IMG/VR virus record: IMGVR_UViG_3300044809_000002
Span: 1 to 37,292 of that record
Reading direction: 5' to 3' (one strand)
DNA length: 37,292 nt
Origin: a virus
Shown here: piece after piece, positions 1 through 37,292 of the stretch
Numbering within the stretch: position 1 is the stretch's first letter
How the letters are laid out: every line of letters starts with the position of its first letter
Translations under genes and position numbers: made by a program
Notes under the pieces: generated by a model
Seen by the model: only the letters and a program-made list of their open reading frames with translations
What the model was told of the DNA's origin: nothing
The model's database searches: none

Positions 1-243
1 GATGAGCAGCGGACCAAGAGACGCGCGCAGGTTAACGCACGCCGCAATGCATCCGGTGAATATAAATCGACGCCGCGCCCGGACAAGCCAGCTGCTAGGC
101 CAATGGTCTCGCTGAAGCAATTGGCGGATCGGGACAAGCGCTACACCATCACACCGCGCTCATTAACCGCGGCACTGCTCGGCGACCCACTGCCGGGATA
201 TTCGGCGCTAGAGCGGGCAACCGGCGGGGCGGTCGCGCCATGA
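1..243 (+). CDS. Phage hypothetical protein, 5' end outside window
   Basis: Frame 1 is open from the first base to a TGA at 241-243, giving at least 80 residues, so the start lies upstream of the window. The N-terminal part visible is very basic (KRRAQVNARR), followed by a proline-rich linker and an ordinary helical C-terminus ending in GGAVAP. I do not recognise a family; a nucleic-acid-binding role is only a guess from the charge. Its stop overlaps the next start (ATGA at 240), so it is the first visible member of the early operon. Confidence 0.6.
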   Translation, partial: DEQRTKRRAQVNARRNASGEYKSTPRPDKPAARPMVSLKQLADRDKRYTITPRSLTAALLGDPLPGYSALERATGGAVAP

Positions 244-497
244 AAAACCCGCGCCAGAAAATCTCCGACGACAAGCGCCACGAGCTGCTGCAGGTTTACC
301 TCAACCTGGGCCATGCGGCGTCGCGACCTCTCTGCATCGAATACGGCGTAGCGCCTGACTACGGCGCGAAGCGCGCGAATGAACTCGGCATTCAACCCAT
401 CCGCAAATTCCGCGGTGGCGGCAAGCCATCCATTTCAGTCAACCACAGCGACCCGCGCTGGGCTCGTGCTCTTGCGATCGGAGTCATCGTCGCATGA
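240..497 (+). CDS. Small phage protein of unknown function
   Basis: 85 residues, starting with an ATGA overlap with the upstream gene and ending with another ATGA overlap at 494, which strongly supports both boundaries. The middle (RHELLQVYLNLGHAASRPLC then a YGVAPDYGAKRANELG stretch) looks like a helix-turn-helix: a 'course of residues, short turn, recognition helix' pattern seen in phage DNA-binding proteins. No catalytic motif is visible. Possible small regulator of the early operon, by inference only. Confidence 0.65.
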   Translation: MKNPRQKISDDKRHELLQVYLNLGHAASRPLCIEYGVAPDYGAKRANELGIQPIRKFRGGGKPSISVNHSDPRWARALAIGVIVA

Positions 498-784
498 AGG
501 GCCAGAAGATCGTCATGGAAGTAATGAAAGAGCGTCGTGTCGGGCGATACGATTTCTTTATCTCGCGACTCCCCCACCACGTTCGCGCTCGCAAGGTTGC
601 CATTAAGCGCCTGAAGGAAGCCGGTTATAGCAACTCCGCCATCGGTCGCTTCATGCAGCGGGACCCGACGACGATCACCTACTGGACGCGCCCTGAAGTT
701 CGGATTCGTAAAAATGCCTACGGCCGCGCTTATGCAGCAGCGCGGCGCTCGCAATCCAGGAACTGCGCGGAGGCCTCACTTTGA
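494..784 (+). CDS. HTH protein resembling DnaA domain IV
   Basis: 96 residues, start fixed by ATGA overlap at 494. Residues about 30-62 (ARKVAIKRLKEAGYSNSAIG followed by RFMQRDPTTITYW) resemble the C-terminal DNA-binding domain of DnaA, where an 'AR..AmyL' helix is followed by 'IG..f..rdhsTV'. Only this HTH part is present; there is no AAA+ ATPase. Likely a phage DNA-binding regulator or origin-binding accessory protein. The C-terminal 25 residues are basic and low in structure. The next gene begins 31 bases after its stop. Confidence 0.65.
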   Translation: MKGQKIVMEVMKERRVGRYDFFISRLPHHVRARKVAIKRLKEAGYSNSAIGRFMQRDPTTITYWTRPEVRIRKNAYGRAYAAARRSQSRNCAEASL

Positions 785-815
785 CGCACCCCACAAACTC
801 ACTCTGGCGGTCGTG

Positions 816-1871
816 ATGGGCGAGACCAGCAAAATCGAGTGGACTGACGCCACGGTGAATTTTTGGTGGGGATGCACCAAGGTTGGGCCGGGGTGTGACC
901 ATTGCTATGCGGAAGCGTTCGACAAACGAGTCGGCGGTTCGCACTGGGGGCTTGGCGCGCCGCGCCGCAAGATCGCGAGCGCCGTAGCGCTCATTCATCG
1001 GCTCGATAATCAATACGCCGCATGGGCCGCTGACGCGACCTGCGCGGTTGGAAATGCCAAGGCCTTCGGTCTTCCCGTTCCAAATATCGGAACGACCCGA
1101 CGCGTTTTCATTCAATCAATGTCCGACCTGTTTGATTTGGAAGTGCCGCTGGAATGGTTCGCGGAGGCTTGGCAGCACATTACGGCGTGCGATCGCCTGG
1201 ATATCCAGATCGTAACGAAACGCATCAGCGCCGTTGAAAAGCGGTTGGCGGCGATAGGCGTTACAGCATGGCCGCGCCACGCCGGACTGATTGTCACGGT
1301 CGTTAATCAGGAAGAGGCAGACCGTGACGTCCCGCGCCTGCTTGTGCTCAAGGCGAAGTTCAATATCCCATGGGTTGGGCTGAGTATCGAACCGATGCTT
1401 GGGCGGATTGCGCTGCACGCGCTCAACCTTGGCACAGATAAGCCGAGCGACGCGCTTCGAGGTGTGCAGTGCGTGCCCGACGATAGCCCAGACGGTTTCC
1501 ACAACGAGACCGGGCCTAAAATCGATTGGGTAATAGTTGGTGGCGAGAGTGGCGCGGGAGCCCGTCCGACGCACCCGGAATGGATTAGGTCGATCCGCGA
1601 TTGGTGCAAAGCCGCAGGCACTCCCTTTTTATTCAAGCAATGGGGATCATGGAAGGACGGTAGTGACTTCGCAGCCGATGCGAAGTGCGTTTTGACCGAC
1701 GGTCGCGTAGTCGACCCGACGCCTGACGCGATGTACGCCGCCGACCGCGATGCAGCGGTGATGAAACTTCACCCGACTATGATGCGTCGCGTTTCAAAGA
1801 AGATCGCGGGCCGCCTTCTCGACGGCATCGAGCACAACGGCTTTCCCGCGCTAACAGTTCGAGGGATATGA
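816..1871 (+). CDS. DUF5131 (phage Gp37/Gp68 family) protein
   Basis: The frame is open from 714, but the protein resembles its family only from the ATG at 816 (MGETSKIEWTDATVNFWWGC), giving 351 residues. The N-terminus has the family signature: WTDATVNFWWGC then C-x6-C-x2-C (WWGCTKVGPGCDHCYAE), three cysteines suited to a [4Fe-4S] cluster as in radical-SAM proteins. Later landmarks are IQSMSDLFD, IPWVGLSIEP, WVIVGGESG and a C-terminal FLFKQWG, all typical of DUF5131. Biochemical role is not established; membership of a radical-SAM/photoproduct-lyase-like clan is the usual suggestion. It lies directly before the methyltransferase genes, which makes a role in nucleic-acid modification or repair plausible. 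Confidence 0.85.
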   Translation: MGETSKIEWTDATVNFWWGCTKVGPGCDHCYAEAFDKRVGGSHWGLGAPRRKIASAVALIHRLDNQYAAWAADATCAVGNAKAFGLPVPNIGTTRRVFIQSMSDLFDLEVPLEWFAEAWQHITACDRLDIQIVTKRISAVEKRLAAIGVTAWPRHAGLIVTVVNQEEADRDVPRLLVLKAKFNIPWVGLSIEPMLGRIALHALNLGTDKPSDALRGVQCVPDDSPDGFHNETGPKIDWVIVGGESGAGARPTHPEWIRSIRDWCKAAGTPFLFKQWGSWKDGSDFAADAKCVLTDGRVVDPTPDAMYAADRDAAVMKLHPTMMRRVSKKIAGRLLDGIEHNGFPALTVRGI

Positions 1872-1875
1872 CAAT

Positions 1876-2190
1876 ATGGCTAAGCCCTTAGAAGATTGGA
1901 TGGTCCCGCTCATCAAAGGAATGTTGAGCCGAGGTGACGACCAGAGCGACATCGCAGCATGCTTTCTAATCAATAGCGGGCGCGTTGCCGAGATCAGTAC
2001 CGGGCAGCGATCACCGGAGGTAACGGCGGCAGCGCCGGATGTTCTGCCGCCTCAGCCGCCATATCCTTCCCTACGAACTTTGGAAGGCAAGCACTGCACT
2101 CTGGTCTGCGCGCGTTGCTTTGGGAGCTTCCGGGGAGAAAGTTGCGCAAGCGCTTGTCGCGATCGAAAACGCAGAAGTGAGGCTCAATAA
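1876..2190 (+). CDS. Small phage protein, probably frameshifted near its 3' end
   Basis: 104 residues as read. The first 70 (MAKPLEDWMVPLIKGMLSRG, then DIAA and NSGRVAEI) match a common phage family with an N-terminal HTH-like segment. After PPQPPYPS the frame turns cysteine-rich and unlike the family. In the +1 frame, bases 2063-2197 encode a convincing helical tail (YELWKASTALWSARVALGA and onward to AEVRLNKK) whose TGA at 2195-2197 makes an ATGA overlap with the next gene at 2194. A single missing base at the CCC run near 2066 would explain this. The real product probably ends at 2197. Confidence 0.6.
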   Translation: MAKPLEDWMVPLIKGMLSRGDDQSDIAACFLINSGRVAEISTGQRSPEVTAAAPDVLPPQPPYPSLRTLEGKHCTLVCARCFGSFRGESCASACRDRKRRSEAQ

Positions 2191-2193
2191 AAA

Positions 2194-3240
2194 ATGACAC
2201 GGGCGAATCAAGACTATGGAGCGTTGATTGAAGGCGTCCATCTTGCGGGCTATTCACTGGAGCGAGCCTTTCGGAAGCTCGAATGGCTCTTAGATGAGAA
2301 TCGCTGGAAGACCATTGGGGAGGGTTTTGAAGACGTAAACGCGTTCCTCGACACGATCCAGCTCGACAGCTTCAAGATCATTGCCAACGAGAGAAAAAAA
2401 ATCGCGGAGCGCATAAAGGAATTGCAGCCAGGATCATCGAATCGATCAATTGCAAAAGTGCTTGGCGTACACCACGACACGGTAAATCGCGACCTTGGCG
2501 GAAATCCGCCACTTAGCGGTAAAATAGATAGCCCTAACAAGGGGGTTGAACATAGCTCTGGCGGAAATCCGCCAACATCCCAATTGAGTGGCACTGAAGC
2601 CGCAAAGGCCGTAGAGCGCACCGAAACCAAGGATGAGCGATCACAAACCAAGAAGAACTCACGCGAGTTGCGTGAGGTCGAATTGGGAGAAAAGCAGGCA
2701 GAATTACCAGCGAAGAAATATGGTGTCATATACGCGGACCCGGAATGGCGGTTCGAGGTCTACAGCCGCGACACTGGTATGGACCGCGCTGCGGACAACC
2801 ACTACCCAACATCTGGAACGGATGCGATCTGTGCGAGACCGGTCGCAGATATCGCCGCCGATGATTGCGCGCTTTTCCTTTGGGCTACTGTACCGATGCT
2901 ACCCGACGCGTTGCGCGTCATGGCGGCTTGGGGCTTCGATTACAAGTCACATTGCATCTGGGCAAAGGATCGCATTGGAACCGGCTATTGGTTCCGGAAT
3001 CAGCATGAACTTTTGCTTGTCGGGACGCGCGGCAAGATCCCCGCACCAGCGATGGGGACGCAAGTCGCGAGTCTATTTGATGCGCCAGTCGGTAAGCACT
3101 CCGCGAAGCCTGTTCATTTTTATGAGCTGATCGAAAGTTATTTCCCGACGCTTCCGAAGATCGAATTGAATGCACGCGCAGCTCGCCTCGGTTGGGATGC
3201 GTGGGGGTATGAAGCGCCGACTTCCGAGGCCGCAGAATGA
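2194..3240 (+). CDS. MT-A70-family adenine methyltransferase with N-terminal HTH
   Basis: 348 residues. Residues 1-100 are helical with an HTH at about 81-101 (SSNRSIAKVLGVHHDTVNRD), as in ParB-like or MarR-like phage regulators. A polar linker (about 102-170) carries two GGNPP motifs. The C-terminal domain from 176 is MT-A70-like: YADPEWRFE at 180-188, NHYPT, ALFLWAT, YKSHCIWAKD, GYWFRNQHELLLVGTRG and RLGWDAWG. Such enzymes use SAM to methylate the N6 position of adenine. The catalytic DPPW is here DPEW (182-185). The start overlaps the corrected stop of the upstream gene and the stop overlaps the next methyltransferase start (ATGA, 3237). Confidence 0.88.
   Translation: MTRANQDYGALIEGVHLAGYSLERAFRKLEWLLDENRWKTIGEGFEDVNAFLDTIQLDSFKIIANERKKIAERIKELQPGSSNRSIAKVLGVHHDTVNRDLGGNPPLSGKIDSPNKGVEHSSGGNPPTSQLSGTEAAKAVERTETKDERSQTKKNSRELREVELGEKQAELPAKKYGVIYADPEWRFEVYSRDTGMDRAADNHYPTSGTDAICARPVADIAADDCALFLWATVPMLPDALRVMAAWGFDYKSHCIWAKDRIGTGYWFRNQHELLLVGTRGKIPAPAMGTQVASLFDAPVGKHSAKPVHFYELIESYFPTLPKIELNARAARLGWDAWGYEAPTSEAAE
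2496..2574 (+). repeat. Two copies of a 16-bp hairpin-forming repeat inside the methyltransferase linker
   Basis: TGGCGGAAATCCGCCA occurs at 2496-2511 and exactly again at 2559-2574. Each copy is a 6-bp inverted repeat (TGGCGG/CCGCCA) around AAAT. Both are read in the same frame and encode GGNPP in the linker between the HTH and catalytic domains. The protein repeat may be the cause of the DNA repeat, but identity at every base including wobble positions suggests recent duplication or selection on DNA or RNA. Confidence 0.8.
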
Positions 3241-4508
3241 CGATGGGATCGCATCAAACGTCGATCGGCGGCATGAGATCGAATATTCTCATAGGCGATT
3301 GCCGCGCGCACCTGCCGAAGTTGCCGGCGCAATCCGCGCATCTGTGTGCGACCTCGCCATCTTACTATCAACAGCGTGATTATGGGATGACCGAACAAAT
3401 CGGGCTGGAGAAATCGCCAGACGAATACGTTGCGGAAATGGTTTCGGTGTTCCGGGAAGTCAGGCGCGTGCTTCGCGACGACGGCACTCTGTTTCTAAAT
3501 CTAGGTGATAGTTATGCCAGTTCCACAAAGGGGAGCGGTGGCACTGGTAAATCCACACTTGGTCCGGCTAGCGGCGGCAATGGGATCAGCGACGCAGGAG
3601 TTCTGCGTTCGCAGACGAGGCAGGGCATGCCAGTCCGGCGCATGGATATGTCCGGTCTCAAGCCAAAAGATCTAGTTGGGATTCCGTGGCGTGTAGCCTT
3701 CGCACTTCAGGCGGATGGATGGTTGCTGCGCGATGCAATCGTTTGGGCGAAGCCCAACGGAATGCCTGGCTCACAAAAGGATCGCTGCACGTCGTCTTAT
3801 GAGATGATCTTTCATCTGTCGAAGTCGGCGAATTATTGGAGCGACTTCGATGCGATTAAAACACCGCCGCGCGAATCGTCGCTGATCCGAACCGCGCAGG
3901 ACGTGCAGGCGCAGGCGGGTTCACATCGCGCCAACGGCGGCGGAAAAACCAACGGTGCGATGAAGGCTGTTGGCGTGAAGGCGGCGAGTTCAACCCTTGA
4001 AGGCTCCGGACACGGCCGCCATTCCTACGGCAATGTTCCTCCGAAAGAGCGCCGCACAGACAAGCAGCGCTGGCACTCGCGCCAGCACGCAGGCTTCAAT
4101 GACCGTTGGGATGCGATGAAGCGCGCAGAGCAAATGTCGCGCCCTGCGATGATGCGAAATGTCTGGTTCGTTTCGCCATCAGGATATGACGAAGCACACT
4201 TCGCAGTGATGCCGGATGAAATAGCACGCCGCTGCATTCTCGCCGGCTGCCCCGAGGGGGGGCACGTCTTAGATCCGTTCGGCGGCGCTGGCACAACCGC
4301 GCTTGTCGCCGCGCTGCTCCCCGGCGGGCGCACAAGCACGATCATCGAACTCAATCCAGACTACGCCAAGCTTGCCCAAGTCCGAATCGAAGCGGCGTTT
4401 ATGGGCAAGGAGTCCGGCGCGCGTCACATCGCCAAGCAACTCGGCAAAGATCGGGTGCCGTTCGAACGCGGCACGCTATTCTCAGGAATAGAGGCTGCCG
4501 CAGAATGA
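3237..4508 (+). CDS. DNA methyltransferase, N6-adenine/N4-cytosine beta class
   Basis: 423 residues, start coupled by ATGA overlap; an internal ATG at 3273 (MRSNILIGDC) is an alternative. Motif IV comes first as TSPSYY (residues 39-44), in place of the usual TSPPYY. The middle contains VPW-type landmarks (GIPWRVAFALQADGWLLRDA, IVWAKPN), and the SAM-binding motif I comes late as DPFGGAGTT (346-354) followed by IIELNPDYAKLAQ. This order defines the beta class. A family member would methylate an exocyclic amine of A or C in duplex DNA; target unknown. The long glycine- and serine-rich loop between residues 95 and 140 is typical of the target-recognition part of phage members. Confidence 0.88.
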   Translation: MTMGSHQTSIGGMRSNILIGDCRAHLPKLPAQSAHLCATSPSYYQQRDYGMTEQIGLEKSPDEYVAEMVSVFREVRRVLRDDGTLFLNLGDSYASSTKGSGGTGKSTLGPASGGNGISDAGVLRSQTRQGMPVRRMDMSGLKPKDLVGIPWRVAFALQADGWLLRDAIVWAKPNGMPGSQKDRCTSSYEMIFHLSKSANYWSDFDAIKTPPRESSLIRTAQDVQAQAGSHRANGGGKTNGAMKAVGVKAASSTLEGSGHGRHSYGNVPPKERRTDKQRWHSRQHAGFNDRWDAMKRAEQMSRPAMMRNVWFVSPSGYDEAHFAVMPDEIARRCILAGCPEGGHVLDPFGGAGTTALVAALLPGGRTSTIIELNPDYAKLAQVRIEAAFMGKESGARHIAKQLGKDRVPFERGTLFSGIEAAAE

Positions 4509-4561
4509 CAATTTCAAAATCGCAGACCGGCGCGGCCGGTCACAGGGTAGCGGCGGAATAG
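4505..4561 (+). CDS. 18-codon micro-ORF bridging two early genes
   Basis: ATG at 4505 overlaps the stop of the methyltransferase (ATGA) and the TAG at 4559-4561 is followed at once by the ATG of the next gene at 4562. It encodes MTISKSQTGAAGHRVAAE. The peptide resembles no family. Its perfect position in a chain of stop-start overlaps suggests it is translated, either as a coupling peptide or as the remnant of a deleted gene. Confidence 0.35.
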   Translation: MTISKSQTGAAGHRVAAE

Positions 4562-4966
4562 ATGAACGATCTCGCTAATCTCGACCTTTCGCCTTTCTCG
4601 CATCCGACCCGTTTCGGAGCGCACACGAAAGACATGCGCTGCGTGCTGCTGGAGTCGCCGTTCGCAGGCGATATCCCGGCCAACGTCGCCTATGCGCGGG
4701 CCTGTGTGCGGGATTGTCTGTTGCGAGGCGAAAGCCCGATCGCGTCGCACCTCCTGTTCACCCAAGACGGCATCCTCGACGACAGCCACCCCTCAGAACG
4801 GGCTCACGGCATCAATGCGGGGCACGCCTGGATGCACCGGGCGGATGCGGTGGTTGTTTACACAGACCGCGGAATATCGAACGGGATGCGGGTCGGGATC
4901 AAGCTGGCGGCTTTTCACGGGAAGGTGGTTGAGTATCGCGTCCTGCCTGATGCGGTGGCGCCATGA
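4562..4966 (+). CDS. DUF7768/DUF4406-like protein (nucleoside deoxyribosyltransferase-like fold)
   Basis: 134 residues. The recognisable domain starts at the second methionine (4634): VLLESPFAGD, ANVAYARACVRDCLLRGESP, IASHLLFTQDGILDD and VVVYTDRGISNGMRVGI. This pattern is that of small Rossmann-like phage proteins related to nucleoside 2-deoxyribosyltransferases. The family is mostly uncharacterised; a nucleotide- or nucleoside-binding role is likely. It sits between two DNA methyltransferase genes with stop-start coupling on both sides (TAGATG at 4559, ATGA at 4963). The first 24 residues are not conserved in my memory of the family, so the start could be 4634. Confidence 0.75.
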   Translation: MNDLANLDLSPFSHPTRFGAHTKDMRCVLLESPFAGDIPANVAYARACVRDCLLRGESPIASHLLFTQDGILDDSHPSERAHGINAGHAWMHRADAVVVYTDRGISNGMRVGIKLAAFHGKVVEYRVLPDAVAP

Positions 4967-5811
4967 CCGAGCGCATTGAACATTTAGCGGAAGGCGTGAC
5001 CCTGTATCTAGGCGACTGCCGCGAGATATTGCCTACGCTTGGCAAGGTCGATGCTGTGGTGACGAGCCCGCCGTACAATTTGGGAAACACGAGCGGCGGC
5101 GGATTTCCCGCCAAGAAGATGGGCCACTACTCGCCAGATGCGGGTATGTCGAATCGTGGAGGACAAGGCAAATGGTCGAGGGCATCGGCCGCCGGCGGGC
5201 TTGCACACGGCTACGGCACGCATGATGACGCGATGCCACATGCCGATTATGTCGCGTGGCAAAAGGATATCGTTTCGTTGTGCTGGGCCCAGTTGAATGA
5301 ATCCGGCGCCATTTTCTATAACCATAAGCCGCGAGTGCTTGATGGCTTGCTTGTCACCCCCTTCACATATCTTCCGGCGCTGCCGATCAGACAGGTTGTC
5401 ATCTGGGCCCGCGCGGGCGGAATAAATTTCTCGCCAGCGTTCTACTGCCCTACGCACGAATGGATTGTGATTATCGCAAAGCCTGCTTTTCGGCTTCGCG
5501 ACAAGGCGGCGTCCGGCGCTGGCGACGTTTGGTACATTCCACAAGAGGCTAACGCCGATCATCCCGCGCCGTACCCCCTACAGCTACCGCTTAATGTTCT
5601 CAAGACGACCAGCGCACAATCTGTCCTCGACCCCTTCATGGGTTCCGGGACCACAGGTGTTGCCGCCGTCAAGATGGGCCGCAAGTTCATCGGGATAGAG
5701 ATTGATCAGAGGTACTACGACATCGCCTGTCGACGGGTATCCGACGCGCTCGGGCAACCGGATATGTTCATTAAAGCGCCTTCCCCGATAAAACAGGAGG
5801 CGATGCTGTGA
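4963..5811 (+). CDS. DNA methyltransferase, beta class (canonical motifs)
   Basis: 282 residues. It begins with a typical GVTLYLGDCREILPTL segment, then motif IV TSPPYN (residues 34-39) and, near the C-terminus, motif I DPFMGSGTT (223-231) followed by FIGIEIDQRYYDIACRRV. This order and the intact TSPPY mark it as an N4-cytosine or N6-adenine methyltransferase of the beta class. Residues 40-85 are a glycine-rich insert. ATGA coupling to the gene before and GTGA coupling to the gene after place it in the same operon. No restriction nuclease is encoded nearby, so it looks like an orphan phage enzyme, used for self-protection or regulation. Confidence 0.88.
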   Translation: MTERIEHLAEGVTLYLGDCREILPTLGKVDAVVTSPPYNLGNTSGGGFPAKKMGHYSPDAGMSNRGGQGKWSRASAAGGLAHGYGTHDDAMPHADYVAWQKDIVSLCWAQLNESGAIFYNHKPRVLDGLLVTPFTYLPALPIRQVVIWARAGGINFSPAFYCPTHEWIVIIAKPAFRLRDKAASGAGDVWYIPQEANADHPAPYPLQLPLNVLKTTSAQSVLDPFMGSGTTGVAAVKMGRKFIGIEIDQRYYDIACRRVSDALGQPDMFIKAPSPIKQEAML

Positions 5812-6098
5812 CCGAACGCACCCGCTTCCCGCTTCACACGGAACGTGCCGCAGAAGCCCATCGGTGGGCCGGTATCGGCTGGACCGATTGCGGGGAACAT
5901 CCCTCGCTACCGGGTTGGCGCGTTTTGGAGTGGAGATCTGACAACGGATTTGCTTGGCCGGCCTGTCCTTATGACTCGCCCGAGGCCGCACAGTTTGTCG
6001 AGTGGATGATGGGATTCCCGATCGGGTGGACCGAACTGGCGCCCTCGGAAACGCCGTCGTCCCTTATTTCCCTGAAATCATCGGGCGGGCAATCATGA
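5808..6098 (+). CDS. Small phage protein ending in a cytosine-methyltransferase-like remnant
   Basis: 96 residues, GTG start overlapping the methyltransferase stop. The first 60 residues (AHRWAGIGWTDCGEHPSLPG, WRVLEWRSDNGFAWPACPY) belong to no enzyme I know. Residues 65-75 (EWMMGFPIGWTEL) are the conserved motif near the C-terminus of phage Dcm-type C5-cytosine methyltransferases. The next conserved block of that family (ALGNAVVP and onward) is present too, but in the -1 relative frame, overlapping the last 25 residues of this ORF. The ORF therefore looks like a frameshifted Dcm tail fused to unrelated sequence and kept as a small gene. Confidence 0.65.
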   Translation: MTERTRFPLHTERAAEAHRWAGIGWTDCGEHPSLPGWRVLEWRSDNGFAWPACPYDSPEAAQFVEWMMGFPIGWTELAPSETPSSLISLKSSGGQS

Positions 6099-6280
6099 AA
6101 GCTATCGGATGCGACTGCCAACACCCTGAGACGACCGCGGATGGCTTCGCGGCGATTAGTGAAGGCTGCCCAATTCACGGCCCGCTGCCGAAAACACTAA
6201 GCACCGCATTTCCGGGCTACGGCTCCGACGCGACCGCAGCAACCCAAGCCATAGAGACTGAGAGGGTGGGGAATCCGTGA
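6095..6280 (+). CDS. Small Cys/His-containing phage protein
   Basis: 61 residues from an ATG at 6095 that overlaps the upstream stop (ATGA). The frame is open further upstream (to 6002), where it encodes the Dcm-like ALGNAVVPYFPEIIGRAI, but the coupled ATG is the likelier start. A CDC-x-H ... C-x2-H arrangement (IGCDCQHPETTADGF, EGCPIHGP) suggests a small zinc-binding knuckle, as seen in other phage small ORFs. Function unknown. Its TGA overlaps the GTG of the next gene. Confidence 0.6.
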   Translation: MKAIGCDCQHPETTADGFAAISEGCPIHGPLPKTLSTAFPGYGSDATAATQAIETERVGNP

Positions 6281-6819
6281 GAACGCGATTTACATTAGCC
6301 GATGCCGAGAGCGCCAGCGATGAATGGGGCGCGAACTGCGGACCTGGAGCGCTAGCCGCGATCATGGGCCTGACGCTTGATGAAGTACGCCCGCATATGG
6401 GTGACTTCCAGAGCAAGGGCTACACGAACCCCACGCTGATGCTCTACGCGCTGGAAAGCGTCCGCGCGCGGTTTCGGACTCGCTCCCTCGCAAGCAATGT
6501 CAAGCTGCTCGACTGGCCCGTCTACGGCCTCGCGCGCATCCAATGGGAAGGCCCTTGGACCAAGCCCGGCGTGCCGATTCGCGCGCGCTATCGGATGACG
6601 CATTGGGTTGGCGCGAAGCACGCTAACGGTAGCGTCGGAATTTTCGACATCAACTGCTTGAGTATGACGACAAGCGGTAGCGGCTGGACCACGCTCGAAG
6701 CGTGGCGCGATATCGTCGTGCCGTACATTCTCAAACAATGCGTACCGCGCGCTGATGGCAAGTGGCACATCACACACTCGATTGAAGTTGAGCCGATAAA
6801 ATCGGAACAAGTCGCATGA
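6277..6819 (+). CDS. Phage protein with papain-like (C39-type) features
   Basis: 180 residues, GTG start at 6277 in a GTGA overlap. The N-terminal WGANCGPGALAAIMGL (Cys21) is the pattern that opens papain-like and C39-like domains, and it is followed at the expected distance by RMTHWVGAKH (His109) and IFDINC (Asp124 or Asn126), a possible Cys-His-Asp/Asn triad. There is no signal peptide or membrane segment, so it would act in the cytoplasm. A protease, amidase or transglutaminase-like role is inference; the family is usually called hypothetical in phages. It stands between the modification genes and the replication gene. Confidence 0.65.
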   Translation: MRTRFTLADAESASDEWGANCGPGALAAIMGLTLDEVRPHMGDFQSKGYTNPTLMLYALESVRARFRTRSLASNVKLLDWPVYGLARIQWEGPWTKPGVPIRARYRMTHWVGAKHANGSVGIFDINCLSMTTSGSGWTTLEAWRDIVVPYILKQCVPRADGKWHITHSIEVEPIKSEQVA

Positions 6820-6872
6820 CACCCAACTCAATCCAACCCCTCCGTGACGCGCTAAAGGCCGGGAAGATCTGA
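6816..6872 (+). CDS. 18-codon micro-ORF
   Basis: ATG at 6816 overlaps the upstream stop (ATGA) and the TGA at 6870-6872 lies four bases before the ATG of the replication gene. It encodes MTPNSIQPLRDALKAGKI. The start resembles the first residues of common phage proteins beginning with an 'LRDALKAG' helix, so it may be a truncated remnant, or a coupling peptide. It is the second 18-codon ORF in this operon. Confidence 0.35.
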   Translation: MTPNSIQPLRDALKAGKI

Positions 6873-6876
6873 AACG

Positions 6877-7821
6877 ATGGCAAGAATCCGCAGCATCCAT
6901 CCCGGCCTATTCACAGACGAAGCGTTCGCTTCGCTCTCAATGCCGGCCCGTGTGCTGCTGTTGGGCATCTGGACGGAGTCTGACGACCAAGGGGTGTTCG
7001 AATGGAAGCCAGTCACGCTCAAGATGCGGGTTTTCTCGGCCGATAACCTCGACGTGGTACCTTTATTGGCGGAGCTATCGCGTGCAGATGCCGTCCGCCA
7101 ATTCTCCTTTGAGGGGAAACCGCATGGCGCTGTCCGCAATTTCTGCAAGTACCAAAAACCAAAAACGCCGAAATTCAGAGACGTAAGGGATGATGATATC
7201 CGAAGTTATGTCGCTTCAAAGTATCCTAAAGAGGAAACCGGACAGGCTCAGCCAGAGCCATTTCCACAAAAAGGAGAAATGGAGCGTCAGAGGGAGGAGG
7301 GAGGAGACCCTTTGATCCAAGGAATAGGACTTGGAGAGGGGGCGAAGCCCGCGCGCGCGAAGGTTTTAAATTCGGGTTCGAAGATAACGATTGAGTTTGT
7401 GGCATCGCCAGCAACGCGAGAAACGCTCAAAGGGATGGGTTTCGGTGACCTTCAATTCAATAATGAATTCAGCAAGTTCATACAGTATTACATGGCCCGT
7501 GGCTATGCCCGTGACGACTGGAATGCTGCGTTGGTTTCCTGGTTTCAGCGCGCCGTACCGGAACCTGTAGCCGCAGTTACGGCGGGCCTGACGATGCTCA
7601 ATAAGGTTTTTGTGATCGTTGATACGCTCGGCTGGAAAAGCTGGGTCGCTCACATCAAGGAAACTCGCGGCATCACCTGGTCGCGCTCGATCGAGCGCCG
7701 CGACGACGCAAACAGAATTCAATTCGGGTGGTGGTGGCCGTCCGAGTACGCACCCGGCTACGACGAAGCAACCGGAGAAAAACTCCCTCCGCAATCCGAG
7801 GAAGAGGAAAACGCGGCGTGA
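6877..7821 (+). CDS. Phage replication initiation protein (O-like, winged helix)
   Basis: 314 residues. The N-terminal domain (MARIRSIHPGLFTDEAFASL, ARVLLLGIWTESDDQGVFEW, LLAELSRADAVRQF, RNFCKYQKPKTPK) is the winged-helix region of phage replication proteins found where lambda has O. A charged, low-complexity linker (about 120-165) leads to a DnaD-like helical C-terminal part. Such proteins bind the phage origin and recruit the host helicase. No helicase or loader gene is adjacent. The linker DNA at 7270-7345 is purine-rich (GGAGGAGGGAGGAGACC, GGAGAGGGGGCG); lambda's origin lies within O, so this tract is a place to look for the phage origin. Confidence 0.8.
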   Translation: MARIRSIHPGLFTDEAFASLSMPARVLLLGIWTESDDQGVFEWKPVTLKMRVFSADNLDVVPLLAELSRADAVRQFSFEGKPHGAVRNFCKYQKPKTPKFRDVRDDDIRSYVASKYPKEETGQAQPEPFPQKGEMERQREEGGDPLIQGIGLGEGAKPARAKVLNSGSKITIEFVASPATRETLKGMGFGDLQFNNEFSKFIQYYMARGYARDDWNAALVSWFQRAVPEPVAAVTAGLTMLNKVFVIVDTLGWKSWVAHIKETRGITWSRSIERRDDANRIQFGWWWPSEYAPGYDEATGEKLPPQSEEEENAA

Positions 7822-8006
7822 GCGAAATCTCTGACGAGGAATTGCTTCGACGTGGGGTTGCAGGGTCGCGCAACCACTGGTTTTCACCGGGCGCCGGTCA
7901 TGCTCGATGGACTGCAGTGTCCGAGCAATTCGCGGTTACAGCAATCTACGCTCGCGCTTTGTGTTTGAGGTTCGGAGTTGATCCTGACGAAATGGTGAAG
8001 CGATAA
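7818..8006 (+). CDS. Small phage protein of unknown function
   Basis: 62 residues from a GTG at 7818 that overlaps the stop of the replication gene (GTGA); the frame is open earlier, but the coupled GTG fits the operon pattern. It contains NHWFSPGAGHARWTAVSEQF and YARALCLRFGVDPDEMVKR, a layout common in small ORFs beside phage replication genes. No catalytic motif. Ends with a TAATG overlap to the next gene. Confidence 0.6.
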   Translation: MSEISDEELLRRGVAGSRNHWFSPGAGHARWTAVSEQFAVTAIYARALCLRFGVDPDEMVKR

Positions 8007-8164
8007 TGGCCCTCGAAGCTGGAGCAAGAAAGGAACACAACGGCCCAAAGCGCGGCAAGGGCGCATGGTGCCGGAAGGTTGATGCGAAGAAAGCGGGACG
8101 GAAGTTTCGGCGCAGGAATGCGAAGCGGGAAATCAAAGCGCAAATGTATAAGGTCGCAACGTGA
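8006..8164 (+). CDS. Small, very basic protein
   Basis: 52 residues, starting in a TAATG overlap and ending in a GTGA overlap. About one residue in three is Lys or Arg (KAGRKFRRRNAKREIKAQ), with a single cysteine. Probably binds nucleic acid by charge. The stop-start coupling on both sides is the main evidence that it is a gene. No family recognised. Confidence 0.55.
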   Translation: MALEAGARKEHNGPKRGKGAWCRKVDAKKAGRKFRRRNAKREIKAQMYKVAT

Positions 8165-8340
8165 GTATTTCAATCGTAAGCTTGTTGACGCTGATCGCTG
8201 TTAGCGGCCTATCCGTCATCCTAACGATGAAAGAATGCGGTGCTGAAAATGTGCGGTCGGCGCTGGTCTTCAAGGTGTGGGGACTCTGCTTATTATTTTT
8301 CGCGCTGATACCGTTTGTAGAGTACATCGCGCTGCGGTGA
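8161..8340 (+). CDS. Small two-helix membrane protein
   Basis: 59 residues from a GTG at 8161 that overlaps the upstream stop. Two hydrophobic segments are clear: residues 4-22 (IVSLLTLIAVSGLSVILT) and 40-55 (WGLCLLFFALIPFVEY), joined by a short polar loop with a cysteine. It is probably an inner-membrane protein with both ends on one side. A holin is possible by size, but it is far from the endolysin and at the end of the early operon, so a superinfection or host-membrane role is as likely. Confidence 0.55.
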   Translation: MSISIVSLLTLIAVSGLSVILTMKECGAENVRSALVFKVWGLCLLFFALIPFVEYIALR

Positions 8341-8386
8341 TGCGCAGATATCCGGGCCTAGTTCGCAAAAATTAAGTGAGGTCGAG

Positions 8387-8626
8387 ATGAATGAAATGAT
8401 TGAGAGAGTGGCGATACAAATATTTCTGTCGCACGGCTATCTGGACGATGACTGGCTCAAAATCACAGGTGCTGCAAGGGACGAATTTCGCAGATGTGCC
8501 CGCGCTGCCGTCAAAGCAATGCGAGAGCCGACCGCTGACATGAACGATGCTGGTCTTGCAAATAACTACGGTCGCTACGCCACAGAAGCGTGGCGCGCCA
8601 TGATCGACGCCTCGTTAAAATCCTAG
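8387..8626 (+). CDS. Small phage protein (conserved hypothetical)
   Basis: 79 residues with a fair ribosome site (GAGGTCGAG) just before the ATG. The pattern MIERVAIQIF, ARAAVKAMREPTADM, then AWRAMIDASL is that of a very common small phage protein family of unknown function, in which an N-terminal helix is followed by an 'AMREPT' turn and a closing 'WRAMIDAAL' helix. It starts a looser block of genes after the coupled early operon. Confidence 0.65.
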   Translation: MNEMIERVAIQIFLSHGYLDDDWLKITGAARDEFRRCARAAVKAMREPTADMNDAGLANNYGRYATEAWRAMIDASLKS

Positions 8627-8649
8627 TTCGCATAGAGGGAGAGAGAAAA

Positions 8650-8919
8650 ATGGAGAGGTTAAGCGCAGCCACTATCGCGCGAGCAATCCGAGCCGCAGAG
8701 AACGATGCGCTGGCCCAGTTCGCCTTACAGCCCATCAATGAAGATACGCCAAGGAAAGGTCCGATCATTCTCTACGCACCAAGTGCCGCCGGGGATGGTC
8801 ACTACGTCGTCGGGATTTGGTATTTTGGAGATTGGGCAATGGCTGAACCGGAATTGGGAGAGCCACTTAGGTTTGTGCCGACACATTGGGCGCGTCTGCC
8901 CGATCAAACGAAAAAGTAA
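8650..8919 (+). CDS. Small phage protein of unknown function
   Basis: 89 residues from the ATG at 8650, preceded by GAGGGAGAGAG, a strong purine-rich ribosome site that decides this start over the earlier in-frame ATG at 8590. It has a helical N-terminus (ERLSAATIARAIRAAENDAL) and a beta-rich C-terminus (DGHYVVGIWYFGDWAM). No family recognised. Confidence 0.6.
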   Translation: MERLSAATIARAIRAAENDALAQFALQPINEDTPRKGPIILYAPSAAGDGHYVVGIWYFGDWAMAEPELGEPLRFVPTHWARLPDQTKK

Positions 8920-8932
8920 AGTCGAGGGGAAA

Positions 8933-9220
8933 ATGGGAATCCATCTTTGTGTTGTTGACGAACATGGTAGGGAGCATCCTGATTGGGATGGTGTTCGTCT
9001 CGGTGGAGATAACGAAATTGCCAAGCTGCTTTCCGCTCTGCCTCATGAGATGAGGAACCGAGCAACGCCACCAGATTCGGACCCTCACTACCGACCTTCG
9101 GACTTCGCGGCGTGGCGCGCCGCTGCATCAACGGGTGAGTGGCCTAATCCAGGCCGGTTCGAAAGACTGATCGACATACTGGAGAAGAATCCCAACTTCT
9201 GGGTCTACGTCTCTTACTGA
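8933..9220 (+). CDS. Small phage protein of unknown function
   Basis: 95 residues from the ATG at 8933, preceded by GAGGGGAAA; the longer frame from 8705 overlaps the upstream gene and is not needed. Starts MGIHLCVVDEHGREHPDWDG and ends in an aromatic, helix-poor segment (NPNFWVYVSY). No recognised motif. Followed by 82 bases without a gene before the NusG-like gene. Confidence 0.55.
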   Translation: MGIHLCVVDEHGREHPDWDGVRLGGDNEIAKLLSALPHEMRNRATPPDSDPHYRPSDFAAWRAAASTGEWPNPGRFERLIDILEKNPNFWVYVSY

Positions 9221-9302
9221 ATCGCAAGCCAAAGACCGTTTCGGCCCGCGTATTCCGGCCAAAGTAAAATCGCATCACAGGGACAATGTAAGGGATACGA
9301 CG

Positions 9303-10064
9303 TTGGGAATCGAAACTGAAATTCGTTGGCGTGAGGTCGAGACGGACCCGCCTGACCGCGGCGTGTTCGTCGAACTAGCTCACGAGGATGGTGAAAAACA
9401 ACCATTTGCGCGGACATACTGGGATCGGCCGCCTCCGAACTCTCGTGACCTGCTATGGCGGCCTGTACCGCCGGACAAGCTGACGCCTAACAACCAATCA
9501 ATCGAGGTGTTGCCGATCGATGAGGACGACTGGTACGTGGTGCTCGTCGAGCCTAACCAAGAACTCAGGACCGTCTGGCGACTACATGAACAGGGGAAAG
9601 AACTCTACATCCCAAGCATCCGCCGTCGCGTCAAGACAGGTCGCACGGGCAAAAACGGGCATAAGGTGACGCGCGTTATTCCAAAGCCGATGTTTCCAGG
9701 CTACGGCCTGATCAGATGCACGGGCTACAAGAAAAAGGACATCAACAAGCTCCTGAAGGTCCGTGGCGTCCGGCAAGTGTTGCGGGATCAAGGCAAGCCT
9801 ATCGTTCTGTCGCACGAGGCCGTGCTGGCGATCTGGCGCAAGGAGTCGCAGGAGCGTCAGGAATTCATCGCGCAGTACGCCAAGGGCAAGAAGCGCGCGC
9901 CGTTCAAGGCAGGAGACACCGTGCGCGTCGAGGCCGCTGGCAACGTTTATGATGGCCTGCTAGCGACCATAGAAAAAGATGACGGCAAGGATCGAATTAA
10001 GGTATTATTCGGGATGTCGAAGATTCCTAACTCGATATCGGCAGAGATGGTTGTGGCGGCATGA
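9303..10064 (+). CDS. NusG/RfaH-family transcription antiterminator with extra N-terminal domain
   Basis: 253 residues from a TTG at 9303; no in-frame ATG is near. Residues 77-165 form an NGN domain: WYVVLVEPNQELRTVWRL, LYIPSIRRRV, PMFPGYGLIRC and VRGVRQVLRDQGKP, the part of NusG that clamps RNA polymerase. Residues 201-250 form the KOW domain (FKAGDTVRVEAAGNVYDGLL ... IKVLFG), which in NusG contacts ribosome or Rho. The first 60 residues (WREVETDPPDRGVFVELAHE ... LLWRPVPP) resemble DUF551-type phage domains and are not part of NusG. Its place before the late genes suggests late-operon antitermination, by inference. Confidence 0.85.
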   Translation: MGIETEIRWREVETDPPDRGVFVELAHEDGEKQPFARTYWDRPPPNSRDLLWRPVPPDKLTPNNQSIEVLPIDEDDWYVVLVEPNQELRTVWRLHEQGKELYIPSIRRRVKTGRTGKNGHKVTRVIPKPMFPGYGLIRCTGYKKKDINKLLKVRGVRQVLRDQGKPIVLSHEAVLAIWRKESQERQEFIAQYAKGKKRAPFKAGDTVRVEAAGNVYDGLLATIEKDDGKDRIKVLFGMSKIPNSISAEMVVAA

Positions 10065-10321
10065 CGAAGATTGCAGTTGTCGGTGGTCCGATTAGCGGGA
10101 TGAAGGTTGATCGTCCAAAGTCGAAATTCTTGATCGTCCCCATCACGGCACAACTGCATTGGCCCATCGCGGCCGATGGCGGCATTGGCAATTGGTCGTG
10201 CAAGTATTCGGTCCGTCGCGCGCGGACGCCAGATGGCGAACTGGTTGAATTGCTTGCGCCAGTTGGCGAGCCCGTCGCGCCGGATTATCTAGCGTTGCAC
10301 GAACTAACCATCGAAAGCTGA
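10061..10321 (+). CDS. Small phage protein of unknown function
   Basis: 86 residues, ATGA overlap with the NusG-like gene. Beta-rich, beginning TKIAVVGGPISGMKVDRPKS, with a hydrophobic FLIVPITAQLHWPI core. The opening 'VVGGP' could suggest a nucleotide-binding strand, but the protein is too short for a Rossmann fold. Translationally coupled to NusG, so perhaps co-regulated; no function assigned. Confidence 0.55.
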   Translation: MTKIAVVGGPISGMKVDRPKSKFLIVPITAQLHWPIAADGGIGNWSCKYSVRRARTPDGELVELLAPVGEPVAPDYLALHELTIES

Positions 10322-10334
10322 AAAGGGAAGCCAC

Positions 10335-10535
10335 ATGAACCCCGAAGAGGCCGCTATCGCAACCGAACTCGCAAACGCAATCAGGGCGCTCAATGCCGTA
10401 TTGGAGAAGGCCCGCGCCGCCGATCTGGAGGTCAAGGTCGGCTACGATCTGGCGCAGGAAATGGGCAAGCGGTTGGCTCGGCACGTCTATTACGCCGAAG
10501 TTTCAAAGCAGGCGTTTAGTCAGCGGGTCGGGTGA
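10335..10535 (+). CDS. Small helical phage protein
   Basis: 66 residues, ATG preceded by AAAAGGGA at good spacing. Almost wholly alpha-helical (EEAAIATELANAIRALNAVL, EKARAADLEVKVGYDLAQEM), suggesting a short coiled coil. No family recognised. It sits between the NusG-like and GcrA-like genes. Confidence 0.55.
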   Translation: MNPEEAAIATELANAIRALNAVLEKARAADLEVKVGYDLAQEMGKRLARHVYYAEVSKQAFSQRVG

Positions 10536-10541
10536 AAATCC

Positions 10542-10910
10542 ATGTCCGGCACTTGGGATGATCGATTGGACTCGCGGTTACTGAAGGCGCAGGCATCGGG
10601 TCTGTCGTTTGCTGAGGTTGGCCAAAGGATCGGCGTGACCCGTAGTGCCGCAATCGGTCGGTATCATCGGCTCAAGGGCACGCTCTTTCCATCGCAGGCG
10701 GACGCGGCGCGCCGCAATCATGAACGGGACATCGCGGGACGTGCATGGAAAGAAGCGCGGGCAATGGAGGCGCTGGGGCTCGCGTTGTCTTGCGGCGAGG
10801 ATCGCAACGCCGCTATCAGGCAAGCGCTTGATGCTGGGTGCCGGACCTCGACGCTGGCAAAACACTTCGGCCTCACAAACGGGCGCATCCACCAGATTGT
10901 GAATAAGTAA
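10542..10910 (+). CDS. GcrA-like DNA-binding regulator
   Basis: 122 residues with two HTH segments. Residues 3-44 (TWDDRLDSRLLKAQASGLSF, then IGVTRSAAIGRYHRLKG) match the layout of the GcrA N-terminal domain, where 'WT.ervelLkkLw.eGlSasqIA..lGgvTRnAViGKvhRL' binds DNA in alphaproteobacteria. The C-terminus (AIRQALDAGCRTSTLAKHFG, LTNGRIHQIV) is a second HTH like sigma region 4. GcrA activates promoters with sigma-70 at methylated GANTC sites; the phage protein is shorter and its central part differs. Being the last gene before the head and packaging region, it may regulate late transcription. Confidence 0.65.
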   Translation: MSGTWDDRLDSRLLKAQASGLSFAEVGQRIGVTRSAAIGRYHRLKGTLFPSQADAARRNHERDIAGRAWKEARAMEALGLALSCGEDRNAAIRQALDAGCRTSTLAKHFGLTNGRIHQIVNK

Positions 10911-10922
10911 AACTATAGTTTT
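10909..10922. promoter_or_regulatory. Perfect 14-bp palindrome after the GcrA-like gene
   Basis: AAAACTATAGTTTT overlaps the stop codon of the GcrA-like gene. It is AT-rich in GC-rich surroundings and has no loop, so it is more like a protein-binding site than a terminator. It opens a 231-base stretch (10911-11141) without a confident gene, the best candidate place for a promoter or operator before the next genes. A GANTC site (GATTC) lies at 10950-10954. Confidence 0.4.
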
Positions 10923-11141
10923 CTGCAAATCACTTTGCGGGTATTTGTTGATTCGTTCGGTCGCGCCAGCGTCACGGTTGCGCGGCTTAGGTGTGTGGAT
11001 GGCCAAACCCGTGCCGCTCTATGGCACGTTCTGTAACTGCGACGGGTCGCCACCTACGGCTCTGATGAGCCGGACACAATCGCCTCATTTCTGGCGAAAG
11101 CGAAGCTTTCAAAAACCCAAAAACACCACGAGGCGTTTCGC

Positions 11142-11300
11142 ATGGGCGAAGTCGTCGAATTCCGCCGCAAGCCCGCCACACCACAGGTCAACCCGATCAT
11201 GGCTGGCGCTGAGATGTATTTGATCGGACTCGCCGTCGTCGGGTTGATAACGATAGCGATGATTGATGGGCTGATGGGCGACGATACGAAGCGGCGATGA
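11142..11300 (+). CDS. Small single-helix membrane protein
   Basis: 52 residues: a basic start (MGEVVEFRRK), then one strong membrane segment at about 24-43 (YLIGLAVVGLITIAMIDG) and a charged end (DDTKRR). The TGA makes an ATGA overlap with the next gene at 11297, which is the main evidence for translation. The frame upstream to 11037 also reads well (IASFLAKAKLSKTQKHHEAF) but contains no start codon. Function unknown. Confidence 0.55.
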   Translation: MGEVVEFRRKPATPQVNPIMAGAEMYLIGLAVVGLITIAMIDGLMGDDTKRR

Positions 11301-11503
11301 GCGCGACGATCCTTGTATTTCCAAGGCCAACCAACATCGAAGTGCGGGAACGCAACCGGGCGCGTATCGCTGGGCATCGTAACGGGCAGAACTTCGGTCG
11401 CGTCATTGGGTATGATGGCCGCGACTCCCTCACGCAAGATCACGCGGACCCGGAAGATACGGCGCCTGCCGAGTACGGCGCGCCAGCATGGGATGGCGCA
11501 TGA
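11297..11503 (+). CDS. Small phage protein of unknown function
   Basis: 68 residues between two ATGA overlaps (11297 and 11500). Begins MSATILVFPRPTNIEVRERN, with a basic helix, and ends in an acidic, disordered tail (DHADPEDTAPAEYGAPAWDG). No family recognised. Confidence 0.5.
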   Translation: MSATILVFPRPTNIEVRERNRARIAGHRNGQNFGRVIGYDGRDSLTQDHADPEDTAPAEYGAPAWDGA

Positions 11504-11748
11504 GTGTCCTAGCTCGATGGGTTGTCAAGGTATGGCGCAAGCGAGGCATAGTTGCCACTGAAGCCGCAGCGGATCAGTGGTTGGTGAGTCAAGATGCTGA
11601 GAGACTAGAACGCCTGCGCGCTAGAGGGGCTTTACCGCCAGCGAATCCAGATCGGGGCCACATCCACCATTCATGGATGCATAGTTACGCGGTTCCTTGG
11701 ACATTGGAGAGTTGCAGAAATCCAGATGGTCGCTGTGAAGCCGGTTGA
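11500..11748 (+). CDS. Small basic phage protein
   Basis: 82 residues from the ATG at 11500 (ATGA overlap), preferred over the in-frame ATG at 11488. N-terminus is basic and aromatic (VLARWVVKVWRKRGIVATEA), followed by a helix with Asp/Glu/Arg and a histidine-rich end (GHIHHSWMHSYAVPW). No motif recognised. Confidence 0.5.
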   Translation: MSVLARWVVKVWRKRGIVATEAAADQWLVSQDAERLERLRARGALPPANPDRGHIHHSWMHSYAVPWTLESCRNPDGRCEAG

Positions 11749-11764
11749 AATTGGAAGTTCAATA

Positions 11765-11959
11765 ATGAAGCGCCTGTGGTTGATGCTAACCTCCGCATTC
11801 AAGCGACCGATACGCATTGGCGATGTTGTAATCGATCCTTGGGATGGGAAGCGGAAGACGGTTGAGCGTGTCGTCGATAATCGCGTCGTCTTGGTTTATT
11901 TTGTGGGGACCAAGCTGCGTCGCGAGTCGACCGGGATGCGCTTTCTTACACGCGCATAA
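11765..11959 (+). CDS. Small basic phage protein with SH3-like strand pattern
   Basis: 64 residues from the ATG at 11765; an in-frame ATG at 11726 overlaps the upstream gene and has no better ribosome site. After a basic start (MKRLWLMLTSAFKRP) come alternating strands (IRIGDVVIDPWDGKRKTVER, VVLVYFVGTKLR) like a small beta barrel of KOW or SH3 type. Function unknown. Confidence 0.5.
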   Translation: MKRLWLMLTSAFKRPIRIGDVVIDPWDGKRKTVERVVDNRVVLVYFVGTKLRRESTGMRFLTRA

Positions 11960-12038
11960 CCAACATCCGCCCGCCGTGATTTCATCGCGCGGTTCTCGAC
12001 GGGGATAAAGGGCGGACACTTCCACATTCGAGGCAACT

Positions 12039-12238
12039 ATGAAACGCGCACAGTTCGTTGCGGCTGTTCTGTGTGCGCTGGTATGTGCGGGGCTTGCGTA
12101 TGTGCGGGGCTTGCGGTCAACGCCGTTCATGACTTGCGATGGGTATGGTTCGGGTTCTGGGCCGTCGTGATGCTGGCATGTTTCGGGCTGGCGTTCTGGG
12201 CTGCGGTGCGGAACATCCCACCGATCGGCAAGGCGTAG
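12039..12238 (+). pseudogene. Small two-helix membrane protein gene broken by a 17-bp duplication
   Basis: From ATG 12039 the frame reads MKRAQFVAAVLCALVCAGLA and then stops early at 12168-12170 (43 codons). A perfect 17-bp tandem duplication at 12081-12114 causes the shift. With one copy removed, the frame runs to the TAG at 12236-12238 and gives a sensible 60-residue protein: a first membrane helix, a short VNAVHDLRW loop, and a second helix (VWFGFWAVVMLACFGLAFWA). The next gene starts at the very next base, as expected for an intact operon member. Size and topology would fit a holin or small moron protein, but this is inference. Confidence 0.7.
12081..12114 (+). repeat. Perfect 17-bp tandem duplication
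   Basis: GTATGTGCGGGGCTTGC at 12081-12097 is repeated exactly at 12098-12114. Seventeen is not a multiple of three, so the repeat shifts the frame of the gene at 12039. Confidence 0.95.
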
Positions 12239-12568
12239 GTGGCAGCACCACGGGCTACAGCGCATCAGCGAGGATATGGCGCCGCCTGGAATAAAGCGCG
12301 TAAAGGATATCTAAGATCGCATCCGCATTGCGTTAGTTGTGCCAAGCAAGGGCTGCAGGTAACGGCTACCGTCGTCGACCACATCAAGCGCCACGGCGGC
12401 GATCAGGCGCTGTTCTGGGATAAGACGAACTGGCAATCGCTTTGCGAGCCACACCACAACTCGACCAAGCAGCGTGACGAGAACAGGGGTTACACGTCAG
12501 GCTGCGATGCATCAGGCAGGCCTATCGACCCGACCCATCCATGGAACGCCGCGAAGGCGGCTGGGTAG
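12239..12568 (+). CDS. HNH endonuclease next to the terminase
   Basis: 109 residues from a GTG at 12239. The HNH fold is clear: HPHCVSCAKQG (first zinc pair), TATVVDHIKRHGGD (catalytic His after Asp), then NWQSLCEPHHNSTKQRDE (Asn, second zinc Cys and final His residues). Phage HNH proteins of this type sit just before the terminase small subunit and help the terminase cut cos sites in HK97-like phages. A poly-G run begins in its stop codon. Start choice: no ATG in frame, and the GTG follows the upstream stop directly. Confidence 0.88.
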   Translation: MAAPRATAHQRGYGAAWNKARKGYLRSHPHCVSCAKQGLQVTATVVDHIKRHGGDQALFWDKTNWQSLCEPHHNSTKQRDENRGYTSGCDASGRPIDPTHPWNAAKAAG

Positions 12569-12749
12569 GGGGGGGTCAAATCTCTGGCCCTAAGGGAGCG
12601 TAGACCGCATAGGTAGCTCCGTTTGCATCGGGAACGGAAATCAAAGGCGACCCATCGAAATCAAAGACACAGCAGAAGCCAAGCTTCTGTTTCTTAAAAA
12701 GAAAATCCTCTGTTTGATTTTGAAAGCGTGAGGCGGAATTCAAAAGCCA
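12568..12749 (+). other. Intergenic region before terminase: candidate cos site
   Basis: No confident gene lies here. It opens with a run of eight G (12568-12575) followed by TCAAATCTCTGGCCCTAAGG, in the position between HNH and terminase small subunit where cos lies in HK97-type phages. The frame of the HNH gene reads on through the stop as GGVKSLALRERRPHR before the next stop, which hints that the stop is recent or the sequence is under DNA-level constraint. A hairpin follows at 12673. The region also holds short minus-strand open frame, discussed separately. Confidence 0.4.
12673..12695 (+). terminator. Possible rho-independent terminator before the terminase genes
   Basis: A 7-bp stem CAGAAGC / GCTTCTG with a CAA loop at 12673-12689 is followed by TTTCTT. 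The stem is short and only moderately GC-rich, so strength is doubtful. If real, it would be a site where the phage NusG-like antiterminator could act before the late genes. Confidence 0.35.
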
Positions 12750-13271
12750 ATGCCGAGGGGTGGAAAACGCGACGGTGCGGGGCGGAAACCGAAAACGAAA
12801 CCGGTGCCGCCGCCTCGGCAACAGCCAAGGTCGATCGCGCCGGTAGCATTCGCGGTTATTGAGGGCGGCGACCTTCAGATAGCCGAGCCGGACTGGTCCG
12901 CGCAGTTTACCGACGAACTCGACCAGGCGCTGGCACATCAGCAGTGGCTGGTTATCGCTGGCGAGCTGCGCAACACCGAAAAGCTGGCGCACGCGAACGA
13001 AAGGCAAATCAAGCGGCTGATTGATGCCTATGTGCTTTACGAAGTCGCGATGCGGCACGTTGCTGAAGAGGGCGCGGTGTTCCCGCGCAAGGGCAAGAAG
13101 CAGCCGGCGTATAATCCGTGGTTCACAGTTTTGAAGGATGCGAACGCGATGGCGTCGGCGGCCGAGGCCGAACTAACGATCACGCCGCGCCGACGAAACA
13201 ATGGCGGAAAAGTCCAAAGGAAAAAGCCATCGGTCATCGGCGGTGGTTACCTCAAGTCGGCTGCCCGATGA
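12750..13271 (+). CDS. terS: Terminase small subunit, P27 family
   Basis: 173 residues. Starts PRGGKRDGAGRKPK, a basic disordered arm as in this family, then a helical core (QFTDELDQALAHQQWLVIAG, ERQIKRLIDAYVLYEVAMRH) and the typical HVAEEGAVFPRKGKKQPAYN, PWFTVLKDANAMASAAEAEL, GITPRRR-like end. P27-family small subunits bind DNA at the packaging start and load the large subunit. It overlaps the large subunit gene by about 70 bases. Confidence 0.85.
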   Translation: MPRGGKRDGAGRKPKTKPVPPPRQQPRSIAPVAFAVIEGGDLQIAEPDWSAQFTDELDQALAHQQWLVIAGELRNTEKLAHANERQIKRLIDAYVLYEVAMRHVAEEGAVFPRKGKKQPAYNPWFTVLKDANAMASAAEAELTITPRRRNNGGKVQRKKPSVIGGGYLKSAAR

Positions 13272-15111
13272 TCCGGTCACGCGATGGGCGCGGGATGCGG
13301 TTAAAGGGCAAATCGTTGTAGGTGAGTTGGTTCGGTATGCGGCTGAACGCCACCTCAAGGATTTGGTCGACGGCGGAAGCAGGGGGATGTTCTGGAGGCC
13401 AGAGCGCGCAATTCACGCGCTGGGGTTCTTCCCTAACGTACTTCCGATCACTGCCGGCGCAATGGTTGGCGAGCCGTTTAATCTCCTGCCGTGGACTTCA
13501 TTCTGTGTCGGGTCCCAGTTCGGTTGGCACATTGCAGACGGCCGGCTGAGGTTCACGAATAGTTGGTGGGAGACTGGAAAGGGTCAGGCGAAGTCGCCCG
13601 CTATGGCAGCGGTCGGTCTCTACCTGATGGGTTATCGGGGAATTCGCCGATCTGAGATTTATGCGATCGCTTGGGATAAGGACCAGGCGAACGTTCTGTT
13701 CAAAGATGCCGTGTCAATGTGTCGGGCACCGATCCCCGGCACTGACGCGGACGACAACGATACGCTTGAGGCTCGGGGGGAAGTTATTATCCGCGGGCGG
13801 CTAGACCACGCTTGGCGGATTGAGCATCCAGCAACGGAATCCAAATTTCAGTCGCTCGCGAACGGCGATGCGATATCGGGTCCCCGCCCAACGGCGGTGC
13901 TAGCGGACGAGATACACGAATTCAAAAACGCCGAGGCAATAGAGCTTTGGAAACGCGCCATCGCCAAAATGCCCGGCGACGCGATCATGGTTCTGGGCAC
14001 AAACACGCCGGCTTCAACGCAGATTGTCGGTACACAGTTCAGCGAGTTTTACCAGAAGATCGTCAAGGGAGAACACAAAGACGACACCGCGTTCGCCTTC
14101 ATTGCGCGCGTCGATAAGACCGACAGGCCGTTCGAAGATGAATCGTGCTGGCCCAAGTCGCTTCCTGCGCTCGGCATCACCTTCCCGATCGACAACATTC
14201 GGCGTGAGGTCAACACCGCAAAGATCTTGCTCTCGACGAAAATGTCAGTGCAGCGTCTTTACTTCGGGATACCTGTGGGGTCGGTGGATTTCTGGATTGC
14301 GGAGGAGGCGTGGGCTGCAGTTCAAAGCGGGCCAGATCGTCCGTTTAATCTTCCGGCGCTGAAGAAATGCAAGTGCTGGCTGTCTCTCGACCTTTCGCAG
14401 AAAAACGATTTGACCGCATTGACTGCGGGATGGCTGGACGAGAACGGGCATCTCTGGGCTAAGACTTGGTACTGGACCACGAAAGACGGAATCGCTGAGC
14501 GGTCTCTGTCTGATAACGCCCCTTACAATCAGTGGGCTGATCAGGAGTTCCTGACGCCGGTCCCCGGCGCGGTCATCGACAAGACGTTCGTCGCCGCCAA
14601 GGTCAAGGAGATGGTTAGCGAATACGACGTTCAATTTATGGCCTTTGATCCCGCCGGTATGGGGGATTTCATGAAGGCCTGCGAGGACATTGGTTTTCCC
14701 GTTTGGCTATGGGAGGGACCGGAAGTCCCAACGGGTAATGGCCTGAAACTCGTTTCCCACGGACAAGGACTTCGCGTTCTCTTTTACAAAACGTTGGACG
14801 AGAACGGAAAGCCGATAGAGCGGCTTTGCATGCCGCGCTCGGTTGAGCGTCTTGAAGATCGAGTTTTGAATAACGGAATCACGATCGAAGCTTCGCCCGT
14901 CACTTACGCCTGCGCAGCGAATGCGATGGTCGCAGTCGATGGGCAAAAGAACAGGGCCTTCGACAAAAAACGGTCGCGCGGCCGGATCGATGGCTTAGTC
15001 ACCATCGCAATGGTGACGGGCGCTGCAGGACTAAGCGAGCGGTTGTTCCGGCGATCGATCTTCGATTACGACGACTTATGGAATACCAAAGATGTGGCCG
15101 TTCCGACGTAG
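13201..15111 (+). CDS. terL: Terminase large subunit
   Basis: 636 residues: ATPase and nuclease that package DNA into the prohead. ATPase: Walker A at about 126-132 (TGKGQAKSP), Walker B at 231-237 (TAVLADEIHE), and a VLGTNTPAS coupling motif. Nuclease: acidic residues at D397 (LSLDLSQKND), D483 (MAFDPAGMGD) and D597 (GRIDGLVTIAM). The glycine before the Walker A lysine is alanine here (GQAKS for the usual GSGKS). The ATG at 13201 overlaps the small-subunit gene by 71 bases; a GTG at 13243 is an alternative start. The stop overlaps the portal gene by 20 bases. Confidence 0.92.
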   Translation: MAEKSKGKSHRSSAVVTSSRLPDDPVTRWARDAVKGQIVVGELVRYAAERHLKDLVDGGSRGMFWRPERAIHALGFFPNVLPITAGAMVGEPFNLLPWTSFCVGSQFGWHIADGRLRFTNSWWETGKGQAKSPAMAAVGLYLMGYRGIRRSEIYAIAWDKDQANVLFKDAVSMCRAPIPGTDADDNDTLEARGEVIIRGRLDHAWRIEHPATESKFQSLANGDAISGPRPTAVLADEIHEFKNAEAIELWKRAIAKMPGDAIMVLGTNTPASTQIVGTQFSEFYQKIVKGEHKDDTAFAFIARVDKTDRPFEDESCWPKSLPALGITFPIDNIRREVNTAKILLSTKMSVQRLYFGIPVGSVDFWIAEEAWAAVQSGPDRPFNLPALKKCKCWLSLDLSQKNDLTALTAGWLDENGHLWAKTWYWTTKDGIAERSLSDNAPYNQWADQEFLTPVPGAVIDKTFVAAKVKEMVSEYDVQFMAFDPAGMGDFMKACEDIGFPVWLWEGPEVPTGNGLKLVSHGQGLRVLFYKTLDENGKPIERLCMPRSVERLEDRVLNNGITIEASPVTYACAANAMVAVDGQKNRAFDKKRSRGRIDGLVTIAMVTGAAGLSERLFRRSIFDYDDLWNTKDVAVPT

Positions 15112-16474
15112 TAACGAAGCGGTTGCAGAAAGGGCGGAGCCGAATTTTAGCAATGCGTCACCGGAGAATCCATCAACGAACCTAGCCGACCCCGCGTCGT
15201 GGCTGACGGATTGGGCGAGCGGCGGACATTCGGGATCGTTCGGCCCGTCTGTGTCCGAGCGATCTTCGATGTGCTGCTCGGCTATCTACCGGTCCGTCGC
15301 AATTCGCTCCGGCACCACGGCTTGCCTGCCACTAAAAGTTTACAAGCGAACGAAGATCGGTCGCGACGAGGCATTTGATCACCGGCTACAGCCGATGTTT
15401 CAGGTGACGCCGTTCCCCGGCCGCGCGATGACTTCGTTTATCTGGCGCGAGTTGTGGACCATCAATACCGATCTTTGGGGGGATCACGTCTCGATTATTC
15501 GTTATGACGGCGCCGCCCGGATCATTGGTTTTGAGCCGGTGATGCCGTGGGATGTCGAAGTCTACCGGATCAACAACAGAAACGTTTATCGCTGCGTCAT
15601 TCTGGACTCGACACTCGGCTCTTTGACGGGGGGGCCGGTTCAGCGGATCGAATGGCACGATCAAGAGGACGTTATCCATATACCTGGCCTAGGTTTCAAT
15701 GGGATCAGGGGTATGTCGCGCATACGTTCGTTCGCGCGAAATGCCGTTTCTCTTGCGATGTTGATGGAAGAACAGACCGGCCGCGTGCACGAAAACGCCG
15801 CGAGGCCGTCAGGCTTGGCCACCGTACCGCCGACAATGTCGAAGGAAAACTTCGAGCGGTTCAAATCACAGTTCAACGAGAACAATGTTGGCCGCGATAA
15901 TGCTGGACGCGTGATTTTTGGCGACAAGGACACGGTCTACACGCCGTTCCAGATGTCGCAGGAAGACCTTAATACGCTGGAGTTTCGGCGCTTCCAGGTT
16001 GCCGATATCTCACGCTTCTATGGTGTGCCGCTTCACCTCTTGAACGAGACCGACAAGTCAACGAGCTGGGGCACGGGCCTTTCGGAGCAGACGCTCGCGT
16101 TCCTTATCTACACGCTCGATCCAGATCTTGGGCGCATCGAAGCGGAGTTGAACTACAAACTTTTCTACGGCTCGGAATTCTACGTTGAGTTTGACCGCGA
16201 TGCGCTGATGGCGATGGACCCGCTGAAGGCAGCGCAGGTTGCGCAGGCTGAAATCGGAACTGGCACGCTGCTGATCAACGAGCGCCGCCGCCAGAAAAAT
16301 CGACCGCCCGTCGACAATGGCAACGAGCCGATGATCAATTCGACAAACATTCCGTTACGGAAAATCTTTGAGCCCGGTGCGCAGCCGCGGCAAGACCCGC
16401 TGCAAGCTAACCCGATCGCGCCAACGCCAGAGCCGGGATCGAATACCGGCGGTCAGCCTGGAGAACAGAAATGA
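15092..16474 (+). CDS. Portal protein, HK97-like
   Basis: 460 residues. It forms the ring at the capsid vertex through which DNA enters. Hallmarks: a start MWPFRRS, SAIYRSVAIRSGTTACLPL, ELWTINTDLWGDHVSIIRYD, the IIGFEPVMPWDVEVYRI stretch, ADISRFYGVPLHLLNETDKS, and the tail NYKLFYGSEFYVEFDRDAL. The C-terminal 50 residues are proline- and glutamine-rich, as usual. Gene order terminase-portal-protease-capsid is the classic HK97 order; ATGA overlap joins it to the protease. Confidence 0.92.
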   Translation: MWPFRRSNEAVAERAEPNFSNASPENPSTNLADPASWLTDWASGGHSGSFGPSVSERSSMCCSAIYRSVAIRSGTTACLPLKVYKRTKIGRDEAFDHRLQPMFQVTPFPGRAMTSFIWRELWTINTDLWGDHVSIIRYDGAARIIGFEPVMPWDVEVYRINNRNVYRCVILDSTLGSLTGGPVQRIEWHDQEDVIHIPGLGFNGIRGMSRIRSFARNAVSLAMLMEEQTGRVHENAARPSGLATVPPTMSKENFERFKSQFNENNVGRDNAGRVIFGDKDTVYTPFQMSQEDLNTLEFRRFQVADISRFYGVPLHLLNETDKSTSWGTGLSEQTLAFLIYTLDPDLGRIEAELNYKLFYGSEFYVEFDRDALMAMDPLKAAQVAQAEIGTGTLLINERRRQKNRPPVDNGNEPMINSTNIPLRKIFEPGAQPRQDPLQANPIAPTPEPGSNTGGQPGEQK

Positions 16475-17472
16475 AATTGCGAACTCCGCTCTCGAATCAG
16501 TTTTCCAGTCGCGTGATGCGCAATTACTCGGAAGGCTGGCGGAATACGCGCGCTCTGGACGCGCGTTTCTCCGGTCTCACGCTGAAGAATTACGCCGCGT
16601 CGAAAGTGGCGACGACGTTTGCGATCGCCGCAGCGCAGGGCGATGCTCCGACCGAAATTCTGCTCTATGACGAGATCGGTTATTGGGGCGTGACCGACAA
16701 GGACTTCGCGCTGGCGCTTGCGCAGGCGGGCAATGGCCCGATCAAGTTGCGGATCAATTCGCCGGGTGGCGACGTGTTCCACGGCTATGCCATCTACAAC
16801 ATTCTGGTAGCGCATCCGGGCGACGTTCATGTGGTCATCGATGGCCTTGCTGCATCCGCGGCGTCATTCATTGCCATGGCCGGCACGACTATTTCGATGG
16901 CCGAAACTTCCATGCTGATGATTCACAACGCATGGGGAATCGTCGTCGGTGACCGCAACGATATGCTGGAAACCGCCGCCGTTATGGAAAAGATCGACGG
17001 TCAGCTGGCCGCGATCTACGCGACAAAATCGGGCAAGCAAGCGCCCGATGTCAGCGCCATGATGGACGCCGAAACGTGGTTCACTTCGAACGAAGCGAAA
17101 ACCGCGGGCCTGTGTGATGATGTGTTGGCGCTTCCGAAGCCCGCGACGGCAAACAACGCCATCCGTGTGAAAATCGAAGGGCGCGTAAAGGCGCTCGTTA
17201 AAACCGTTCAGGCGTCGCTGCCGGCATACGATCCCGACGGCGATGGTGACAACGATGCTGAGGAGGCGCTCGGCATGATCAACGCTGCGGCGGTGTTGCT
17301 CGGCGAGGCAATCGAATCGCTTACCGGCGCGGTTGACGAAGACGATATGGCCGAAGGTGCGGGCGATCAGCCGATCGTGCCCGGCGCAAATGCCGACGTA
17401 GAGATTCAAGCGGCGGCCGAGAAGACTGCGAGGCTCCGGCGCCTGCGCCTGGCGGAAGCTGAGGCCGCGTGA
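16471..17472 (+). CDS. ClpP-like prohead protease (S14) with EF-hand-like loop
   Basis: 333 residues. The ClpP/crotonase core holds LRINSPGGDVFHGYAIYN, GLAASAASFIAMAG with Ser129 as the likely nucleophile, and MLMIHNAWG with His152. WFTSNEAKTAGLCDD gives the third region. It should mature the capsid by cleaving the delta domain of the major capsid protein two genes downstream. Residues 254-265 (DPDGDGDNDAEE) form a 12-residue loop with acidic residues at 1, 3, 5, Gly at 6, and Glu at 12, the spacing of an EF-hand calcium loop. The rest of the C-terminus is helical and acidic. Confidence 0.9.
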   Translation: MKLRTPLSNQFSSRVMRNYSEGWRNTRALDARFSGLTLKNYAASKVATTFAIAAAQGDAPTEILLYDEIGYWGVTDKDFALALAQAGNGPIKLRINSPGGDVFHGYAIYNILVAHPGDVHVVIDGLAASAASFIAMAGTTISMAETSMLMIHNAWGIVVGDRNDMLETAAVMEKIDGQLAAIYATKSGKQAPDVSAMMDAETWFTSNEAKTAGLCDDVLALPKPATANNAIRVKIEGRVKALVKTVQASLPAYDPDGDGDNDAEEALGMINAAAVLLGEAIESLTGAVDEDDMAEGAGDQPIVPGANADVEIQAAAEKTARLRRLRLAEAEAA

Positions 17473-17741
17473 TGGCGAAACCGACGTTGCAAATGCCAGC
17501 CGCGAAGCAGGCGGCCGATCAAGAACCGGTGCCATCGCTTGGCTTACCGGTGATCGTGAAAACTTCTGAGAAGATCAGCGGTCAAGACGAGCACGCCGCG
17601 ATCATTACGCAAGTGCATTCGGATGATGTGGTGAACGTCATTGTTTTTCCCGGATCAGGACAACCGTACCCGATCGCATCTGTCGCTCGCTTCAAGCATT
17701 CCGTGGCCGGCTCGCTTTCATGGCGGTGGCCGCCGCGTTGA
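17472..17741 (+). CDS. Small head-region protein of unknown function
   Basis: 89 residues from an ATG at 17472 that shares its first base with the upstream stop (TGATG). After a disordered start it has a compact strand-rich part (DEHAAIITQVHSDDVVNVIV, QPYPIASVARFKHS), like an SH3-type barrel. Lies between protease and capsid, where scaffolding, decoration or assembly proteins are found. Function not known. Confidence 0.6.
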   Translation: MAKPTLQMPAAKQAADQEPVPSLGLPVIVKTSEKISGQDEHAAIITQVHSDDVVNVIVFPGSGQPYPIASVARFKHSVAGSLSWRWPPR

Positions 17742-17755
17742 TTGAGTTTACCAAG

Positions 17756-17768
17756 TCCCCGCCGGGGA
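17756..17768 (+). terminator. Short hairpin with T-rich tail before the capsid gene
   Basis: TCCCC-GCC-GGGGA is a 5-bp stem with a 3-base loop, followed by TTTGTCGTTTC. It may be a weak terminator or processing hairpin. It is the first of four hairpins around the most strongly expressed virion genes. Confidence 0.35.
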
Positions 17769-17853
17769 TTTGTCGTTTCACAAAAATGCCCTTCGGCAAG
17801 GCACTCGCCACCGTCGTGATGACGCGGCATTCCCATAGATGGAGCCAATTACT

Positions 17854-19158
17854 ATGAAGTCGAAGGAACTGCGCGCCAAGCGCGCCAAGTTGATCGAAGA
17901 CGCGCGCGCGTTGATTTCCGTCGACGCGCCAACTGCGGAGGCCACCACAAAGTTTGACGAGATGATGGCTGAAGCCGATGGCCTCAAAGCCCAGATCGAC
18001 CGCATCGAACGCGCTGACACGCTAGCATCGGAAACCAACGAGGCGCTGCGCAATGCTGCGGATCGAAACGGCACCCTTCCTGATCAGGAGCGAGAAATCC
18101 TCGCTGTTGAGGAGGGCGCTTTTAATGCCTGGATGCGCCGCGGACCCGGCGCGCTGAATGAAGCGCAGCGCGTCATCTACGCGCGGTCTTTCGAGGCTCC
18201 GCCCGATAACGGCGGAAACACCCCGGCCGGCTGGCGGCTTTCGCCTGGTATCCGTGCCGCGCAGGGCACCACGCCGGACACTGCGGGCGGCTACACGATC
18301 CCGCAGGGATTCTATGGGCAGTTGATCGACGCGCAGAAAGCCTATGGTGGCATGGTCGATGTCAGCTTCATTCTCGACACCACGACCGGCAACGCACTCC
18401 CGATTCCGACCGACAACGATACGACCAATGCGGGCGCCCGGTTGGGCGAGAACACTACGGTCGCGAATCAGGATGTGACCTTCGGTTCTATCACCATGAA
18501 CGCCTATACCTACTCGTCCAAGATGGTTCTGGTTTCCAACCAGCTCCTGCAGGACACGGCGTTCAATCTCGACGCATTCCTGTCGAACAAGCTCGGCACG
18601 CGCATCGCCCGCATCGTCAATACCGAGTGTACAGTCGGCTCGGGCGCGAGCATGCCAACCGGCGTCGTGTCTGCCGCCACCCTCGGCTTCACCGCCGGCA
18701 ACGTATCTGGCGGGGTGCTCACCACCACCGGATCAACCGTCACGATCAGTTATGATGACCTGATCGAGCTGGAACATTCGGTTGATCCGGTCTACCGCAA
18801 AAACGCGCGGTTTATGATGTCGGACACGGCGCTGAAGCTGGTGAAGAAACTGAAGGACGGCATCGGCCGCCCGCTGTGGATGCCTGGACTCGCTATGAAA
18901 GAGCCGGACACCATCAACAGCTTCCCCTATGTCATCAATCAGGACATGGCGGTTCCTGCGGCTTCGGCAAAGCCCGTCGTGTTCGGCGACTTCGCCAACT
19001 ATTACATGCGCCGCGTTGCAGGCGTGCAGGTGCTTCGCCTGACCGAACGTTTTGCCGACAGCAACCAAGTTGCCTTCCTCGCATTCCAGCGCTGGGACGG
19101 CCAGCTCATCGACGCCGGCACTCACCCCGTCAAGTACCTACAGAACAGCGCGAGCTAA
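17854..19158 (+). CDS. Major capsid protein, HK97 fold
   Basis: 434 residues from the ATG at 17854. An in-frame ATG at 17839 is less likely, because the GGAG at 17842-17845 is a good ribosome site for 17854. Residues 1-75 are a coiled-coil delta domain (MKSKELRAKRAKLIEDARAL ... EADGLKAQIDRIERA). The shell domain begins near TPDTAGGYTIPQGFYGQLID, continues with LGENTTVANQDVTFGSITMN, VYRKNARFMMSDTALKLVKK and PYVINQDMAVP, and ends in VFGDFANYYMRRVAGVQVL and VAFLAFQRWDGQLID. All are typical of HK97-family major capsid proteins. The delta domain is expected to be cut off by the ClpP-like protease. Confidence 0.93.
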   Translation: MKSKELRAKRAKLIEDARALISVDAPTAEATTKFDEMMAEADGLKAQIDRIERADTLASETNEALRNAADRNGTLPDQEREILAVEEGAFNAWMRRGPGALNEAQRVIYARSFEAPPDNGGNTPAGWRLSPGIRAAQGTTPDTAGGYTIPQGFYGQLIDAQKAYGGMVDVSFILDTTTGNALPIPTDNDTTNAGARLGENTTVANQDVTFGSITMNAYTYSSKMVLVSNQLLQDTAFNLDAFLSNKLGTRIARIVNTECTVGSGASMPTGVVSAATLGFTAGNVSGGVLTTTGSTVTISYDDLIELEHSVDPVYRKNARFMMSDTALKLVKKLKDGIGRPLWMPGLAMKEPDTINSFPYVINQDMAVPAASAKPVVFGDFANYYMRRVAGVQVLRLTERFADSNQVAFLAFQRWDGQLIDAGTHPVKYLQNSAS

Positions 19159-19169
19159 GCGGCGCTCTA

Positions 19170-19197
19170 ACGTCTCGGCTGAAATCAGCCGAGACGT
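19170..19197 (+). terminator. Strong hairpin just after the capsid gene
   Basis: ACGTCTCGGCTGA / TCAGCCGAGACGT pair perfectly over 13 bases with a 2-base spacer (in practice a 4-6-base loop). Only a weak T tail follows (TTCC), so it may be a partial terminator or a 3' stabiliser of capsid mRNA. Confidence 0.6.
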
Positions 19198-19238
19198 TTC
19201 CACGAATCATTTTCATTCCATCAATAGGAGAAATCGAA

Positions 19239-19667
19239 ATGCGCCGCGACCTCTGCAACAACATCAATCCGCTGCCTTTGTTCGAACCGAAGGCGGCGGT
19301 CACGAACGATACCGCCGCTGTCTCCAGCATCATCGACACGGCCGGGTATGAAAGCCTGACGCTGGTGTTTGTCACCGGCACCGACGCCGATGCCGACGCG
19401 ACCTTTGCTGTGACGATGGAACACGGCGACGACTCGGCCCTCTCCGATACCGCCGTTCCGGTCGCCGCCGATCTCATCGGCACTCCGACGCTCGCCGGCT
19501 ATACCTTCGCCAATGACTTCAAGACCAGGAAGCTCGGGTATGTTGGGACCAAACGCTACGTCCGCATGACGATCACCCCGAGCAACAACACCGGCAACTT
19601 TTTCGTCGCCGGTATCGCTATCCTCGGCCATCCGCACAACGCGCCGACGGCGAACCCGCCCGCGTAA
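19239..19667 (+). CDS. Virion accessory protein of the head region
   Basis: 142 residues from the ATG at 19239, preceded by AGGAGA; the open frame runs back into the capsid gene but is not used. It matches a frequent unnamed phage family: MRRDLCNNINPLPLF, DTAGYESLTLVFVTG, DADATFAVTMEHGD, RKLGYVGTKRYVRMTI, FVAGIAILGHP. Strand-rich; probably a structural or decoration protein, since it always follows the capsid gene. Flanked by hairpins on both sides. Confidence 0.7.
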   Translation: MRRDLCNNINPLPLFEPKAAVTNDTAAVSSIIDTAGYESLTLVFVTGTDADADATFAVTMEHGDDSALSDTAVPVAADLIGTPTLAGYTFANDFKTRKLGYVGTKRYVRMTITPSNNTGNFFVAGIAILGHPHNAPTANPPA

Positions 19668-19686
19668 TATTTTACGCGCTCAATGA

Positions 19687-19712
19687 GCGAGCCGGGGATT
19701 ATCCCGGCTCGC
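19687..19712 (+). terminator. Strong hairpin after the head accessory gene
   Basis: GCGAGCCGGG / CCCGGCTCGC form a perfect 10-bp stem around GATTAT at 19687-19712. The T-run is weak and delayed (CCCCTCTTTTG). Likely an attenuator or processing site between virion genes. Confidence 0.6.
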
Positions 19713-19751
19713 TGTGCTGCACCCCTCTTTTGACAAAAGGAAACGCGCCCC

Positions 19752-20357
19752 ATGACCGCCGCATCTGATCCGCTCGTCGCGACCAAGGTCCAACTTCAGG
19801 GCGACAGCCTCGTCGTCAAGTCAGGCGGCGTCATTGTTGTCGAGACCGGCGCTTCCGTCTTGGCCAACGGTGTGGAAGTGGCGAACGGGCAACTCGCTAC
19901 CATCGCAGAGATCAACCGCGCGGCGGACACTTCAACGCGCGTCGTCGATCTAGCTGTGTCGACTTCAATCACCGAACTGGCTCACGACGGCAAGACGATC
20001 GTCATGGGCGGCGCTGGCTCTGCGCGAACCTTCACGCTACCGGTTCCTGCCCCCGGCATGAAATTCCGCTTCGTGGTCGGTGCGGTCAATACGTCGAATT
20101 ATCTGATCAAGTCCGTTGCAGGCACGCAGGTCATGGGCGGCACGATCGTGACTCTGTCCGACAATTCGGCGGCCGTGCTCGGCTACACCGCCGGCGCCAC
20201 CGATGACACCATTACGTTGAATGGCTCCACAACTGGCGGCGCGTCGATCGGCGATTGGGTTCAGGTGGAAGCCCTGACGGCGATGCGATGGGCGGTCTCT
20301 GGCCTCACCACATCGAGCGGCTCCGAGGCGACTCCATTCAGCGACACCGTGGCGTAA
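19752..20357 (+). CDS. Virion protein of the head region, beta-rich
   Basis: 201 residues, ribosome site AAAAGGAAA. Repeated strands and small residues (DSLVVKSGGVIVVETGASVL, RTFTLPVPAPGMKFRFVVGA, DTITLNGSTTGGASIGDWVQ, EATPFSDTVA) match an unnamed phage protein family found between capsid and connector genes. No enzyme motif. A capsid fibre or decoration role is likely but not shown. Confidence 0.65.
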   Translation: MTAASDPLVATKVQLQGDSLVVKSGGVIVVETGASVLANGVEVANGQLATIAEINRAADTSTRVVDLAVSTSITELAHDGKTIVMGGAGSARTFTLPVPAPGMKFRFVVGAVNTSNYLIKSVAGTQVMGGTIVTLSDNSAAVLGYTAGATDDTITLNGSTTGGASIGDWVQVEALTAMRWAVSGLTTSSGSEATPFSDTVA

Positions 20358-20379
20358 TCGCCACAACCAAGGATTTGCC

Positions 20380-20754
20380 ATGAGCTACGCCCGCCGCCTG
20401 ACCGTCACAGTTACGACCGCCGCCGATGGTTCGGCGACGGCGTACTCCGATCCGGTCGACTACGGACAATTGAGTCAAATCCGTTATGTCAAGACCGACT
20501 TCGCGGACGGGTCGACCATCACAATTACCGCAGAGGCAACAGGCGAAACATTGTGGGTGGAGTCGAATGTCAACGCGAGCGCCACGCGAGCGCCGCGGCA
20601 GGCGACGCATTCGACAGCGGGCGCGGCTTCGCTCTATGCGGCAGCTGGGGCGGCCGTCACAGACAAAATCACCATCGCGTCCGACCGCATCAAGATCGTC
20701 ATCGCGTCCGGCGGCAACACAAAGACCGGCACGTTCATCTTGCTGCTGGTGTAG
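20380..20754 (+). CDS. Small beta-rich virion protein
   Basis: 124 residues, strand-rich: RRLTVTVTTAADGSATAYSD, GQLSQIRYVKTDFADGSTIT, KIVIASGGNTKTGTFILLLV. The end pattern 'KiviasGG..ktGtfil.v' is common to phage proteins of this slot. Probably a structural component; no function known. Starts 23 bases after the previous stop. Confidence 0.6.
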   Translation: MSYARRLTVTVTTAADGSATAYSDPVDYGQLSQIRYVKTDFADGSTITITAEATGETLWVESNVNASATRAPRQATHSTAGAASLYAAAGAAVTDKITIASDRIKIVIASGGNTKTGTFILLLV

Positions 20755-20756
20755 AC

Positions 20757-21434
20757 GTGTTTCATCGCCGCACCGACGATGTCAACTTTGAGGTTGTGAC
20801 GCCAGCAACGGACCTGACGCTTCTGACTGCGGAGCAACTGCGTATAGCCGCTGGCTTATCCGATGATGACGACAGCAAGGACATCACACTAACGCCGCTT
20901 GGGCTTCAGATCGCTTCTGAAATTGCGACTGCGGCCAAGGTAGCTTCTGCGGGCGGGAATCCAATCACGTTGCGCTCGGAGACATGTCGCGCGACGTTCT
21001 ATCTGCATCGCCATCGCGAAAATCTTGTTCTGCCGCGCCGCTTTGTGTCGTCGGTGACTTCTGTAGTCGAGAACGGGATGACGCTCGCTGAGACGGACTA
21101 TATCGTTAAGGGCGAGGCTGGAATGCTTCGGCGCCTGCATTCGGACTGCCCGTCGTGGTGGTGCAGCGGAAAGACCGTCGTGGATTTCGTCTGCGGCTTT
21201 GCGACAATCGAGGATGATCTGCGCGGCGGCGCGATGGACCTGATCCAGGTCCGGCTATCTGAAACGAGTCGCGACCCGCTGATCAAGAGCATCAGCACCA
21301 ACGTGCCAGAGCTTGAAGATCGCAAGGTTGACTATTGGGTCGGTGGCGCTCCGAACAGCGACGGTTATGGATCGTTGCCGGATAGTGTGGCAAAGAAATT
21401 GAGCCGTTACGTTGGTGTGGGAGTCTGGGGATAA
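20757..21434 (+). CDS. Head-tail connector protein (gp6-like)
   Basis: 225 residues from a GTG at 20757, two bases after the upstream stop. It fits the phage head-tail adaptor family by gene order and features: LTLLTAEQLRIAAGL at the start and a helical DDSKDITLTPLGLQIASEIA core. These precede LRSETCRATFYLHRHRENLV and TVVDFVCGFATIEDDLRGGA. The gp6-like proteins bind under the portal to close the head. Another GTG lies at 20796. Single-base overlap (TAATG) with the next gene. Confidence 0.7.
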   Translation: MFHRRTDDVNFEVVTPATDLTLLTAEQLRIAAGLSDDDDSKDITLTPLGLQIASEIATAAKVASAGGNPITLRSETCRATFYLHRHRENLVLPRRFVSSVTSVVENGMTLAETDYIVKGEAGMLRRLHSDCPSWWCSGKTVVDFVCGFATIEDDLRGGAMDLIQVRLSETSRDPLIKSISTNVPELEDRKVDYWVGGAPNSDGYGSLPDSVAKKLSRYVGVGVWG

Positions 21435-21877
21435 TGACCGCATCACTTAACGCATTCATTCTTGGGACGAGAAGCCCAATAACCGCAGCACTTACCGACA
21501 CCATCATCACGGACGGCGTGTCGTCAGGTGGCGCCGCGCAGGCCTTCTGGAGTGGCTTCGACGGCATCAATGCTTTGACGGTTGAAGCGGACTTTGCTTG
21601 GGTTTCGGGAGCCGCGGCGGCAATCCTGCGCATCGACACCGCGCATGGCTCAGGCGCTCCTTGGCGCAACGTGATGCGTTTTGATTTTGCGGCAGCGGTG
21701 CTGGTACGTGAGATGACTATCATCCGTGGCGCGGTTCTTACGCCCGTCACGCTCGCTGATCTTGCCGCAGAGGGCGCGATCAACTATCTCGGCGACCGCT
21801 TCCGGGCTCGGCTAACGACGACCGGAACTTATAGCGGCGGCACGTTAATCACGGTGCGGGCGACCTGGTCGAAATGA
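21434..21877 (+). CDS. Virion structural protein, unknown
   Basis: 147 residues, TAATG overlap with the connector gene and ATGA overlap with the next one. Beta-rich and alanine-rich (LNAFILGTRSPITAALTDTI, GAAQAFWSGFDGINALTVEA, RARLTTTGTYSGGTLITVRA). Belongs to the head-tail joining block. No recognised family. Confidence 0.55.
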   Translation: MTASLNAFILGTRSPITAALTDTIITDGVSSGGAAQAFWSGFDGINALTVEADFAWVSGAAAAILRIDTAHGSGAPWRNVMRFDFAAAVLVREMTIIRGAVLTPVTLADLAAEGAINYLGDRFRARLTTTGTYSGGTLITVRATWSK

Positions 21878-22233
21878 GTGATCTCGACTCCGCGAAAATT
21901 CTCAGCGATTGGGCGGCTGGGCTCGATCGACGCGGTGAGATTATAGAAATTTCACGTCAAACCGGAACCAGTCCGAATTCAGTTTTCAAATACCCGTGCC
22001 GCGCACGAGTGAAGGGCTTTCGCCCCGCGGTGCTCATCGCATCTGTCATCCAAGGCGAGATCACGATCTGGGCATTCTATCCGGACCTTGTGAAGGCGCG
22101 GTTTCCATTACCAGTGCTGAATTCAGACGCGGTTTGGGTTCGCGGCGCGCAGCGCAAGATCAATGCCGTCGACAACAATACCGGCCGGAACGGCAACATA
22201 CAGATTTACGTGAAGATATCAGCGGTTGGGTAG
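21874..22233 (+). CDS. Probable head-closure / neck protein
   Basis: 119 residues. Starts with a helix (SDLDSAKILSDWAAGLDRRG), then strands: EIIEISRQTGTSPNSVFKYP, VLIASVIQGEITIWAFYPDL, DAVWVRGAQRKINAVD. The strand-rich body fits small neck proteins (HK97 gp7 or gp10 slots) by position. ATGA coupled. Assignment rests on gene order more than sequence. Confidence 0.5.
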   Translation: MSDLDSAKILSDWAAGLDRRGEIIEISRQTGTSPNSVFKYPCRARVKGFRPAVLIASVIQGEITIWAFYPDLVKARFPLPVLNSDAVWVRGAQRKINAVDNNTGRNGNIQIYVKISAVG

Positions 22234-22243
22234 CGAGGAATCC

Positions 22244-22498
22244 ATGCGACTTTCAATTGTGCAAAACGATCCGGGGTTTTCCGCCGAAGGATTTAGCGGC
22301 GCGAAGGTGACGCTTGATGGTGTAGAAGTATCCGGCCCTGTCACAGCAAATGAAGAGGATGGCTGGGTACGATCTCGACTGGATCGTTCGGACGAAACCT
22401 ATGTACGGCGGGGCAAGGTTGAAATCGTCCAAGCCGCAAAGGTTGCAGCGTCACCCTCAGCGGAAACCGTAACGCGGAAACGCGAATCGCATCGATGA
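22244..22498 (+). CDS. Small virion-block protein, unknown
   Basis: 84 residues. The ATG at 22244 follows GAGGAA and is preferred to the TTG at 22226. Begins MRLSIVQNDPGFSAEG, then GAKVTLDGVEVSG and VTANEEDGWVRSRLD. Ends very basic (VTRKRESHR). The N-terminal half looks like a beta sandwich strand pair. Coupled by ATGA to the tail terminator gene. Confidence 0.5.
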   Translation: MRLSIVQNDPGFSAEGFSGAKVTLDGVEVSGPVTANEEDGWVRSRLDRSDETYVRRGKVEIVQAAKVAASPSAETVTRKRESHR

Positions 22499-22974
22499 CG
22501 ACAATTACCGATGCGAACGAATTAATTCGCGCTCGCCTAGAAGGAAATGTACCGACTGATGGCGCAATGTTTGGCGGCGCACCGATCAAGCTGCGCTGGC
22601 ACGGCGATAACCGTGCGGATGATCCGCTCCCGGATACGCCAACGCCGTTCGCGTTTACGGTTTTCGATGCAGCGCGCTCAAACTTCATCGAACACGGGGG
22701 CGGGCGTGGCTCGAACCGGCATCGCAATCCCGGCATGGCTCAAGTGTTCATCTTCACGCCCATCGACACCGGATTAAAACGCGCGAGCACCATCGCCGAA
22801 CAGGTCAAGACTCTATTTCTGCCCGTCAATGAAAGCGGCGTCGTAGTCGAGTCGGCGACGGTCTATCCCGGCGGTCCTGGTTCGGAAATGAAAATCGCCG
22901 GGCTGGAATCTGCTGTCGGCGACTATTTCTGGTCCGGCTGCGAAGTCGAATTCTACTGCGATCAAATCGGCTAA
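22495..22974 (+). CDS. Tail terminator / completion protein
   Basis: 159 residues. N-terminal helix ITDANELIRARLEGNVP followed by MFGGAPIKLRWHGD, a strand rich core (TPFAFTVFDAARSNFIEHGG, MAQVFIFTPIDTG) and a helix ASTIAEQVKTLFLP, the order of the small tail-terminator proteins such as lambda U. Its slot just before the tail tube gene supports this. Followed by 114 bases without a gene. Confidence 0.65.
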   Translation: MTTITDANELIRARLEGNVPTDGAMFGGAPIKLRWHGDNRADDPLPDTPTPFAFTVFDAARSNFIEHGGGRGSNRHRNPGMAQVFIFTPIDTGLKRASTIAEQVKTLFLPVNESGVVVESATVYPGGPGSEMKIAGLESAVGDYFWSGCEVEFYCDQIG

Positions 22975-23088
22975 GGCCAACCCAACTCCCAATCCCAACA
23001 TCACCCTAACCGACCGCGTGATGCCCGCGCGGCTCGCTGACTTTCGCGCTCTTGGGCAACGCGCATTCAATTCGAAGGAGACTTTCTG

Positions 23089-24342
23089 ATGGGCGCGCTC
23101 AGCGAAAGCAAATCTGAAATCCTCGTCTACAAGCTCTACGCGTCTGCTGTCATCGACTCAACGACCGAGCCGGTTCGCGCCGTCGATCCGGCTGTCGGTA
23201 GCGCACAGATTTTCCGGCACATTGATCACAACTTCAACAAGGTGACCGATCAGTACCAGCCGAATGAGAAGCGCAGCGATGGCCAGGCCCCGATGGGCAA
23301 GAGCGGGACCGGCGTCGTCAACGGAACGATAAATGGGTTCATGTCGCCGGGCACACACGCCGATCACTTTCGCGGCGCGTTCCGTTCCGATTGGACCGCG
23401 GCGGTCACGGCGACGGAAGCCGACTTCACCAGCGTTGCGATGTCGGCCTCGGGTTCGACGATCACTTATGGCGGCGGCGATCCGGTAGCGAAGGGATACC
23501 GGGTCGGGATGATTATCGCGCACACAAACATCACGGGATTGAATCTCGGCAAGCAATTCCTGATCCTAGGTTTCAGCGGGTCCAACCGTGTTCTGCAGGT
23601 CTATCCGGCACCGCTTGCCGATCTCACGGCCGATACGGCGTTTAATGTGACCAGCGTCGGAAAGACGATCGGTAATCCGCTATTGCAGTCCAGTATGACG
23701 GATTATAAGTTCGCGTACGAGTGGTACGGCCGCACAGCGGATTCCTCGCGGTTTGCGAGCGAATGTCGCGTCGGCGGGTTCGATGTTTCGGCCCCGGTCA
23801 ACGGCAATGTCGGTCTCAACTTCAGCGTCATGGGCCGCAATCGCGTGCCGCTGTCCGGCGCAAGTTCGCCGTTCTTTACGAGCCCAACATCCCCGACCAC
23901 AACCGATATCCCCTCCAGCATGCAGGGGTTGATCCGCCTCGCCGGATCGACGATTGCGCTCAGCACGACATCGGCCACCAAGGTCGATCTCAAACCACAG
24001 GCCGCAAAAGCGAAGAATGCCGCGGGCCTGGTTGCGGGCATCCTGCTCGATGACTTCATGGCGACGGGAAGCTTCACGTCGTTCCTCGACGGCAACACGC
24101 TGTTCGATGCTTACGACAATCAGACCGAAATGGAATACCTCGAATTCTATCCGACATCATCGGCCGATGCGCCGCCGTCGCAAGTGATCTACATGCCGCG
24201 CATCCGCTTGACGAAGTGCGATGAGATCACGGTCGATGGCGCTAAGGCGGCGCAATGCGAATTCCAGGCCGCACATTATCTCGGATCAACGGCCGGCGTC
24301 CCCAGCGTGACGATGCAGATCACGGACACCCACGCAGTCTAA
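23089..24342 (+). CDS. Major tail (tube) protein
   Basis: 417 residues, ribosome site AAGGAGA. The protein has the size and slot of the tail tube subunit and is repeat-like beta-rich: SAQIFRHIDHNFNKVTDQYQ, SPGTHADHFRGAFRSDW, KGYRVGMIIAHTN, SCRVGGFDVSAPVNG-type strands. It ends in VIYMPRIRLTKCDEITVDGA, CEFQAAHY and VTMQITDTHAV. It is rich in Gly, Ser and Thr. About twice the length of lambda V, so it probably carries an extra surface domain in its middle. Followed by a strong hairpin. Confidence 0.8.
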   Translation: MGALSESKSEILVYKLYASAVIDSTTEPVRAVDPAVGSAQIFRHIDHNFNKVTDQYQPNEKRSDGQAPMGKSGTGVVNGTINGFMSPGTHADHFRGAFRSDWTAAVTATEADFTSVAMSASGSTITYGGGDPVAKGYRVGMIIAHTNITGLNLGKQFLILGFSGSNRVLQVYPAPLADLTADTAFNVTSVGKTIGNPLLQSSMTDYKFAYEWYGRTADSSRFASECRVGGFDVSAPVNGNVGLNFSVMGRNRVPLSGASSPFFTSPTSPTTTDIPSSMQGLIRLAGSTIALSTTSATKVDLKPQAAKAKNAAGLVAGILLDDFMATGSFTSFLDGNTLFDAYDNQTEMEYLEFYPTSSADAPPSQVIYMPRIRLTKCDEITVDGAKAAQCEFQAAHYLGSTAGVPSVTMQITDTHAV

Positions 24343-24408
24343 ACGCGCACAATCCGTTCCACCAAACGGAATGAGTTGCTGGCGCAACGCCGGCAATGGT
24401 TGCAACCA

Positions 24409-24438
24409 GAGGCGCGGGGATGGTGGTCCCCGTGCCTC
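24409..24438 (+). terminator. Hairpin after the tail tube gene
   Basis: GAGGCGCGGGGA pairs with TCCCCGTGCCTC (one G-T pair) around TGGTGG. It sits 66 bases after the tail tube stop and 28 before the chaperone start. Weak T-run. Same kind of element as those after the capsid and head accessory genes. Confidence 0.55.
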
Positions 24439-24465
24439 GCAATCCTTCCACCAAAGGAAATCCCC

Positions 24466-24945
24466 ATGAACAGTAAATTCGGCTCGCTTGCCGCCGACGT
24501 TTCGAAACCATTTCGAGTTGAACTGATCGACCCGACAACGGACGACGTTATTCGGGACAAGAGCGGTAATGTCGCGTATATCGACGTGTGGTCGACGGAC
24601 GGCGAGAAGGCGCGCAGCTACGGCAAAGCCAAGCGAAAGGAAATGAACCTTCGCATCAGGCAGTCGCGGAACGGCAAGGTTGAGCAGGACGACGTCCTGG
24701 AAGAGAACATCGCCACGACGGCCTTTGTTACCGAGAGCTGGTATCTCGTCGATCGTCTAACGGGCGAACCAATCGACGTTCCCTGCACCTCGGAAAACGC
24801 CGCCGATCTTTATTCGCCTCCCGGAATGGGCTGGATATTCGTCCAGGCCTTTGCCGGCGCTTCTAGTGCCGCAAATTTTTTGCAGAAGCCGTCGAAGAGC
24901 TTTGCACCTACGCTGACCCCGTCTTCCGGGCCGGCCGAAAGCTAA
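24466..24945 (+). CDS. Tail assembly chaperone, short form (lambda G-like)
   Basis: 159 residues from the ATG at 24466 (ribosome site AAAGGAAA); earlier in-frame ATG at 24376 overlaps the hairpin and is unlikely. Content: a strand-rich start MNSKFGSLAADVSKPFRVEL, then DEKARSYGKAKRKEMNLRI-type helices and VTESWYLVDRLTGEPIDVPC. In lambda-like phages, G and its frameshift product G-T wrap the tape measure and help the tube assemble. The zero-frame end after the slippery site (LQKPSKSFAPTLTPSSG) is short and low-complexity, as expected for the shorter product. Confidence 0.8.
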   Translation: MNSKFGSLAADVSKPFRVELIDPTTDDVIRDKSGNVAYIDVWSTDGEKARSYGKAKRKEMNLRIRQSRNGKVEQDDVLEENIATTAFVTESWYLVDRLTGEPIDVPCTSENAADLYSPPGMGWIFVQAFAGASSAANFLQKPSKSFAPTLTPSSGPAES

Positions 24946-25283
24946 ACGACGCCGGGACCGAGGGGGAGCATAGCGCAGCTGCGGCAAATATTTGGGCGCG
25001 CTTAGGCCGCAAAGATCTTGCTGAAAAGACAATCCCGGACCTTCCGTCCTTCCCCTGGGTTCTCGACTATCTGTGGACGCTCTTCCACGAGTTTGCCGTA
25101 GGCCTGAAGTCGGACGGAATGGCGCCGGTCCAGGCGGGATGGCGAGACGTACAGGATTGGTGCGAGGTGATGCTGCTGGACCTAGAGCCATGGGAAAAGA
25201 AAGCGCTGGTGCGGCTTGCGAACCTGCGGGCGTCGATTCAGTCGGAAGAGAAACCGAAACCCGACCGTGCCAATAAAAACTAG
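24466..25283 (+). CDS. Tail assembly chaperone G-T, made by -1 frameshift
   Basis: 272 residues if ribosomes slip by -1 at 24873-24879. The first 138 codons are shared with G; from base 24879 the -1 frame reads FFAEAVEELCTYADPVFRAG, then GRKLNDAGTEGEHSAAAANI, WARLGRKDLAEKTIPDLPSF, PWVLDYLWTLFHEFAVGLKS and ends KPDRANKN at the TAG 25281-25283. The T part has no ribosome site or early start codon of its own. Two frames meeting at a canonical heptamer, in the tail-chaperone slot, is the classic dsDNA phage arrangement. Confidence 0.85.
24873..24879 (+). promoter_or_regulatory. Programmed -1 ribosomal frameshift site (A AAT TTT)
   Basis: Zero-frame codons are GCA AAT TTT TTG; the heptamer A AAT TTT has the X XXY YYZ form with X = A, Y = T. 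After slipping, AAT and TTT are read as AAA and TTT, and translation continues in the -1 frame for 134 codons. The following sequence (GCAGAAGCCGTCGAAGAG) may form a stimulatory structure, not evaluated here. Confidence 0.88.
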
Positions 25284-25983
25284 AATCGACCCTATCGCCA
25301 CGAGCATTAACTTGATCGTGGCGAATACGCTTTCGCCGGCGGCTCAGAAACAGGCGGTTGCTAACTTCGCCCGTAGTGCGATTGCGGAAGCGGACGATAC
25401 GAACAGGAGAATCCTGGGCCGCGTCCCGCCGCGGACGGTTACAGTTGATGGACAGCGCGGCGCGGCGCTGGAGAGTGTGAAGCCGAACGGTGGCTCTATC
25501 ATTGTTGAATGGGAAGTGTTCGGTAATGTGCTGATCTGGATAGCTGAAAAACTGGAAGAGCGATCTCCGCGCGGCATTTCTGGAAGGTTTGTTCATTCAT
25601 GGGTGCTGTTCGCGGATGATGTTTTGGTTCTGATCGGTAAAAATGTGCCGCAGGCAGAGCGGTATATGTTCGTCAACACCACGGACTATGCGCGAAAAAT
25701 TGAAGTTGGAAAAACCAAGAGTGGCCGTGACTTTGTAATTCAGGTTCCAAATCGGATTGCCGAGCGAACGGCGCGAGACGCGAAAAGTCAGTTTGGGGAG
25801 GTGGCTAAAATAACCTCCGCATTTGTGACGTTGCAGGATTCCTACAAACTTCAGCACAACCAAGCGTCACGGTCATTTGCTGCTGGCGGCAAGTTGCGGA
25901 TAAGCGCGAGACAGCGACCGGATCGTGTCAAGGGTTCGTCAATCACCTATCCGGCAATTATTGTTTCTCAATTGTCGCGCTGA
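25267..25983 (+). CDS. Tail-region protein of unknown function
   Basis: 239 residues from a GTG at 25267 that overlaps the end of the T frame by 17 bases; the earlier start at 25216 is in the T overlap and unlikely. Content: helices TSINLIVANTLSPAAQKQAV and ARSAIAEADDTNRRILGRVP, then strands PRTVTVDGQRGAALESVKPN and IIVEWEVFGNVLIWIAEKLE. Later, KIEVGKTKSGRDFVIQVPNR and a beta-rich end. Phage proteins with this sequence are seen near tail chaperones; no role is known. It is followed by the antisense cassette. Confidence 0.6.
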   Translation: MPIKTRIDPIATSINLIVANTLSPAAQKQAVANFARSAIAEADDTNRRILGRVPPRTVTVDGQRGAALESVKPNGGSIIVEWEVFGNVLIWIAEKLEERSPRGISGRFVHSWVLFADDVLVLIGKNVPQAERYMFVNTTDYARKIEVGKTKSGRDFVIQVPNRIAERTARDAKSQFGEVAKITSAFVTLQDSYKLQHNQASRSFAAGGKLRISARQRPDRVKGSSITYPAIIVSQLSR

Positions 25984-26903
25984 CGGAATTGATGGATGAG
26001 GCGTTCGCTTAAGAGCGGTTGGGTTTCATAAACGATCTGACTGCGATTGCTACAGGACCCTTTATTGATTCTCCCGCTTCCCATCTGCGAACGATGCGAT
26101 CCGGTGCTGGACCGCTCAGGCCGAGTTTCGTTCCGAGTTGCTTCTGTGTCAGGTTCAACTTTTCGCGGATTGACCTCAGTTCGTCCGCGGTCATCGGCTT
26201 TGGTGGTTCGAAGTTCGGCGGCATCGCGTGAGCCTTTGATGAGAGAGTGTCTGACGGGGCAGGGGTCCGGAACGTCATAGGCGAAAATTGGCGCGGCCGT
26301 GAAATGAGGCTGCACGGAATTGAATAGGCGAGTGTCGATCGGGGAATTGATTGATTTGCCCCAAAGCCAAAGGTCGTCGTCGGTTACAGGCTTATCGAGC
26401 ATGAACCACAGATGGGCAGAGAGCGTAGCCCAGCCGTTTATTCCCGAGCTGCTGGACCACTGGCCCCAAAACGTTACGTCGTGAAATTCGGGCGGGAGCA
26501 AGTCTGCAAGATACTCCATCGCCTCGTCTGGCCTAGTCGCCGCGCAGATGGCTGGTGGTGGGCTGATCTTGTCGAAGTCGAAGCAAACCCATCGTTCCCC
26601 GGCGCTTGATCGGAATGTCGCATCACCATCTTCGCCGGAATACTTCAGGCGCCGGACTGGCCCAGCAGTATCTCCGATGGGCTCGCCCCGAATAACGAAC
26701 GAGCGAGGCTCGCTGCTCAACTGAGTAAGGACTGAAGCGAGGTCTTGGATTGTCACGCAAGTTCGGCGCTCAACGGTGAAGCGCCGCGCCATCTTTGTCG
26801 GCAGTTTAGTGACCGTCCCTGACGTCTCCCTGACAAAGGATTTGGTCGCAAGCAGGCCTTGCGGAACGCTCAAAATCGTCAGGCTGGTAGGTCTGATTTC
26901 CAT
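25968..26903 (-). CDS. Stand-alone archaeo-eukaryotic primase-like protein, antisense in tail operon
   Basis: 311 residues on the minus strand. Residues 65-231 carry AEP/PrimPol-like motifs: VCFDFDK (D109, D111), a helical stretch LLPPEFHDVTFWGQWSSSSG, then LSAHLWFMLDKPVTDDD with S162-x-H164, and SPIDTRLFNSVQPHFTAAP with D190. DxD ... SxH ... hD is the catalytic layout of AEP polymerases. Familiar homologs in phages and plasmids continue into a helicase or end soon after; here recognisable similarity ends near residue 231 (RHSLIKGSRDAAEL) and the last 80 residues overlap the HTH gene in another frame. Function, perhaps replication or a moron/defence role, is inference. Confidence 0.65.
   Translation of the reverse strand: MEIRPTSLTILSVPQGLLATKSFVRETSGTVTKLPTKMARRFTVERRTCVTIQDLASVLTQLSSEPRSFVIRGEPIGDTAGPVRRLKYSGEDGDATFRSSAGERWVCFDFDKISPPPAICAATRPDEAMEYLADLLPPEFHDVTFWGQWSSSSGINGWATLSAHLWFMLDKPVTDDDLWLWGKSINSPIDTRLFNSVQPHFTAAPIFAYDVPDPCPVRHSLIKGSRDAAELRTTKADDRGRTEVNPRKVEPDTEATRNETRPERSSTGSHRSQMGSGRINKGSCSNRSQIVYETQPLLSERLIHQFRQRDN
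26009..26224 (-). CDS. XRE-type HTH transcriptional regulator, nested in the 3' end of the primase-like ORF
   Basis: 71 residues from the ATG at 26224 (AAAGG eight bases before it); the frame is open to an ATG at 26278, an alternative start. LRSIREKLNLTQKQLGTKLG then LSGPAPDRIVRRWEAGESI is a clear XRE/Cro-type helix-turn-helix with the phage-typical extended 'GP.P.RtVRRWE' recognition helix, ending in KGPVAIAVRSFMKPN. Members repress promoters near their gene. It lies wholly inside the other frame of the 311-codon ORF. Probably co-transcribed with the primase-like gene from the promoter region at 26904-27000. Confidence 0.75.
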   Translation of the reverse strand: MPPNFEPPKPMTADELRSIREKLNLTQKQLGTKLGLSGPAPDRIVRRWEAGESIKGPVAIAVRSFMKPNRS

Positions 26904-26904
26904 A

Positions 26905-26961
26905 GGTCAACCATAGGGCAAAAAGGCCTAAAAGGCAAGCGGTCAATTTACCGCTTTGACC
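26905..26961. promoter_or_regulatory. Dyad and GGTCAA repeats upstream of the antisense cassette: candidate operator
   Basis: AAGCGGT-caattt-ACCGCTT is a perfect 7-bp inverted repeat at 26937-26956. GGTCAA occurs at 26905-26910 and 26941-26946, and inverted (TTGACC) at 26956-26961. On the minus strand the 26941 copy reads TTGACC, like a -35 box. The elements flank the divergent starts of the primase-like gene (26903) and the tape measure gene (27001), where a repressor would act. Confidence 0.45.
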
Positions 26962-27000
26962 CGGCTTTTCGCTCCAAAATCACGCTCGAAGGCTCGTAAA

Positions 27001-30000
27001 TTGGCAACTTCGCAAGAAGCCATCAGCCGACTGTCGATTCAGTCCACCCTTACGGGTGAGGCTGAAGTGACGGCTGGGCTAAAGCGGATTTCCGCTGCTC
27101 AAGATGGCGTAGCTGTGTCGTCGTCGTCGACTGAGAAGGCGACGGTTTCGCTGGAGAAGTCGTTTGCGAGCATCGAGCGTCGTTATGTTGCCGGCGTTGC
27201 CGCTCAACAGCAGTACGAAAAAATTCAACGTCAGGTGAATGCCGCCGTTGCACAGAATCCTGCGTTACAGGAACGCGCGAACGCGATTCTAGCTGCAGCG
27301 GCGCAACGCCATGATGCGCTTTCCAATTCTCAAAAGGCGATGGGAGTCGTCGCCAATGACTTGAACAGTCGTATCCAGGCGAATGCCGGATCGTTCGGTG
27401 TGCTGGGCCAGGCAATGAGTGCGTTAGGCCCCGTTGGGGTTGGCGTGGCGGCAGTGATAGGTGTTGTAATAGGCGCGATGTACGCCATGTCCAGCGCAGC
27501 TCACGCGCTTGCTGAAAAAGCAAAAGAGCTTCGCGAGTTTTCTGAAGCGACGGGCCTGACGACCATTCAATTCCAGGCGCTTAGATCGGAGGCCGGAAAG
27601 TTCGGCGTCGATGCTGAAACATTATCGAAAGGTCTGACAAAATTTACGGCGGGATATGACGATCTGCGCAAGGGAGGCGGCAACCTCCTAACAGACATTC
27701 GAAAAATCAATCCGGCGCTCGCCGAGCAGATGCAGGTTGCGACGGATTCCGCAACGGCATTCACGCTGTTCGGACAAGCTGTCCAGCAGACGAGTAATAT
27801 CTTCGAAAGAAACGCGCTTCTCAAAGCAGGGATGGGGCGGGGTTCCGCTGTGTTCGGCGCGTTCTTCGAGAGTGCTCCGGATGTGAACAAACTTGCGAGT
27901 TCATTCGCTGCGGCTGGCAAAGGTATCGACGACGGTCTGATCAAACGGCTATCGAAGCTTCAAGTCGAGATCGACAAAACAACCGCGGCTGCCAAAAATA
28001 CGTTTGCCAGCATCTTCGCGGAAAGCACGCTGCAGGAAGAAAAGACGTATGCCGAAGGGTTGCTGACGATCGCAACGCGTTTGAAGGAAATTTCGAACGC
28101 TAAGGCCCCGTCATGGCTGAGCCAGGCCATACGGGTTGCTCAGACCGGATCGTTCGACCCGGCGACGCAGGCGAGAACGTCACTGCGGCAAGGAATGCAG
28201 GTTGGCGCGGAGTCGTCGTCCATCGCTGAAATAATCTCCGATGCCGTGCCTCGAACTCGCAGTCATAGTCAAATCGTTTCAGATTCGTTTATCGGTCCCA
28301 CGGCACCCGCCGCAAAGACGGCTGAAGCGCTTGCGGCTGATTTGAAGAATCTCATTGGCGTCCTTGGTTCGGCTGCCGCACCTTCCGAAAGGCTGGCAGC
28401 GAGCATCGCAGAACTCGGCATCAAGGCAAAAGAGGCTGGGCTCGGCGCGGACATTCTAGCGCGCGGGATCGCGGGACTGAAGCTTGATGATGCCATTGCG
28501 CGGCAGAGCGCTCACAATGCGACGCTGGGCGCCGCTGCATCCGTTACGGATATTATGAAGGAGAAAACTCTCTCGCTTACAAAGGCGAGGCAGCAGGACT
28601 CCACACTTACGGATGCGCAGATCGCCAACGTGATGCGGGTCGCGAAAGAGCAGGCGCTCGGCACTTACCAAATTCAGACGCAGATCGACGGCGAGAAAAC
28701 CCGGATTGCCACGCTGTTCATGGGGACGGAAGCCGCGACTTCCTATGCCACCTCGCAGTCCATCATCAACAAGGCGATTCAGGACGGCAAGCCGCTCAAC
28801 GATAACGAGATAGATCAGATCAAAGCGAAGGCGGATGCACTCGCAAAAGTGAAGGTCCAAGGCGACCTTTACGCCGACATGACGCGGACGGCGCAACAGT
28901 CCGCAGCATCGTTCTCAAACGACCTCATCTCCGGACTCGGCCAAGGCCAAACGGCCGTTGAATCGTTGCACAACGCGTTCAAGAACCTCGCGAGTACACT
29001 AACAAGCAGCGCTCTGAAAAGCCTGTTAGATGGTGACTTTATTTCGGTTATTTGGGCTGGCATCAAAGGCATCGCCGCCGCAGCCGCTGCTATCTTCAGC
29101 GCCAACACCAGCTCAAGCGGCGAGAAGTGGTTAAAGCAGCAAACCGAGAGCAGGGATTCCCGTCTTTCCGACGTCGCACAGCGCTCTGCGATGATCGGCG
29201 TCGATACCAACACAAGGGCCGGCGCCATCCTCGCTCAGGACGCTGAATTCCACCGCCAGCGCATCGCCGAAAACAAGGCGAATGGGCTGGCAATGAACTC
29301 GCTGCTGCAGGTCCAGGTCCAAGAGCGCAACCAGCTTTTGAAGGATTGGGACCAGAAGGATATCGATCTCGTCAAGGCAAATGCGGACGCAAAATTGGCG
29401 ATCGAAAAAGCCGCGAATGATCGCGCGCTTGGTTTCCAGAACCGGCTCTTCGCCGCAACGAACGATTTCTCGACGCTTGAAGGCCAGCTTGCAGCATTCG
29501 ACCGCACCGCGAGCCAGGAGCGTCTTGTGGAGGCCGCGAACGACAACGCCAAGCTTGCCGACCTCGACGCAGCGAGTGCCGCAGAGCGCTTCAACGTCAT
29601 CAAGTCCTATAACGAGAAGATCGTTGCAGACGCAGAGACTACGGCAAAAGCGCAGCAGGACGCACTCAACGGCACTGCGAAAAACATCGTCGAGTTCGTA
29701 AACGGGCTCTATGCGGGGCCTTCTTCAACCGAGTCGCCTACGGCGCGACGCGCGGCAGCGGGGACCGTTTACAATACCCAACTTGCGCTGGCGCAGACAG
29801 GAGACGCAGGCGCGCAGGGCAGGATCACGCAAGACGCACAAAACCTTTTAGACGCCGAGCGTGCAATCAGCGCCTCGTCCGAGGCGTTCCAACTGTTGAA
29901 AGGTAACGTTGCAGCCCAGCTTCTATCCCTGCCTGCGGTACAGAGCACGACCGACCCGTCCGTTCAAGCGATGCGGGATGTGCTCACGGCAATCAACATC

Positions 30001-31020
30001 GGAAATGCGGCGTTGAATGTCATCAACACGACGACGGGCGGCACCACGAGCGCCGTGAACGCCGCCAATTCGGTTGGGACCTTGACCGGAGTAATTTTGC
30101 CGGCGGTGAACGCAGGCAATGCCGCGAACGTCGCAGCGGCTCTGCAGTCCTACTTCAATCAGATCGATCCGAGCGGGAAGCTGTCGGACATCTTTAGTGT
30201 AGGCAACTCAGCCAACGCCTATGCGAGAAACACCAGCGACTTCACGAGGCTCGGCAACTCCAATACCGAAAACATTGCCGTCAATATGGGCGGGACTAAA
30301 GTCGCGACGCTCGAAGGCAACGTTACGCTTGATGCGATCAGAGCATTGCAGAACACGGCGACCAGCCAACTGTTGCTGTTGACCAGCGCCCTGGCTCCGA
30401 CTTCGAACGCCGTTACTATCAACTATACGACCGCGAACGCTCAAACCAGTCTGCCGACTAAGGATCACACCACATTCACCGATCAAATGCTGACAGCGCT
30501 CTATAAGATCGTCGTCAACACTTGGGCGACTGCCGGAAACACTGCGTATATCTCCGGAGCTATAGGACGCGATGGTACGAGGGCTTATGGCGGCTTGGTC
30601 ACGGGACCTGGTACAGCGACTAGTGACTCTATCACGATGGGCTTGTCCAATCGTGAATATGTCATCCAGAACGCCTCTGTTGAAAAGTTCGGCGTCGGCT
30701 TCTTCGATCAGTTGAACGCCGGCATCATGCCGCGCTCAATTGGGAACGATAACTTCCGTCCCATCAATGTAGCGGCTCCGGTGTTCCGGGGCGGCGGAAA
30801 TGGCGACGGCGCGGAGCTTCGCGCCATTCGCGAGGAATTGAGGGCTGTTCGCGCCGAGTTGGCAGCCTTCCGCCAGGAGAACGGCGTTAACACGATGAGG
30901 GCCGCTCGCCTCGTCGGCGATAAGGTCGACGATGCTAAGGACACAGTCAAGACGCAGACCGGTACACTCGCCGCGCAAGAGCGCCAGAGCAATCGTGAGC
31001 GCAAAGTAGCGAACGGATAA
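27001..31020 (+). CDS. Tail tape measure protein
   Basis: 1339 residues from a TTG at 27001; the frame is open from 26956, but an AGG site precedes 27001 and the protein starts like its family (LATSQEAISRLSIQSTLTGE). It sets tail length, fills the tube and may reach the membrane at infection. Early coiled coils with YVAGVAAQQQYEKIQRQVNA, a hydrophobic stretch at about 130-165 (GPVGVGVAAVIGVVIGAMYA) and another near 680-700 (VIWAGIKGIAAAAAAIFSAN). The C-terminus is GREYVIQNASVEKFG-like, then coiled coil ELRAIREELRAVRAELAAFR. At about 0.15 nm per residue the tail would be near 200 nm. The cassette upstream separates it from the chaperones. Confidence 0.93.
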   Translation: MATSQEAISRLSIQSTLTGEAEVTAGLKRISAAQDGVAVSSSSTEKATVSLEKSFASIERRYVAGVAAQQQYEKIQRQVNAAVAQNPALQERANAILAAAAQRHDALSNSQKAMGVVANDLNSRIQANAGSFGVLGQAMSALGPVGVGVAAVIGVVIGAMYAMSSAAHALAEKAKELREFSEATGLTTIQFQALRSEAGKFGVDAETLSKGLTKFTAGYDDLRKGGGNLLTDIRKINPALAEQMQVATDSATAFTLFGQAVQQTSNIFERNALLKAGMGRGSAVFGAFFESAPDVNKLASSFAAAGKGIDDGLIKRLSKLQVEIDKTTAAAKNTFASIFAESTLQEEKTYAEGLLTIATRLKEISNAKAPSWLSQAIRVAQTGSFDPATQARTSLRQGMQVGAESSSIAEIISDAVPRTRSHSQIVSDSFIGPTAPAAKTAEALAADLKNLIGVLGSAAAPSERLAASIAELGIKAKEAGLGADILARGIAGLKLDDAIARQSAHNATLGAAASVTDIMKEKTLSLTKARQQDSTLTDAQIANVMRVAKEQALGTYQIQTQIDGEKTRIATLFMGTEAATSYATSQSIINKAIQDGKPLNDNEIDQIKAKADALAKVKVQGDLYADMTRTAQQSAASFSNDLISGLGQGQTAVESLHNAFKNLASTLTSSALKSLLDGDFISVIWAGIKGIAAAAAAIFSANTSSSGEKWLKQQTESRDSRLSDVAQRSAMIGVDTNTRAGAILAQDAEFHRQRIAENKANGLAMNSLLQVQVQERNQLLKDWDQKDIDLVKANADAKLAIEKAANDRALGFQNRLFAATNDFSTLEGQLAAFDRTASQERLVEAANDNAKLADLDAASAAERFNVIKSYNEKIVADAETTAKAQQDALNGTAKNIVEFVNGLYAGPSSTESPTARRAAAGTVYNTQLALAQTGDAGAQGRITQDAQNLLDAERAISASSEAFQLLKGNVAAQLLSLPAVQSTTDPSVQAMRDVLTAINIGNAALNVINTTTGGTTSAVNAANSVGTLTGVILPAVNAGNAANVAAALQSYFNQIDPSGKLSDIFSVGNSANAYARNTSDFTRLGNSNTENIAVNMGGTKVATLEGNVTLDAIRALQNTATSQLLLLTSALAPTSNAVTINYTTANAQTSLPTKDHTTFTDQMLTALYKIVVNTWATAGNTAYISGAIGRDGTRAYGGLVTGPGTATSDSITMGLSNREYVIQNASVEKFGVGFFDQLNAGIMPRSIGNDNFRPINVAAPVFRGGGNGDGAELRAIREELRAVRAELAAFRQENGVNTMRAARLVGDKVDDAKDTVKTQTGTLAAQERQSNRERKVANG

Positions 31021-31025
31021 TCATC

Positions 31026-32696
31026 ATGCCGATGGGTTGGGCGCCGCTGTCATGGCGGCCGGTGTCAATGCTGGTCGACATGACGCTCGCTGCGACGGTC
31101 GCGCAGCCGGCGTCGGGCTTGACGTTGAACTACACGCTGCAGCTCTATGCTTCAGTCGATACGGTTAACACGGCCGTGATTCCATTCATTACGTTGCCGA
31201 CCGACACACTTTCCAATCAGCAGTTCACCGGCAAGCTGAAGAAGGGGCTGGAGTTTCACGTCTCGATTGTTGACGGAACGGACATCGGCCGGAAGATGGC
31301 AACCGGGGTTGGCGAATTTCAACTCGATAATTCCGATCGTATATTCGACACTCTTTACAATAATAATACCTTTGATGGCCGTCGCGTTCTATTCAAATAC
31401 GGACAGATAACCGTTCCGGGTTTAGTCCCATCATCTTTTGATACCTATCCGACCCTACTCGACGGCATCATTCAGGATGTTTTTCTTGATGGCCAGCAAT
31501 TGCGCGGAACGATCCGCGACAATGCCTTCAAGATGGACGTGCCGGTCTCTGCCAATGCCTACGGCGGGACGGGAACGACAGACGGCGATGCGGGCCTGAC
31601 AGGAAAGCGGAAGCCGCTCGCCTATGGTGTGGTGAACAACGCAACGCCAGCACAGATCAACGCCGCGAACCTAGTCTATCAAGTGCATGATGGTTCTGTG
31701 AATGCGATCCCGGCCGTGTACGATTCCGGTTATGCTTTACCAACTCCAGCGACCGTCGCCCCCGACGCAGACTACGCCAGCTATGCCGCGCTGATTGCAG
31801 CGACCATCAGCGCCGGCCACTACGCCACCTGCAAGGCGGCGGGGCTGTTCCGGTTAGGGTCAACACCATTCGGCACGGTCACCTGCGATGTGCAGGGCGA
31901 TAACGGCGGGGTTGGCGGTTATGTCACCGATACGGCTTCCACCGTGCGGCGGATGATTGCGGTCTGCGCACCGCTAGTCGATCTGGTGGACGAGGGATCG
32001 TTTCTGGCACTGACGGCGGCGCAAGGTGCGGTCGTCGGGTATTATATAGGCCTTGATGAAAACAAAACGGTGCGCCAAGTCGCGGATGATCTGCTCGGCG
32101 GTATTGGGGCATGTGGTGGCTTTCGCCGAGACGGTGTGTTCGAAGTTATCCGGTTCGTTGTGCCGACCGGGACGGCGGTCGATAGCTACACGGCTGATGA
32201 TATCAAGGTCGACACGCTACAGCGGCTTGAACTTCCATCGGCCTATAACCCGCCGCCGAAGCGCCAGCGCGTCACTTATGCGCGCAACTGGACGGTCCAG
32301 GCCGATGTATCGGCGGGCGTGTCGGATTCCCGCAAGCAATTACTCAAAACGGAATTCAGCGTAGCATCGCATTCGAATACATCGCTCGCTGCAACAATCG
32401 CCGCGGCGCATCTTCTCGCGCAGGACCCTGATCCAATCGATGGATACTTCAATGCCTCTGCCGATGCAGTTGCAGAAGCCGACAGGCAGTTGACGCTCAA
32501 GGGCGGCGCAGTACGCGCGCTGTATTCCTACACGCTCAAATCCAAAGGGCTAACGCGCAAGATCGGCGAGGTCGTGAGCCTAACGTTCGCGCCCGCCGGC
32601 GTTGTTTGGTTCGACCTTAATGCGAAGCTTGGAACGGTGGTGAGTCGCATCGACAATACGACAGACGGCACAGTCGAAATCACGGCGTTCGGATAA
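31026..32696 (+). CDS. Tail tip / distal tail protein
   Basis: 556 residues. Early hydrophobic start (MPMGWAPLSWRPVSMLVDMT) and then beta-rich parts: TGKLKKGLEFHVSIVDGTDI, GEFQLDNSDRIFDTLYNN, DGIIQDVFLDGQQLRGTIRD, KRKPLAYGVVNNATPAQINA. Later GIGACGGFRRDGVFEVIRF, KRQRVTYARNWTVQADV and SKGLTRKIGEVVSLTF. This is the layout of the large baseplate/distal tail proteins following the tape measure in alphaproteobacterial siphophages. No enzymatic motif. Confidence 0.75.
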   Translation: MPMGWAPLSWRPVSMLVDMTLAATVAQPASGLTLNYTLQLYASVDTVNTAVIPFITLPTDTLSNQQFTGKLKKGLEFHVSIVDGTDIGRKMATGVGEFQLDNSDRIFDTLYNNNTFDGRRVLFKYGQITVPGLVPSSFDTYPTLLDGIIQDVFLDGQQLRGTIRDNAFKMDVPVSANAYGGTGTTDGDAGLTGKRKPLAYGVVNNATPAQINAANLVYQVHDGSVNAIPAVYDSGYALPTPATVAPDADYASYAALIAATISAGHYATCKAAGLFRLGSTPFGTVTCDVQGDNGGVGGYVTDTASTVRRMIAVCAPLVDLVDEGSFLALTAAQGAVVGYYIGLDENKTVRQVADDLLGGIGACGGFRRDGVFEVIRFVVPTGTAVDSYTADDIKVDTLQRLELPSAYNPPPKRQRVTYARNWTVQADVSAGVSDSRKQLLKTEFSVASHSNTSLAATIAAAHLLAQDPDPIDGYFNASADAVAEADRQLTLKGGAVRALYSYTLKSKGLTRKIGEVVSLTFAPAGVVWFDLNAKLGTVVSRIDNTTDGTVEITAFG

Positions 32697-32702
32697 TAAG
32701 AA

Positions 32703-34022
32703 ATGGCATCATCCGATATTACCGTTACGGCATTGACCGCGACGCCGACGCTGCGCGGCAACAAACTTGCCTGGACCTATAGCGATCCTCGCAACAATGC
32801 GCTCTTGAATATCGGCCTCGATATGGTCGAGGTGCATGCTTCGACCACGAACGATCGAACCACGGCAACAAAGGTTGGTGAGGGGATTACGGATTTTACT
32901 CACGCCGGCCTAGTCGAAGAACAGACCTGGTATTACTGGATCAAGGCGCGCGATTATCTCGGCGGTTATGGCGCGTGGTATCCGTCTGGATCGACCGCTG
33001 GTGTATCGGCGAGGGCAATAGGAACCTCTGGACTTGCGTTCGGATTGGCGAACGGAAAACTGGTCGCGACCGTAGCAAGCAACGCTCTCACGATTGCTGT
33101 GAAGACATCTTCCGGGAACGATCCTAGTCCGACTGATCCCTTCTACTGCGCGATACAGTCTGCCACTGCCGGCAGCATCGACAGCTTTACGATTACAAGT
33201 GCTCTCTCTGTCGTTGTTCCGAGCGGCGCGAATCTAGGGACCAGCGGCCTAGTCAGCGTCCCGTTTGCGCTGTGGGTGGCTCTGGCCAACAACGCCGGAG
33301 TTTTAAAGCTAGTTGTTGCGCTAAGGTCATATAGTAGCACGCCGGGCGTTGGAACGATTTACTCTCTTCGTGACGGGCAAGCCGTAACAGCTAAGGCGCT
33401 AGGCGGCGCTTTCGACAATAACGGTAGTCTTCTGCATGCCGGCACAACATGGACCGTCCCTTCACCAATTCGCCTTTTGGGCTGGCTTGAATTCAATTCG
33501 GGTCTCGTGACGCCCGGCGTTTGGAATGTTGCGCCAGATGTGAGACCCGCCGCGTTTGGCTTGGTGCCCGGTAAGATTCTGCAGGAATACTCTACACAGG
33601 ATGCATCCTTCGACACCACAACGAACCTTATTCCATGGGATAACACGATTCCCCAAATAGGGGAGGGTAAGGCCTGGATAGCAGGTATCGGGCTAGTCCC
33701 GCAGTCGGCCGCTAACTGGTTTGAATTCGACATCACCCTCAACTGCGCCCACTCTGTTGCCAGCGAAGTTGTCGTTGCTGTGTTCCGAGATTCGGCGGCC
33801 GACGCTATCGGTTCAGGTGTTGCGTATGTACCAGCGGCAAACGAACCGGCTCAGATCAAATTAGGATTCAGGGTTCTGGCGGGCAGTCTAACGGGCGCGA
33901 CTTTCGATATTCGATATGGTCCATCCGTGGCCGGAACGATGACAATCAATGGCGCAGCTGGTGCCGGTAAACTCAACGGTACCTTGTTCTCCAAAATTAT
34001 CCTGAGAGAGTTGGCGGCTTAA
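32703..34022 (+). CDS. Tail fibre/tip protein with fibronectin-III-like domain
   Basis: 439 residues. Residues 10-105 look like a fibronectin type III domain: RGNKLAWTYSDPRNNALLNI, LDMVEVHASTTNDRTTATKV, GLVEEQTWYYWIKARDYLGG. The rest is strand-rich and Gly/Ser-rich; the last part resembles a carbohydrate-binding jelly roll (NWFEFDITLNCAHSVASEVV, IKLGFRVLAGSLTGATFDIR, GTLFSKIILREL). A role in receptor recognition is likely. The antisense HNH gene starts 12 bases after its stop. Confidence 0.72.
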   Translation: MASSDITVTALTATPTLRGNKLAWTYSDPRNNALLNIGLDMVEVHASTTNDRTTATKVGEGITDFTHAGLVEEQTWYYWIKARDYLGGYGAWYPSGSTAGVSARAIGTSGLAFGLANGKLVATVASNALTIAVKTSSGNDPSPTDPFYCAIQSATAGSIDSFTITSALSVVVPSGANLGTSGLVSVPFALWVALANNAGVLKLVVALRSYSSTPGVGTIYSLRDGQAVTAKALGGAFDNNGSLLHAGTTWTVPSPIRLLGWLEFNSGLVTPGVWNVAPDVRPAAFGLVPGKILQEYSTQDASFDTTTNLIPWDNTIPQIGEGKAWIAGIGLVPQSAANWFEFDITLNCAHSVASEVVVAVFRDSAADAIGSGVAYVPAANEPAQIKLGFRVLAGSLTGATFDIRYGPSVAGTMTINGAAGAGKLNGTLFSKIILRELAA

Positions 34023-34034
34023 TGACTAAAGTCT

Positions 34035-34469
34035 CTAACACAGAAGATGCCGCCACGTCTTTCCGTTCGCGACATCATCAACGGTTCTTACGCTGATATC
34101 CATATCGTCAGCGATTGATTGTGCCGTCTCTAGTTTCCGTCTGCGGCGAATGTCGCGGACTTTTTTGGCGTCTAGAACTGCTCTGCCATTCTTCTCGCCG
34201 TAACGGGCGCGCTCTTGTTTTTTTCTCGGACGATAAAGGTGTGCCGGGTTACAGCATGACTGGTCGCTGCAGCGATGAAGCGGATGTATCTTACAAGGCT
34301 CGTGGCTCGTGAGGTTTAAGGCTAGTTCGTGCGCGCGCCACTCCTTGCCCTGGTATCGGACGCGACCGTAGCCCCTTTCATGGATGGCACCAAGCCACGG
34401 CCAACAGTCGTCAAGGCCTGCAATCGCTACCCTTTTCCAAAAGGAATCCGGGGTGCTTCTAGTTCCCAT
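34035..34469 (-). CDS. HNH homing-type endonuclease, antisense between fibre genes
   Basis: 144 residues on the minus strand. An HNH core with zinc ligands: CWPWLGAIHERGYGRVRYQG, WRAHELALNLTSHEPCKI, HRCSDQSCCNPAHLYRPRKK. Then a C-terminal HTH (ETAQSIADDMDISVRTVDDV, ANGKTWRHLL), as in DNA-recognition tails of phage homing nucleases. Free-standing genes of this kind spread by cutting sites in phages that lack them. It sits exactly between a fibre gene stop and the next gene, in reverse orientation, with no effect on either frame. It would need its own promoter; only a TATAAT overlapping the start codon was seen. Confidence 0.85.
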   Translation of the reverse strand: MGTRSTPDSFWKRVAIAGLDDCWPWLGAIHERGYGRVRYQGKEWRAHELALNLTSHEPCKIHPLHRCSDQSCCNPAHLYRPRKKQERARYGEKNGRAVLDAKKVRDIRRRRKLETAQSIADDMDISVRTVDDVANGKTWRHLLC

Positions 34470-34532
34470 TATAGCCCGCCCTGTCTGTGCCGCGCCGCCT
34501 TGTCATTACATCAGAAAAGCAAGCCATAGCCA

Positions 34533-35321
34533 ATGACCGTAGGCAACGCCGCTATCGCACCGTCACCCAACCTGTTTGATACCGCGACGCTGACGGCATC
34601 GAGCGCGGGATCAACAACGCCAATCACGAACCTGCAAACTGCGCCGCCTTCAACCAAGTGGCGCGGCACGGGGGGGGCGACAGACGACTTCACGGCGACA
34701 TGGACGTCTGACCAGACGGCCGATACGTTCGGTGTAGCTGGGCTTGGGTCGACGTTCCTCGCGACGGGAACGGTGCGGTTGCAACTCACGAGCAACGGCG
34801 GGTCGACGGGCGATATTTACGATAGCACTGCGCAGGCTGGAATTGTCGATCCAAGCTACGGCTACGCGGTCCACCTTCTTACCTCGAAGACCTTCCGTTC
34901 CGCCAAATGGACGTTCGCTCAAGCCGGGGCTTCCTACATCGAGGCGGGCCGCGGGTACGTCGGAAACCGAACGCAGCTCACCTACAACTATCAACCGGGC
35001 GCGGGATTTGGCTGGACTGACTTGAGCAAGTGGACGGAACTGGAAGGCGGCGGCGTGGCCGTTGATCTGCGCCCGTCCTATCGCGAGTGGGAATTGACCT
35101 TCGGTTGGGTGACGGAAGCGCAATTCCTCTCGCTGGTAGAGCCGATGGACATCGCCAACGGGACCCATACCGATGTCCTGTTCATTCGTGACACGGCGAA
35201 TACGAACCTCGGGCTTGTGACCGTTTGGGGTCTGTTGCGTCAACTCTCCAAAACAATCCAGCCGTTCACGATCGGTGATCTCTACAGCCGATCTTACGCC
35301 ATCCGCGAGCGGCGGGCTTAG
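34533..35321 (+). CDS. Minor tail protein
   Basis: 262 residues. Thr/Ser-rich beta protein: NLFDTATLTASSAGSTTPIT, TADTFGVAGLGSTFLATGTV, AKWTFAQAGASYIEAGRGYV, NRTQLTYNYQPGAGFGWTDL, REWELTFGWVTEAQFLSLVE. Similar proteins accompany tail fibre genes in alphaproteobacterial phages. It could be a fibre or tail-tip spike element. No enzyme motif seen. Confidence 0.65.
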   Translation: MTVGNAAIAPSPNLFDTATLTASSAGSTTPITNLQTAPPSTKWRGTGGATDDFTATWTSDQTADTFGVAGLGSTFLATGTVRLQLTSNGGSTGDIYDSTAQAGIVDPSYGYAVHLLTSKTFRSAKWTFAQAGASYIEAGRGYVGNRTQLTYNYQPGAGFGWTDLSKWTELEGGGVAVDLRPSYREWELTFGWVTEAQFLSLVEPMDIANGTHTDVLFIRDTANTNLGLVTVWGLLRQLSKTIQPFTIGDLYSRSYAIRERRA

Positions 35322-35398
35322 GGCCACTCTTTCCAACTTCTCCTTCTTTAACATAGCAGGGACAGGCCGCGCCGCAGGGCGCGCGTCTGCGATAAATC

Positions 35399-36418
35399 AT
35401 GGCCGCAGGAATGAAATTTGACGACCGTGCGTCTCAGGCGGTTACCGCGCCGGGAAATTCGAACTTTAACTTTACAGGTGCCATAACGAGACAGGGCGCT
35501 ATTTCGTTCGACACATTTATGACGACCACGGGGGATTACACCACGTATGAAGCGGACAATGGCACAGCATGGGAAACGGGCTACATCACGAAACAGGCGA
35601 ACGGCACATATGCTCGCACGGTGAAGCGCAGCACGAATGGAAATGCGGCTGTCAACTTTTCAACGGGTACAGTTTCCGTTTCCTGTGATCTGCCCGCGTG
35701 GCTTTTGGACCATCTCAATCTCATTGAGGAAATACTCGCCTCTGCAGCAACGACCGATCTTGGCTCGATCCAAAGCAAATGCATCGAGCTTACCGGGACG
35801 ACCGGGATCACGTCGTTCGGAAACGGAAAGAACAAAGAGCGATATTTCCGATATACCGGCGCGGGCCTCACCATCACTACCGGCTCAACGCTGGTTTGCC
35901 TCGGCGCCGTAAACCTGACGCTTGCGACTGGAGATATTGGTTGCGCGGTCTCCGACAATACGGCGACGCCGATCTGGCGAATCCTTTGGGTGCGATCGGT
36001 TTCAGGAAACATTGCTGGCGCAACCGTTTCAGGTGCCATGGTCGCGACGCAGACCAATCAGGAATCGGCTAGCGCGACCAACCTTATTGTTACGCCTGGC
36101 GCGCAGCAATTCCATCCGAGTGCGGCGAAGTGCTGGGGCTTCGTCACGGTCTCTGGCGGGACGCCGACATTGGCCGCCTCCTTCAACGTCACAAGCATTA
36201 CAGACACCGGTGTTGGGAGACTGACTGTCACGATCGCCACAGACTTCTCAAGTGGAAATTACGTGATTCAGATCAACAGCGGCCTTGGCGCCGGCGTGAC
36301 GCATATGTTCCGGACGATCAATGGGCAACCAGCCGGAAGCTTTGAGCAGAGGCACTTTCAAGACGGCTTGCTCGCGGACCCCAGCGATTATCACTTCGTT
36401 TGTTATGGAGACCAGTGA
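35399..36418 (+). CDS. Tail fibre-like protein
   Basis: 339 residues. The first 100 contain the common phage motif of adhesin start regions: GMKFDDRASQAVTAPGNSNF, FTGAITRQGAISFDTFMTTT, YEADNGTAWETGYITKQA, ARTVKRSTNGNAAVNFS. The rest is a long Gly/Thr-rich beta strand array ending in SFEQRHFQDGLLADPSDYHF, which looks like a receptor-binding tip. Followed by a TGATG overlap with the chaperone gene. Confidence 0.7.
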   Translation: MAAGMKFDDRASQAVTAPGNSNFNFTGAITRQGAISFDTFMTTTGDYTTYEADNGTAWETGYITKQANGTYARTVKRSTNGNAAVNFSTGTVSVSCDLPAWLLDHLNLIEEILASAATTDLGSIQSKCIELTGTTGITSFGNGKNKERYFRYTGAGLTITTGSTLVCLGAVNLTLATGDIGCAVSDNTATPIWRILWVRSVSGNIAGATVSGAMVATQTNQESASATNLIVTPGAQQFHPSAAKCWGFVTVSGGTPTLAASFNVTSITDTGVGRLTVTIATDFSSGNYVIQINSGLGAGVTHMFRTINGQPAGSFEQRHFQDGLLADPSDYHFVCYGDQ

Positions 36419-36873
36419 TGCTGTACGCGATCAAACGTAATGACGGCGGCGTTAGCGTCATGCAGACTACGTCTGCCGACATCAACCCAGCTGATGAGAT
36501 TGCAAAGTGGTCCGCAGAACTGCAGGCCGCGCACGATCTTAAGTCGATCAAAGAAATCAACCGCGCTGGTATCCCGTCAGACAGAACTTTTCGCGATGCG
36601 TGGAAGCATGATCTATCGGTTGACATGGCGAAGGCCAGAGACATCCAGCGCGATCGCATCCGCGCAGCGCGCGCTCCACAACTCGCGGCTCTCAGTGAGC
36701 AATTCATGCTCGCAATCGAGGTTGGCGACGCAAAGACGCAAGCCGCTGTAGCGAAGCAAAAACAGGTGCTGCGCGACGCGACCAAGCATCCCGACATCGA
36801 AGCGGCAAAAACACCTGAAGCGCTGAAAGCGGTGACGCTGGGGATTCTGGCGGCGACCGCCCGCGCTTCCTGA
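36418..36873 (+). CDS. Tail fibre assembly / tail-associated protein
   Basis: 151 residues from the ATG at 36418, sharing its first base with the upstream stop. Pattern IPSDRTFRDAW, VDMAKARDIQRDRIRAARA, PQLAALSEQFMLAIEVGDAK, QVLRDATKHPDI is that of a frequent phage protein that follows the tail fibre gene. Helical throughout, possibly a chaperone for the fibre. No direct evidence of function. Confidence 0.7.
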   Translation: MLYAIKRNDGGVSVMQTTSADINPADEIAKWSAELQAAHDLKSIKEINRAGIPSDRTFRDAWKHDLSVDMAKARDIQRDRIRAARAPQLAALSEQFMLAIEVGDAKTQAAVAKQKQVLRDATKHPDIEAAKTPEALKAVTLGILAATARAS

Positions 36874-36920
36874 AATTTCGAAGAATTTTACCCATTCCCC
36901 AATCGGCGAGGAGAAGCGCT

Positions 36921-37292
36921 ATGGCGTTTGTAAACACGCTCTACAACCTATGGCCGAACGGCGATCAAAAGGTCATGGGCTTGCGGGACGGAATCGCCGC
37001 AACGGCTCAAAGTGTTTTCGCTAAGTACGGGATCAATTCTCCATTGCTCATCGCTCACGTCATGGCGCAAATCTCGCATGAGTGCGGAGCAGGGCACGAT
37101 GTCATAGAAAACATGAACTACACCGCCGTCCGGATGACGCAAGTCTGGCCGTCGCGGTTTCATTCGACCGCAGAGGCCGCACCCTACGCCGGCAATCCGC
37201 GGGCGCTCGCCAACAAGGTCTACAACGGCCGCATGGGCAATGCATCCGGGTCCGACGATGGCTGGAAGTTTCGCGGCCGCGGCGCGGCGCAG
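36921..37292 (+). CDS. Endolysin, GH19 chitinase/lysozyme family (3' end outside window)
   Basis: 124 codons visible of an open frame that leaves the window. Starts after an AGGAG site. Contains LLIAHVMAQISHECGAGHDV with Glu54 as the likely catalytic acid, then NMNYTAVRMTQVWPSRFHST, AYAGNPRALANKVYNGRMGN and KFRGRGAAQ, a layout of GH19-like phage endolysins (chitinase-type lysozymes), cut before the second half of the active site. No signal peptide, so a holin or pinholin should be encoded downstream or upstream. It would degrade host peptidoglycan at lysis. Confidence 0.85.
   Translation, partial: MAFVNTLYNLWPNGDQKVMGLRDGIAATAQSVFAKYGINSPLLIAHVMAQISHECGAGHDVIENMNYTAVRMTQVWPSRFHSTAEAAPYAGNPRALANKVYNGRMGNASGSDDGWKFRGRGAAQ

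Follow-up and report, generated by a model that had tools for sequence, protein, structure and literature searches.

In each published Aca family an inverted repeat lies within the core promoter, which the Aca protein represses (PMC9410906); the sites of Aca1 and Aca2 overlap the -10 and -35 elements (PMC8434428), and acr-aca operons have been likened to TA operons (PMC9410906). In S. aureus, antisense genes with their own promoters, nested in operons ("noncontiguous operons"), control prophage defence, as in tha/ith (PMC11087260).

The cassette described here, in which a primase-like AEP gene is followed by a small XRE-type HTH gene, lies in the IMG/VR virus record IMGVR_UViG_3300044809_000002, positions 1 to 37,292 of which (37,292 bp) constitute the window. 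With the acr-aca operons of Aca1, Aca2, Aca3 and Aca10 it shares the order of effector first and small HTH autorepressor second (autorepression in the cassette being putative), an inverted repeat within the core promoter, exact in three of the four known cassettes and degenerate in the fourth, and a variable insertion site in mobile elements, temperate phages included. It differs in having an AEP-fold effector without a known anti-CRISPR homologue, in its antisense orientation and in an HTH protein not assigned to an Aca family, the likeness being one of sequence and predicted fold. The cassette also resembles tha/ith in being antisense, with a putative promoter of its own, and nested in a phage operon, an arrangement that suits switching between lysogeny and lysis; however, the proteins are unrelated and in tha/ith the antisense gene is the inhibitor.

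The AEP domain itself is homologous to those of PHROG 16950 and of AEP primase-helicases from phages and plasmids, among them T5-like replication origin binding proteins (phrog_3712), with which it shares the catalytic residues and a C-terminal DPxxxR motif. Most of the relatives examined are proteins of 750–1300 aa with a helicase or of 300–430 aa with a PriCT-like region, whereas the cassette AEP stands alone (∼230–265 aa), antisense in a tail operon and accompanied by its own HTH gene. Mycobacterial PrimPolC, LigD PolDom and the PrimPol of phage S-2L have the AEP fold in common with it, but no sequence similarity to them was detected and their genomic context is different. No published description of the cassette was found in the open-licence literature.

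The cassette and its insertion slot

The plus strand of the window carries a head-tail-lysis gene run, which the AEP ORF opposes from the minus strand, flanked on one side by a tail gene that ends at 25983 and on the other by the tape measure gene. The features of the region are as follows.

25267–25983, plus strand: tail gene next to the cassette (phrog_16336), start probably GTG 25267
25984–27000: inserted cassette region of about 1.0 kb (1,017 bp), between the phrog_16336 tail gene and the tape measure gene
25968–26903, minus strand: stand-alone AEP primase-like ORF, 311 aa (PHROG match, AlphaFold2 model, fold searches, codon score)
about 26211–26903, minus strand: conserved AEP domain, residues 1–231
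26009–26194, minus strand: small XRE HTH gene, 61 aa from ATG 26194 (HTH_3, conserved start, fold)
from 26224, minus strand: alternative HTH start ATG with AAAGG upstream, giving 71 aa
from 26278, minus strand: beginning of the longest HTH ORF
26910–26915, minus strand: -10-like hexamer TATGGT (4/6), overlapped by the operator
26914–26930: palindrome TAGG[C/G]C-N5-G[C/G]CCTA, putative operator for binding by the HTH protein
26933–26938, minus strand: -35-like hexamer TTGCCT (4/6), its register relative to the operator similar in four cassettes
27001–31020, plus strand: tape measure gene, start corrected (probably) to TTG 27001 by homology to L011

The original prediction had placed the AEP gene between chaperones and the tape measure gene; the tape measure side of this description stands, while the gene directly upstream is the phrog_16336 tail gene and not a chaperone. 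The early genes of the window encode methyltransferases, a replication initiation protein and an antiterminator, a terminase gene is also present, and the phage is of an alphaproteobacterial type. Near the left end (2194–6098) lies a cluster of several DNA methyltransferase genes or gene pieces, together with a nucleoside 2-deoxyribosyltransferase-like gene. No integrase match was present in the window record. A search of 385 alphaproteobacterial genomes yielded neither an AEP of stand-alone size (the open frames there being of 335–1306 aa) nor any relative of the tail gene beside the cassette, an empty result that carries little weight.

Alignment-based scans identified the AEP and HTH pair in three further IMG/VR contigs, which, with the window, make up the four known members, one of them on a 7.6 kb fragment:

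L026, IMG/VR 3300035673_000004: AEP 60% and HTH 51% identical to the window
L027, IMG/VR 3300046490_000098: AEP 52% and HTH 44% identical to the window
L049, IMG/VR 3300037424_000750: AEP 47% and HTH 56% identical to the window

The true relatives came from the alignment scan; a single-sequence scan of viral contigs gave distant relatives only, and a first scan of genome contigs gave none. In all four phages the pair runs against the head/tail genes and the AEP gene precedes the small HTH gene, with an extra ORF between the two in L027. Integrases are encoded by the L026 and L049 phages. Two insertion slots are used: the cassettes of the window and L049 lie 3′ of a phrog_16336-like gene (slot 1), and those of L026 and L027 between a stopper-like gene and a phrog_16336-like tail gene (slot 2). 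The search for the pair at other loci, which the original prediction had called for, thus returned three more phages and two slots.

In nine relatives (L012–L020) the phrog_16336 and tape measure genes directly abut, with a gap of -13 to +2 nt, and the window therefore holds a clean, roughly 1.0-kb insertion in a moron slot. The closest phage relative of the window, L011, has flanking genes that are 73% (phrog_16336) and 67% identical and holds in the same slot (10757–11585) two unrelated small antisense ORFs of 72 and 95 aa, the longer one with an apparent signal peptide, which make up a different moron; no AEP was found in its record. The tape measure alignment with L011 begins at MATSQEAIS; the start that had been called mechanically, 26956, is near the region of the cassette promoter. 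No terminal repeats that would explain the insertion were found. In Azospirillum phage Cd, gp46 (L010 31071–31526) is likewise an antisense ORF; it has an apparent signal peptide and sits immediately ahead of the tape measure gene, which suggests that this slot is used widely; despite the same position and orientation, gp46 is unrelated to the AEP and was ruled out as a relative. The idea of an independent antisense moron is thus borne out by a cassette that close relatives lack, that separates conserved genes and that is found in two slots.

The AEP protein

PHROG 16950, annotated "DNA primase", matches residues 7–227 of the AEP ORF with an E value of 9.5e-26. The match covers positions 4–222 of the 843 in the profile, corresponding to its N-terminal quarter, and PHROG 16950 has no other match in the window record. 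A helicase region C-terminal to the AEP domain is absent, in agreement with the original description of a helicase-free protein, as is a PriCT domain. Pfam and NCBIfam gave no match in the ORF, and L028, the one AEP-family protein tested, had none in Pfam. D109, D111 and D190 are invariant across an alignment of 19 AEP relatives, and S162-x-H164 is represented by S-x-H in 4/4 cassette AEPs and by the histidine in most other relatives in this alignment; the residues originally singled out as an AEP signature are thus all present.

Structure prediction and fold searches, proposed at the outset as a check, gave an AEP-like result. The AlphaFold2 model has a pLDDT above 90 over about residues 1–231 and mostly below 60 beyond. 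The leading Foldseek matches were LigD polymerase domains (E 6e-4) and the AEP domain of S-2L PrimPol, and against predicted viral structures phage replication origin binding proteins and primases were returned (best E 2e-13). The VIA-align rows shown were AEP primases with modest Z values of 4.5–6.2, S-2L PrimPol reaching 6.2; they include 5op0 and 6sa1, which we take to be mycobacterial stand-alone AEPs. When the AEP was compared with PDB sequences by HMMER no relative emerged, and fold comparison alone found relatives there. As predicted fold, sequence homology and motifs agree, the assignment to the AEPs can be regarded as secure despite the modest Z values, and the first gene of the cassette is predicted to encode a nucleotidyl transferase of AEP fold that lacks a helicase but has every catalytic residue, presumably active as an enzyme.

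Beyond residue ∼228 the AEP frame has a non-coding-like codon score of -0.05, compared with +0.11 for the core, and the ORF residues past ∼231 are read-through over the HTH gene. The AEP similarity had been said to end where the HTH gene begins; the PHROG match does indeed stop at residue 227, which corresponds to the alternative HTH start, ATG 26224.

The four cassette AEPs group in a single clade (bootstrap 95, SH-aLRT 99), which lies within a wider set of AEPs linked to helicase or PriCT-like regions, from which we infer that the stand-alone form probably arose once, through loss of the helicase. The window and L026 AEPs are the nearest pair on the tree (95/79), yet they occupy different slots. 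The pN/pS ratios were 0.37–0.53 for the AEP and 0.37–0.68 for the HTH protein, with synonymous sites at or near saturation. A further AEP that stands alone, 228 aa long and encoded by an unrelated phage (L002 9854–10540), was set aside, since it falls outside the cassette clade in a distant lineage and no HTH gene was identified beside it. AEP-helicase and AEP-PriCT proteins were also observed in alphaproteobacterial plasmids, phages and genomes (L028, L032–L034, L040, L042, L043 and plasmid loci L006–L009). The cassette AEP lies outside replication modules in 4/4 phages; neither consistent fusion to a helicase nor confinement to replication modules, which would have spoken against the original prediction alongside a non-AEP structure, was found.

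The HTH gene and its putative operator

HTH_3 matches the nested ORF (3.5e-5, above the cut-off), and the HTH frame has a codon score of +0.10. The alignment of the four HTH proteins begins at MT-x-x-E-[LF]-R in each, which suggests that the start at 26194 is the one used. In L026 and L049 the AEP gene stops 56–74 nt inside the HTH gene, and in L027 the two are 337 bp apart. The gap in L027 holds a third gene (4393–4737, plus strand) of about 114 aa without a confident family match, which may be a second effector. Because the AEP frame past ∼228 is not coding-like and the genes of the relatives overlap by 56–74 nt or not at all, the "nested" arrangement is a by-product of an unconstrained AEP ORF tail. 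The original prediction was therefore right in that an XRE-type HTH gene is present in another frame, but the nesting does not stand as a special feature. The possibility of a programmed frameshift that joins AEP to HTH was rejected, the genes being separate or slightly overlapping in the relatives.

The best PDB sequence match of the HTH profile was Aca3 (E 0.0022 over 40 positions). With a model of mean pLDDT 77, the best fold rows were Aca10 (Z 8.8, rmsd 1.6 Å over 56) and HigA2 (Z 8.8), which are tied, as rows within Z 1 of each other are counted; further rows were SO3848, Aca2 (7.7), controller proteins (about 7.4), the C-domain of MqsA and Aca1. Since rows within this range are tied, the predicted fold points to a small autorepressor-type XRE protein of no particular family, its likeness to Aca being no greater than that to HigA2 or other XRE proteins. 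An MqsA-family HTH was weakly matched, and MqsA, NadS and HipB-like models scored far below their cut-offs. A single-sequence scan with the HTH protein found no relatives, and the neighbours of HTH genes in three bacterial genomes were uninformative.

The window palindrome, read on the cassette strand as TAGGCC-TTTTT-GCCCTA, lies directly upstream of the AEP start with its 3′ arm overlapping the -10 element. The same register is seen in L026 (TTGACT..TAGGTC-CATTG-GACCTATAAT), where a -10 element, TATAAT, stands at the same spacing as that of the window, and in L049 (TTGACG..TAGGTC-AATTA-GACCTACAAT). The consensus TAGGNC-N5-GNCCTA matches once in the window, where 0.01 matches are expected, and among 65 loci it occurs only in cassette loci, being exact in the window, L026 and L049. 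Moreover, a strict composite of promoter and operator matched only the L026 and L049 contigs among 2.9 million viral contigs. The operator of L027 is degenerate (8/10, shuffle p 0.034), and its HTH protein is also the most divergent. A strict promoter scan of the window listed no promoter, and its -35 and -10 hexamers are weak at 4/6 each. In the window and L026 the ATG comes 6 nt after the -10 element, and the cassette mRNA is therefore probably leaderless. The palindrome, conserved in the promoter regions of three cassettes, upholds the earlier claim of regulatory DNA belonging to the cassette, and we infer that the HTH protein represses the cassette promoter.

Possible roles of the cassette

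The architecture of the cassette is well supported, and we put at roughly even the prospect that it represents an autoregulated two-gene accessory operon, or moron, lying antisense in a tail operon and composed of a helicase-less AEP and a small XRE autorepressor. Upon entry of the DNA into a cell without repressor, the cassette promoter would fire at once, and AEP enzyme and HTH protein would both be produced from the overlapping genes. A dimer of the HTH protein would bind TAGGNC-N5-GNCCTA over the -10 element and throttle the operon, a low level persisting in the lysogen, and in late lytic growth tail operon transcription against the cassette should lower its expression further. The AEP would most likely act on DNA, by priming or gap filling, in phage–host or phage–phage conflict; as its role there, early counter-defence has a slight edge over superinfection control.

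By analogy, the operon logic looks more like that of acr-aca or type II TA systems than that of a lysogeny repressor with cargo; with the effector first, a small HTH second and a palindrome over the -10 element, counter-defence is therefore at least as likely as defence. The more specific proposal of a novel class of phage conflict operon, with a helicase-free AEP as effector of counter-defence or superinfection control, an Aca-like autorepressor and silencing by antisense late transcription, is tenable, its chances falling somewhat short of even. Known Acrs are mostly small, non-enzymatic proteins, and a 230-residue AEP effector would to our knowledge be unprecedented. The neighbourhood of the cassette showed neither a known Acr gene nor any other gene recognised as anti-defence, and PADLOC-DB 2.0.0 gave no match for the AEP and weak generic matches only for the HTH protein.

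An AEP made in the lysogen might instead block or corrupt the replication of an incoming phage, with antisense late transcription turning it off on induction. For such a superinfection or defence moron the noncontiguous operons of S. aureus prophages provide a parallel, and the probably leaderless promoter, the integrases of two cassette phages and the close relatives without the cassette all fit; the lack of a PADLOC match for the AEP, of any defence system with a stand-alone AEP effector in the open-licence literature, and the restriction that strong autorepression would place on steady expression in a lysogen nevertheless leave it doubtful. Alternatively, the AEP could be an auxiliary enzyme that primes phage DNA synthesis or fills gaps, held at a low level by the autorepressor. 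Its nearest relatives are phage and plasmid primase-helicases, its catalytic residues are conserved, and mycobacteria have stand-alone AEPs with gap-repair roles. However, none of the four stand-alone phages has the AEP in a replication module, and presence of the cassette does not track that module: the window and L026 phages have related replication initiation proteins of their own, the L049 phage carries the cassette without a relative of that protein, and L011, the nearest phage relative, has no cassette. A replication or repair role is thus less likely.

A TA-like module, in which a toxic AEP is neutralised by the HTH protein that represses the operon, would account for the gene order (toxin first, as in HigBA and MqsRA), the gene overlap and the operator in the promoter, all features of type II TA systems, as well as for an XRE partner that folds like HigA2 (Z 8.8) and weakly matches the MqsA-family HTH. 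We nevertheless hold it improbable, as the AEP is neither RelE-fold nor another known toxin fold, the HTH protein (61–71 aa) has no extra toxin-binding domain, and the MqsA, NadS and HipB-like models fell far below cut-off. That the locus is a functionless, decaying fragment of a primase-helicase, stuck in the tail operon, might be supposed from a similarity that spans only the N-terminal quarter of the 843-position family and from the ORF tail that is not coding-like. Yet the same domain boundary and HTH partner recur in four phages, with purifying selection, intact catalytic residues and a promoter palindrome that is exact in three cassettes, and this conservation makes decay very unlikely indeed.

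The autoregulated accessory operon remains our favoured reading, and by analogy the cassette stands as a good candidate for a weapon or shield of phage–bacteria conflict that has so far escaped recognition. Following Aca genes to their neighbours ("guilt by association") has proved fruitful in the discovery of anti-CRISPRs and of further anti-defence genes, and the same operon logic here points at AEP primases, a class unlinked to such operons in the open-licence literature searched. If the AEP is the effector, helicase-less primase-like enzymes would have to be counted among the proteins of phage conflict, and a cassette inserted antisense in a late operon would become a recognisable signature for finding more.
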